A stretch of DNA of 49,726 nt from the NCBI GenBank assembly GCA_902584215.1, contig CACHYW010000005.1:1-49726 (forward strand), read 5' to 3'. Both the position numbers and the translations under genes were made by a program. The stretch's first letter is position 1, and every line of letters begins with the position of its first letter. Origin of the DNA: an uncultured Pelagibacteraceae bacterium. Lineage in GTDB: Bacteria > Pseudomonadota > Alphaproteobacteria > Pelagibacterales > AG-422-B15. Shown in pieces: positions 1-49,726 of this stretch. The notes beneath the pieces were generated by a model, which saw only the letters and a list, made by a program, of their open reading frames with translations, was not told where the DNA came from and did no database searches.

Positions 1-1041
1 ATAAAATTTTATGCATTAACAAAGCCTATTGCAAAGTCTTGGAATTTTCTTGCCAATAGAACAGCAAATAATAGAGAGGATTTAGAAGCAGAGAAAAATT
101 TAGTAAGTTCTTTTTCATCAAGCATAGGATCTCTTCTGACTATTTCAGTAATTGGCTGGGGAGCAACATTAGCAGTTGATGGTCAAATCTCAGTAGGTGC
201 ATTAATTGGTGCAAATATTCTAGCAGCAAGAGCATTAATGCCACTAATAAGATATGTCGCAACAAAAAATAATTTGTTATTAGCCGAAAATTCAATGAAT
301 GAAATCAATGCATATTTAAAAATACCTTCAGACGTTAGTGAGGGTGCGTCAATCAAGGATTTTAAAGGCAACGTAGAAGTCAGAGATCTCTTTTTTCAAT
401 ATCCAAATACTAAAAATCCAATATTTGAGTCTCTTAATCTGAGTTTTGGACCAGGGACCATTGTTTCCATAATCGGCGCAAATGGCTCTGGTAAATCAAC
501 ACTAATTAACATTTTTTCATCAGTTCTAGAGGTTACAAGAGGAAGCATTTTGATTGATGGGGTTGAATTGAGTCAAATATCCAAAACTTGGTATCGAGAC
601 CAAATAGCCTTTTCACCACAGGAACCTAAATTTATTGATGGTTCACTTAAAGACAATCTACTTGGAAGTAATAATATAAAAGAGTCAGATTTTATGAGAA
701 TATTAAAACAAGTAGATTTAGCTTATTATATTAATAACCGAGAAAACGGCATTAATACTTTATTAGAGGATAGAGGTGAAACTCTTCCTGTTGGAATTAG
801 AAAAAGAATGAGCTTAGCGAGGGCAATGGTAAAACATAGCCAACTATTTGTGCTAGATGAACCAACTGAAGGATTAGATAAAGTAGGAAGAGAAACAGTA
901 ATTACATTAATTAAAAATGAATGTCTGAGAAATAAATCTATAATTATAGCAACCAACGATCAGGAAATTGTTAATATGTCTGAAGTTTTAATTGATATGA
1001 GTTCAAAGCCAAAACCCAATATATCAACGATAAAAAAATAA
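1..1041 (+). CDS. Type I secretion ABC exporter (permease/ATPase), 5'-truncated by the window
   Basis: The frame is open from base 1, so the ORF-track start at 238 is only an internal Met; about 346 C-terminal residues are present. The first part holds the end of an ABC exporter membrane domain (hydrophobic stretch around SIGSLLTISVIGWGATLAV). The nucleotide-binding domain follows, with Walker A GANGSGKST and Walker B LFVLDEPTEGLD. Adjacency to a HlyD-type adaptor (the stop and next start share one base, TAATG) points to an inner-membrane type I secretion or PrtD/LapB-like exporter. Oddity: where LSGGQRQ is expected the sequence reads LPVGIRK, so the ABC signature is degenerate. The substrate is unknown and no RTX protein is visible here. 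Confidence 0.85.
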   Translation: MKFYALTKPIAKSWNFLANRTANNREDLEAEKNLVSSFSSSIGSLLTISVIGWGATLAVDGQISVGALIGANILAARALMPLIRYVATKNNLLLAENSMNEINAYLKIPSDVSEGASIKDFKGNVEVRDLFFQYPNTKNPIFESLNLSFGPGTIVSIIGANGSGKSTLINIFSSVLEVTRGSILIDGVELSQISKTWYRDQIAFSPQEPKFIDGSLKDNLLGSNNIKESDFMRILKQVDLAYYINNRENGINTLLEDRGETLPVGIRKRMSLARAMVKHSQLFVLDEPTEGLDKVGRETVITLIKNECLRNKSIIIATNDQEIVNMSEVLIDMSSKPKPNISTIKK

Positions 1042-2252
1042 TGGATAAAGTAACAAATTTAAACGACAAGTATAAACGTAATACAAGCTTATTATTTTAT
1101 TGCTTTTCTATATTCCTTTTTATTTTAATGGCTTGGTCGTTTATATTTCAGGTTGATATTGTAAGTAATGCTGAAGGGCAGATAATTCCTGTCGGAGAGG
1201 TAAAAACAATTCAGCACTTAGAAGGAGGTATTATTGAGACAATACTTGTAAAAGAGAGTGAAATTGTCGAAAAAGACCAACCACTTGTTGTATTGGCTGC
1301 TACGGCGAGTGAGGTTGATGTTGAGGAACTGCAAGTCAGAGTTGATTCCCAAATTATTAAATCAATAAGACTTGAGGCTGAAATAAATAATTTTGACGTA
1401 CCAATTTTTCCAATTCAACTTAGCAATAAAAGGGAAAAAATTGTTAATAAATCAATGGAATTATATTTAAGTAGGAAAAATAATTTCGAGGGCAATATAA
1501 AAGAAATTGATGCTCAAATTGATAAGTCCCAAATAGATGTTGATATTTTAATCCGTCAAGCAGAAATGAGTGAAACCTTGATGGAGGAGGGTGTAACGAG
1601 CGAATTTGCACATCTTAATATTTTAAAAGAGCTAAATACTGCAAAGGGCTCGTTAGAAGCTTTAATTGAAAAACGTGAAAATTTTAAAAATGCATTTATA
1701 GAGGACGCTCAAAATGAATTACAACTTGCTCAACGTGAATTATCCCAATCAGAGGAAACAATGAAGAAGCTTGAAGATAATTTAAGTAGAACAACTATTG
1801 TTGCACCCGTCGATGGTGTAGTCAAAAATTTATTTTTTGTTACAGAGGGGGGTGTTATAAAGCCAGGAGGTGCAATTTTGGATATTGTGCCGACAAAGGA
1901 TAGCTTAATCGTTGAAGCAAAATTGCCAAATAGTGATATTGGATTCGTGAAGCCAGGTCAGTCAGCTGTTATAAAATTATCTTCATCTGATTCAGTAAAT
2001 TTTGGACAAATTAATGGTACTGTATTTCAAATCAGTCCTGATACTGAGGAAGATGAAAACGATAAAAGGATTGTGTTCTATAAAATATTGATAGAAACTG
2101 AGCAAAGTTATTTTCAGAGCAAAGATAAGATTTATCAATTAGTTCCAGGTGTAAAGGTCTTAGCAAGTATTCATATTGGCGAGAGAACTGTAGCGAATTA
2201 CCTGCTTTCGCCTTTTATTGGTTCAATGGGACAGTCATTTCAAGAAAGATAA
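1041..2252 (+). CDS. HlyD-family periplasmic adaptor (membrane fusion protein) of type I secretion
   Basis: This 403-residue protein has one N-terminal membrane segment (about residues 18-38), then a biotinyl-lipoyl-like region containing the characteristic QHLEGGIIETILVKE stretch. A long charged helical/coiled-coil region follows (about 90-250), and then the second lipoyl half (TTIVAPVDGVVKNL) and a C-terminal beta domain. This is the normal HlyD/LapC/PrtE order and length is slightly short for the family. It would bridge the inner-membrane ABC exporter encoded immediately upstream and an outer-membrane TolC-like channel not seen in this window. The one-base overlap with the exporter gene indicates translational coupling. 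Confidence 0.9.
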   Translation: MDKVTNLNDKYKRNTSLLFYCFSIFLFILMAWSFIFQVDIVSNAEGQIIPVGEVKTIQHLEGGIIETILVKESEIVEKDQPLVVLAATASEVDVEELQVRVDSQIIKSIRLEAEINNFDVPIFPIQLSNKREKIVNKSMELYLSRKNNFEGNIKEIDAQIDKSQIDVDILIRQAEMSETLMEEGVTSEFAHLNILKELNTAKGSLEALIEKRENFKNAFIEDAQNELQLAQRELSQSEETMKKLEDNLSRTTIVAPVDGVVKNLFFVTEGGVIKPGGAILDIVPTKDSLIVEAKLPNSDIGFVKPGQSAVIKLSSSDSVNFGQINGTVFQISPDTEEDENDKRIVFYKILIETEQSYFQSKDKIYQLVPGVKVLASIHIGERTVANYLLSPFIGSMGQSFQER

Positions 2253-2255
2253 ACC

Positions 2256-2272
2256 ATTCATACTTTATGAAT
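2256..2272. repeat. Perfect 7-bp inverted repeat after the adaptor gene
   Basis: ATTCATA-CTT-TATGAAT is a perfect palindrome with a 3-base loop in the 50-bp gap between the HlyD adaptor and the kinase gene. No T-run follows, so it does not look like a classical terminator. It could be an mRNA hairpin or an operator; it could also be chance in AT-rich DNA. Confidence 0.35.
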
Positions 2273-2302
2273 AATAAATAATCTAATATAGTAGAGGTTA
2301 AC

Positions 2303-2797
2303 ATGAAAATTCTTATTTGTGGACTTCCTGGATCAGGCAAAACTTGGCTTGCAAAGAGATTGTCTGATGATATTGAAAATTGTGCTTGGTACAATGCGGA
2401 TATAATACGAACGGCTTCGAATGACTGGGATTTTTCTGCTGAAGGAAGAGAAAGGCAAGCAAATAGAATGACAACATTTGCTGATTTTGAAGCAAGTAAT
2501 GGAAGGTCTGTTATTTGTGATTTTGTTGCACCAACTGAACAATCGAGACTTTCTTTTAAACCTGATTATTTAATATGGCTAGATACAATTAAGGAAGGAA
2601 GGGTCGTTAAGGAGAAGAAAGAAGAATTGAAGGCTGCAAAAGATCTTCCTTTTCAATTAGAGAGCTTAGAAAAATCTGATGAGTTTAAAAATACCACTAA
2701 AATGTTTGAGATTCCAATCAATGCCAATAAAATCATAACATCTTTTCTAAGCGATGAAGAAATAAAAAGTTTAGCTTTAGAAATTCAAAATGTTTGA
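2303..2797 (+). CDS. Small P-loop kinase, APS-kinase-like
   Basis: This 164-residue protein has Walker A GLPGSGKTWLAKRL at residues 7-20, a NADIIR segment in the position of the APS kinase DGDNVR region, an NDWDFSAEGRERQ segment, and CDFVAPT resembling the FISPF strand of CysC. It is probably a small-molecule kinase of the CysC/AAA_33 group. Close relatives are often labelled adenylylsulfate kinase, but the DGDN motif is altered, so APS as substrate is uncertain. It overlaps the next gene by 8 bases (ATGTTTGA), suggesting the two products work on the same metabolite. An AGAGG ribosome site precedes the ATG. Confidence 0.7.
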   Translation: MKILICGLPGSGKTWLAKRLSDDIENCAWYNADIIRTASNDWDFSAEGRERQANRMTTFADFEASNGRSVICDFVAPTEQSRLSFKPDYLIWLDTIKEGRVVKEKKEELKAAKDLPFQLESLEKSDEFKNTTKMFEIPINANKIITSFLSDEEIKSLALEIQNV

Positions 2798-3182
2798 TTG
2801 GAAAAAACCCACTTCTCAGATGCTGGGTCGATGGCAGCCATGGCATGATGGTCATACAGCGCTTTTTGAAAAGGCTTTAAAAAAGACAGGCCAAGTATGC
2901 ATTATGTTTAGAGATGTATCAGGCGTCGATGCTGGAGTTGATGGTCAGGGAGATAATCCTTTTGAATTTGAAGAGGTTAAAAGAAGAATAATTGACGGCT
3001 TATCAGTTCATGGCTATGAGCATAAAAAAGAATATATAGTTCTTAAAGTTCCAAATATAACTGATATTTCATATGGAAGAGGAGTAGGTTATACCTTCAC
3101 TGAGCATGATTTAGGTGAAGAGATTCATAAAATCTCTGCTACAAAAATAAGAAAAAAAATGAGGGATAAAGACGAGCTGTAA
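2790..3182 (+). CDS. HxGH-type nucleotidyltransferase (cytidylyl/adenylyltransferase-like)
   Basis: This 130-residue protein belongs by motif to the HIGH-superfamily nucleotidyltransferases. It has an N-terminal GRWQPWHDGHTALFE segment with HDGH as the HxGH nucleotide-binding motif, and a C-terminal ISATKIRKK matching the ISSTxIR motif of NMN/pantetheine-phosphate/cytidylyl transferases. Reaction type inferred: transfer of AMP or CMP from the NTP onto a phosphorylated acceptor, perhaps the product of the overlapping upstream kinase. The substrate is unknown. Its stop codon abuts the stop of the convergent small gene of the apr operon with no spacer. Confidence 0.7.
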   Translation: MFDWKKPTSQMLGRWQPWHDGHTALFEKALKKTGQVCIMFRDVSGVDAGVDGQGDNPFEFEEVKRRIIDGLSVHGYEHKKEYIVLKVPNITDISYGRGVGYTFTEHDLGEEIHKISATKIRKKMRDKDEL

Positions 3183-3213
3183 TTAGAATATTGTAGCTCC
3201 AAAGATTTTTATT
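3174..3213 (+). terminator. Hairpin plus T-rich tail spanning two abutting stop codons
   Basis: GAGCTGTAAT pairs with ATTGTAGCTC across a 6-base loop, a 10-bp stem with two G-U wobbles when read as + strand RNA. A T-rich stretch (GATTTTTATTT) follows a few bases later. Read on the minus strand the wobbles become mismatches, so it favours the + strand kinase/nucleotidyltransferase transcript. The stem contains the stop codons of both convergent genes. The tail does not start immediately after the stem, so this is a tentative intrinsic terminator. Confidence 0.4.
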
Positions 3214-3533
3214 TCGGTATCTTCAATTCCCAAGACTAGTCTACCAAGATAATCCCCATCAGATTTGCTACATTTTTGTTTAAAGAGAACAGTCACATGC
3301 TCATCTCTTCTAAGGCATCCAAGAAATTCTCTTTCCTTAGTAAGACTTGTGATTACATCATTATTTGCCCATTGTTTTGCTAGTTCAATTTCATTCGCAC
3401 CGAATAGCATTCGAGCTGAAAAATTTTGAGTAAAACCAAAATAATCTTGCTTATTAGAACAATGAATTAAGTTATCCCACATTGGTTGAGCGATCTCTAG
3501 GAGTTCATCGTCTGATTTATCCAAAATATTCAT
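3183..3533 (-). CDS. Small unknown protein in the apr operon
   Basis: I do not recognise this 116-residue soluble protein by domain. It has no signal peptide or membrane segment. Features seen are an acidic N-terminus (NILDKSDDELLEIAQPMWDNL) and a C-terminal predicted beta-rich part ending GIEDTEIKIFGATIF. Its ATG directly follows the aprA stop codon with no gap, so it is almost certainly co-transcribed and translationally coupled with aprA. This suggests an accessory role in sulfite oxidation, such as assembly or regulation of AprBA; that role is inference from position only. Confidence 0.75.
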   Translation of the reverse strand: MNILDKSDDELLEIAQPMWDNLIHCSNKQDYFGFTQNFSARMLFGANEIELAKQWANNDVITSLTKEREFLGCLRRDEHVTVLFKQKCSKSDGDYLGRLVLGIEDTEIKIFGATIF

Positions 3534-5369
3534 TTATTCAACAATGTGGTATAAAGGTGCTTTTTCAAGAGTAAATTCTCCACTTTTAGGATCTCGTCTT
3601 GATGTAGTGAGACAATGCCAATTATCATCATCAAGCTTCATGTGATCACCTCGGTAATAATAACCGGGCCATCTAGTTTCTTTTCTAAAAAGAGTATGAT
3701 GAGTAACGCATTGTGACGTCATTAAACGGTGTTTGAGCTCCCAAGCTCTCATAAGCTGATGATAATCTTCAGCACCAATATGCTCCAAGTCTTCTTCAAG
3801 CATATGAAGTAATTCAAGACCTCTGTTGAGAAGATTTTCATTAGTCATATAATTAACCCCAACACCACCTACATATTCGTCCATAATTTTTTGTAACCTT
3901 TGGAGTCCTTGTATTGGCAATAAATAACTAGGCGATACAGTTCCTGCTGTAATTTCATTGCGTCCAACTTTATAGTTTTCAAGAGGTTTATAAATAACTT
4001 CCTTTAAATCTTCATATTGTTTCTCGTTGATTAATATTTCTTCATTTTTTAAGTCCATAATGTACTTAACTGCAGCTTTAGCTGCTAAACGTCCTTCAGT
4101 AAATGAGCCTGATGAAAACTTATGAGCACTGCCACCTACAGTATCTCCTGCTCCAAACAAACCATCGACACTCATCATTCGGTTGTATCCCCAAAAATAT
4201 TCAGATGGAGATAAATCTTCGGGACCACTTACCCACGCGCCAGAACATGTTGCGTGAGAACCCATGACGTATGGTTCAGATGTGGTTAATTCTGGGTTAG
4301 TATATTTAGGGTCTATATTTTGAGATGCCCAAACAACAGCTTGTCCTACCGTCATGCCTAGGAAATTTTCCCAACCAATAGTTTCTAAGTGAGGATCTTG
4401 AAACGCTTCTGTTGTAACCATATGAATTGGTCCTCCACCAGCCTTAACTTCCTCTATGAATGCATGATTTCTTAAACACGTAGGCACAGGAGTGTGGTCA
4501 ATATACTCTCCAACTAACTTCTTAGTATCCTCATACCACTTTTGCTCATAGTTCTCACCATTGCCGTTTTGAGTGTATGTTTTTAAATGTAAAAAGTAAG
4601 CTCCTACAGGACCATATCCATCTTTGAATCTTGTGAGGACAATTCTGTTTTCCATTTGTGTCATCTTAGCTCCAGCAGCAATAGGTAATGCGTATGCTGA
4701 TCCATTACTCCATGGCGCATACCATGTTCTGCCCATACCCTCACCTACAGCTCTTGGTTTAAAGATATGTGAAGCTCCACCTGCAGCAACAATCACAGCT
4801 TTAGCCTTAAATACGTGATAGTTTCCAGTTCTCATGTTGAAGCCTACGGCTCCACCTACACGGTTCTCTTTTCCTTCATCCATTAGGAGATGGGTAATCA
4901 TGATACGGTTATAAATCTTATCAGCTGACTTCTTCGCAGCTTCGGCAACTATAGGCTTATAGCTTTCTCCGTGAATCATAACCTGCCATTTGCCTTCACG
5001 TTGATATCTTCCTGTCTTCTTATCTCTCATGATAGGAAGACCCCATTCGTCAAACATATGAACAGTTGAGTCAACATGTCTTGCCATGTCGTATGCTAAA
5101 TCTTCTCTGACCAATCCCATGAGGTCATTTCTTGCGTACCGAACATGGTCTTCTGGTTGATTTTCATCCCATTGCATGCCCATGTAACAATTGATTGCAT
5201 ATAAGCCTTGAGCAACAGCACCACTTCTGTCTATGTTAGCCTTCTCAACGCAGACAATTTTTAAATCTCTTCCCCAGTGCCTTGATTCAAAGGTAGCGCC
5301 TGTACCTGCCATACCTCCACCAATAATAAGGATATCGCAATCCTCATGAATAGTTTGAATTTTAGCCAT
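3534..5369 (-). CDS. aprA: Adenylylsulfate (APS) reductase, alpha subunit
   Basis: This 611-residue flavoprotein has an N-terminal FAD-binding fingerprint (DILIIGGGMAGTGATFE) and long stretches typical of AprA, such as RYARNDLMGLVREDLAYD, MGSHATCSGAWVSGPEDLSP and LFGAGDTVGGSAHKFSSGS. Length is normal. The enzyme interconverts sulfite plus AMP and APS. In aerobic marine bacteria without dissimilatory sulfite reductase it is expected to run in the sulfite-oxidising direction. It is preceded 3 bases upstream by aprB in the order aprM-aprB-aprA. A local sulfite source is the taurine route encoded at 21356-24473. Family assignment is strong; direction is inferred. Confidence 0.96.
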   Translation of the reverse strand: MAKIQTIHEDCDILIIGGGMAGTGATFESRHWGRDLKIVCVEKANIDRSGAVAQGLYAINCYMGMQWDENQPEDHVRYARNDLMGLVREDLAYDMARHVDSTVHMFDEWGLPIMRDKKTGRYQREGKWQVMIHGESYKPIVAEAAKKSADKIYNRIMITHLLMDEGKENRVGGAVGFNMRTGNYHVFKAKAVIVAAGGASHIFKPRAVGEGMGRTWYAPWSNGSAYALPIAAGAKMTQMENRIVLTRFKDGYGPVGAYFLHLKTYTQNGNGENYEQKWYEDTKKLVGEYIDHTPVPTCLRNHAFIEEVKAGGGPIHMVTTEAFQDPHLETIGWENFLGMTVGQAVVWASQNIDPKYTNPELTTSEPYVMGSHATCSGAWVSGPEDLSPSEYFWGYNRMMSVDGLFGAGDTVGGSAHKFSSGSFTEGRLAAKAAVKYIMDLKNEEILINEKQYEDLKEVIYKPLENYKVGRNEITAGTVSPSYLLPIQGLQRLQKIMDEYVGGVGVNYMTNENLLNRGLELLHMLEEDLEHIGAEDYHQLMRAWELKHRLMTSQCVTHHTLFRKETRWPGYYYRGDHMKLDDDNWHCLTTSRRDPKSGEFTLEKAPLYHIVE

Positions 5370-5372
5370 GGA

Positions 5373-5843
5373 TTAGTAGTAAACGCCTTCTTTAAATTTT
5401 TCTTTATCTATTTCAGGCAGTCCAGTATCTATATTTAATCCAGTTGGCTCTGAATATAGAAGCTGTGAATTTAACTCATCGTTTGTTGGAGCTTTTTCCT
5501 CAGCTAGTTTTGGAATATGTTTACCCCATGGTTTTGTTGTAATTGGTGAAACAAAATTCTTTTCATGACCATTTCTAAATTTGATTCTCCAAGAAATAGT
5601 TCCTTTCTCTTCTTCCCTTAAAACTCTTACTTTATGATGCATAGGTGCAAAGTCTGCATAGCCCCTAACATCGATAGCATTTTGCGGACAGGCTTTCACA
5701 CAAGAATAACATTCCCAACACATATTTGGCTCGATATTAACGGCACGTCTTGTTTCTTTATCAATGTGCATGATATCTGATGGACAAATATCCACGCAAT
5801 GACCACAACCATCACATCTTGTCATGTATACAAATGTTGACAT
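5373..5843 (-). CDS. aprB: Adenylylsulfate (APS) reductase, beta (iron-sulfur) subunit
   Basis: This 156-residue ferredoxin-like subunit has two [4Fe-4S] motifs, CDGCGHCVDICP (about residues 10-21) and CWECYSCVKACP (about 42-53), followed by the AprB tail with an IDVRGYADF segment and a C-terminal arm. It carries electrons between the AprA flavin and a membrane partner. The start at 5843 has a good ribosome site (AGAGGA) on the minus strand. It lies 3 bases upstream of aprA and 40 bases downstream of aprM, so the three form one operon. Confidence 0.96.
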   Translation of the reverse strand: MSTFVYMTRCDGCGHCVDICPSDIMHIDKETRRAVNIEPNMCWECYSCVKACPQNAIDVRGYADFAPMHHKVRVLREEEKGTISWRIKFRNGHEKNFVSPITTKPWGKHIPKLAEEKAPTNDELNSQLLYSEPTGLNIDTGLPEIDKEKFKEGVYY

Positions 5844-5883
5844 AAATTTTTCCTCTTCTCTTTTATCAGTTAATCAAATTTTA

Positions 5884-6678
5884 TTAATAATGCCTAGGTG
5901 ATTCTCGCTTTATTCCAAGCCCAAATTGCTTAGGAGCATCAGCTGGGCCCGGCAAATCGTCACGGTAGCCATCTACTTCTGATAGATTTTTCTGAATCGC
6001 AGCGCCAGGCTTATAAAACATATGAGCAAATTTCGACCAGTATACTCCTCCAAATAATACTATATTAGATAGAGCGTAAAGAACCAGAAACAAGCTATCA
6101 AATATAGGAATACTTGCGTACTGGGTATAAGACCAAGCAAGCCCAAAAGTTGCAGCAGCCAATAATGATAAAACAAACAAGTCTGCTCGAATAATTCTTT
6201 TCCATGGATTTGCCTCTGCCGAAACATCAACTCTCAAGAAAAACCAAAACCAGTAACCGCCCAAACAAGTCATTAGTGCGCCTACATGCCATAAAGCAGA
6301 AACTTGATATGGCGCTTCTTTAGCAACTCCAGTGTAAGCAAATATTAAAACAGCTGAACATATCCAAAATAAGATTGACCCATACATGCCAAGCAAATGT
6401 GCTGCCCTTCTTTGTCCACGACCAAGTTCAGATGTAGTTAAAATATCACTTGCAATAGTTTTCGAAATAACAGCTGCTTTCTCTCCTGCGCTAACTTTTT
6501 TTGTTGCCGACTCAGTCGCCTTTTTGTAATTGATAAAGAAGTATTTGGCATTTTTTTTGTGTGCCATGTCTAGGATCGTTCCCAAGGCAACCATAGCGAC
6601 CATTAGTATTACAAAAGCCTGCAATGCTTCAACGGGCATGAAGCTTATTAATTCTGCAAAAGGATTCGTATATAGCAT
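5884..6678 (-). CDS. aprM: AprM-type membrane anchor of APS reductase
   Basis: This integral membrane protein has about five hydrophobic segments (ALQAFVILMVAMVALGTIL; LLGMYGSILFWICSAVLIF; ALWHVGALMTCLGGYWFWF; LFVLSLLAAATFGLAWSY; SLFLVLYALSNIVLFGGVYW). Histidines at or near membrane edges (AAHLL, LWHVG, FAHMFY) could bind heme b, as in NarI/DsrM-like proteins. AprM is known next to aprBA in sulfur oxidisers and in SAR11-type bacteria, where it is proposed to replace QmoABC and pass electrons to quinone. I prefer the ATG at 6678 (264 residues) over the TTG at 6687 used by the ORF track. First gene of aprM-aprB-aprA-unknown. Confidence 0.85.
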   Translation of the reverse strand: MLYTNPFAELISFMPVEALQAFVILMVAMVALGTILDMAHKKNAKYFFINYKKATESATKKVSAGEKAAVISKTIASDILTTSELGRGQRRAAHLLGMYGSILFWICSAVLIFAYTGVAKEAPYQVSALWHVGALMTCLGGYWFWFFLRVDVSAEANPWKRIIRADLFVLSLLAAATFGLAWSYTQYASIPIFDSLFLVLYALSNIVLFGGVYWSKFAHMFYKPGAAIQKNLSEVDGYRDDLPGPADAPKQFGLGIKRESPRHY

Positions 6679-6732
6679 AAGTATCAAAGCAATTATATCA
6701 GAGTATATAAATAATACCTATATTTTATAGTT

Positions 6733-7668
6733 TCAAGCCATCTTACTTTCTTCTTGAATTAATTGATAAAATTGAATGATATTTTTAGAAGTTTTAATAT
6801 CTAATTTTAGCTGATTGATGCCATTGCTAATCGCTTCACTATTGAATTCAAGAATCGATTTTTTATAGCTTTCGCGATTTTTTATACGTTTATGATATTC
6901 TTTTAAATTTTCATGGTTGCCTATTAATAAATCTATAATTTGCAGTTCCTCCACACGATGAAATAAAACCATCCATGTTATGTCAGCAATGCTAAATTTT
7001 TCACCTCCAATCCAACTTCTATTATTGAGATGATGGTTTAATTCGTCAAAATGTACTTTTAAACATTTAAAAGCTTTAATAGCTGCCCTCTGATTGGGTG
7101 CATTTTTTCCAAATGCTCTATTACCCATTAATTTAAAAATCACGAAGAAAAATGCTCTAAATTTTGATGGATGTTTAAAATATTTTATAAATTTAAAGAT
7201 ACTAACTTTTTTTAACATAGCTGCAAAAAGGGGCTGCATCATAATTGAAATACAGTTTCCTGCATAATCTTTAATTCCGTTCATGGGATCATCGCCCACT
7301 AAAGATCCTTTTTTATTCCACTTCTCTACTATCTCATCATTGTAAAGAACCCCTGGCTTAAGTTCAGATACATATTTAATTTGCTCATGTGACTCATATA
7401 TCGGATAATTTTCATGCAGCAAGACTGGTACTGTTGCAGTGGGATTTATCTTTAGGAAATCATTTGATAAATTTTCACAATCTTTTGTTTCAATAAGATG
7501 TATATGCCTAGAATGATAATTAATGCTCAATTCTTCTAAACAAACCCTAACTTTCCTTGAGCAAATAGAAAACTCATTGTGAAACAGAACCCATTCATGA
7601 TTAAAGTTTGAAACTTTATAATCCTGTTTACCTATAAGAGTATCTTTATTGGGATTCTTTTTTTTCAT
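6733..7668 (-). CDS. Glutathione S-transferase family protein
   Basis: This 311-residue protein has an N-terminal extension of about 25 residues and then a thioredoxin-fold GST domain: WVLFHNEFSICSRKVRVCLEEL resembles the G-site start, NPTATVPVLLHE carries the cis-Pro, and YESHEQIKYV corresponds to the E-S motif. A C-terminal helical GST domain follows, with GGEKFSIADITWM matching the conserved N-capping SxAD motif. It is longer than typical GSTs (200-240), with an insertion around residues 110-170. The Ser/Cys at the start (SICSRK) may be catalytic. It overlaps the upstream carboxymuconolactone-decarboxylase-like gene by 23 bases. A role in detoxification or ring-cleavage isomerisation is inferred from the neighbouring aromatic-type genes. 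Confidence 0.8.
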   Translation of the reverse strand: MKKKNPNKDTLIGKQDYKVSNFNHEWVLFHNEFSICSRKVRVCLEELSINYHSRHIHLIETKDCENLSNDFLKINPTATVPVLLHENYPIYESHEQIKYVSELKPGVLYNDEIVEKWNKKGSLVGDDPMNGIKDYAGNCISIMMQPLFAAMLKKVSIFKFIKYFKHPSKFRAFFFVIFKLMGNRAFGKNAPNQRAAIKAFKCLKVHFDELNHHLNNRSWIGGEKFSIADITWMVLFHRVEELQIIDLLIGNHENLKEYHKRIKNRESYKKSILEFNSEAISNGINQLKLDIKTSKNIIQFYQLIQEESKMA

Positions 7669-8020
7669 CCCATACTTTATTTAATAACTGACTAGCAGAA
7701 ACAGCAGTTGGGAATCCACTGTAATGAGCGACATGCAAAATCATTTCTTCAATCTTTTCCTTCTCAATTCCTAAATTTTGCGCTCCTCTTAGATGAGACT
7801 TTAACTCATTTTCTCTGTTTAGAGCGACAAGTACAGTTAATGTGATCATGCTTCTTTCTTTAAGGCTCAGCTTGTCAGTTCTAGACCAGATAGTTCCATA
7901 AAGCATGTCTATTATTTGTTTTAATAAACTCTTAGATACTGGGGTTTCATCCTCTTTAAGGAGATCCATCTCCTTAAGTATTTCTAAGCCTTTTTTTCGA
8001 TCTTCATCATTTAATGGCAT
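7646..8020 (-). CDS. Carboxymuconolactone decarboxylase (CMD) family protein
   Basis: This 124-residue all-helical protein has the CMD-domain pattern: an N-terminal helix, then the LSLKERSMITLTVLVALNRENELKSHLRGAQNLG core and EKIEEMILHVAHYSGFPTA. The H-x-x-G arrangement near residues 100-105 is typical of 4-carboxymuconolactone decarboxylase rather than AhpD, because the AhpD CxxC pair is absent. Length is normal. It is transcribed ahead of the GST with overlapping frames. It could be a true decarboxylase/lactonase in an aromatic pathway, or one of many CMD proteins of unknown reaction. Confidence 0.8.
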   Translation of the reverse strand: MPLNDEDRKKGLEILKEMDLLKEDETPVSKSLLKQIIDMLYGTIWSRTDKLSLKERSMITLTVLVALNRENELKSHLRGAQNLGIEKEKIEEMILHVAHYSGFPTAVSASQLLNKVWDEKKESQ

Positions 8021-8097
8021 TTAATAAAAATAACTCATAAAATATTAGTTTCAATTTATATCTTTGATTTTTTTTATACCCATTATAGGATTATTGT

Positions 8098-8409
8098 ATG
8101 AGTGAAAAAGTTTATATGCTTGTAGATATCAATATTCAAGATAAAGAAACATATCTAAATTATGAAAAAGGATTTTTTCCAATACTAAAGAAATATGGAG
8201 GTGAATTTATAACATTTGATGATAAAATTGAACATCTTGAAGGTGAAAAACCTATAGAAGGACGCACAATATTATGGACCTTCCCATCAGAAGAAGACGC
8301 TAAAGCATGGTATAACGATCCTGAATATCAGGAACTTGCAAAGATTAGACGCTCATCTGCAATTTTGAATAATTTAAGTATAATTAAAAGTCTACCAAAA
8401 AGAGGTTAG
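8098..8409 (+). CDS. DUF1330 family protein
   Basis: This 103-residue alpha/beta-barrel-like small protein has the DUF1330 layout: start MLVDINIQDKETYLNYEK, a central GGEFITFDD, GRTILWTFPSEEDAKAWYNDPEYQEL, and a C-terminal RRSSAILNNLSI. No enzymatic role is established for most members. It is a single gene divergent from the CMD gene and convergent with the flavin monooxygenase (5-base gap). It is likely part of the accessory island; function unknown. Confidence 0.75.
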   Translation: MSEKVYMLVDINIQDKETYLNYEKGFFPILKKYGGEFITFDDKIEHLEGEKPIEGRTILWTFPSEEDAKAWYNDPEYQELAKIRRSSAILNNLSIIKSLPKRG

Positions 8410-8414
8410 CGTAA

Positions 8415-10028
8415 TTAATTTGGAGTAAAGAAATCTGTTTCTTGTAAGTTTTTAATGCAAGATGAAACTATTTCATCAAGATTGTCGGTTTCAAAATTAA
8501 AAATATCAAAGACATATTTGTCAGGCCTTAGGATGACAGCATTGCATTCATACTTATCACAATAAATCTGCATATCAGAATGAGTATCTTCACAAGCAAT
8601 ATAATTGTCGTAATTCGATTGCTCATGATTGTCAGAGATATTTATAACTTTAAAATTATGTTTATTTAGAAACTTTAGATATTTATCAGAAATTTTTTTA
8701 TTGCCTTCAAAATTATTCAAAATCATACCAAAATTCTTTCCTAAAATTTTGTCAGTACTTTGAACCCTGCCATCATTAAGTTGTACACTAATTTCATTAA
8801 AGTAATATCGTTCAAGAGAGACATTTTTTATTTTTGGCATATTATGAACTCCTTGGCCGAGACGGTTTCCATTCAGAATAGGAAATACATTTTCTTTGCC
8901 TTTAAAGTAACCCTGTATCCTTAACGTAGCGTTTCGGATAAAAGCTTTAAACTTACTTTTTGCATTTATAACCCCACCCATTTTGATAGCTGCTCTTGTA
9001 ATACGTGCAACATGAGGTTTTCTTTCTGTTTCATAAGTCTCTAAAATGTTTGACTTATAATTGCCTTTTAGTACTCCATTAATTTTCCAAAGTAAGTTCT
9101 CAGCATCTCTGCATCCAGAGTTCATGCCTTGTCCCATAAAGGGAGGCATCTGGTGAGCAGCATCACCAAGAAGAAAAATATTTCCATTACTCCATCTTTC
9201 TGCAGCCGCCGCATGAAAGGAGTACACCGCAGTTCTGCTAAATTCTACTTCATTATCGCCAATCCATTGATCAATATATTTTCTAAAGACACTTTCTTTT
9301 TGTATTTCTTCAACAGTATCTCCAGGCATAAATGCAATTTCAAATCTAAAGCAATTTTCTACACCTTGAATAATCGTCGTTGGCCTAGTTGGATTACAAT
9401 ATTGAATAGCATCTATATCTGTGAAACAGTCAAAACTACTTTTAGTATATCCATCAACTACCATCCAGGACTCGTCAGCATCAAGACTATTCAATTTGAT
9501 ATTGTTAAGCTTTCTAACTGTGCTGTTTGCGCCGTCACAAGCTAAAAGATACTTGCTCGTAACTGTGAACTGCTCATTGGTATCAATATTTTTGTATGTA
9601 CAATTAATGACTCCATTTATTTCATCTACCGCTAAAAGCTCACTACCTGTTTTTATAGTATTTGTTGAGTATTTTTCTGCGTTTTCTCTATGCGCTTCAT
9701 CAAATTGTGGTTGATGAATAAACAAAATTCTATGCTGATAGTTATATATGTCAAAACCCTCCGTTGTAATTTTCATGATTGATTTTTTATTAGCGTCTTT
9801 ATTATCAACGCCTCTTATTTTTCTGGTCTTTACTTCGCTTAAGAATTCGCAGTGTGACATTGCTCGCTGGCATTCAGCATCCCATGTAATCGCTCTTGGT
9901 AAAGGGTAGGCATTTTTTTCTTTATCTAGAATCAATGCTTTGATCCCATAATACCCAAGGAGATTTGCACATGTTTCACCTACAGGACCATACCCTGCAA
10001 CAACTACATCATATTCAGTTTCAATCAC
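8415..10028 (-). CDS. FAD-dependent monooxygenase, aromatic hydroxylase (MhpA-like, group A)
   Basis: This 537-residue protein has the three hallmarks of group A flavin monooxygenases: the N-terminal GxGxxG (VVVAGYGPVGETCANLL), the DG motif (LACDGANSTVRK, about residue 165) and the GD motif (LLGDAAHQMPPFMGQGMNSG, about 285). A C-terminal thioredoxin-like domain follows, as in MhpA/phenol hydroxylases. It probably uses NAD(P)H and O2 to hydroxylate a phenolic ring. The start is GTG at 10028, 5 bases after the fumarylacetoacetase-type gene, so the two form an operon. The substrate cannot be read from sequence; the neighbouring sulfatase and VOC protein suggest an aromatic compound. Confidence 0.87.
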   Translation of the reverse strand: MIETEYDVVVAGYGPVGETCANLLGYYGIKALILDKEKNAYPLPRAITWDAECQRAMSHCEFLSEVKTRKIRGVDNKDANKKSIMKITTEGFDIYNYQHRILFIHQPQFDEAHRENAEKYSTNTIKTGSELLAVDEINGVINCTYKNIDTNEQFTVTSKYLLACDGANSTVRKLNNIKLNSLDADESWMVVDGYTKSSFDCFTDIDAIQYCNPTRPTTIIQGVENCFRFEIAFMPGDTVEEIQKESVFRKYIDQWIGDNEVEFSRTAVYSFHAAAAERWSNGNIFLLGDAAHQMPPFMGQGMNSGCRDAENLLWKINGVLKGNYKSNILETYETERKPHVARITRAAIKMGGVINAKSKFKAFIRNATLRIQGYFKGKENVFPILNGNRLGQGVHNMPKIKNVSLERYYFNEISVQLNDGRVQSTDKILGKNFGMILNNFEGNKKISDKYLKFLNKHNFKVINISDNHEQSNYDNYIACEDTHSDMQIYCDKYECNAVILRPDKYVFDIFNFETDNLDEIVSSCIKNLQETDFFTPN

Positions 10029-10033
10029 TAGAT

Positions 10034-10927
10034 TTAATATACGGGAGTATCTTCTGGCTCTTCAATAACTTTATTTTTAATAAAGCCTAATTTTTCAATC
10101 TCAATCTTTACTTCATCATCTGCTTTGAGCCAATTTCTTGTCATTACTGCTGATCCAGCTGGAGTACCTGTTGGAATTAAATCGCCTGGCTCTAAAGTAA
10201 ATGCAGTTGATAAGTATTCAACAAGAGTAAAGCAATCAAAAATCAAATCACTTGTTGATGCTGATTGTCTTAGTTCGCCATTAACATGAGTTTCGAGTTT
10301 TAAATTGTGAGGATCACCAACTTCGTCACTGGTTACTAGGTAAGGTCCAAAAGGGCAATGCGTATCCCATGATTTGCCCATGGTCATTGTCATTGGCGGT
10401 CCACGCATCTGCCAATCTCTAATTGTGACATCATTCACAACTGTGTATCCATAAATAACGTTCGCAGCACTTTCGTAAGGAACATGACGACATTTTTTTC
10501 CAATAACAAAACCTAGCTCACCTTCGTAATCTAAAAATTCTGATGCTCTTGGTCTATGTATTAAATCGAAAGGACCAACTACTGAGCTATTTTGTTTATT
10601 AAATATATTTGGATATTTTTCCTGCGCCTTGCCAATAGTCTTTGCAGCCGTTTCTGCGACTTCATCTTTATGTTCTTTATAATTCAATCCCACGGCAAGT
10701 ATCTTGCTTGGCTTAGGAATAGGCGCACACAATTCTACTTTACCTACTTCTATTTTATCTTCACCTTTTTCAATGAGGTCATTAGCTGTATCAAGCCCAT
10801 CGTTACCAAGTTCAATAAAGTCAATCATATTTTTAGGAAGAGATGATTGGGCAAAACTAATAATCAGATCATCTTTGACCGCACCGATGCTCAGATTGTT
10901 ATTATGTAAAAAAGTAACTAATTTCAT
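10034..10927 (-). CDS. Fumarylacetoacetate hydrolase (FAH) family hydrolase/hydratase
   Basis: This 297-residue protein has an N-terminal domain and then the FAH catalytic domain: AVGLNYKEHKDE, DYEGELGFVIGK with the metal-binding Glu pair, GYTVVNDVTIRDWQ with the third acidic ligand, and the C-terminal PGDLIPTGTPAGS. Enzymes of this family hydrolyse, isomerise or hydrate ring-cleavage products such as 5-carboxymethyl-2-hydroxymuconate or oxopentenoates. It is first in a two-gene operon with the flavin monooxygenase. It is consistent with the lower part of an aromatic catabolic route; the precise substrate is unknown. Confidence 0.87.
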   Translation of the reverse strand: MKLVTFLHNNNLSIGAVKDDLIISFAQSSLPKNMIDFIELGNDGLDTANDLIEKGEDKIEVGKVELCAPIPKPSKILAVGLNYKEHKDEVAETAAKTIGKAQEKYPNIFNKQNSSVVGPFDLIHRPRASEFLDYEGELGFVIGKKCRHVPYESAANVIYGYTVVNDVTIRDWQMRGPPMTMTMGKSWDTHCPFGPYLVTSDEVGDPHNLKLETHVNGELRQSASTSDLIFDCFTLVEYLSTAFTLEPGDLIPTGTPAGSAVMTRNWLKADDEVKIEIEKLGFIKNKVIEEPEDTPVY

Positions 10928-11001
10928 ATGTTTATATATATTGAATATCTAAAAGCTAGAATTGTATCAAGACAAATTATTGTATATTGTTTTTTTTCAA
11001 T
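10928..11001. promoter_or_regulatory. Divergent promoter region between FAH-monooxygenase and sulfatase operons
   Basis: This short AT-rich gap must carry the promoters of two divergent transcripts. A direct repeat ATTGTAT occurs twice, 18 bases apart (10961 and 10979), which could be regulator contacts, but no clear -35/-10 pair is evident. Divergent placement implies joint regulation of the two halves of the island. Confidence 0.35.
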
Positions 11002-12711
11002 ATGAATAAAAAAATCTCAAGACGATCTTTTATCAAACAATCTGCTGCTTCAGTGACATTAGCTGGACTAAGTTCAATCTTAATGACGCAACAAGCACCT
11101 GCTTACATAAAGGCAAAAAATTACAATATTCTTTTAATATTAAATGACCAAGAAAGGGCATGGCCATATATACCCAAGAGTATTGATTTACCAGCTAGAA
11201 GATATCTCGAGAGTATATCAACTTATTTTAATCGGTCTTACACTTCCACACCGATCTGTTCACCCGCTCGTAGTTCAGTTTATACAGGTCAACATGTTCA
11301 ATTTACTGGTGTATGGGACAATACAGTCACACCTTGGGTGCCAGGCTTGTACGACAATGTAAATACTATCGGTCATATGATGAGAAATCAAAATTATGAA
11401 ACAGGATATTTTGGTAAGTGGCATCTAACAAATATTACTGAAAGTAATGTAAATGAGAACGCTCTTGGCTATGAAGGCATGAAGCTGATGTTTAGTAAAT
11501 ATGGATTTGATAATTCTAATCAACCAGGTGAAAGAGATTTGGGGCAAGGTGGATATAAATACGATGGATTAACTGCCAGAGATGCTTCTAAGTTTATTTT
11601 AGAAAACAAAGACAATAGTAAGCCATGGTCAGCATTTATAAATTTTGTCAACCCTCATGACATTATGTTTTACAGGGCAGCGCCTGAGATTAAAGGAACT
11701 GGATTTATTGCAGCAAACCAACAGTTTGCGCCTGATGATCCTATTTATGATTTAGAACATGATTTTGAATTTCCAAAGAATTTTGGTCCAAGACAAAGTA
11801 TGGACGCAGGTGCAGAAATAGGGACTGAACTAATGAATACTCTTTATGGAGAGATATCATATAGCCGGCCAGACTTATGGAGAAAGTTTTGTAATTATTA
11901 TTTTAATTGTTTGCGTGATGTAGATAGGCGGATAATGATGCTCATAGATACTCTTCAGGAAACAGACCAGCTAGAAAATACAATTATTTTTATGATTTCA
12001 GATCATGGAGAAATGCTTGGCCAACAAGGAGCAAGAGGAAAAGTTGTAGCTTGGGAGGAATCAATCAAGGTTCCGACATTAGTATATCACCCTGACTTAA
12101 AACAACAAAAAATGTGCAATTCAATTATTTCAAATATTGATATCGTTCCTTCAATATTGGAATTTGCAGGTCTTGATAAGCTAGAAATAAAAAATAAATT
12201 TCCTGAATTAAAAGGTAACAGTTACGCTCATTTAGTTGAAAATGTAAATTATGCAAATAATCGAGATGTAGAAGGTCATTTAATACACGGGGTTCAAATC
12301 ATTCCAACTGTTTTTGAAGTCGCTGAAAAATTTAGACATACAGCTTTAGCTGAAGGATTTATTAATAAAGCTAAAGCATTTGCCTCGCAAGGCAATTTCT
12401 TACCTGACTTCAGTCTTCCTCTTAACTATAAAGGCGTAGTAGACAAAAAATATAAATTTTTAAGATTTTTCTCTCCTCGTATGAATAACATACCTCATGA
12501 CTATAATGATCTAGTCGTTAATAATTCTGATTTCCAATTATTTGATTTAGAGAATGATCCTTACGAAATGAATGATCTCTCCAAAAATGAGAATAATAGA
12601 GATTTATTAATGTTAATGAATGAAAAATGTAATAAGTTAACAGATAAAGAAATAGGCCTAGAAAATCATGTCCTTCATTTACCTGGCCCTGATTGGTTTT
12701 GGACAGCTTAA
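11002..12711 (+). CDS. Tat-exported sulfatase (formylglycine type)
   Basis: This protein of about 569 residues begins with a twin-arginine signal (KKISRRSFIKQSAASVTLAGL) ending near an AYI/AKA region, so it should be exported folded to the periplasm. The sulfatase core is clear: metal-binding ILNDQERA, the formylglycine motif CSPAR (ICSPARSSVYTGQ), GKWHL, NPHD and the C-terminal metal site SDHGEMLG. It hydrolyses a sulfate ester of unknown identity; a Cys in the motif implies maturation by an FGE-type enzyme not seen here. I use the ATG at 11002 rather than the TTG at 10987. The VOC gene follows after 3 bases, linking desulfation to an aromatic or alkyl catabolic set. Confidence 0.9.
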   Translation: MNKKISRRSFIKQSAASVTLAGLSSILMTQQAPAYIKAKNYNILLILNDQERAWPYIPKSIDLPARRYLESISTYFNRSYTSTPICSPARSSVYTGQHVQFTGVWDNTVTPWVPGLYDNVNTIGHMMRNQNYETGYFGKWHLTNITESNVNENALGYEGMKLMFSKYGFDNSNQPGERDLGQGGYKYDGLTARDASKFILENKDNSKPWSAFINFVNPHDIMFYRAAPEIKGTGFIAANQQFAPDDPIYDLEHDFEFPKNFGPRQSMDAGAEIGTELMNTLYGEISYSRPDLWRKFCNYYFNCLRDVDRRIMMLIDTLQETDQLENTIIFMISDHGEMLGQQGARGKVVAWEESIKVPTLVYHPDLKQQKMCNSIISNIDIVPSILEFAGLDKLEIKNKFPELKGNSYAHLVENVNYANNRDVEGHLIHGVQIIPTVFEVAEKFRHTALAEGFINKAKAFASQGNFLPDFSLPLNYKGVVDKKYKFLRFFSPRMNNIPHDYNDLVVNNSDFQLFDLENDPYEMNDLSKNENNRDLLMLMNEKCNKLTDKEIGLENHVLHLPGPDWFWTA

Positions 12712-12714
12712 GTT

Positions 12715-13407
12715 ATGACAAATGAAGTTATTTTAAATTTTGATTTATACAGAAAGTTTCGGTCTGAGTATTCTCCAGATAATTTTCATCATGTAGCTTT
12801 TAAGACGATGCAGTACGAAAAGATGGTCAGTTTTTACGAAAAACTTTTCGGATGTAAGCCTTTGTATAAAAGTAATGATATTGCTTTTTTAGCTTTTGAT
12901 GAAGAACACCATAGAGTAGCTATTGCCAACACTAAGCCAGGAGTTGATAAACTAAATTTTTTTGTAAAACTGATAGCACAATTTAAAGAGTGGCTTAATA
13001 GGTCTACACCATCAGCAGTTGGACTAGACCATATTTCTTATCAATTAAATCCTATAGATAAGTGGTTTGAATTTTACTTAAAAGCAAAAGAACGAGGTCT
13101 TAAACCATACTGGACTATCAATCATGGTTGGATAACTGGAATGTATTATAAAGATCCTGATGGCAATCTTATTGAAATATTTTTTGAGCACTGGAAAAAT
13201 GAAGAAGATTTTAAGCATGAGGTATCAGCTAGAGGATTTCCTGAAGAACCAGTGGGTACAAATATGGATATTGATATTCTCTATGATATGTTCAAAAAAG
13301 GTGAAAGTTTTGAAAACTTAACCAAAAAAGGAAACACAGTCCCTGAGGGAAAAAAACCCGTAGCAGGTATTCAAGCAGCAATTAATATGCGTAAAAAATT
13401 TAAATAG
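12715..13407 (+). CDS. VOC-superfamily protein, extradiol-dioxygenase-like
   Basis: This 230-residue protein carries a two-module VOC/glyoxalase fold: [24 protein letters not shown], then [19 protein letters not shown], and [14 protein letters not shown]. The His in HHVAF, the His in GLDHISY and the Glu in LIEIFFE match the 2-His-1-Glu metal triad of type I extradiol dioxygenases. A C-terminal tail of about 60 residues (FPEEPVG...) resembles those of dioxygenase relatives. Ring cleavage of a catecholic product is plausible with the monooxygenase and FAH genes nearby, but other VOC reactions are possible. It is translated from the sulfatase operon. Confidence 0.78.
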
Positions 13408-13414
13408 TATTTGT

Positions 13415-13930
13415 ATGGATCTATATGATCTGAATTCAATTCCAAGAATAGTTTTTTCTATTTTATCAATTTTATTAACGATAGGTCCAACTATTGCCGA
13501 TTTCAATAAAACTCATGCCACTCATCCCGATTGGATAGGGCATGCACGCTTTCATGTAGTCTGGCAAGTTCTTGGATTCTATCCAATCATGGTTTTGAAT
13601 TTAATTGTATTATGGATTTATATTCCTGAATTTTATTATCCATACCAGCTTTATTTTTGGCTTATTTGGTATTTTGGTTTCCTTGGAACATTTATAATAA
13701 CTATTTTCAGCATGCCTCTATTTAAGGGAACACTCTCTGATCCCGGAGGAAGAGTACCCTTCAAATATACATTTGGAAAAAAATTAAAATTACTACCTGG
13801 CAAAAATAAACACCTTCCATTTAAAATAAAAGGGCAAGTAAAAACGTATAAAGTTGATGAAAACCTTCATAACATGATACTGCCAACAATAATTGTGATT
13901 ATTACGTCTATTTACTTTATAGTTCATTAA
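13415..13930 (+). CDS. Four-helix membrane protein, possibly DUF6640-like
   Basis: This 171-residue membrane protein has about four hydrophobic segments ([72 protein letters not shown]). A conserved-looking loop [19 protein letters not shown] is rich in His/Asp/Trp after the first segment; it resembles uncharacterised DUF6640-type proteins as I recall them. No reaction is known. It lies 7 bases after the VOC gene in the sulfatase operon, so uptake or membrane-bound modification of the same substrate is possible but unproven. Confidence 0.65.
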
Positions 13931-13945
13931 AAAATATTTCTAAAA

Positions 13946-14566
13946 ATGATCGAGTATTTCTTTCCACTATTGCTACTATGCGTAATCCAATCTGGAACAC
14001 CTGGTCCTAATAATATTATGTTAACTGCATCGGGGAGAAATTTTGGTTATTTTGGATCTATTCCCCATATGTCAGGAGTGGTGTTTGGTTTCTTATCTTT
14101 ATTGATTGTTTTGAGCCTTGGATTAATAACTATTTTTAATAACTTTCCATTTATACAAACATTATTACAAATTTTAGGATCACTTTATCTTTTATACTTA
14201 TCTTACCGTATTTACTTTTCTTATAACGCAGAAGATCAAAGTCGTTCAAAGCCAATTACCTTCTTGGAATCATCATTGTTTCAATATGTTAATCCAAAAG
14301 GAGTCATGATGGCAGTTACAACAATTTCTATTTATACTGATTTTAAAAATTTTGAGTTCATCGACAGCTTTATGAACGGCATGATATGGATATTAATTGC
14401 ATTCACAATCTCAAATATATTTGCTGTTTTAACTTGGACAACGATTGGTGTATTTTTAAATAATTTCATCAAATCTGATAGAGCAATTAATCGATTTAAT
14501 GGATTTATGGCAACTTTACTTGTTTTAACAGTTATATGGATTAATTATGAATTCTATGGATCTTAA
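13946..14566 (+). CDS. LysE/RhtB family amino-acid or metabolite exporter
   Basis: This 206-residue inner-membrane protein with about six hydrophobic segments has the LysE/RhtB signature near the N-terminus (IQSGTPGPNNIMLTASGRNFG) and the later NPKGVMMAVTTIS motif. Family members export amino acids or their analogues. It follows the small membrane protein gene by 15 bases and overlaps the downstream transporter by 20 bases, so it belongs to the same + strand run. Substrate unknown. Confidence 0.85.
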   Translation: MIEYFFPLLLLCVIQSGTPGPNNIMLTASGRNFGYFGSIPHMSGVVFGFLSLLIVLSLGLITIFNNFPFIQTLLQILGSLYLLYLSYRIYFSYNAEDQSRSKPITFLESSLFQYVNPKGVMMAVTTISIYTDFKNFEFIDSFMNGMIWILIAFTISNIFAVLTWTTIGVFLNNFIKSDRAINRFNGFMATLLVLTVIWINYEFYGS

Positions 14567-15149
14567 TAGAAAATTAGTAACCTATTTAGTTTTGGGACAT
14601 TGCTTTATTATTGCTATATCAAATTATCTAGTTCAATTTCCAATAAATATATTTGGCTTAGACTATACTATTGGTACATTCACGTTCCCGATTATAGTTT
14701 TAGCAACAGATTTGACAGTACGACTTTCGAATGCAACAAATGCACGTAAAGTTGTCGGATACGCATTTATACCAGCTTTTATAATTTCATATGTATTTGC
14801 TGATTTTAGAATAGCGATTGCATCTGTTTTAGCTTATTCAATTGGGCAGTTGCTTGATATCTTTGTATTTTCAAAAGTAAGGGACAGAGTAGGCGATGAT
14901 GGTTTCAATTTAAGTTCTTATTGGTACCTTGCGCCAGTTGTAAGCACCTTTTTTGCCCAATTGATTGATACATATCTATTTTATGGTGTGGCATTTTATA
15001 ATTCTGCAGACGATTTTATGCGAGAAAATTGGGATCTCATAGCATTCAACGATTTCATATTGAAACTAGTTGTTTGCTACCTAGCATTTTTGCCAATTTA
15101 TGTTTTAATTCTGAATAGAACTTTTAATTATATTAAAACGCGCACATAA
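14547..15149 (+). CDS. yhhQ: YhhQ-type queuosine-precursor (7-deazaguanine) transporter
   Basis: This 200-residue membrane protein of the VUT1/YhhQ family has five to six hydrophobic segments and the family-typical pattern FPIIVLATDLTVRLSNATNARKVV, ASVLAYSIGQLLDIFVFSKVR and a late SYWYLAPVVSTFFAQLIDTY. YhhQ in E. coli imports 7-cyano- or 7-aminomethyl-7-deazaguanine for tRNA queuosine synthesis. The track start at 14547 overlaps the LysE gene; an in-frame ATG at 14556 (MDLNRK) is an equally good start. Salvage of a modified base precursor fits a streamlined genome; whether the cell also makes preQ0 cannot be seen here. Confidence 0.85.
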   Translation: MNSMDLNRKLVTYLVLGHCFIIAISNYLVQFPINIFGLDYTIGTFTFPIIVLATDLTVRLSNATNARKVVGYAFIPAFIISYVFADFRIAIASVLAYSIGQLLDIFVFSKVRDRVGDDGFNLSSYWYLAPVVSTFFAQLIDTYLFYGVAFYNSADDFMRENWDLIAFNDFILKLVVCYLAFLPIYVLILNRTFNYIKTRT

Positions 15150-15155
15150 AAAAAA

Positions 15156-16118
15156 ATGTTATTTACGTCTATCTCTCCTGAAGCTTTTGATCATAAAAAT
15201 ATATCTAAAGACATTCACGAAATGAATGATCATATAAAAAATTTGCTAGTCAACGCGCCCCCATCACATGAAATACCTTTTGATGCCTTGCAAGAAATAA
15301 GAAGACAAGGTGGTGGATTGCTTGCCTTCCAGCCATATTCTGATCGTGCTGAAAATAGGCAAGTCGGGATAGGTGATAATAAAGTAATGATAAGAATAAT
15401 TAATCACGACAGTCCTGATTTTATTTATATGCACATACATGGCGGCGGTCACTGCATTGGCGCTGCAGATATGCAGGACCAATCTTTGGAAAAAATTTCA
15501 AATGATCTTAATTGTGTTGTAGTAAGTGTGGAATATCGTCTTGCGCCAACTAACCCTTATCCAGCTGCTCCAGATGACTGTGAAACAGCAGCTGTTTGGT
15601 TGATAGAAAATTCAAAGAAAGAATTCAATACAGAAAAAATTGTAATTGGTGGAGAGTCGGCTGGGGCAAACTTATCAGCGGTTACATTGTTGAGACTGAA
15701 AAGTAGAAGGATGTTGGATACTATCAAGGGTGCAAACCTTATTTACGGATCCTATGATGCTCGACTTACACCAAGCGCAATAAGGCAAGACGGTTCTGAA
15801 GAAATATTTCTATTATCATATGCAATGATTAGAAAATTTAGAGACTCATACTTTCAAGGAGATGTGGATAAAAGCTTGCCTGACGTTTCACCCATTCAAG
15901 GAGATTTAACGGGAATGCCACCAGCATTATTTACAGTAGGAACAAGAGATTTATTGCTTGATGACTCATTATTTATGTATGGTAGATGGTTGAGTTATGG
16001 TTCAAATGCAGAAATTATAATTGTCCCAGGAGCAGATCATGCTTTTAATGCTTTTCCTTCAGAAACAACAACATCAGTTGAAAATAAAATAAGTGAATTT
16101 GTTAAATCAGTTCTCTAG
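15156..16118 (+). CDS. Alpha/beta hydrolase, hormone-sensitive-lipase-type esterase
   Basis: This 320-residue alpha/beta-hydrolase has the HSL-family oxyanion motif HGGG (MHIHGGGHCIG), the nucleophile elbow GGESAGANLS, an acid in TVGTRDLLLDD and a final His in PGADHAFNAF, giving a full Ser-Asp-His triad. It probably cleaves short-chain esters in the cytoplasm, as no signal peptide is present. It is 6 bases after yhhQ and convergent with the patatin gene, whose coding end it overlaps by 12 bases. The natural substrate is unknown. Confidence 0.87.
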   Translation: MLFTSISPEAFDHKNISKDIHEMNDHIKNLLVNAPPSHEIPFDALQEIRRQGGGLLAFQPYSDRAENRQVGIGDNKVMIRIINHDSPDFIYMHIHGGGHCIGAADMQDQSLEKISNDLNCVVVSVEYRLAPTNPYPAAPDDCETAAVWLIENSKKEFNTEKIVIGGESAGANLSAVTLLRLKSRRMLDTIKGANLIYGSYDARLTPSAIRQDGSEEIFLLSYAMIRKFRDSYFQGDVDKSLPDVSPIQGDLTGMPPALFTVGTRDLLLDDSLFMYGRWLSYGSNAEIIIVPGADHAFNAFPSETTTSVENKISEFVKSVL

Positions 16119-16952
16119 ACCATCTAAATATACTTTAGCAACTTTTTTCCCCAAATTGTAGTCAGCTTTTAAAATCTCTATATTTTTTGAATCTCTTTTT
16201 GATTTTAGTTTTTCTGGTGGACATAGTTGTACAATTTCGCAATCACTTGGGGGATTATTAATAAAATCAAGTGCTCGATTGTAAGTTTTATCATGCACTA
16301 ATAATGCTTTTCTCAATTTAGGATATTCTCTTGAGAGTAAAGCGCCAATATAATTTTCAATTTTCAACTTCCTTCTAAATTTTTTTTCATATGTTCTAAT
16401 CAAAATTATCTTTTTAGCTCCCATCTCATATGCTTTTTCTACGGGAAGGGGATCAGCAACACCTCCATCAAATTTCCTGCGTCCATCTATTAAGCTTGGG
16501 GTTCTAACCAATATTGGCAGGGTACCAGAGGCAATCATTTTTGGCATCCACTCACCATCACCAAATGAATAATATTCGGCATTTGCTTCGATCGCATCAG
16601 TTACAACTGCAATGTAATCTTTTCCTTTTAAATTTTTTTTAATTTTTTCCATACTTGGCTTAAACATCTTCTCACCATCCTCGTACATCTGATGAAATTT
16701 AATTATATCTTTACCAATAAAAATATTTTTATAGCTTAGGTAATCACCTTTAGCCGCATAGAGCATTTTTTCTAAATTATTGTCTGTTTCTCTAATTAGA
16801 TACCAGCATAGAACCGCCACTCCATTTGAGACTCCCATGTAAATATCAAATGGATCATAGTTCCTATTAATAAAGGTATCGGTTATTCCAAAAGAAAATA
16901 CACCTCTTTGGCCACCACCTTCAACTATCAGAGCTGTTTTTTTATTTTCCAT
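16107..16952 (-). CDS. Patatin-like phospholipase (YjjU/RssA-type)
   Basis: This 281-residue protein has the patatin features in order: an oxyanion GGGQRGVFSFG at residues 12-22, a nucleophile GVSNG (the GxSxG elbow, about 41-45), and the catalytic-dyad Asp in DGGVADPLPV (about 163). These indicate a Ser-Asp acyl hydrolase acting on lipids, like the bacterial YjjU/RssA group. No signal peptide is present. Single gene, divergent from the NRDE protein and with its 3' end overlapping the esterase. Confidence in the fold is high, in the substrate low. Confidence 0.87.
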   Translation of the reverse strand: MENKKTALIVEGGGQRGVFSFGITDTFINRNYDPFDIYMGVSNGVAVLCWYLIRETDNNLEKMLYAAKGDYLSYKNIFIGKDIIKFHQMYEDGEKMFKPSMEKIKKNLKGKDYIAVVTDAIEANAEYYSFGDGEWMPKMIASGTLPILVRTPSLIDGRRKFDGGVADPLPVEKAYEMGAKKIILIRTYEKKFRRKLKIENYIGALLSREYPKLRKALLVHDKTYNRALDFINNPPSDCEIVQLCPPEKLKSKRDSKNIEILKADYNLGKKVAKVYLDGLEN

Positions 16953-16989
16953 GACATCAATTAACTAGTAAAGTTATATAAAAAATCAA

Positions 16990-17745
16990 ATGTGTTCGAT
17001 AGTAATTTTAAAACAAAGTGACTCAGAGTGGCCATTAATAATTGGTGCTAACAGAGATGAAATGAAGGACAGAGAGTCACTCACACCTGGTAGACACTGG
17101 GAAGATAGACCTCATGTATTTGCAGGAAAGGATTTAATTGCTGGAGGCACATGGCTTGGTATCAATGACTATGGTTTAGCAGTTGGTATCATGAATCGAA
17201 TGAACAGTTTAGGACCATTAGATAATAAAAGAAGTAGGGGAGAATTGGTTTTAGACGCATTAGATCATGCAGATGCATCCGAGGCTCTTAACGCCATGAT
17301 TGAAATTGAAAAGGACTCTTATCGAGGATTTAATATGCTCATTGCTGATAATATAAACGCTTACTGGATAAAGTCAGACGAGGAACAAGAAGCCATTGAA
17401 TACTTTAACATACCCGACGGACTTTCGATGATAACGGCATATGATCGAAATGATTTAAAATCAAAACGTATTAAAACTTATCTATCAAAGTTTGCTTTAT
17501 CTCTTGAGCCAAATCCATCAAAAGGGGAATGGCAAGACTGGGAAATGTTATTGGGAAGCACTTACAGTGAAGATAAAAATCCACTAAGCGCTATGTGTGT
17601 GAAGACTGATATGGGATTTCAAACAGTATCATCAACTTTAATCGCACTGCCCAGCTTTCAACCTAAGGGAGCGAAGCGAAAGCCTGTCTACAAATTTGCT
17701 AATGGCTCTCCTGATTTATCAAGTTACACTGAACTTGATCTGTAA
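16990..17745 (+). CDS. NRDE/TANGO2 family protein
   Basis: This 251-residue protein starts MCSIVILKQ and has the NRDE motif in GANRDEMKDRES, followed by GGTWLGINDYGLAVGIMNR, as in the NRDE/TANGO2 family. Cys2 would be the N-terminal nucleophile of an Ntn-hydrolase-like fold after Met removal. In eukaryotes TANGO2 is linked to acyl-CoA/heme handling; bacterial roles are unclear. It stands alone ahead of the fadA promoter region. Confidence 0.85.
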   Translation: MCSIVILKQSDSEWPLIIGANRDEMKDRESLTPGRHWEDRPHVFAGKDLIAGGTWLGINDYGLAVGIMNRMNSLGPLDNKRSRGELVLDALDHADASEALNAMIEIEKDSYRGFNMLIADNINAYWIKSDEEQEAIEYFNIPDGLSMITAYDRNDLKSKRIKTYLSKFALSLEPNPSKGEWQDWEMLLGSTYSEDKNPLSAMCVKTDMGFQTVSSTLIALPSFQPKGAKRKPVYKFANGSPDLSSYTELDL

Positions 17746-17825
17746 CCATGTTATATTATTAATTAAATTATTGATTTTATTGATTAATATTTAGAAAGTT
17801 TACTGGCACTTTCTTATATTTAGTA

Positions 17826-17888
17826 TTGTTTGAAAATTCTTAATTATTATAATCGACAAACTTATAATCAATATTTTGGAGTACCCGA
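17826..17888 (+). promoter_or_regulatory. Putative promoter and ribosome site for the fadA-fadB-tpa-xsc run
   Basis: TTGTTT at 17826 and TATAAT at 17848 are separated by 16 bases, a plausible -35/-10 pair. A second TATAAT lies at 17863. A GGAG ribosome site at about 17878 precedes the fadA ATG. The AT-rich context makes TATAAT common, so this is tentative. The rest of the 143-base gap (17746 onward) shows only a weak 7-bp inverted repeat. Confidence 0.4.
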
Positions 17889-19097
17889 ATGACTGACTGT
17901 TATATTTATGACGCAATTAGAACGCCTCGTGGCAAAGGCAAAAAAAATGGAACTTTACATGAAGTTACAGCCTTAGAACTTGCAACTCAGGTTCTAAATA
18001 ATGTTAAAGACCGCAATCAACTAGATACATCTGATGTAGATGATGTTGTAATGGGATGTGTTGCTCCGGTTGGTGAACAGGGTGCTAATATTGCTCGTTC
18101 TGCTGTACTCAACTCAGAATTTGATCAATCAGTATCAGGGGTGCAAATAAATAGATTTTGTGCATCTGGTTTAGAAGCAACAAACATGGCAGCTGCTCAA
18201 GTTATGTCTGGTCAGGCACAGATGTCCATAGGCGGCGGTGTTGAGTCAATGTCAAGAGTACCAATGGGTTCTGATGGCGGAGCAATGGTAGCTGATCCTT
18301 CAGTAGCAATTAAAAACTATTTTGTACCTCAAGGAATAAGCGCAGATATGATTGCTTCAAAATGGGGCTTTACCCGTGATGATGTAGATGCTTATGCGGT
18401 TGAGAGTCAACAAAGAGCTAAAAAAGCTTGGGATGAAAAAAGATTTGATAAATCAATCACACCTGTGAAAGATATTAATGGTTTAACAATATTAGATCAT
18501 GACGAACATATGAGGCCCGATGCAACAATGCAATCACTGGGATCACTAGATCCTTCTTTTGCAATGATGGGTGAAATGGCTGGCTTTGATGCAACAATAC
18601 AACAAAGGTATCCAGAAGTAGAAAAAGTTAATCATGTGCACACAGCAGGCAATTCCTCTGGGATTGTTGATGGCGCAGCCGCAATTCTACTTGGAAATAA
18701 AGAAATGGGCGAAAAGCATGGTCTTAAGGCAAGAGCGAAAATTAAAGGATTTGCATCAATTGGATCTGAGCCGAGCATAATGTTGACTGGACCGGGCTAT
18801 GTTTCAGATAAAGTTTTAAAGAATCTTGGAATGGATAAAAACGACATTGATTTATGGGAATTAAATGAAGCTTTTGCAGTTGTTGTTTTGAGATACCTAG
18901 AGCATATGGGCATCGATCATTCTCAAATTAATGTAAATGGTGGAGCTATTGCAATGGGACATCCTCTTGGTGCTACTGGCGCAATGATACTTGGTACAGT
19001 TCTTGATGAGTTAGAAAGAACGAACAAGTCTACAGCATTGGCTACATTGTGTGTCGGCGGAGGCATGGGAACTGCCACTGTTATCGAGCGCGTTTAA
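17889..19097 (+). CDS. Acetyl-CoA C-acyltransferase (thiolase)
   Basis: This 402-residue thiolase has the acylation Cys in [15 protein letters not shown] (about residue 92), the [15 protein letters not shown] motif with the active His, and the second Cys in [11 protein letters not shown] near the C-terminus. It catalyses thiolytic release of acetyl-CoA in fatty-acid beta-oxidation or the reverse condensation. It is followed after 17 bases by the multifunctional FadB-type enzyme, the usual partner, so a beta-oxidation role is likely. A FadA-like identity is favoured over a biosynthetic thiolase. Confidence 0.92.
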
Positions 19098-19114
19098 AAA
19101 TCAAAGGTAATATT

Positions 19115-21307
19115 ATGAGTGATGTAACTTATGAAATAGATAGTGATGGTGTTGCGGTAGTAACTTGGGATTTAGAAAATCGTTCAATGAACGTTCTCAA
19201 TTTTCAATCTTTAGGTGAATATAGACAAATTATAGAAAAGCTTATTGGCGACGATGCAGTTAAAGGTATCGTTCTGAGAAGCGCTAAAGATGCATTCATA
19301 GCCGGAGCAGATCTTACGTCTTCTGAAGTTTTTGGTTTTGACAGCGTTCAAGAAGATAAAGTTAAGGCTGCAGAAAAAATTTATAATGGAAATATGGAAA
19401 TGCAACTGTTGTTTAGAAGCATGGAAACATGTGGCAAGCCTTTTGTTGCAGCAATAAATGGACATGCTTTAGGCGGTGGATTTGAGATTTGTTTGTCATG
19501 TCATTATCGTGTTGCAATTGATAATGATAAAATTCAAATCGGACAACCAGAAGCAAAAGTTGGCCTTATACCCGGAGCGGGTGGGACTCAAAGAGTGCCT
19601 AGATTGGCAGGAGTTACCCAAGACATAATGGGCTTCCTTTTAGCAGGAACTCCATTCACTCCTAAAAAAGCTCTTAGCGCAGGACTTATTAACGAAGTGA
19701 CAGACAAAGAAAGTTTATTAGCCGTTGCAAAAAAATATATTGTTGATGGTGGTAAAGCAGTTCAACCATGGGATGAAAAAGGATTTAAATTCCCAGGTGG
19801 ACTTCCTTACACGCCAAAAGGCATGATGCTATGGGCTGCGGCCTCATCATCGCTTAGGAAAAATTCTTACAATAACTATCCAGCTCAAACAGCTATTTTG
19901 TCCGCAGTATATGAAGGTGTTCAGGTTCCAATTGATGCTGCATTAAGAATTGAGGCGCGATACTTCACCAATGTAGTAATGGATCCAAGATCGCAAAATA
20001 TGGTCAGAAGCTTATTTGTAAATATGCAAGCTCTCAGTAAGGGAGCAAGAAGGCCAAAGGACTTTGAAAAGTATGATGTCAAAAAAATTGGTATACTTGG
20101 AGCTGGACTAATGGGTGCAGGTATCGCTTATGTTACCGCAAAAGCAGGTATAGAGGTTATTTTAATTGATACTGATCAAGATGCTGCCGATAAAGGAAAA
20201 GATTACTCAACTAAAATATTAGATAAGCAATTAAGCAAAAAAAGAACTACAGAAGAAAAGAAAGAAAAACTTTTAAACTTAATAACTCCTACTACTGATT
20301 ACTCTTTGCTTCAAGGTGCAGATCTAATTGTAGAAGCAGTTTTTGAAAACAGAGACATCAAGGCCGAAGTTACCGCTAAAGCTGAAGCACAAATTGCTGA
20401 GACGGCTGTTTTTGGTTCCAATACTTCAACTTTACCCATCACAGGACTGGCTAAAAATTCTAAAAGACCTAATAATTTTATTGGAATTCATTATTTTTCT
20501 CCTGTTGAAAGAATGCCATTAGTTGAAATTATTATGGGAAAAGAAACATCACAGGAGACTCTTGCTAAGACAATGGATTATGTGCAAAAGATTAAGAAAA
20601 CTCCAATTGTGGTAAATGACAGTAGAGGTTTCTATACAAGCCGCGTATTCAGCACATATACAGGTGAAGGTGTTGCAATGCTTGCAGAAGGAATTAAGCC
20701 CGCACTAATTGAAAATGCTGGAAAGATGACAGGCATGCCAATGGCGCCTTTAGCTCTCTCAGATGCTGTAGCTTTAGATCTTGCATGGAAGGTGACTACT
20801 CAAACTAAAAAAGACTTCGAGGCAGAGGGAAAAGAGTTTCCTATTACACCTATGTATTCAATTATGGAAGAAATGGTTGAAAAGCAAGGCAGGTTTGGAA
20901 AGAAGAATAATAAAGGGTTTTATGAATATCCTGAGAGCGGGAAAAAATACTTATGGCCTGAATTATCTAATCTTTGTAAGGAAAGTAACGAGCAGCCTGA
21001 AGTTGATGAACTAAAAAAGAGATTTCTCTATATTCAAGCCTTGGAAACAGCTAAGTGTTATGAAGAAAATGTTCTAACAGATGTGCGCGATGCTGATATT
21101 GGAGCAATTCTAGGCTGGGGAATGGCACCTTGGACTGGTGGAACGCTATCTTACATTGATATGATAGGCGTCAAAGAATTTGTTGCTGAAGCAGATAAAC
21201 TTGCACAAAAATATGGTGAAAGGTTTACACCTTGCAAGCTTCTTCGTGATATGGCCGCAAAAAATGAGACATTTCATAAAAGTGGTAATTCTAGTCAAGC
21301 AGCTTAA
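19115..21307 (+). CDS. Multifunctional enoyl-CoA hydratase / 3-hydroxyacyl-CoA dehydrogenase (FadB/FadJ type)
   Basis: The protein has 730 residues from the ATG at 19115, which is preceded by AAAGG; the track start at 19049 lies inside the thiolase gene. The N-terminal crotonase domain has IAGADL and GHALGGGFEI, with Glu, and GQPEAKVGLIPGAGGTQR, with the second catalytic Glu. The dehydrogenase part starts with the NAD motif GILGAGLMGAGIAY (about residue 335) and contains IGIHYFSPVERMPLVEI, then two C-terminal 3HCDH domains. It performs steps two and three of beta-oxidation and pairs with the upstream thiolase. Confidence 0.92.
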   Translation: MSDVTYEIDSDGVAVVTWDLENRSMNVLNFQSLGEYRQIIEKLIGDDAVKGIVLRSAKDAFIAGADLTSSEVFGFDSVQEDKVKAAEKIYNGNMEMQLLFRSMETCGKPFVAAINGHALGGGFEICLSCHYRVAIDNDKIQIGQPEAKVGLIPGAGGTQRVPRLAGVTQDIMGFLLAGTPFTPKKALSAGLINEVTDKESLLAVAKKYIVDGGKAVQPWDEKGFKFPGGLPYTPKGMMLWAAASSSLRKNSYNNYPAQTAILSAVYEGVQVPIDAALRIEARYFTNVVMDPRSQNMVRSLFVNMQALSKGARRPKDFEKYDVKKIGILGAGLMGAGIAYVTAKAGIEVILIDTDQDAADKGKDYSTKILDKQLSKKRTTEEKKEKLLNLITPTTDYSLLQGADLIVEAVFENRDIKAEVTAKAEAQIAETAVFGSNTSTLPITGLAKNSKRPNNFIGIHYFSPVERMPLVEIIMGKETSQETLAKTMDYVQKIKKTPIVVNDSRGFYTSRVFSTYTGEGVAMLAEGIKPALIENAGKMTGMPMAPLALSDAVALDLAWKVTTQTKKDFEAEGKEFPITPMYSIMEEMVEKQGRFGKKNNKGFYEYPESGKKYLWPELSNLCKESNEQPEVDELKKRFLYIQALETAKCYEENVLTDVRDADIGAILGWGMAPWTGGTLSYIDMIGVKEFVAEADKLAQKYGERFTPCKLLRDMAAKNETFHKSGNSSQAA

Positions 21308-21355
21308 ATAAGATTAGTATAATCATTATATCTTTATAGATTTGAAAGGATCCAT

Positions 21356-22678
21356 ATGGCAAACACTACACCTACGACTAATTCACTCGAAAATTACTTT
21401 TTACCCTTCACTGCAAATAAGGATTTCAAAAAAGATCCGAGGCTTTTGGATAGAGGGGAAGGTGTATATTATTGGAACCATAAAGGTGATACGGTAATTG
21501 ATGCTTCTTCAGGATTATTTTGCGTACCTCTAGGTCATGGAAGAAAAGAAATTGCGGATGCTGTTCATCAGCAATTATTAAAATTAGATTATTCACCAAG
21601 CTTCCAGGTTTCACACTTGCCTGCTTTTACTTGCGCTGAAAAAGTTGCAAAACTATTACCTGGTGACTTAAACAATGTTTTTTTCACGATATGTGGATCA
21701 ACAGCAATAGATTCAGCTATAAAAATTGTTCAAGCATATCAGCATGCAATTGGACAAGCTCATCGAATGAAGTTTGTATCACGTGAAAGAGCTTACCACG
21801 GTGTAAATATTGGCGGCACATCTCTTAGTGGCATGATTAAAAATAGAGAAATATTTACTGCTGCAATGCCTGGCGTTATTCATTTAAGACATACCTGGTT
21901 AGATGAAAATAAGTTTACAAAAGGTCAACCAGAACATGGTGCACATTTAGCTGATGATCTTCAAAGGTTTGTTGATATGTATGGCCCAGAGTCAATTGCT
22001 GCATGCTTTGTAGAGCCTATCGCGGGATCAACGGGAACATTAATACCACCTAAGGGATACTTAGAAAAGTTAAGAGCAACATGTGATAAGCATGGCATCG
22101 TATTAATTTTTGATGAAGTTATTACAGGGTTTGGAAGAACAGGAAAGTCTTTTGGTTCAGTTAAGTATAATGTTCAACCAGATATGATCACTATGGCTAA
22201 AGCTATTACGAATGGTTCCCAGCCAATGGGAGCTGTTGGGGTTTCTGATAAAATTTATAACGCAATTGTTGATAATGGCCCTGAACACGGAGTTGAGTTT
22301 TTTCATGGCTACACATACTCAGGTCACCCCGCATGTGTTGCAGCTTCATTAGCTACATTAGATATTTATGAAAAAGAAGATATTTTTGCAAGAGCTGAAA
22401 AGATGTCACCTTATTTTTTAGATGCTGTTTTTGATGCGTTTAAAGATGTTCCGGCTGTAACAGATGTTCGGGGAGATGGAATGATGGCTGCCATCGATCT
22501 TGCAGTTGATAAAACTCCAGGGGTACGTGGATATGATGCTCAAAAGAAAACTTTTGCGAATGGAGTTCATATTAAATTTACTGGCGACAGCGGTATAATT
22601 GCACCTGCTTTGATTGCCGAAGAAAAGCACATTGACGAAATGTTACAAAAAATAAAAGAAGTAGTTGTTAAATATTAA
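21356..22678 (+). CDS. tpa: Class III aminotransferase, probable taurine:pyruvate aminotransferase
   Basis: This 440-residue PLP enzyme of aminotransferase class III has a GSTAIDSAIK phosphate-binding region, the LIFDEVITGFGRTG motif with the PLP-binding Asp, and the Schiff-base Lys in MITMAKAITNG (about residue 285). By itself the fold also covers beta-alanine:pyruvate aminotransferases. The immediate downstream xsc gene and nearby ald make taurine:pyruvate aminotransferase (taurine to sulfoacetaldehyde, pyruvate to alanine) the best reading. A good ribosome site (AAAGGA) precedes the ATG. Confidence 0.85.
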   Translation: MANTTPTTNSLENYFLPFTANKDFKKDPRLLDRGEGVYYWNHKGDTVIDASSGLFCVPLGHGRKEIADAVHQQLLKLDYSPSFQVSHLPAFTCAEKVAKLLPGDLNNVFFTICGSTAIDSAIKIVQAYQHAIGQAHRMKFVSRERAYHGVNIGGTSLSGMIKNREIFTAAMPGVIHLRHTWLDENKFTKGQPEHGAHLADDLQRFVDMYGPESIAACFVEPIAGSTGTLIPPKGYLEKLRATCDKHGIVLIFDEVITGFGRTGKSFGSVKYNVQPDMITMAKAITNGSQPMGAVGVSDKIYNAIVDNGPEHGVEFFHGYTYSGHPACVAASLATLDIYEKEDIFARAEKMSPYFLDAVFDAFKDVPAVTDVRGDGMMAAIDLAVDKTPGVRGYDAQKKTFANGVHIKFTGDSGIIAPALIAEEKHIDEMLQKIKEVVVKY

Positions 22679-22694
22679 TAGAAAAGTTTTAAAT

Positions 22695-24473
22695 ATGACT
22701 AAAATGACAACAGAAGAAGCTTTTATCAAGGTTTTACAGAAGCATGGCATACAACATGCATTTGGGATTATTGGTTCAGCGTTTATGCCTATATCTGATT
22801 TATTTCCCAAAGCCGGTATAACTTTTTGGGATGTAGCTCACGAAACTAACGGAGGCATTGTCGCTGATGGATACACTCGTGCTACAGGAAAAATGTCAAT
22901 GTGCATTGCTCAGAATGGTCCTGGTATCACAAACTTTGTGACGCCAATTAAAACAGCATACTGGAATCATACTCCTTTACTTTTAGTAACGCCTCAAGCT
23001 GCCAACAAAACAATTGGTCAAGGCGGATTTCAAGAAGTCGAGCAGATGGCTTTATTTAAAGATATGGTTTGCTATCAAGAAGAGGTGAGAGATCCTTCCA
23101 GAATAGCAGAGGTTTTAAATAGAGTAATATCAAAAGCGTTTAGGGGCTCAGCACCTGCTCAAATAAATGTACCCAGAGACATGTGGACACAAGTCATTGA
23201 TATTGAAATACCAACGATTATAAATTTTGAAAGACCAGCTGGGGGGAATGAGGCAATATTAAAAGCATCAAAGTTACTATCTAATGCTAAATTTCCTGTA
23301 ATTTTATCTGGTGCTGGCGTTGTATTAGGCGATGCTATTGAAGAATGTAAATTACTTGCTGAAAGATTGGATGCTCCCGTTGCGTGTGGATATCAACATA
23401 ATGATAGTTTTCCAGGTAATCATCGTTTAGCTGTTGGACCCTTAGGTTATAATGGATCAAAAGCAGCAATGGAATTAATTTCAAAGGCTGATGTTGTTCT
23501 TGCTTTAGGTACTAGGTTAAACCCTTTTTCTACTTTACCATGCTATGGCATAGATTATTGGCCAACAGATGCATCAGTAATTCAAGTCGATATCAATTCA
23601 GACCGTATAGGGCTTACTAAAAAGGTAAGTGTAGGCATTTGTGGAGATTCAAAGCTTGTAACACAACAATTAATAAATAACTTAGCTCTAAGCGCTGGTG
23701 ATAATGGTAGAGATGATCGAAAAGCATTAGTTCATCAAACCAAATCTTCTTGGCTGCAAACACTAAGCAGCATGGATCACGAAGATGATGATCCTGGAAC
23801 CACATGGAACGCAGACTCTAGGAAGAGAGACTCTGATAGAATGTCTCCACGAATGGCTTGGAGAGCAATCCAAGCGGCTCTGCCCAGAGAAGCAATTATT
23901 TCCTCAGATATTGGCAATAATTGTGCAATAGGAAATGCTTATCCTACTTTTGATGAAGGAAGAAAGTATCTTGCTCCGGGTCTATTTGGTCCGTGTGGAT
24001 ATGGTTTCCCCTCAGTTCTAGGCGCTAAAATTGGATGTCCTAATATTCCAGTTGTTGGATTTGCTGGCGATGGTGCATTTGGTATTAGTATGAACGAGAT
24101 GACCTCTTGTGCAAGAGAAGAATGGCCTGCCATTACCATGGTAATATTCAGAAATTATCAATGGGGTGCCGAGAAAAGAAATTCAATTCTTTGGTATAAT
24201 AATAATTTTGTTGGAACTGAATTAGATCCAGAACTAAGTTACGCAAAAGTAGCAGAAGGATGTGGCTTAAAAGGTGTCATAGTTAGAACGATGGAAGAAT
24301 TGACTCAAAACCTAAGGAAGGCCTGCGAAGATCAGGATAAAGGTATCACAACATTTATTGAAGTTATTTTGAATCAAGAATTAGGCGAGCCTTTCAGAAG
24401 AGATGCAATGAAAAAGCCTGTTGAAATTGCAGGCATTGACTCCAGTGATATGAGTCAAGAACAAATAGGCTAG
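22695..24473 (+). CDS. xsc: Sulfoacetaldehyde acetyltransferase (TPP-dependent)
   Basis: The protein has 592 residues from the ATG at 22695; the track's TTG start at 22665 lies within tpa. Xsc is a TPP enzyme converting sulfoacetaldehyde plus phosphate to acetyl phosphate and sulfite. Recognisable Xsc stretches include FGIIGSAFMPISDLFP, CIAQNGPGITNFVTP, and the TPP/Mg motif GFAGDGAFGISMNEM (about residue 455). Length is normal for Xsc. It lies 16 bases after tpa. No pta gene for acetyl phosphate conversion is in the window. Sulfite released here is a natural substrate for the AprBA operon. Confidence 0.93.
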   Translation: MTKMTTEEAFIKVLQKHGIQHAFGIIGSAFMPISDLFPKAGITFWDVAHETNGGIVADGYTRATGKMSMCIAQNGPGITNFVTPIKTAYWNHTPLLLVTPQAANKTIGQGGFQEVEQMALFKDMVCYQEEVRDPSRIAEVLNRVISKAFRGSAPAQINVPRDMWTQVIDIEIPTIINFERPAGGNEAILKASKLLSNAKFPVILSGAGVVLGDAIEECKLLAERLDAPVACGYQHNDSFPGNHRLAVGPLGYNGSKAAMELISKADVVLALGTRLNPFSTLPCYGIDYWPTDASVIQVDINSDRIGLTKKVSVGICGDSKLVTQQLINNLALSAGDNGRDDRKALVHQTKSSWLQTLSSMDHEDDDPGTTWNADSRKRDSDRMSPRMAWRAIQAALPREAIISSDIGNNCAIGNAYPTFDEGRKYLAPGLFGPCGYGFPSVLGAKIGCPNIPVVGFAGDGAFGISMNEMTSCAREEWPAITMVIFRNYQWGAEKRNSILWYNNNFVGTELDPELSYAKVAEGCGLKGVIVRTMEELTQNLRKACEDQDKGITTFIEVILNQELGEPFRRDAMKKPVEIAGIDSSDMSQEQIG

Positions 24474-25093
24474 GATTTTCTTAAAATATAAATTTTATTT
24501 TTTGCGCTGGAGTTGTGACGAGGAAGTGCAAGGAATGGCCTTGAGATATACAAAGGAGTGTATTCATTAGTTCTGTAGGATAGTTCTGTATCAAAACCTA
24601 ATTTTTTAAAAATCGTCTCAGAAATTGAAAGTATTAAGTAACCATTTTTTTTTGTAACTCTTAATAATTCTTTGATTGCACCTGGCCCTACATGACCAGC
24701 TGTAAGGACTCCTGTACAGATTAATAAATCAAACTGATTACTTTTCAATGTAGTTTTTTTATTTAATGATTGGCAAACAAGCTTCTTGAAAATTTTTTTT
24801 GATTTAGCAAGTTCTAGCATTTCTTTTGAATTATCTAAACCCGTAAGATTTTTATAATCTAATTTACTGAACTCTTCAGCTACTAATCCAGTTCCACATC
24901 CAGCGTCTAAAATATTTGCTTTTTTTGAAATTTTTATTTTCTTACTAAGAATGATCTCTTTCAATCGTTTTGGATAAGCGTATCCCCAATCAGTTAAATC
25001 CTTATCGTATTCCTTTGCCCAATTTTTATAATGCAGTTTTAGTTTTGCTGGATTCTTTTCTGTATAAACAATTTTAAGCCATTTTTTTGCCAT
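24470..25093 (-). CDS. Class I SAM-dependent methyltransferase
   Basis: This 207-residue protein has the Rossmann methyltransferase motif I (ANILDAGCGTGLVAEEF, about residues 60-76), the acidic end of strand 2 (LTGLDNSKEML) and a later motif IV-like LLICTGVLT. The N-terminus includes AKEYDKDLTDWGYAYP, as in methyltransferases of the UbiE/WBSCR27-like type. The substrate is unknown. It is transcribed opposite to the taurine genes, its 3' end overlapping the xsc stop by 4 bases. Confidence 0.82.
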   Translation of the reverse strand: MAKKWLKIVYTEKNPAKLKLHYKNWAKEYDKDLTDWGYAYPKRLKEIILSKKIKISKKANILDAGCGTGLVAEEFSKLDYKNLTGLDNSKEMLELAKSKKIFKKLVCQSLNKKTTLKSNQFDLLICTGVLTAGHVGPGAIKELLRVTKKNGYLILSISETIFKKLGFDTELSYRTNEYTPLYISRPFLALPRHNSSAKNKIYILRKS

Positions 25094-25147
25094 TAGAGAT
25101 CTTAGTCCTTTTTATATTTATACAAATAGTATAAAAATTAGTCATAT

Positions 25148-26263
25148 ATGTTAATAGGTGTTCCTAAAGAAATCAAACCTCAAGAAAATAGAGTAGGACT
25201 ATCTGCTGATAGTGTAAAGATACTTGTTTCAGAGGGCAATAAGGTAATTGTTGAAACAGGGGCAGGAATAGGCTCAGGCTTTACTGACGCTGACTACGCT
25301 TCTGCAGGTGCAAGCATTTGCAAAACTGCCAGAGAAGTTTTTGATATAAGTGAATTAATAATTAAAGTTAAAGAACCACAAAAACAAGAAGTTGAGCTTC
25401 TTAAAAAAAATCAACTATTATTTACCTATCTTCATTTAGCCGCCAATAAGGAACTTACCCTAGGGCTAATGAAATCTAGATCAACGTGTATCGCCTACGA
25501 GACTGTTACTGATGAGAATAATCGCCTACCACTACTCGCTCCGATGAGCGAAGTTGCAGGCAGAATTTCTATTCAAGCAGGAGCAAGATCATTAGAGATG
25601 ACAAACAATGGCAGAGGAGTACTTTTATCAGGTGCAACTGGAGCCCCGCCAGCAAATGTAGTTATTATTGGGTGTGGTGTAGTTGGATTTAATGCCGCAT
25701 TAATAGCGCATGGAATGAAAGCAAATGTTATTTTAATTGATCAATCTCAACAGAGGCTTGATGAACTAAAATCATTCTTTAACAATGAAGTTTCAACTGT
25801 GATTTCGACACCTGATAATATTGATGCAAATGTAAAAGATTGCGATTTATTGATAGGGGGTGTTCTTGTGCCAGGCGCGTCAGCGCCAAAACTAGTTTCG
25901 GAAAACTTAGTTTCAAAGATGAAACCAGGCTCTGCTCTTGTTGACGTAGCCATTGATCAGGGGGGATGCATTGAAACTAGCAAGCCAACAACTCATGCTG
26001 ATCCGGTGTATGTTCTGCATAATGTTGTTCATTATTGTGTTACAAATATGCCTGGATGTGTTCCTAGAACATCAACAATAAGCCTTAATCAAGCAACATT
26101 GCCATTTGTATCTGATTTAGCCAAAAATGGTCTCAATAAAGCTTTGAGTTCTAATAAAAATTTCTTAAATGGTCTAAATGTAATGGACGGAAACTGTACA
26201 CAGCAAGATGTAGCTATAGATCTTGATTTAGATTTTTGTATGCCTGAAAAGTTAATTGCTTAA
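25148..26263 (+). CDS. ald: Alanine dehydrogenase
   Basis: This 371-residue protein matches alanine dehydrogenase throughout: start MLIGVPKEIKPQENRVGL, YLHLAANKELTL, APMSEVAGRISIQAGA, the NAD-binding VVIIGCGVVGFNAA (about residue 170) and NMPGCVPRTSTISLNQATLPF near the C-terminus. It oxidises alanine to pyruvate and ammonium. Next to tpa-xsc it would regenerate the pyruvate consumed by Tpa, the known arrangement in taurine-degrading bacteria. It has its own promoter region, since the methyltransferase gene separates it from xsc. Confidence 0.94.
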   Translation: MLIGVPKEIKPQENRVGLSADSVKILVSEGNKVIVETGAGIGSGFTDADYASAGASICKTAREVFDISELIIKVKEPQKQEVELLKKNQLLFTYLHLAANKELTLGLMKSRSTCIAYETVTDENNRLPLLAPMSEVAGRISIQAGARSLEMTNNGRGVLLSGATGAPPANVVIIGCGVVGFNAALIAHGMKANVILIDQSQQRLDELKSFFNNEVSTVISTPDNIDANVKDCDLLIGGVLVPGASAPKLVSENLVSKMKPGSALVDVAIDQGGCIETSKPTTHADPVYVLHNVVHYCVTNMPGCVPRTSTISLNQATLPFVSDLAKNGLNKALSSNKNFLNGLNVMDGNCTQQDVAIDLDLDFCMPEKLIA

Positions 26264-27306
26264 ATATCTTCAACAGCTTTACAGAGATTTGTTAATTTTT
26301 TTATTGCCAACTCTCGTGATAGATAGCCAAGCCCGCAATCAGGAGCAGCTATAAGTCTTTCTTTATCAATATGGTTAAGGCAATCTAAAGCTCTAGATCT
26401 AATCATATCAATATCTTCAATTTGACTTGAGGCTATTTTTAAAAGACCAAATACAATTTTTTTTGTTTTGTATTTTTCTAATAACTTTAAATCATTATAT
26501 CGATGTGCATCTTCAATTGAAATTGTATTAATACAACTTGCTTCTAATGCGTCAGCCAAATCAAAATAGCTAGATAGAGGAGCCTTTGGATAATCAACTG
26601 AGTCTATTTTATCAGGATAGCCACAACATATGTGTACAATTTTATCGCAATTGTTAATGCCGTGAAAGCAACGTTCAATATTATCAATCCCAAACTCAAG
26701 CGCTTCTTTTGATTTTCTTGCAAATAGTGGTTCATCAATTTGAATATATCTGCAGCCAACATCAACAAGATTTTTGATTTCCTTATTGATTACTTCACCT
26801 AGGTCGAAGCACATCTTCTTTTCATCATGATAAAAGTTATCAGAAATAGTATCAGCAATAGTAAGGGGGCCTGGTATTGTAGCTTTAATTGGCTTGTTTG
26901 AAACAGATTGATTAAGCTTAAATTCTTTATCTAAAAAATAACCATTGAATTCAATTTTTTTTGTTATGGTGGGAAGCCAGCAGTTATAATTTCCAGTCCT
27001 TGCAGTTTTTTCAGTGAGTATCTTAAAGTCTATCCCTTTTAAATGCCTACAATGATAGTGAATATAATTTTCTCTTCTTACCTCTCCATCAGTGACAATA
27101 TCGATTCCGCAAGCAATTTGATCATTAATGACTTGTTTTGATGCTTCATTTATTAGACTTTCATATTGACTGCCCATCTTATATTTTTCTTCTTGATATG
27201 CAGAAGTTGGTCTTTCGTTGTCGGTACCTTTTTCTCCTTTAAACCAATCTGATAAAGGTAAAAAGGACGGCTTAGGGAACGAACCAATTGTGGTTGTTAA
27301 AATCAT
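26260..27306 (-). CDS. MetE-like (cobalamin-independent methionine synthase C-terminal type) methyltransferase
   Basis: This 348-residue protein corresponds only to the catalytic C-terminal half of MetE. It starts TTTIGSFPKPSFL and contains DGEVRRENYIHY, IQIDEPLFARK, a zinc-ligand HICCGYPD (H-x-C pattern) and the late Cys in APDCGLGYLSRELA. The N-terminal folate-domain half of full-length MetE (about 750 residues) is missing, so this is a 'core-MetE' form. Such proteins may take the methyl group from methylcobalamin or another donor instead of methyl-THF-glutamate; the donor here is not known. Convergent with ald, sharing 4 bases. Confidence 0.8.
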   Translation of the reverse strand: MILTTTIGSFPKPSFLPLSDWFKGEKGTDNERPTSAYQEEKYKMGSQYESLINEASKQVINDQIACGIDIVTDGEVRRENYIHYHCRHLKGIDFKILTEKTARTGNYNCWLPTITKKIEFNGYFLDKEFKLNQSVSNKPIKATIPGPLTIADTISDNFYHDEKKMCFDLGEVINKEIKNLVDVGCRYIQIDEPLFARKSKEALEFGIDNIERCFHGINNCDKIVHICCGYPDKIDSVDYPKAPLSSYFDLADALEASCINTISIEDAHRYNDLKLLEKYKTKKIVFGLLKIASSQIEDIDMIRSRALDCLNHIDKERLIAAPDCGLGYLSRELAIKKLTNLCKAVEDI

Positions 27307-27574
27307 GACAAAAGTCTATTTAAAACAGTGATTTAGCCAAGTATTAAGTATCAAATATATTCAAAAAATATATTTATATGAATCATATATTTATCAAATT
27401 CTCTTAATGTATAAAATTATAATTAATTTTTATTCATATTTTTCAGATGCTTAGATTGGAATTAAATTATTGAAGACCAGAGATTTACGCAAATTTCTTA
27501 AACTTTATTCTTTACACCTTCTCTCTTATGTATGAGAATTTTTTATTAATTAATTAACAATGTGAGGAGTAGCC
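27307..27574. promoter_or_regulatory. Intergenic control region upstream of the polyamine-type ABC operon
   Basis: This is the longest gap in the window (268 bases) and very AT-rich, between two divergent genes. It holds an inverted repeat AAATATAT-(7)-ATATATTT at 27353-27375, followed directly by the palindrome TATATGAATCATATA at 27375-27389. Either may be an operator. A GAGGAG-like ribosome site (TGAGGAGTAGCC) precedes the GTG start at 27575. No convincing -35/-10 pair, tRNA or small RNA could be identified. Confidence 0.4.
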
Positions 27575-28720
27575 GTGAAGAAAATAAATAAAACTCTTAA
27601 GGCTGCAAAAGTTTCAAGAAGATCAGTCCTAAAAGGTGCAGCTGCAACTGGAGCAGCAGCAGCTATTGGCCCCTGGTACATTCCAAATGCTTTTGCCGCA
27701 CCTGTTGTAAACGTTTTGATGTGGGGTGAGTACCTGCCTGATTCAGTTGTAGCTGATTTTAAAGCTAAAACTGGCATTACTGTTAACCATACCAAAATCG
27801 GAGACAACGGTGAAATAATATCAAAAATGAAAGCTGGTGGTGGCGCAGGTTATGACCTAGCAAGCCCGACGAATATGAGGGCGTTGCAATGGGAGAACCT
27901 AGGTGTCTTAGCTCCATTCGATATGAATAGAATCAATACTAGTGCTGTAAACCCGGGGATGCTCGCAGTAGGTGAGCGCGATTGGAATTTTGGTGGGAAT
28001 GGATCTCACTGGGTTCCACAATTGTGGGGAACAGAGTCAATTTCTTGGAGAACTGACAAATGGACTCCAGATGGCCTTCCAAGTTTTGGTGATTTATGGG
28101 AGCCTAATCCAGGCATTGATGGAGCTTTCATGATGGGTAGGACTTACTCAATGATGACAGGTTGTGGAATCTGGATGCATCACCAAGGCAAGATGGACTT
28201 CTGGTCTTCTTATAATGACGAAGACACTATGAGAAAGAACTGGGAGACAATTACTGATTTCTGTATTTCTAAAAAAGGAAATCTTGTTAAATTCTGGTCA
28301 GGAGCTGATCCTCAGAAACAAGGATTTACATCTGATGGTGTGGTCGTTGGACAAACTTGGGATGGCCCAATTGCAGCAATGATGAAAGCTGGTGAGCCAG
28401 TTGCCTATCAAACTACAGATGAAGGTGCGTTAGCATGGATTGACGGCATCACATTGTCTGCAAAAGCTGAGAACATTGATGAAGCTTATGAATTAATCAA
28501 TTATAGCTTTACCCCTGAAGTTGGTGGTAAAACTATTAATGAAATTGGATATAATTCAGCTGTTAATGGCGCTTCTGATTTTTACTCACCAGAAACAAAA
28601 GCTTTAGCGAAAGCAATTTATCCAGGGGATACTTCTACTAAGTTGAATCCTTGGCCACCGGAGCCACCTTGGTTTGCTGATGCAAGAGCTGAGTACGCGA
28701 ATAAATTTGAAACGGCGTAA
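27575..28720 (+). CDS. ABC transporter substrate-binding protein, spermidine/putrescine (PotD) type, Tat signal
   Basis: This 381-residue protein starts at GTG with a strong GGAG site. The N-terminus has a twin-arginine signal (KVSRRSVLKGAAATGAAAA) ending near NAFA-AP. The mature part opens VVNVLMWGEYLPDSVVADF, as in PotD/PotF-type binding proteins, and is rich in Trp and Tyr suited to bind cationic amines. It delivers substrate to the permease/ATPase encoded next. A strong hairpin terminator separates it from the ATPase gene, allowing extra expression of the binding protein. Confidence 0.88.
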   Translation: MKKINKTLKAAKVSRRSVLKGAAATGAAAAIGPWYIPNAFAAPVVNVLMWGEYLPDSVVADFKAKTGITVNHTKIGDNGEIISKMKAGGGAGYDLASPTNMRALQWENLGVLAPFDMNRINTSAVNPGMLAVGERDWNFGGNGSHWVPQLWGTESISWRTDKWTPDGLPSFGDLWEPNPGIDGAFMMGRTYSMMTGCGIWMHHQGKMDFWSSYNDEDTMRKNWETITDFCISKKGNLVKFWSGADPQKQGFTSDGVVVGQTWDGPIAAMMKAGEPVAYQTTDEGALAWIDGITLSAKAENIDEAYELINYSFTPEVGGKTINEIGYNSAVNGASDFYSPETKALAKAIYPGDTSTKLNPWPPEPPWFADARAEYANKFETA

Positions 28721-28742
28721 TTAGTTTCTAATAACATTTAAG

Positions 28743-28774
28743 GCGCTCAAGATCGTATCTTGGGCGCTTTTTTT
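28743..28774 (+). terminator. Intrinsic terminator/attenuator between binding protein and ATPase genes
   Basis: GCGCTCAAGAT pairs with ATCTTGGGCGC (11 bp, one G-U) around a 3-base CGT loop, followed by seven T residues. This is the clearest rho-independent terminator in the window. Its position inside a single ABC operon suggests partial termination, giving more binding protein than membrane components. Confidence 0.9.
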
Positions 28775-28811
28775 GTATCGTGTTTATTAATTTAATAACT
28801 ATAATTTTCTT

Positions 28812-29909
28812 ATGAGTGCAGACGTAGAATTAAACAATGTTTCAGTTACTTTTGGGAGTTTTTATGCAGCTAAAAGCGTTAACGTAAAAATTAACGGCGG
28901 TGAATTCTTTTCTTTCTTGGGACCATCTGGCTGCGGAAAGACAACATTGCTGAGAGCTATTTCAGGATTTCAAGATCCCTCTGAAGGATCTGTGTTAATT
29001 GATAACAAAGATATGTCTGGCATTGGACCAAACAAAAGACCTACTTCTCTCATATTCCAGAATCTGGCCTTATTTCCTTTAATGTCAGTTTCTGAAAATA
29101 TTGCTTTCTCTCTTGAGGTCAGAGGAGTCTCGAAGGGAGATAGACAAAAAAGAGCAGATGAGCTTTTAGAGCTTATTGCATTGGAGGGACAGGGCGAAAA
29201 AAAAGTACATCAATTATCAGGTGGACAAAAACAAAGAGTAGCAATCGCAAGAGCATTGGCTGTTGAACCAAAAGTTTTATTATTAGACGAACCTTTATCT
29301 GCATTAGATCTAAAACTAAGACAAAGAATGAGAACCGAGTTAAGAGAAATCCAAAAAAGGGTTAACATAACATTTATCTATATTACTCATGACCAAGGGG
29401 AGGCATTAACAATGTCTGATAGGATTGCTGTAATGAACGAAGGGGAAATTGAGCAGATAGGACCTTGTGATGAAGTCTATAACAACCCATTAACCCCTTT
29501 TGTTGCAACTTTTGTTGGAGAAAACAATCCTCTATTTGGAAAAGTAAAAGAGACCAATCAAAATAAGATTAAAATAGAAACCCCTGATGGTGATTTCGTA
29601 TCGACAATGAACGAAAATAAGAAATTAAACATTGGGGATGAAGCAATTGCTTTTGTAAGACCTGAGTCATTATTCATACCAAGAGATGGTGACAGTTTTG
29701 ATAATTTAATTGATGTAGACATTGAAAGTTTTGAATTTGAGGGAAATATAAAAAATTTCTACGCAACATTAAAGTCTGGAACAAAGATCAAGTTTTCTAT
29801 TCCAAATGCAATTGATACTTCATCAATCTCTGCAGGTACAAAATTACAACTTGGCTTTGAGTCCACAAAGTCTTCAATTCTACCTAAAGCACAATTAGCC
29901 ATAGATTAA
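28812..29909 (+). CDS. ABC transporter ATPase, polyamine (PotA) type
   Basis: This 365-residue ATPase has Walker A GPSGCGKTTLLRAI (about residues 36-49), a Q-loop LIFQNLALFP, the signature LSGGQKQRVAIARAL, Walker B LLLDEPLSALDLK and the H-loop THDQGEA. A C-terminal TOBE/OB regulatory domain (about 240-365) is present. It powers uptake with the two permeases that follow with a 2-base gap and a 4-base overlap. The class is PotA/FbpC-like; polyamine assignment rests on the binding protein and the downstream ureohydrolase. Confidence 0.92.
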   Translation: MSADVELNNVSVTFGSFYAAKSVNVKINGGEFFSFLGPSGCGKTTLLRAISGFQDPSEGSVLIDNKDMSGIGPNKRPTSLIFQNLALFPLMSVSENIAFSLEVRGVSKGDRQKRADELLELIALEGQGEKKVHQLSGGQKQRVAIARALAVEPKVLLLDEPLSALDLKLRQRMRTELREIQKRVNITFIYITHDQGEALTMSDRIAVMNEGEIEQIGPCDEVYNNPLTPFVATFVGENNPLFGKVKETNQNKIKIETPDGDFVSTMNENKKLNIGDEAIAFVRPESLFIPRDGDSFDNLIDVDIESFEFEGNIKNFYATLKSGTKIKFSIPNAIDTSSISAGTKLQLGFESTKSSILPKAQLAID

Positions 29910-29911
29910 AT

Positions 29912-30841
29912 ATGGGAAATTATTTATTCACGCAGCCATTTTTTAAAAAGAACGGTAAGGCAGTTGCTATTTATTTCTTGGTGGCAATAGTCTTTTGGTT
30001 TGTTTTTCTTGTCATAATACCTCAACTATACATGCTGGACTTATCTTTTAGATCAAATGTCCCGCCGTTAGCGCGCGGAGGACCTCAAGATTATTATACA
30101 ATGGAACATTATCAGCATTTTGTTTTTGGCTCAAAAACATCACTTGATGCATTTAATTTTGTTGATCTTGGAGTTTTTGGAAGAACTATTCTTGTATCGA
30201 TAATGGTCACTATTGCGAATTTGTTATTTTGTTATCCAATTGCTTTTTATATTGCTAAAATTGCCAACCCAAGCACTGCGAGATTATTGATTGTTTCTTT
30301 AATAATACCATTTTGGATCAATGAACTCTTAAGGTCCTTCGCATTAAGAATACTTTTTGCAAATGAAGGAGTTATAAATAATTTTTTAACTGGAATAGGA
30401 ATAATTGATCAAAGTATTTTGTTCATTACATACGATATTGGATTATATACGGGCCTGGTATACGCATACATTTTATTAATGATGTTTCCTCTATATAACG
30501 CCATTGAGAGCTTAGACATTAATCAGATTGAGGCCGCAAAAGATCTAGGCTCCTCCTCTTTGAGAACGCATTGGAGGATAGTAATTCCTCATGCAAAGCC
30601 AGGAATTGTGTCTGGATGCACAATGGTATTCATGTTGACTGTGGGAGCTCTTGCAACACCAGTGGTCTTAAGCAGCCCAAATACTCTTTGGTTTCCACAG
30701 CTCATTTACCAGTGGTTCAACATGAATGATAACTGGTCCCGTGGATCAGCGTACTCCATTATTTTATTAATTATTTCTGTTATTTTTGTTTTAGCAATGA
30801 TGCGGATTTTTAAAGTTAAGATAGGTGAAATTATAAAATGA
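29912..30841 (+). CDS. ABC transporter permease, PotB-like
   Basis: This 309-residue permease has about six membrane segments and the EAA loop IEAAKDLGSSSLRTHWRIVIPHAKPG (about residues 205-230), which contacts the ATPase. The N-terminal periplasmic loop contains PPLARGGPQDYYTMEHYQHF. Length is typical. It overlaps the next permease gene by 4 bases (ATGA). Confidence 0.9.
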   Translation: MGNYLFTQPFFKKNGKAVAIYFLVAIVFWFVFLVIIPQLYMLDLSFRSNVPPLARGGPQDYYTMEHYQHFVFGSKTSLDAFNFVDLGVFGRTILVSIMVTIANLLFCYPIAFYIAKIANPSTARLLIVSLIIPFWINELLRSFALRILFANEGVINNFLTGIGIIDQSILFITYDIGLYTGLVYAYILLMMFPLYNAIESLDINQIEAAKDLGSSSLRTHWRIVIPHAKPGIVSGCTMVFMLTVGALATPVVLSSPNTLWFPQLIYQWFNMNDNWSRGSAYSIILLIISVIFVLAMMRIFKVKIGEIIK

Positions 30842-32046
30842 AACCAACATACTTTATTAATTTCATGATGGGCATGTATATCTTTATATTTTTTGCCTAT
30901 CTATTTGGTCCATTGATCATCATGAGTATTACAGCATTTAATTCTGCCGAGTTTCCATCTATTTCTCCTTGGGAGTGTTTTAGTTTTAGATGGTTTAATG
31001 AAGGAAAAATTGCATATGACGGACAACATTTAGCAGGCCTTCTTTCAGATTGGCGATTACATGATGGGATTATTAGTAGTTTAATTATAGGAGCAGGAGT
31101 CGTATCACTTTCTGTGCCCATTGGCATGGCAGCCGCGATTGTCTTAACACAAGTTCGATCTCAGTTAAGAGATATTTATTATTCAATCTCTATTATGCCT
31201 GTTTTATTTCCTGGTGTCATTATTGGAATATCCACTGTAGTATTATGGGATCGTATCGCAGGACTTGGAGGAGATGGGTTCATTTCTGATGTTGGTAGAA
31301 ATGGAATATTTCTCACAATTCTAGCACAAACGTGCTTTATATCAACTTACTGCTTTTTAATTTTTGTCGCAAGACTTCAAAGATTTGACCAAACACAAGA
31401 GGAAGCTGCATTGGATTTAGGCGCAACTCAAACACAAGTATTTTTTAAAATTTTAGTACCTTATTTAATGCCGGCGATTGCATCAGCAGCCGTTATTGCC
31501 TTTTTGTTTTCTTTTGAAAATTATAATACGACTGTATTTAGTATTTTATCTGATCAAACACTAACCACAGTCATTGCTTCCAAAGTAAGACTTGGCATAA
31601 GTCCCGCCTTAAGCGCATTGGCTTTGACCATTATAGCATTAACTTTAATTGCAGCTGTTACATATGAAATATTAAGAAGAAGAAGTGAAAAAAAATATGC
31701 TCAATCTCAAGAGATATTTGTTAAAGAGAAAGCTGCTTCTGGGAGAATTAATAAGGAATACAAAGCAGGCTTTAAAGTTCCAAAAGGAATAGTTGCAATC
31801 TTGCTTATATTAGTTTTTGTTACTTATGGAGCAACACAAATTGTCAAAAATGATCTTTATGGGCAGTCTTGCATTGATGCTGCAGATCAGCAAAAAAAAT
31901 CAAAATTCCTTGAACAATTGCAAACCTTAGAGTCTAATGAATTAACTGAGGAAGAACTCTCAGGAGGATCCTTAGGAGGAACAGAAGATTACGATGACAT
32001 TTTCGGAGATCCATCGCTATTCCAAGATTTTGGAGGATTTGATTAA
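30838..32046 (+). CDS. ABC transporter permease, PotC-like, with a long C-terminal extension
   Basis: This 402-residue protein is well above the usual 260-290 for PotC-type permeases. Residues 1-280 form a normal permease with the EAA loop EEAALDLGATQTQVFFKIL at about 188-206. After RRRSEKK a basic linker leads to an additional predicted membrane segment (GIVAILLILVFVTYGATQIV, about 317-336). An acidic, Gly-rich tail of about 50 residues then ends DPSLFQDFGGFD. The extension is in frame and free of stops over about 120 codons. Its role is unknown. The ureohydrolase gene follows after 5 bases. Confidence 0.88.
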   Translation: MKPTYFINFMMGMYIFIFFAYLFGPLIIMSITAFNSAEFPSISPWECFSFRWFNEGKIAYDGQHLAGLLSDWRLHDGIISSLIIGAGVVSLSVPIGMAAAIVLTQVRSQLRDIYYSISIMPVLFPGVIIGISTVVLWDRIAGLGGDGFISDVGRNGIFLTILAQTCFISTYCFLIFVARLQRFDQTQEEAALDLGATQTQVFFKILVPYLMPAIASAAVIAFLFSFENYNTTVFSILSDQTLTTVIASKVRLGISPALSALALTIIALTLIAAVTYEILRRRSEKKYAQSQEIFVKEKAASGRINKEYKAGFKVPKGIVAILLILVFVTYGATQIVKNDLYGQSCIDAADQQKKSKFLEQLQTLESNELTEEELSGGSLGGTEDYDDIFGDPSLFQDFGGFD

Positions 32047-32051
32047 GCTTT

Positions 32052-33011
32052 ATGACTGATAAAAAAGGACCTATTCAACCAGTAAGTGGTACCGTTGTTC
32101 CAAGATACGCTGGACCTTCTACATTTGCACGTTTACCAGAACTAAGAGATGTTGATCAGTGTGATGTAGCAATAATCGGCGTACCATTTGATGCCGGAAC
32201 AAGCTACAGACCAGGAGCTAGGTTTGGTCCTCAGGCCGTTCGACAGGCTTCTCGCCAATTAAGAACAAATTATCATCCGGATTATGATGTTGAACCATTT
32301 AAGGTTCAGCAAGTTGCTGACGCAGGAGACATTGCCTGCAACCCATTTGATATTGATGAGGCCATCAAGCAAATTGAAAAAGGAGCTGATGATTTGCTTT
32401 CAAAAGCAGGAAGCATTGTCACAATTGGCGGCGATCACACAATTGCATTACCACTTTTAAGATCTGTTAACAAAAAAGTTGGTGGACCAGTTGCTTTGGT
32501 TCATTTTGATGCCCATTTAGATACGTGGGACACTTATTTTGGTGCACCATATACGCACGGAACTCCATTTAGACGAGCAAGAGAGGAAAGTTTATTTTTA
32601 GATGATGCTTCAATGCACATTGGCATTAGGGGGCCTTTATACAGCACTAATGATCTAAAAAATGATCGAGATCTAGGATTTAAAACAATACATTGTGATG
32701 AATTTCAGACTAACTCAATTGATCAAATTGTTCAGAGAATTAAAGACAGAATTGCAGACAACCCTCTTTACATATCTATTGATATTGATGTGTTAGATCC
32801 TGCCCATGCTCCAGGCACAGGAACTCCCGAAGTAGCTGGCATGACCACAAGAGAAATTTTAAATGTGTTACGTGGCCTCGCTGGATCTCAACTTGTTTCA
32901 GCTGATGTTGTTGAAGTTGCACCAGCCTATGATCATGCTGAGTTGACTTCCACTGCTGCAGCAACAATCGTTTACGAATTAATAAATATTATTGCGCGAA
33001 ATCCAAAGTAA
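32052..33011 (+). CDS. Agmatinase/guanidino-acid ureohydrolase
   Basis: This 319-residue manganese ureohydrolase has the family ligand motifs GGDHTIALP, HFDAHLDTWD and SIDIDVLDPAHAPGTGTPE, plus GVPFDAGTSYRPGARFGPQAVR at the start. It cleaves a guanidino compound to urea plus an amine: agmatine (to putrescine), guanidinobutyrate, guanidinopropionate or similar; sequence alone cannot decide. Placement at the end of a polyamine-type ABC operon suggests that the imported compound is its substrate. Confidence 0.88.
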   Translation: MTDKKGPIQPVSGTVVPRYAGPSTFARLPELRDVDQCDVAIIGVPFDAGTSYRPGARFGPQAVRQASRQLRTNYHPDYDVEPFKVQQVADAGDIACNPFDIDEAIKQIEKGADDLLSKAGSIVTIGGDHTIALPLLRSVNKKVGGPVALVHFDAHLDTWDTYFGAPYTHGTPFRRAREESLFLDDASMHIGIRGPLYSTNDLKNDRDLGFKTIHCDEFQTNSIDQIVQRIKDRIADNPLYISIDIDVLDPAHAPGTGTPEVAGMTTREILNVLRGLAGSQLVSADVVEVAPAYDHAELTSTAAATIVYELINIIARNPK

Positions 33012-33791
33012 TTATTTTATTTCAAACCAAATAGGCACATGGTCAGAAGGTCGCTCAAGACCTCTGAATTGTTTTTCAATTTGACAATCAATTATTCGAT
33101 CTGTTGCGCTGGGTGTTGATAAAAAATGATCAATTCTAAGACCATTATCTTTTTCCCATGAGCCACGTGAATAGTCCCAGTACGTAAATTCAAATTCTTT
33201 CGAATTAAATACTCGAAATACATCAGTTAGCCCAAGATTGATGATTTCTCTAAAAATTTTAATTGAGTCGGGGTGATGAAGAGCGTCATTTTTCCATTTT
33301 TCAATATTCACAGCATCGCCACGGTTTGGAATTATATTGTAATCTCCCCCAAAAATTACAGTCTCTTGATTATCAATTTTCTGTTTTGCATAATCTTTAA
33401 GTCTTTGCATCCAATCGAGTTTATAAGGAAATTTTTCCGTATCTATTGGATTACCATTGGGTAAATAAATCGTAGCAATATTGAAAGGGTTTCTATCTTT
33501 GATCTTTACTTCAATAAATCTTGCTTGCTCATCTTTCGTATTGCCAGGAAGTTCATTGGCTATAAGCTCCATGGGAAGTTTCGATAATATTGCGACACCA
33601 TTATAAGATTTTTGCCCTTTTGTAATTATTTCAAAGCCCATTTCCTTAATGTCATTAAATGGAAAATTTTCGTCTGTTGACTTAGTTTCTTGAAGCATGA
33701 TGACATCAGGATCAATAGTCTCTTTCAACTGAACAAGGTGAGGTAAGCGAACTCTGATTGAATTGACATTCCAACTAACTATTTTAGTCAT
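33012..33791 (-). CDS. xthA: Exodeoxyribonuclease III (AP endonuclease)
   Basis: This 259-residue protein has ExoIII motifs: start KIVSWNVNSIRVRLPHL, metal-binding MLQETKS, IFGGDYNIIP and the C-terminal ERPSDHVPIWFE with catalytic Asp-His. Length is normal for XthA. It cuts abasic sites and degrades 3' ends in base-excision repair. It is convergent with the ureohydrolase (stops abut) and divergent from dgt. Confidence 0.93.
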   Translation of the reverse strand: MTKIVSWNVNSIRVRLPHLVQLKETIDPDVIMLQETKSTDENFPFNDIKEMGFEIITKGQKSYNGVAILSKLPMELIANELPGNTKDEQARFIEVKIKDRNPFNIATIYLPNGNPIDTEKFPYKLDWMQRLKDYAKQKIDNQETVIFGGDYNIIPNRGDAVNIEKWKNDALHHPDSIKIFREIINLGLTDVFRVFNSKEFEFTYWDYSRGSWEKDNGLRIDHFLSTPSATDRIIDCQIEKQFRGLERPSDHVPIWFEIK

Positions 33792-33873
33792 AATAAATCT
33801 ATTGTTGTTTTTATAGGATTCTTAAAGTAATCAATTATTATAGGATATAATTTAAATATATAGTTCGCAACTA
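33792..33873. promoter_or_regulatory. Divergent promoter region xthA / dgt-argS
   Basis: This 82-base AT-rich gap carries a TATAAT at 33846-33851 in the + direction, 22 bases before the dgt ATG. No good -35 hexamer is seen at the right spacing. It is the likely promoter site for the dgt-argS-small protein-nagZ run. Confidence 0.35.
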
Positions 33874-35016
33874 ATGAGTATTTCAAAAGACTTATCATTA
33901 CTTTCTTCATCTCCTGAAACATCAAAAGGAAGATTGATTAAGGAAAGTTATAGTCAAACTCGGTCTGAATTTCAAAGAGATAGAGATAGAATATTGCACT
34001 CAGCTGCTTTTAGAAGACTTAAACACAAAACTCAGGTCTTTGTTTCTCATGAAGGCGATCACTATAGAACAAGACTTACCCATTCTCTTGAAGTATCTCA
34101 AATTGCACGATCAATATGCAGGGTTTTTAATCTTAATGAAGATTTAGCCGATACATTGTCCATAAGCCACGATATAGGACACCCACCATTCGGACACGCA
34201 GGAGAAGATGCTCTTTCTTCGTCAATGAAAAATTATGGAGGGTTTGATCATAATGATCAGGCGATAAGGATAGTGCACCTACTTGAAAAAAAATATTTTA
34301 ATTTTGATGGTCTAAATCTTACATGGGAGACGTTAGAAGGCCTGGTAAAACATAATGGTCCAATAAAAGAAAATATTCCTATGACAATAAATGAATTAAA
34401 TAATAAATTTAATTTACAATTAAATGAGTTTCCATCCTTAGAGGCTCAAATTTCATCAATAGCGGATGATATTGCTTATAACAATCACGATTTAGATGAT
34501 GGCCTCAGAGCTGGGTTTTTCACTTACGATGAGCTGGCCAATCTTCCACTGATCGGTGATATAATAAAAAGCTTTCCAACGGAATTTGAGTCATTCGAGA
34601 TGCAAAGGATAAATAACGAGATAACACGAAAATCAACAGCAATTATGATCAAAGATGTAATGAATACTATTGATGAGCACGTGAGCAAGTTATCTATAAA
34701 AACTGCCAATGATGTTAGGTTGCAAAATCAATTAGTTGCTGATTTCTCACCTGTTATGAAGGAAAAAGTTAGTTCCATAAAATCTTTCCTTTCATCTAAA
34801 ATGTATAACCATGATAAAGTAAAGAGCATGACCCAAAACGCTCACAAAATAATTACCTCCTTATTTCAATTATTTATGAACGCTGACGACATGATATACA
34901 GCAAATATCTGCCAAATTATGAAAATGAAAATCATAAATCAAGAATGATTTGTGATTTTGTTGCAGGTATGACCGATAATTTTGCACAAACAATATATAA
35001 TAAACACATAAATTGA
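33874..35016 (+). CDS. dgt: Deoxyguanosinetriphosphate triphosphohydrolase-like protein
   Basis: This 380-residue HD-domain phosphohydrolase has RDRILHSAAFRRLKHKTQVF, the HD-domain His in RTRLTHSLEVSQIAR and the HD pair in SISHDIGHPPFGHAGE, as in Dgt-like proteins. It would remove triphosphate from dNTPs for nucleotide-pool control. It directly precedes argS, as in many alphaproteobacteria. Its TGA stop overlaps the argS start (TGATG). Confidence 0.93.
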   Translation: MSISKDLSLLSSSPETSKGRLIKESYSQTRSEFQRDRDRILHSAAFRRLKHKTQVFVSHEGDHYRTRLTHSLEVSQIARSICRVFNLNEDLADTLSISHDIGHPPFGHAGEDALSSSMKNYGGFDHNDQAIRIVHLLEKKYFNFDGLNLTWETLEGLVKHNGPIKENIPMTINELNNKFNLQLNEFPSLEAQISSIADDIAYNNHDLDDGLRAGFFTYDELANLPLIGDIIKSFPTEFESFEMQRINNEITRKSTAIMIKDVMNTIDEHVSKLSIKTANDVRLQNQLVADFSPVMKEKVSSIKSFLSSKMYNHDKVKSMTQNAHKIITSLFQLFMNADDMIYSKYLPNYENENHKSRMICDFVAGMTDNFAQTIYNKHIN

Positions 35017-36755
35017 TGTCAGATATATTTCATTTTTATAAGTCTATTATCTCAAAGGAATTTGTAACAAACTTTAAATTACCAGAGCAAGTTATAAACG
35101 AAAGTCGTTTTGTTGTTGAAAGTCCTAAGAACGAAGACAATGGAGACTTAAGTACTAATATTTGCATGGTTTTAAGCAAAGAGCTCTCCAAACCACCGAT
35201 TAAAATTGCCGAAATTCTTAAAACCTCCCTAGAAAAATACTCTGAATTTGAACAACTAGAGATTGCAAAACCTGGTTTCCTTAACTTTCGTGTCAAAAAG
35301 TCTGTTTGGTATAAATTTCTAAGTGAGAAATTAAATAGCAGCGAACTGTATGATAAAAATATAGGTAATGGCCAAACAATTAATGTGGAATATGTTTCGG
35401 CTAATCCGACTGGACCATTGCACATAGGCCATTGTAGAGGCGCTGTATTTGGTGATGTATTATCAAATTTACTTACATCCACAGGCTATGTTGTAACAAA
35501 AGAATATTACGTAAATGATGCGGGAGTTCAAATTAATTATTTAGCTGACTCAGTTATCATAAGAATTAAAGAAATACTAAATCAGCAAAACGATAATAAT
35601 TATCCAGATAATTTTTATCCTGGCGAGTATCTTATCGATGTTGCAAAAAAAATAATTGATAAAAATGGGAATAAAATTCTAGAGCAAGATAATTTATTTG
35701 AATTAATCAAAGATGAAAGTGTAGCTTTGTTATTGGATTTGATAAAAGCGGATTTAAAACTTTTATCTATCGAGCAAGATCATTTTATATCTGAAAAAAA
35801 ACTAATTGCTGAGGGAAAGATTGATGAGGCTATCAAAAAATTAAAAGATTTAGATCTTATTTACGAAGGTATCTTAAATAAACCAAAAGGAAAGCAAATC
35901 GAAGATTGGGAGCCACGAGAACAGATGCTTTTTAAATCTTCAAATTACGGCGATGAGATAGATAGACCATTACAGAAATCAAATGGGGAGTGGACTTATT
36001 TTGCAAACGATATCGCTTACCATTTTGATAAATACCAAAGAGGATCTCAGAAACTAATTGATATTTGGGGTGCTGATCATGGTGGTTATATAAAACGCAT
36101 GAATGCATCAATAGTTGCTTTAACTAATGATAAAGCAGAATTTTCAGTTAAATTATGTCAAATGGTGAAACTAATAAGTGATGGGAAGCAACTAAAGATG
36201 TCCAAAAGATCAGGTGATTTCATAACAATTAGAGAATTAGTTGATGAAGTAGGCAGCGATTGTATTAGATTTATGATGTTGTATAGAAAAAATGAGGCTC
36301 CATTAGAATTCAACTTTCAGAAAGTTACGGAGCAATCAAAAGATAATCCAGCATTCTATGTACAATATGCTCATGCGAGAATCTGCTCAGTTATAAGGAA
36401 CCTAGAAGATTATAAATTAGGTCTTGACCTAAATTCTTTTGATAAATGTAACTATGAACAGTTGAAGGAAGATGGTGAACTATTTTTATTAAAAAAAATA
36501 ATGAATTATAGCAGCATCATAGAAACTTCAGCTATATTAGAGGAACCTCATAGAATATCTTACTATTTGTATGATTTAGCATCAGCTCTTCATTCATTAT
36601 GGAACCAAGGAAAGATTGACAAAGAAAAGAGGTTTATCGATGAAAACAATATTGAAAGAACTTATGCAAGGATTGCACTTTTAATGCTTACGAAACGTAC
36701 TCTAAAGTCTGGACTTGATATATTAGGTGTTTCTGCACCTGAAGAAATGCAATAA
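35016..36755 (+). CDS. argS: Arginyl-tRNA synthetase
   Basis: The ATG at 35016 gives 579 residues; the track's TTG at 35013 only adds one Met. The class I signature HIGH occurs in SANPTGPLHIGHCRGAVFGD (about residues 120-140) and KMSKRSGDFI is the KMSKS motif. The N-terminal Add1 domain, catalytic core and C-terminal anticodon DALR domain are all present. It charges tRNA-Arg. The small membrane protein follows after one base. Confidence 0.96.
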   Translation: MSDIFHFYKSIISKEFVTNFKLPEQVINESRFVVESPKNEDNGDLSTNICMVLSKELSKPPIKIAEILKTSLEKYSEFEQLEIAKPGFLNFRVKKSVWYKFLSEKLNSSELYDKNIGNGQTINVEYVSANPTGPLHIGHCRGAVFGDVLSNLLTSTGYVVTKEYYVNDAGVQINYLADSVIIRIKEILNQQNDNNYPDNFYPGEYLIDVAKKIIDKNGNKILEQDNLFELIKDESVALLLDLIKADLKLLSIEQDHFISEKKLIAEGKIDEAIKKLKDLDLIYEGILNKPKGKQIEDWEPREQMLFKSSNYGDEIDRPLQKSNGEWTYFANDIAYHFDKYQRGSQKLIDIWGADHGGYIKRMNASIVALTNDKAEFSVKLCQMVKLISDGKQLKMSKRSGDFITIRELVDEVGSDCIRFMMLYRKNEAPLEFNFQKVTEQSKDNPAFYVQYAHARICSVIRNLEDYKLGLDLNSFDKCNYEQLKEDGELFLLKKIMNYSSIIETSAILEEPHRISYYLYDLASALHSLWNQGKIDKEKRFIDENNIERTYARIALLMLTKRTLKSGLDILGVSAPEEMQ

Positions 36756-36756
36756 A

Positions 36757-36948
36757 ATGAAAACTACAATTATTTCAACTGTTTTCATTTCAATTTTTAT
36801 TTTAATTGGTTTTTGGTTATTCTTTGACACTGAATATGCTGATGAGATTATTTCAATTAGTGGAAATTTAGATAATTATAGAATTATACCCGATGATACT
36901 GGGGGGCTAGAATTTCCAGATTTAAATATTTATGAACTGGGCGAGTAA
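36757..36948 (+). CDS. Small membrane-anchored protein, probable SPOR-domain-less remnant of the argS-nagZ SPOR protein
   Basis: This 63-residue protein starts at ATG 36757 (the track's GTG at 36727 lies inside argS). It has one N-terminal membrane segment (IISTVFISIFILIGFWLFF) followed by a short periplasmic tail containing YRIIPDDTGGLEFPDLNIYE. In other alphaproteobacteria the argS-nagZ gap encodes a longer SPOR-domain protein with a similar PxxPGGMEVPxQD stretch after the anchor. Here the C-terminal SPOR domain is absent. Homology is inferred from position, topology and that motif. Confidence 0.7.
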   Translation: MKTTIISTVFISIFILIGFWLFFDTEYADEIISISGNLDNYRIIPDDTGGLEFPDLNIYELGE

Positions 36949-36959
36949 GCGTCACTATA

Positions 36960-37970
36960 ATGAATAGCTATCTACCCATTATATGTGGAATATCAGGAAC
37001 TGAATTATCGAACGAAGAAATAAAGTTTTTTGAACATTATAAACCCTGGGGCGTAATTCTTTTTGAAAGAAATTGCAGTGATATTAACGCCCTTAAAAAA
37101 CTAACTGCTCATCTCAAAGAAATAAATCATATTAACCTCCCTATATTAATTGACCAAGAGGGTGGGAGAGTATCCAGATTAAACCTTGATGATATAAAAA
37201 AATTTAAAACAAGTGACTTTTTTGGAAAACTGATTGAGAAAGATTTTGATCTTGGATTAAAACTTCTAGAATTAAATTCAATTATGATGGCTAGTACTTT
37301 GAAAGAGCTTGGCATCAATAGCAATACTATTCCCGTACTGGATTTACCTGCAAATGAAGAAAGTGGAATAATTGGCGACAGAGCATATTCTACTGATGAG
37401 AATATTGTGAGCGCAGCAGGAAAAGTAGTTATTAAAACTTTAACATCAAATGGAGTTGCGCCAATCATGAAGCATATTCCTGGGCACGGGAAAGCAAAAG
37501 TAGACAGTCATCTTGAAATGCCAATTGTAGATGCTGAAGAAATACTTTTAGAAAAATACGATTTTAAACCATTTGCTGAAAATGCAGAGGCACAATTGGC
37601 CATGACTGCTCACATTAAATTCAATAAAATAGATTCAGATAATATTGCCACTTTTTCAAAAATAATAATTAAGAAGGTAATAAGGCAGCACATGAAATTT
37701 AAAGGGCTTTTAATGACTGATGATTTGTCCATGAAAGCAGTAAATTGCGAGCCTGTTGATGCAGCAATTAAATCTCTCAAAGCGGGCTGTGATCTAGTTC
37801 TTCATTGCAATGGAAAAATCAATGAAATGAATATGATAGCCAAAAAAATTAAAGAAGAATTTAAGCCAATAGCTATCCCGGATGCAATTGTAGGTACATA
37901 TAATCGACCGGTTTCAATGTACTCAGATAAAGCTGGAAGTGAATTTGAATATTTACTAAGCCAAGCATAG
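36960..37970 (+). CDS. nagZ: Beta-N-acetylhexosaminidase (cell-wall recycling)
   Basis: This 336-residue GH3 enzyme starts from the ATG at 36960. NagZ motifs are KPWGVILFERN, LPILIDQEGGRVSRL, KHIPGHGKAKVDSHLEMP, with the catalytic His/Asp loop, and LLMTDDLSMKA with the nucleophile Asp. It removes GlcNAc from muropeptide fragments in the cytoplasm. It sits between the small SPOR-locus protein and scpA, as in other alphaproteobacteria. Confidence 0.94.
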   Translation: MNSYLPIICGISGTELSNEEIKFFEHYKPWGVILFERNCSDINALKKLTAHLKEINHINLPILIDQEGGRVSRLNLDDIKKFKTSDFFGKLIEKDFDLGLKLLELNSIMMASTLKELGINSNTIPVLDLPANEESGIIGDRAYSTDENIVSAAGKVVIKTLTSNGVAPIMKHIPGHGKAKVDSHLEMPIVDAEEILLEKYDFKPFAENAEAQLAMTAHIKFNKIDSDNIATFSKIIIKKVIRQHMKFKGLLMTDDLSMKAVNCEPVDAAIKSLKAGCDLVLHCNGKINEMNMIAKKIKEEFKPIAIPDAIVGTYNRPVSMYSDKAGSEFEYLLSQA

Positions 37971-38031
37971 GTTATTTTCGTCGAATTAACTATTCTTCTG
38001 CTATATAATAAGGAATCAATCTATCAAAAAA

Positions 38032-38829
38032 GTGGAAGATATTTCAAATACTTATAGTGAAACAAGCCCAAGGGTCGACTCTGACCCTGATGACTTAATC
38101 GTAAATTTAGACGTCTTCGAAGGTCCTTTAGATGTGCTTCTGACGTTAGCAAAATCTCAAAAAGTAGATTTAATGAAAATATCTATTTTACAGCTGACAG
38201 AGCAATATTTGGAATTCATAGCCAAAGTAAGAGACCGCAATTTAGAACTTGCGGCTGACTACTTAGTAATGGCGGCATGGATGGCATTTTTAAAATCAAA
38301 CTTACTAATACCTAGAGAAGAAACTGGTGAAGAGTTGAGTGCAGAGGAGATGGCTGAGCGATTAAAATTCCAATTAAAAAAACTTGAAGCCATAAGACTA
38401 GTGTCACAGAAACTAATGGGCTTGCCAAAGTTAGGTATTGATTTTTTTAATAGAGGAATGCCTGAGGGAATACGTTTAATCAGAACGCCTGAATACTATT
38501 TAGACTTATACGACTTACTTAAATCGTATGCGGACCAGAGGTATAGAACAGCTTATTCATCGATGACAATAGAAAGACCTCAAGTATTTGCAATGGAGGA
38601 TGCACTTGTAAGATTGCAGAGAATGGTTGGTGAGGTTCCTGAGTGGACAAGATTAGAAAAATTTCTACCAAAGGAATTTTCTCAAGGCAAAAATGCTCGA
38701 TCTGGTGTGGCTGGAACTTTAGCAGCGGCAATGGAGTTGGTTAGAGAAGGTGTCCTAGAAGTCCAACAGCTTGTACCATTTGGTCCAGTATTTATTAAAA
38801 ATAAAAAACAAGATGATTTTCTAAATTAA
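38032..38829 (+). CDS. scpA: Segregation and condensation protein A
   Basis: This 265-residue kleisin has the ScpA N-terminal motif VNLDVFEGPLDVLLTLAKSQKVDLMKI and LAADYLVMAAWMAFLKSNLLIP, plus a C-terminal winged-helix. It binds SMC and ScpB in chromosome segregation. The start is GTG at 38032; the real start is somewhat uncertain because no ribosome site is obvious. A TATAAT lies at 38004, 28 bases upstream, and may be a promoter. scpB follows after 7 bases. Confidence 0.93.
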   Translation: MEDISNTYSETSPRVDSDPDDLIVNLDVFEGPLDVLLTLAKSQKVDLMKISILQLTEQYLEFIAKVRDRNLELAADYLVMAAWMAFLKSNLLIPREETGEELSAEEMAERLKFQLKKLEAIRLVSQKLMGLPKLGIDFFNRGMPEGIRLIRTPEYYLDLYDLLKSYADQRYRTAYSSMTIERPQVFAMEDALVRLQRMVGEVPEWTRLEKFLPKEFSQGKNARSGVAGTLAAAMELVREGVLEVQQLVPFGPVFIKNKKQDDFLN

Positions 38830-38836
38830 AATTAAT

Positions 38837-39520
38837 ATGAGTAAAGAACACCAAACTGATAATATAATGAATTTTCCATCTGAGCACATGGACAATCTAA
38901 GAGTTCTTGAAGCACTATTGTTTGCTGCGAGTGAACCACTAGACGCAGAGAGTATGAAAGCTCGTCTTCCAAAAGGATCGAACCTAAATAAACTTTTAAG
39001 CTTATTAAAAGCTCAATACGAAAATAGAGGTGTGAATTTAGTTAAAACAGGAAACAAGTGGAGCTTTAAAACTGCTCAAGATTTATCGTCAATGATGAAA
39101 AAAGAAAAAATTGTTCAAAGAAAGCTATCTAAAGCTGCAACTGAAACTCTTTCAATCATAGCTTATCATCAGCCTGTAACTCGAGCTGAAGTTGAAGATA
39201 TAAGAGGTGTTCATTTTAGCCCAGGAACTCTTGATGTATTGATGGAATTGAACTGGGTTAGACCAATTGGAAGGAAAAAGGTTCCAGGAAGACCAATTAT
39301 TTATGGAACCACAGAGAGATTTTTAGAGTACTTCCAACTTGAACAGGTGTCTGATTTGCCTGGGTTAGAAGAGTTAAAAGCCGCTGGATTACTTGAGAGC
39401 AGGCTTCCTCCAAATCTCGATATCAAAGAGCCTCAGGAAGTAGATCAAAGTCAGATAGAACCCTTCGGAGAAGATGAGAATATTGACGATTTAATTCAAA
39501 GTGGACACGAAGCCGAGTAA
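38837..39520 (+). CDS. scpB: Segregation and condensation protein B
   Basis: This 227-residue protein contains two winged-helix domains: LRVLEALLFAASEPLD and the second with LSIIAYHQPVTRAEVEDIRG, both typical of ScpB. It partners with ScpA and SMC. The C-terminal tail is acidic (IEPFGEDENIDDLIQ). In most relatives tatA follows scpB; here an iron module is placed in between. Confidence 0.94.
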   Translation: MSKEHQTDNIMNFPSEHMDNLRVLEALLFAASEPLDAESMKARLPKGSNLNKLLSLLKAQYENRGVNLVKTGNKWSFKTAQDLSSMMKKEKIVQRKLSKAATETLSIIAYHQPVTRAEVEDIRGVHFSPGTLDVLMELNWVRPIGRKKVPGRPIIYGTTERFLEYFQLEQVSDLPGLEELKAAGLLESRLPPNLDIKEPQEVDQSQIEPFGEDENIDDLIQSGHEAE

Positions 39521-39537
39521 CATTTAGCCTTCATTTA

Positions 39538-40938
39538 GTGATCAGGTTTTTATCATTCATATATCTCTTTCTAGCTATTTTTTTTATCAGAGCAGATACA
39601 TTTGCCGATCCCTCTCTGCCTGGGGGCGAAACTTCAAATCAAGTTGAAAATAAAAATAGTTTCTCACTTTCATCAAGAAATCTTGACGAGCATATGCAAA
39701 TTAATTTTCTTGTTGGTAATGCACTTTTTGAGAGAATGTGGGAAGATTCAAGTATTTCAAAAAATATTGCTAAAGACGGGCTTGGCCCTTTCTTTAGTGC
39801 GCGTTCATGTGAGTCATGTCATATCAACGATGGAAGAGGACATATTCCACTTACTAACAAAGAAGACAAAATTTCTGTAGTTATCCAAATTTCTCAAAAT
39901 ATCGAGCAATCAAACGATTACATAAAAAATATTGATGATGATACTTATGGAGGGCAGATAAGTGAATTTTCTGTTAAAGATGTATTAAAAGAAGCAGATA
40001 TAATAATCGATTATAAATATTCACTCGAAATGTATGAAGACGGCAGAGTGGTCGAGCTTCGTCGTCCGATAATCAAAATAGATAATTTAAATTATGGTGA
40101 ATTTAATGAGAGCACAACATTTTCTGCAAGAATTGCACAGCCAATGATAGGACTTGGACTCATTGAACATATTAGTGACCAAAGTTTATTGATGAATGAG
40201 GATATTGATGACACAAATAAAGATGGCGTCTCTGGAAAGGCTAATAAAGTCTGGGATATACGAAAAGAAAGGTTAGCGATTGGAAGATTTGGATGGAAAG
40301 CAGCACAACCGTCTGTTTACCAACAAACTGCTGATGCTTTCTATCATGATATGGGGTTATCAAATAAACTTTATAGCAATCCATTTAACTGTACCAGTAA
40401 GCAAGAAGAGTGCACTAAGGCTATTAGCGGCAACAGTGAAGAATACGATGATCTCGAGGTATCCAGTGATCAATTAGACTTGGTGACTTTTTATTCGTCT
40501 CAATTAGGAGTACCAGCGCGAAGGAGCATAAATGCAGAGAATGTAAAAAAAGGAAAAGAGATTTTTTTCGCATTAAATTGTAACTCATGCCATGTAGAAA
40601 GTTTTACGACTGGCGACTCTGGATCCCATGCAAATTTGAACAATCAGATCATATATCCATATTCAGATTTTCTTTTACATGATATGGGAGAAAGTTTATC
40701 TGATGGCGTTTCAGAGTTCCTTGCACAGGGAAGTGAGTGGCGGACTCCTCCATTATGGGGGATCGGTTTAACAAATGTAGTTTCTGATGAATACGGATAC
40801 CTTCACGATGGCAGAGCTCGAACAATCGAAGAGGCCATTCTATGGCATGGAGGAGAGGCAAAAGAAATCATACAAAATTATAAAAAACTTAAAAAAATTG
40901 AAGTAAATCAATTACTTAGTTTCATTAACTCATTATAA
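39538..40938 (+). CDS. Di-heme oxidoreductase (DHOR, thiol-oxidoreductase/peroxidase-like) c-type cytochrome
   Basis: This 466-residue exported protein starts at GTG 39538, with signal peptide MIRFLSFIYLFLAIFFIRADTFA. Two heme c motifs are visible: CESCH at residues 91-95 and CNSCH at 348-352. The layout of a DHOR-family protein is seen, with N-terminal LVGNALFERMWEDS and C-terminal LHDGRARTIEEAILWHGGEA. Members occur in iron-regulated operons, often with imelysin. Its place directly before the Fe3+ ABC transporter supports a role in periplasmic iron redox or release. That role is inferred. Confidence 0.88.
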   Translation: MIRFLSFIYLFLAIFFIRADTFADPSLPGGETSNQVENKNSFSLSSRNLDEHMQINFLVGNALFERMWEDSSISKNIAKDGLGPFFSARSCESCHINDGRGHIPLTNKEDKISVVIQISQNIEQSNDYIKNIDDDTYGGQISEFSVKDVLKEADIIIDYKYSLEMYEDGRVVELRRPIIKIDNLNYGEFNESTTFSARIAQPMIGLGLIEHISDQSLLMNEDIDDTNKDGVSGKANKVWDIRKERLAIGRFGWKAAQPSVYQQTADAFYHDMGLSNKLYSNPFNCTSKQEECTKAISGNSEEYDDLEVSSDQLDLVTFYSSQLGVPARRSINAENVKKGKEIFFALNCNSCHVESFTTGDSGSHANLNNQIIYPYSDFLLHDMGESLSDGVSEFLAQGSEWRTPPLWGIGLTNVVSDEYGYLHDGRARTIEEAILWHGGEAKEIIQNYKKLKKIEVNQLLSFINSL

Positions 40939-40970
40939 CTTTAAATTCATACCCATGCGTCATATTTGCT

Positions 40971-40989
40971 ATTGATAATCATTCTCAAT
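40971..40989. promoter_or_regulatory. Fur-box-like palindrome upstream of the iron-binding protein
   Basis: ATTGATAATCATTCTCAAT matches the 7-1-7 Fur consensus TGATAATNATTATCA at all but one position of the inner 15 bases, and is a near-perfect palindrome. It lies 44 bases before the start codon of the Fe3+ binding protein gene. The regulator (Fur, or an alphaproteobacterial relative) is inferred. Confidence 0.65.
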
Positions 40990-41008
40990 AAGCTTATATA
41001 GTTGCTAA

Positions 41009-41023
41009 TTATAATCATTCTAA
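41009..41023. promoter_or_regulatory. Second, weaker Fur-box-like site
   Basis: TTATAATCATTCTAA matches the same consensus at 11 of 14 defined positions. It shares ATCATTCT with the site at 40971 and with one at 42200. Lying 9 bases before the ATG, it would block ribosome or polymerase access. Confidence 0.45.
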
Positions 41024-41032
41024 ACAATAGAA

Positions 41033-42073
41033 ATGGGAACTATGAATTTTATTACTAAACTTTTAACAATCTTAGCGGTTAGCTTTGTTACTATTGCAAG
41101 CTCTTTCGCAAGTGAAGTAAATCTATATACATCAAGACATTATGATTCTGATGATGCTTTGTATTCAAAGTTTACTGATGCAACTGGAATTAAAGTAAAC
41201 GTTATTTCAGGTAAAGGTAAAGCTTTGATGGAAAGACTTGCTTCTGAGGGATCAAGCTCTCCAGCTGATGTTTTTATTACAGTTGATGCTGGAAATCTTT
41301 GGAAAGTCCAAAAAGATGGCATGTTCCAAAGTATTAACTCAAGTACGATAGACTCTATTGTGCCAGAGAATTTAAGAGGCCCAAACAATGAGTGGGTGGG
41401 AATAGCTAAGCGTTCTAGAGTTATGTATTACAATCCAGTAAATGTTTCTGCTGAAGAGATAGAAGGACTCACTTATGAAGACCTATCTAATCCAAAGTGG
41501 AAAGGAAGAATCGCAATCAGAAGTTCTGGAAATATGTATAACCAATCATTAGTTTCATCTTTAATTGCAAATAATGGTATCTCAGCTACTGAAGACTGGG
41601 CCCATCGTTTTGTTGGTAACTTCGCAAGAAAACCTGAAGGTAATGATAGAGCACAAATCATGGCTGTAGCTAATGGTGAAGCAGATATTGCAATTGCTAA
41701 CAGTTACTACATTGGTTTAATGCTCTCAGGCAAAAAAGGTGAGGAGCAACAAGCTGCAGCAAGAAAAGTTGAATTACATTTTCCTGGTCAAGATGGCCGT
41801 GGAGCACACATTAATGTAAGCGGAGCTGGCCTTATGAAGAATGCTCCAAATGCTGATAATGCAGTAAAATTTATTGAGTTTCTTTTAAGTGAAGAAGCAC
41901 AAAGTCACATTGTAAATAACACTTACGAATTTCCTATGCTAGAAAGTGTTGCTTCAAGTGACTTAATAGCTCAATTTGGCTCAGGTTTTAAAGAAGACCA
42001 GACCTCAGTTGCAAGTTATGGCGAATTCAATCCAGATGCTGTTAAGTTGATGGATAGGGTTGGATGGCAATAA
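41033..42073 (+). CDS. fbpA: Fe(3+) ABC transporter substrate-binding protein
   Basis: This 346-residue protein (ATG 41033, or in-frame ATG 41042) has a signal peptide (LLTILAVSFVTIASSFAS) and the mature start EVNLYTSRHYDSDDALYSKFTDATG, characteristic of FbpA/FutA iron-binding proteins. The adjacent tyrosines in IANSYYIGLML are expected Fe3+ ligands. It is preceded by two Fur-like sites, supporting iron-starvation control. A long hairpin follows before the permease gene. Confidence 0.92.
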   Translation: MGTMNFITKLLTILAVSFVTIASSFASEVNLYTSRHYDSDDALYSKFTDATGIKVNVISGKGKALMERLASEGSSSPADVFITVDAGNLWKVQKDGMFQSINSSTIDSIVPENLRGPNNEWVGIAKRSRVMYYNPVNVSAEEIEGLTYEDLSNPKWKGRIAIRSSGNMYNQSLVSSLIANNGISATEDWAHRFVGNFARKPEGNDRAQIMAVANGEADIAIANSYYIGLMLSGKKGEEQQAAARKVELHFPGQDGRGAHINVSGAGLMKNAPNADNAVKFIEFLLSEEAQSHIVNNTYEFPMLESVASSDLIAQFGSGFKEDQTSVASYGEFNPDAVKLMDRVGWQ

Positions 42074-42089
42074 TAATTGTCGTCTATTA

Positions 42090-42146
42090 AGAGGTAATTT
42101 GTCCACCGTCTCATCTTCTCATTAGTATCAAGGGCAGATTACCTCT
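42090..42146 (+). repeat. 15-bp stem hairpin between iron-binding protein and permease genes
   Basis: AGAGGTAATTTGTCC pairs with GGGCAGATTACCTCT (15 bp, two G-U pairs on the + RNA) around a 27-base loop. No T-run follows, so it may be an mRNA stabiliser or processing element that protects the binding-protein message, rather than a terminator. Confidence 0.6.
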
Positions 42147-42199
42147 ATAAATTAAAAATAATGTTGAAATATAAACACTGAAATATATATAGATGTTAA

Positions 42200-42214
42200 T
42201 TAGTATCATTCTAA
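42200..42214. promoter_or_regulatory. Fur-like half-site upstream of the iron permease
   Basis: TTAGTATCATTCTAA is a poorer match to the Fur consensus but shares the 11-base ATCATTCTAAA with the site before fbpA (41014). It lies 10 bases before the permease ATG. This suggests a second iron-controlled promoter for fbpB-fbpC. Confidence 0.35.
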
Positions 42215-42224
42215 AATAGACCAT

Positions 42225-43838
42225 ATGAGACTTAGTTTTTGGGAAATAACACCAATTACACTATTTGTAATCTTTATCGCACCAGTGGCTTTGGTGCTCT
42301 ACAGCTTAACGGGAGAGTACTCTGATAATTGGACTCATCTGTACGAATACGTTTTAACTGGATACATTATTAATACAGTATATTTGGTAGCGGGTGTTTC
42401 AATTTTAGTATCTATTATTGGTGTAGGTACTGCATGGTTAATTACAAATTATAATTTTTCTGGAAAAAATATTTTTGAATGGGCCTTGATATTACCTTTA
42501 GCGGTCCCACCATATATTCTTGCTTATACATTTACAGGTTTATTCGATACTTTTGGAACAGCAAATAATCTGATACGTGATGTATTTGATTTAGGTCGTG
42601 AATTTACTTTTTTCCCAAAGTTTAGAAACGTACCGGGTGCAATTATTGTGTTTTCATTCACCTTATACCCTTATGTTTATTTAGTAAGTAGAATGGCTTT
42701 TATTAATCAATCAAGAACGATGCTCGAGGCGGGTCGTACCCTTGGATTAAATAAATTTGAGACTTTCTATAAGCTTGGAGTTCCAATGATAAGGCCTGCA
42801 ATAATTGGTGGCTTAATGCTTGTTATAATGGAAACAATCTCTGACTTTGGAGCTGTAGATCATTTTGCGATATCAACCTTTACAACAGGAATATTTCGAA
42901 CTTGGTATGGAATGTATGATATTGAAACGGCTAAGCAACTAGCATCATTACTTTTAATATTTGCGGTCACATTAATCTTAATTGAGAGATATTCTAGACG
43001 AAATGCCAGCTATTCAAATGCAATGTCTTTATATAAACCGCTTTTCCTTACAAAACTTAAAGGGATCCCCAATACTCTAGCTTTCTTAATTTGCTTTACT
43101 CCAATTTTTATTGGCTTCTTACTTCCTGTAATGGAACTTTTATATTGGGCTCTAAACTATAAGCTAGATTTCTTTAATGAAAAATTTATTACAACTGCTT
43201 GGAATACTTTTTACCTTGCTTTGATGGCTGCTTTTTTATGTTCTATACTTGCAGTGATTATTAATTTTTCCATTAGATACAAAAGCAACAACTATTTAAA
43301 GGTAATGAGCTCTTTTTTGACAGTTGGATATGCAGTTCCTGGTCTAATTCTCGCTATAGGTGTAATGCAAATGTTAACCTATTTTGATCAAAGTTTTGTA
43401 TCAGAGTTTTCTAATTTTATTTTAACTGGAAGTATAATGGGCTTGGTACTGGCTTATGTAATTAAATCTTATGCACTATCGAGCTCAACAATTGAGGCAG
43501 GATACCAAAGAATTAACTCAAGAGTAGATGATGTAGCTCGAACTCTAAAGACATCAGGATGGGCCTTGTTAGCTCAAGTTCATCTTCCTTTACTTAAGAC
43601 TAGTTTTTTAACCAGCATGCTTTTAGTTGTTTCAGAGGTTATTAAGGAGCTTCCGGCAACATTAATCTTGCGACCTTTTAATTTCGATACTCTTGCCGTT
43701 TATACATACATTTATGCTGCAGAAGAAAGAATGTATGATGCCGCAGCTCCCTCAATAGCAATAGTTTTGGTGGGTTTGATACCTATTATTATATTGACTA
43801 GAATGATCAGAACATCTAGACCGGCTAGTAGGGATTAA
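42225..43838 (+). CDS. fbpB: Fe(3+) ABC transporter permease, two fused domains
   Basis: This 537-residue inner-membrane permease with about twelve membrane segments is in two repeats, each with an EAA-type loop: LEAGRTLGLNKFETFYKLGVP (about residues 168-188) and DDVARTLKTSGWALLAQVHLP (about 435-455). Such a fused permease is standard for FbpB/AfuB iron importers. The ATPase gene follows immediately (adjacent stop/start). Confidence 0.93.
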   Translation: MRLSFWEITPITLFVIFIAPVALVLYSLTGEYSDNWTHLYEYVLTGYIINTVYLVAGVSILVSIIGVGTAWLITNYNFSGKNIFEWALILPLAVPPYILAYTFTGLFDTFGTANNLIRDVFDLGREFTFFPKFRNVPGAIIVFSFTLYPYVYLVSRMAFINQSRTMLEAGRTLGLNKFETFYKLGVPMIRPAIIGGLMLVIMETISDFGAVDHFAISTFTTGIFRTWYGMYDIETAKQLASLLLIFAVTLILIERYSRRNASYSNAMSLYKPLFLTKLKGIPNTLAFLICFTPIFIGFLLPVMELLYWALNYKLDFFNEKFITTAWNTFYLALMAAFLCSILAVIINFSIRYKSNNYLKVMSSFLTVGYAVPGLILAIGVMQMLTYFDQSFVSEFSNFILTGSIMGLVLAYVIKSYALSSSTIEAGYQRINSRVDDVARTLKTSGWALLAQVHLPLLKTSFLTSMLLVVSEVIKELPATLILRPFNFDTLAVYTYIYAAEERMYDAAAPSIAIVLVGLIPIIILTRMIRTSRPASRD

Positions 43839-44564
43839 ATGACAGCACTAGAAATTAAAGATTTAAATCACTATTACGTTAAAGGGAAGAATGTCCTTAA
43901 TGACGTAAATATAGAGCTTGAAGATGGAGAAATATTATCAATTCTTGGTCCTTCAGGCTGCGGTAAAACTACATTATTGAGAATAATTGCTGGCTTAGAG
44001 AAAGAAACTAGCGGTAGTATTTTAATGAAAGATCAAATTATCTCAGATCATTTTCATACTGTTTTGACTGAAAATAGAGATGTTGGATTAGTTGTTCAGG
44101 AAAGAGCTTTATTTCCTCATTTGACAATAATAAACAATGTAATGTTTGGAGTGAGTGGCAGTAAAACTAATAGACATTCAACCGCCATGAGACTTCTTAA
44201 GCTATTTAGAGTTGACCGATATGCTTATAATTATCCAAACGAGATCTCTAGTGGTGAGCAACAACGAGTTGCAATTGCAAGAGCAATGGCTCCAAATCCT
44301 AAAATACTTTTGATGGATGAACCATTTGGAACTTTAGATCAATCACTTACAAATCAGCTGCGTGTTGAAACAAGAAAAATTTTAAAAGACAACAATATAA
44401 CGGCAATTATCGTCTCTCATGATTTTGATGATGCGCTTTCGATGTCAGATAAGGTCATTGTTATTGAAGATGGAACAGTTATACAGAGTGGCTCTGCAAA
44501 AGATATTACCCATATATCTAGAGAAAAATCAGTAAAATTCAGTAGTATTAAAGCCAATACTTAA
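43839..44564 (+). CDS. fbpC: Fe(3+) ABC transporter ATPase, short form
   Basis: This 241-residue ATPase has Walker A GPSGCGKTTLLRII, Q-loop VVQERALFPHL, signature ISSGEQQRVAIARAM (SSGEQ in place of LSGGQ), Walker B LLMDEPFGTLDQ and H-loop VSHDFDDALSM. It lacks the C-terminal regulatory domain of longer FbpC proteins (about 350 residues). It ends the iron operon; tatA follows after a 67-base gap with its own promoter-like sequence. Confidence 0.9.
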   Translation: MTALEIKDLNHYYVKGKNVLNDVNIELEDGEILSILGPSGCGKTTLLRIIAGLEKETSGSILMKDQIISDHFHTVLTENRDVGLVVQERALFPHLTIINNVMFGVSGSKTNRHSTAMRLLKLFRVDRYAYNYPNEISSGEQQRVAIARAMAPNPKILLMDEPFGTLDQSLTNQLRVETRKILKDNNITAIIVSHDFDDALSMSDKVIVIEDGTVIQSGSAKDITHISREKSVKFSSIKANT

Positions 44565-44593
44565 TTATATTCTTTAAATATAAGTTTTTTATA

Positions 44594-44631
44594 TATAATA
44601 GTTCTACAAGTTAATATTTTAAGAGGACCGA
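44594..44631 (+). promoter_or_regulatory. Putative -10 element and ribosome site before tatA
   Basis: TATAAT at 44594-44599 precedes an AAGAGGA ribosome site at 44621, 5 bases before the tatA ATG at 44632. The -35 region is weak. It suggests that tatABC is transcribed independently of the iron module. Confidence 0.4.
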
Positions 44632-44817
44632 ATGGGAATTAGTTTTTGGCAAATTTTAATTGTTGTTGCACTTCTAGTAATACTTTTTGGACGTGGCAAA
44701 ATTTCCGAATTAATGGGAGATGTTGCTAAAGGAGTAAAGAGTTTTAAAAAGGGCATCAATGATGATGATGAGCAAAAGTCAATCAACAAATCAGAAGATA
44801 ACTCTACTAAAGAGTAA
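44632..44817 (+). CDS. tatA: Sec-independent protein translocase TatA
   Basis: This 61-residue protein has an N-terminal membrane segment ([16 protein letters not shown]), the conserved [23 protein letters not shown] hinge and amphipathic helix, and an acidic tail. This is typical TatA, slightly short. It forms the pore component for folded twin-arginine proteins such as the sulfatase and the ABC binding protein encoded here. tatB follows after 18 bases. Confidence 0.94.
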
Positions 44818-44835
44818 CAGCAATAGTATTATCTT

Positions 44836-45132
44836 ATGTTACCTGGAATTGGTGGAGTAGAGTATCTTGTCATCGCAGCATTAATAATAATTTTTGTTGG
44901 CCCTAAAGATTTGCCAGCTGTACTGAGAGGCCTAGGAAGATGGTGGGGTAAAATCAGAAACTTTTCTAGAGAGTTTAAATCAAGTGTTAATGAAATTGCC
45001 TCGGAGGCTGGCGTTGACGACATTAAGTCATCAGTTGAGAATGCAAGTCCTAAAAATTTTACTGATGAAATGCGTGACTCAATAAATGAAACGATCATGA
45101 AATCAGAAGATAAAAAGACTGAAGATGAGTGA
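44836..45132 (+). CDS. tatB: Sec-independent protein translocase TatB
   Basis: This 98-residue protein starts MLPGIGGVEYLVIAALIIIFVGPKDLP, the TatB pattern with Glu in the membrane segment, then the LRGLGRWWGKIRNFSREF amphipathic helix. It works with TatC as the signal-peptide receptor. It is shorter than many TatB proteins. It overlaps tatC by 8 bases. Confidence 0.94.
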   Translation: MLPGIGGVEYLVIAALIIIFVGPKDLPAVLRGLGRWWGKIRNFSREFKSSVNEIASEAGVDDIKSSVENASPKNFTDEMRDSINETIMKSEDKKTEDE

Positions 45133-45898
45133 CCATAAAGAAACACTCAATGACACCAAGCAACCTTTAATTCAACATTTAATTGAGTTAAGAAGCCGTC
45201 TAATTAAATCAATCATTTTGATTTCAATTTTGTTTGTGATTGCGTACATATATGCAGACTCTATATACAATTTCTTAGTTCAGCCGTATGCAGATGCAGT
45301 TGCAGGGGAAGCAGGAAGAAGACTTATTTTTACAGCATTACATGAAACATTTTTCACATATTTAAAGGTCGCATTATTTGCATCACTATTTATTGCGTTG
45401 CCCTTTATACTAATTCAAATATGGATATTTGTTGCACCAGGTTTGTACAAAAATGAGAAAACAGTTGTTATTCCTTACTTGGCAGCTACTCCAATTTTAT
45501 TCATTTTAGGGGCTTCACTTGTATATTTCTTTATTATGCCTCTCGCTATAAAGTTTTTTCTATCATTTGAGTCAATTGGAGGCCAAGGAACATTGCCAAT
45601 TCAATTAGAAGCTAAAGTTAACGAATATCTTAGTTTAATTATGAGGCTGATTTTTGCTTTTGGCTTAAGTTTTCAATTGCCTGTCTTACTCACGTTATTA
45701 GCAAGAGTTGGATTTGTGAGCTCTGAAGGACTTAGAAAAAATAGAAAATATGTAATCGTTGGCGTTTTTGCTGTTGCAGCGATACTCACACCTCCTGATC
45801 CCATTTCACAAATAGGTCTTGGTGTTCCCATATTAATATTGTATGAAATTTCAATATATGCAGTACGATTCATAGAGCGAAAAAGAGAGAATAAATAA
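45125..45898 (+). CDS. tatC: Sec-independent protein translocase TatC
   Basis: This 257-residue six-helix membrane protein has the conserved N-terminus PLIQHLIELRSRLIKSI, the middle ALHETFFTYLKVALFASLF, the FGLSFQLPVLL motif and AAILTPPDPISQIGLGVPILILYE near the end. It is the main twin-arginine signal receptor. serS follows after 9 bases, as is usual in alphaproteobacteria. Confidence 0.96.
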   Translation: MSDHKETLNDTKQPLIQHLIELRSRLIKSIILISILFVIAYIYADSIYNFLVQPYADAVAGEAGRRLIFTALHETFFTYLKVALFASLFIALPFILIQIWIFVAPGLYKNEKTVVIPYLAATPILFILGASLVYFFIMPLAIKFFLSFESIGGQGTLPIQLEAKVNEYLSLIMRLIFAFGLSFQLPVLLTLLARVGFVSSEGLRKNRKYVIVGVFAVAAILTPPDPISQIGLGVPILILYEISIYAVRFIERKRENK

Positions 45899-45907
45899 AA
45901 TTATAAG

Positions 45908-47176
45908 ATGTTAGACATAAAGAAAATTAGAGATGATGGAAAACAGCTTGATGAGGCTTTAGTAAGTAGAAAGCATGAGCCGTCTTCTTCATTAATAATA
46001 GAGCTTGATAAGAAAAATCGAGATTTAATTGGTGAATTACAGGTACTTCAGGAGGAAAGAAATGCTAAATCTAAATTGATAGGAGAACATGCCTCAAATG
46101 GTAAGAAAGACGAAGCTGAATTGCTTAAAAGTGAAGTTAGTTCAATAAAAAATAAAATGCAGGAGATAGAAAATAACCAACGTATCGTAAAAGAAGAATT
46201 AAATTCTTTACTTGAGTCATTGCCAAACATGCCAGACGCTTCAGTCCCTGTTGGAGATGAAAGTGTTAATAAAGAAATAAAGATCGAAGGCAAAAAGAAA
46301 GAATTTTCATTTTCACCAAAAGAGCATTTTGATTTAGGTGAGGATCTTAATAAAATGAGCTTTGATCAAGCCGCAAAAATATCTGGAGCAAGATTTGTCA
46401 TCCAAAAAGGTGAGCTAGCAAGACTTGAGAGAGCTATTGCAAATTTCATGCTTGATTTACACACTAATGAATTCGGGTATGAAGAAATTAATGTACCCAT
46501 TCTAGTAAGAGATCAGGCAGCGTTTGGGACAGGTCAACTTCCAAAGTTTAAGGATGACTTATTCAAAACGACAGATGATTATTGGTTAATACCAACAGCT
46601 GAAGTTCCATTAACAAATATGACAAGAGAGAGTGTAGTGGATGCAGCTGAACTACCTAAACGATATGTTTCTCATACACCCTGTTTCAGATCTGAAGCAG
46701 GAGCCGCCGGGAAAGATACTCGAGGAATAATGCGCCAACATCAGTTCTACAAAGTTGAATTAGTAAGTTTAGCCTCTGAAGAAAATTCAGCTGATGAACA
46801 TGAAAGAATGCTGAGTTGTGCCGAGGAGGTGCTAAAAAGATTAGGTTTACACTATCGAGTTGTAATTTTATCCACGCAAGATATGGGTTTTTCAGCTCAG
46901 AAAACATATGATATTGAGGTTTGGCTTCCAGGGCAAAACGCATATAGAGAAATTTCTAGTTGCTCTAATTGTGGTGATTTTCAAGCAAGAAGAATGAATT
47001 CGAGATACAAAGAAAATGATGCAATTAAATATCTGCATACGCTTAATGGGTCAGGACTGGCAGTAGGGAGAACTTTAATTGCAGTTATGGAAAATTATCA
47101 AAACGAAGATGGTTCTATTGATGTACCAGAAGTATTAATTCCCTACATGAGTGGAATAACAAAAATTTCAAACTAA
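45908..47176 (+). CDS. serS: Seryl-tRNA synthetase
   Basis: This 422-residue class II synthetase has an N-terminal antiparallel coiled-coil arm (about residues 1-105). The catalytic motifs follow: motif 1 around [10 protein letters not shown], motif 2 in [28 protein letters not shown] and motif 3 in [20 protein letters not shown]. It charges tRNA-Ser. Full length. Confidence 0.97.
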
Positions 47177-47186
47177 ATATACTCAT

Positions 47187-48011
47187 ATGCCTTCAGTAAA
47201 ACTTGAAAATGCAAGAATACTTATAACTAATGATGATGGTTATTCTGCAGAAGGTATAAAAATATTAACTACTATTGCAAAAGAGTTTTCAGATGATGTA
47301 TGGGTTGTTGCTCCTGAACATGAAAAGAGTGGCGCTTCACACGCTCTCTCTTTTCAAAACGCATTAAATTTAAAAGAACAAGCTCAAAAAGTTTATTCTA
47401 TAGATGGTACACCTAGCGATTGTATAGCCATTGGCATCAGCCATGTTTTAAAAGATAAGAGACCAGATTTAATTCTTTCAGGGATCAATAGTGGATGTAA
47501 CGTTGGAGAGGATGTAACCTATTCTGGAACTATTGCTGCAGCTATGGAGGGCTTGATAAGAAGGATACCATCTATTGCAATCAGTCAAAATTACGAAGCG
47601 GGTAAGAAAAATGTAATCTCATGGGACTCTTCAAAACATTTTTTGAAAGATATACTCACTGATATAACCAATCTGGGATGGGACAGTAATGTTTTCATGA
47701 ACATTAATTTTCCTTATTGCCAATCTGATAAAGTGAAAAGTATACAAATTACAACTCAAGGCAATAGAGATACTGATGATTTGATTATAAATGAGGTTGA
47801 GAATAATTTGTTTAGATTTGGACTTAGAAGAAGACTTGAAGAAAATGCCAAATTAACACTTCCACCGCTGAATATGGCGGTCGACGGGTTTATGTCTGAT
47901 GTAGAAGCAATTGCTAATCAGCATATTTCAATTACCCCGTTTCATTTAGATCTGACCCATCACAGCAGTCTAAATCACTTAAAAGCATCAATTAAGTCAG
48001 ATATTAACTAA
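47187..48011 (+). CDS. surE: 5'/3'-nucleotidase SurE
   Basis: This 274-residue protein has SurE hallmarks: RILITNDDGYSAEGIKIL (metal-binding DD), WVVAPEHEKSGASHALSF, LSGINSGCNVGEDVTYSGTIAAAMEG. It is a metal-dependent nucleoside monophosphate phosphatase of stationary phase. In many relatives pcm and a peptidase gene follow; here yajC follows after 64 bases. Confidence 0.95.
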   Translation: MPSVKLENARILITNDDGYSAEGIKILTTIAKEFSDDVWVVAPEHEKSGASHALSFQNALNLKEQAQKVYSIDGTPSDCIAIGISHVLKDKRPDLILSGINSGCNVGEDVTYSGTIAAAMEGLIRRIPSIAISQNYEAGKKNVISWDSSKHFLKDILTDITNLGWDSNVFMNINFPYCQSDKVKSIQITTQGNRDTDDLIINEVENNLFRFGLRRRLEENAKLTLPPLNMAVDGFMSDVEAIANQHISITPFHLDLTHHSSLNHLKASIKSDIN

Positions 48012-48075
48012 TTATTTAGTTCAAATATATATGCTAAGTATGTATATTGCCTTAATTATTTAAAGGAGATTCGTA

Positions 48076-48354
48076 ATGGAACAGATGCTGATTCAATTAA
48101 TGCCGCTATTCTTAATTTTTGCGATATTTTATTTCCTGTTAATTAGACCACAGCAAAGAAGAGCTAAGGAACATAAAGAAATGGTAGCAGGAGTGCAGAG
48201 AGGCGACAAGATTGTTAGCTCTGGGGGAATAAGAGGTAAAGTTGTTAAGGTAGTTGGTGAATTTGATGTCGAGGTTGAGATATCACAGGGAGTTAATGTT
48301 ACTTTAGTTAAATCAACAATAGCAGAAGTGGTCAAAGAGAGCGCTCCTAAATAA
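48076..48354 (+). CDS. yajC: Preprotein translocase subunit YajC
   Basis: This 92-residue protein has one N-terminal membrane segment (LMPLFLIFAIFYFLLI), the RPQQRRAKEHKEM motif and the GDKIVSSGGIRGKVVKV beta domain, as in YajC. It associates with SecDF. A strong AAGGAG ribosome site sits 7 bases before the ATG. Confidence 0.95.
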   Translation: MEQMLIQLMPLFLIFAIFYFLLIRPQQRRAKEHKEMVAGVQRGDKIVSSGGIRGKVVKVVGEFDVEVEISQGVNVTLVKSTIAEVVKESAPK

Positions 48355-48365
48355 ACAATTAATTA

Positions 48366-49726
48366 ATGATTTATTTTTCAAATACTAAGATTTTATCAAT
48401 CTTATTGGTCATCTTTATAGCTTTGATGTTCGCCGTTCCTAATTTCTTCAGTAAAGATCAGTTAAATAGTTTTCCAAGTTTTATTCCTAAGCAGCAGGTC
48501 AATCTTGGATTAGATTTACAAGGTGGATCCCACTTATTATTAGAAGTTGATACAGTTGAGATTATAAAAGAAAGATTAGAAAATCTAAATTCTGACGTAA
48601 GAAGAGTGCTAAAGAAAAATAATATCCAATATAGCAATTTTAAGAATACTGAGGATAACTTAAAATTTGTGGTTGAAGAATTTCCTGCAGAAATCCAAAA
48701 AGAAATTTTAGAAATATCAGTTAGTAATTCTCAAAATATATTACAAATGGGGGATCAAACTAACTTAGTAATCACAAGAGATGAAAATCAAGTGTCTATC
48801 TCCTTTACAGACGAATTTATTAAATTGGCTGTTTCAAATGCTGTTGCTCAATCTCTTGAGATAGTTCGCAGAAGAATAGACGAACTTGGAACAAGAGAGC
48901 CGTCTATACAAAGGCAAGGATCTTCAAGAATTATTATTCAACTGCCAGGAATTGATGATCCTGATCGAATTAAAGCATTATTAGGACAAACAGCTAAGCT
49001 TACTTTTCAGCTAGTAGACACCTCTACTAATTATGACCCACTAAATCCAAAAAAAGCACCTGTAGGATCTGAAATTTTACCATCAGATACTGACGACAGT
49101 TTCAAATATATTGTTAAAAAAAGAGTAATGGTTGGAGGAGAGAACTTAGTTGATGCTCAGCCTGGTTTCGATCCTCAAACAAATGAACCAATCGTTTCAT
49201 TTCGATTTGATAGACTTGGAGCCAGTAAATTTGGACGAGTTACTCAGCAAAATGTGGGCAAACCGTTTGCAATAATTTTAGATGATACTGTTATTAGCGC
49301 TCCGGTTATAAGAGAGGCAATACTAGGAGGATCAGGACAAATCTCAGGGGGGTTTGACTCAGAAGAAGCAAATGATCTGGCTATACTCCTCAGAGCTGGG
49401 GCACTGCCAGCTCCTTTAATCATTTTAGAGGAAAGATCAGTAGGGCCTGATCTTGGGGCAGATTCAATTGAGGCAGGTCAGTATGCAGCTATAATAGGTT
49501 TTGTAGCAGTCATAATATTCATGATGTTTGTTTATAGATATTTTGGTTTCTTGGCTGATATAGCCTTGATCATAAATTTATTTATGGTGCTAGGAATTCT
49601 CTCGTTATTTCAAGCAACTTTAACTTTACCTGGTATTGCTGGTATTATTTTAACAATAGGTATGGCAGTTGATGCTAACGTGTTGATCTTTGAGCGAGTT
49701 AAGGAAGAGATTAGAAGTGGATCTAA
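48366..49726 (+). CDS. secD: Protein translocase subunit SecD, 3'-truncated by the window
   Basis: This frame is absent from the ORF track because it runs off the window end. ATG at 48366 begins about 453 visible residues: an N-terminal membrane segment (ILSILLVIFIALMFAVP), the conserved VNLGLDLQGGSHLLLEV, the P1 periplasmic domain with RRRIDELGTREPSIQRQG and IIIQLPGIDDPDRIK, and the RND membrane part with IGMAVDANVLIFERVKEE at the end. It uses proton-motive force to aid Sec export. It is 11 bases after yajC; secF is expected next. Confidence 0.96.
   Translation, partial: MIYFSNTKILSILLVIFIALMFAVPNFFSKDQLNSFPSFIPKQQVNLGLDLQGGSHLLLEVDTVEIIKERLENLNSDVRRVLKKNNIQYSNFKNTEDNLKFVVEEFPAEIQKEILEISVSNSQNILQMGDQTNLVITRDENQVSISFTDEFIKLAVSNAVAQSLEIVRRRIDELGTREPSIQRQGSSRIIIQLPGIDDPDRIKALLGQTAKLTFQLVDTSTNYDPLNPKKAPVGSEILPSDTDDSFKYIVKKRVMVGGENLVDAQPGFDPQTNEPIVSFRFDRLGASKFGRVTQQNVGKPFAIILDDTVISAPVIREAILGGSGQISGGFDSEEANDLAILLRAGALPAPLIILEERSVGPDLGADSIEAGQYAAIIGFVAVIIFMMFVYRYFGFLADIALIINLFMVLGILSLFQATLTLPGIAGIILTIGMAVDANVLIFERVKEEIRSGS

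Follow-up and report, generated by a model that had tools for sequence, protein, structure and literature searches.

The block at positions 6733–13930 of the window (the whole 49,726-nucleotide stretch analysed, contig 5 of a 1.10 Mb genome that is 74% complete) is a true, conserved and movable accessory island. We read it, with moderate confidence, as a catabolic island that would desulfate a sulfated phenolic compound and then hydroxylate and open the ring. The block holds eight genes, each of them an intact open frame that can be clearly assigned to a family. Four lie on the reverse strand: (i) a GST-family protein with Pfam GST N and C domains (6733–7668), possibly a maleyl-to-fumaryl isomerase; (ii) a PcaC-like CMD-family protein (PF02627; 7646–8020), which travels with the GST gene and scores 80 bits against the PcaC model, below the cut-off of 155.7; (iii) an MhpA-type FAD aromatic-ring hydroxylase (PF01494; 8415–10028) that passes the subfamily cut-off of NF004829 (393.4 bits versus 390); and (iv) a FAH-family hydrolase (PF01557; 10034–10927), a putative C–C bond hydrolase whose best solved relative is HpaG/HpcE (1gtt). 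The forward strand carries (v) a DUF1330 protein (PF07045; 8098–8409), (vi) a Tat-signal sulfatase with a CSPAR motif (10987–12711) above the cut-offs of both PF00884 and the TAT signal model, (vii) a single-domain VOC protein (PF00903; 12715–13407), the candidate ring-cleaving dioxygenase, and (viii) a small membrane protein (13415–13930) with a weak, partial match to DUF6640 below cut-off. The sulfatase, VOC and membrane-protein genes diverge from the FAH and hydroxylase genes, and the genes and layout described in an earlier note on this DNA are all present. That note had listed the GST, CMD and DUF1330 genes as adjacent; all three are there, but the GST protein appears to be a pathway step rather than a bystander, and DUF1330 is rejected as a core part, most islands of 77–80% identity being without it.

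The borders of the island are real, because the relative G018 (L119; 92% complete) has the same flanks without the block: aprM adjoins the LysE-type exporter gene at a distance of 132 bases, both flanks are conserved and everything between them is missing. The genome G002 (L122), rated 100% complete, carries the block at this same site without DUF1330. In the genera g2 and g3, the same gene set, arranged differently, occupies a second chromosomal site near nad genes, where a TetR regulator and another membrane protein join it; the islands L060 and L061 at this second site also include an SDR. The sulfatase, VOC and membrane-protein genes remain neighbours in three different gene orders, and the membrane-protein gene always adjoins the VOC or the sulfatase gene. 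We considered aprABM as a part of the island and rejected it, since aprABM is retained at the empty site and the flank in genome G004 holds cysDN and a YeiH-type gene instead.

The surroundings of the island vary between relatives. A CysD-type gene takes the place that aprABM has in other relatives in L101 (10448–14996), L051, L057 and L058; in L101 it is accompanied by CysN/CysC and a YeiH-type putative sulfate exporter. In genus g4 (L104, 4320–5936; L059, 3468–5087), an acyl-CoA ligase lies between aprM and the island; it scores 773 bits against the 3-(methylthio)propionyl-CoA ligase model, a little short of the cut-off of 822. Within the window, an omega-aminotransferase, a sulfoacetaldehyde acetyltransferase (xsc) and an alanine dehydrogenase at 21356–26263, together with aprAB at 3534–5843, likely form a route from taurine to sulfite not far from the island. 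In L053, the VOC gene (about 9000) stands beside unrelated genes, and the sulfatase and hydroxylase are found on another contig, perhaps an artefact of single-cell assembly.

We surveyed 197 genomes of the order and found the hydroxylase in 42 (E ≤ 1e-100), the VOC protein in 40 (E ≤ 1e-30) and the sulfatase in 39 (E ≤ 1e-20), with all carriers of the three genes falling within one family. The sulfatase carriers are a subset of the hydroxylase carriers (39/39), and three genomes (G004, G091 and G098) have the hydroxylase without the sulfatase. Within the family, the Fisher test of co-occurrence gives p = 5e-9, a value to be read with the non-independence of relatives and the incompleteness of many genomes in mind. 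The open frames are retained in about 40 genomes and dN/dS amounts to about 0.03–0.2 in the pairs tested (six genes), indicating purifying selection; we therefore regard the island genes as functional and not as chance open reading frames. The expectation that the gene set is conserved together in related genomes is thus borne out by near-perfect co-occurrence across the 197 genomes and by its movement as a block.

The VOC protein carries the case for ring opening. Residues H26, H65, H66, H106, H137, Y144 and E154 are invariant. The window protein and ten relatives also match a sequence pattern that we take to be that of extradiol dioxygenases, in which His, His and Glu bind the metal and a His and a Tyr belong to the active site; eight of these relatives are encoded on plasmids, from soil bacteria and from other isolates. 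The dioxygenase geometry at stake in the earlier description is thereby upheld at the level of these residues. By sequence and by profile, the nearest solved protein is 9u42, deposited as an Acinetobacter homogentisate 1,2-dioxygenase. The protein does not have the two-domain architecture of catechol 2,3-dioxygenase, but consists of one domain of ~130 residues in 230 residues; single-domain VOC dioxygenases exist in the PDB, for example L-DOPA dioxygenase. The AlphaFold model is moderate (pLDDT 66), and its fold matches include fosfomycin-resistance proteins and glyoxalases as well as dioxygenases, which leaves the fold by itself indecisive.

The strongest single argument for ring opening by the module comes from genome G098 (L104). 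Its aprM–LysE site holds the hydroxylase (56% identity), the FAH enzyme (74%) and a 333-residue two-domain extradiol-like enzyme (6039–7037), and the VOC, membrane-protein, sulfatase, GST and CMD genes are all missing. A two-domain extradiol-like enzyme can therefore stand in place of the VOC protein. Profile comparison of the VOC protein with this enzyme yields just a short match of 37 residues. Judged from sequence, ring cleavage by the module is a well-supported prediction. Co-occurrence, extradiol residues and VOC replacement have strengthened the ring-opening part of the earlier reading; its sulfated-aromatic part is something that we continue to infer. SAR86 genomes (L062–L064, about 8989–9672) carry a 66–68% identical VOC gene alone, without a sulfatase or a close hydroxylase, adjoining gyrase/topoisomerase-type genes and an M48-like peptidase. 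This gene was likely acquired by horizontal transfer; its solitary occurrence counts against our reading, as it implies that the VOC protein can act outside the island set.

Whether the ring cut would be of the catechol type (meta) or of the hydroquinone type (homogentisate- or gentisate-like) is about evenly balanced. In the hydroquinone version, the hydroxylase would produce a para-diphenol, the VOC protein would cleave it, the GST protein would isomerise the maleyl to the fumaryl product and the FAH enzyme would hydrolyse the latter. This version is a sub-case of our preferred explanation, with which its probability overlaps, and we rate it as a serious possibility that falls somewhat short of probable. 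It draws on 9u42 being the best solved VOC relative and on the behaviour of the GST gene, which all complete VOC islands seen contain and which is absent along with the VOC gene in G098. Because it is retained in this way, the GST protein looks more like a pathway step, an isomerase, than a bystander. Its FSxCSRKxR stretch, invariant in nine homologues, resembles zeta-class isomerases as we know them, and the whole pattern fits a maleyl-to-fumaryl isomerisation after a hydroquinone-type cut. The model cut-offs, however, are far from reached (38.6 bits versus 171 for maiA; 18.3 versus 375 bits for fumarylacetoacetase), plasmid clusters of FAH, VOC and hydroxylase genes are without an annotated GST, and the extradiol pattern also fits catechol cleavage. 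In A. baumannii, a gene reported to encode a type I ring-cleaving dioxygenase is flanked by hmgC and hmgR, which favours the homogentisate-like version, although the authors doubted its activity (PMC7646211).

The sulfatase would supply the first step. It matches PF00884 with 146 bits (cut-off 25), and C91, R95, K144, H146, H224, D339, H340 and K352 are invariant in nine homologues; their catalytic roles we assume from what is known of the family. The ATG at 11002, where several homologues begin, is a more probable start codon than the TTG at 10987, and tatC lies in the window. Three specific models were compared: choline sulfatase TIGR03417 gives 130 bits against an equivalog cut-off of 433, and the arylsulfatase models NF010322 and NF052527 give 117 (cut-off 481) and 78 bits (cut-off 850), respectively. 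We rejected the choline sulfatase identity on this score. As neither the choline sulfatase nor the arylsulfatase models are reached, it is the context that leads us to call the sulfate ester aryl. These missed cut-offs weigh against our reading of the island, as do the islands without a sulfatase and the failure to find a known maturase. The AlphaFold model of the sulfatase has a mean pLDDT of 40, too poor for comparison of active sites.

Comparison of related islands shows that the sulfatase is an accessory of the island and dispensable in some islands, and that its alleles are replaced in place, with neighbours staying nearly identical. Between L060 and L061, the VOC and FAH proteins are 94% and 98% identical and the sulfatases 69%; between L102 and L103, the values are 87%, 88% and 70%. 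In L043 and L066, the sulfatase is 78–79% identical to that of the window, with neighbours at 95–98%. A broken mosaic sulfatase occurs in L069 (5215–6838), with 91% and then 69% identity. Allele exchange may point to selection that favours shifts in specificity while the core pathway stays constant. It can also be taken, together with the absence of the gene from some islands, the unrelated contexts in which sulfatases of ~30% relatedness sit and the scores below the arylsulfatase models, as a sign that the ring-opening module is real and the sulfatase a passenger acting on a sulfated carbohydrate or another non-aromatic ester. This explanation has to account for the hydroxylase being present in every sulfatase-bearing genome and for the adjacency of sulfatase, VOC and membrane-protein genes throughout three gene orders, and we think it unlikely.

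Maturation of the sulfatase poses a separate problem. In all 43 genomes of the genus, neither FGE (PF03781) nor an anSME (TIGR03942) above cut-off was found, one weak match to the latter reaching 30.7 bits, and FGE was likewise absent from every family genome searched. Neither enzyme was found in G002, the genome rated 100% complete, and the island sulfatase is its one PF00884 protein. The sister family f2 (L107–L112), which is without this sulfatase, has FGE-family proteins in 31 genomes; many of these are ~410 residues long with split matches and may represent another FGE-fold enzyme. The designation as a formylglycine sulfatase consequently holds for the domain, the CSPAR motif and the catalytic residues, and is less secure as to formylglycine itself, because a known maturase was not found in these genomes.

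The gap may reflect a maturase outside the known kinds, a cysteine that serves without modification, or an FGE so divergent that it escaped the search. We tentatively propose, as an idea that is rather less likely than not to hold, that the sulfatase works and is matured by a third kind of formylglycine-generating enzyme in marine bacteria that have neither FGE nor anSME. The absence of FGE from the family genomes searched and of an above-threshold anSME from the genus is also what one would see if, in vivo, the sulfatase carried an unmodified cysteine in place of formylglycine and served some other hydrolytic function or none. The CSP(A/S)R motif and the remaining catalytic residues show no variation, however, and the dN/dS of the sulfatase is about 0.03–0.1, features that fit a working sulfatase with a maturase not yet recognised, and we consider an unmodified cysteine quite improbable. 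Because the Cys-type sulfatase is conserved in a family without known maturase, the question of a third formylglycine system can be tested directly.

Taken as a route, the island would operate as follows. The Tat-exported sulfatase would strip sulfate from a sulfated phenolic compound in the periplasm, and the freed phenol would enter the cell. The MhpA-type flavoenzyme would then hydroxylate the ring, the VOC protein would open it with O2, the GST protein would, in the case of a hydroquinone-type cut, isomerise the product, and the FAH enzyme would hydrolyse a C–C bond to yield central metabolites. All of these reactions are inferred, as are their sequence, the transport step and the assumption that the sulfate ester is aromatic. 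That an aryl sulfate loses its sulfate in the periplasm is a plausible hypothesis, and no dedicated phenol importer was identified, which counts against the route. SAR11-type bacteria are usually regarded as users of small, simple molecules; a mobile sulfated-aromatic island, if true, would give them a part in the cycling of aromatic carbon and of dissolved organic sulfur.

We found no description of the island in the open-access literature searched, and compared it with several known systems. Among plasmid loci selected solely for their similar VOC gene, 8/8 have a FAH gene within ~8 kb and 6/8 a flavin hydroxylase, so that linkage of the three families is found in unrelated genomes. These clusters (in Rhodococcus, Sphingobium, Paraburkholderia and others) have the three enzyme families of the island as close neighbours, but are without an annotated sulfatase, GST or CMD protein, and their VOC and hydroxylase proteins are 24–33% and ~25% identical to those of the island. 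Plasmid sulfatases from Klebsiella, Skermanella, Acaryochloris and Paracoccus are full-length relatives of the island sulfatase at ~30% identity; anSME or FGE lies nearby in 4/5 of the plasmid sulfatase loci examined, whereas neither was found in the genome of the island. The Acinetobacter homogentisate pathway (9u42) resembles the island in having a VOC dioxygenase, the closest solved relative of the island VOC protein, together with isomerase and FAH-type partners. It differs in that identity is low, the GST and FAH proteins of the island stay below the maiA and fumarylacetoacetase cut-offs, and the island adds a flavin hydroxylase and a sulfatase. In the fde (Herbaspirillum, naringenin) and ifc (Variovorax, isoflavone) systems, a flavin monooxygenase and then a 'glyoxalase' dioxygenase act on the same ring (PMC11069340). 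By description rather than by sequence, this succession resembles the one proposed for the island. The available part of that account describes no sulfatase, and the partners it names are an alpha/beta hydrolase and cupins, not FAH and GST proteins (PMC11069340). The individual parts of the island are of known kinds, and its combination of them, together with the missing maturase, is new.
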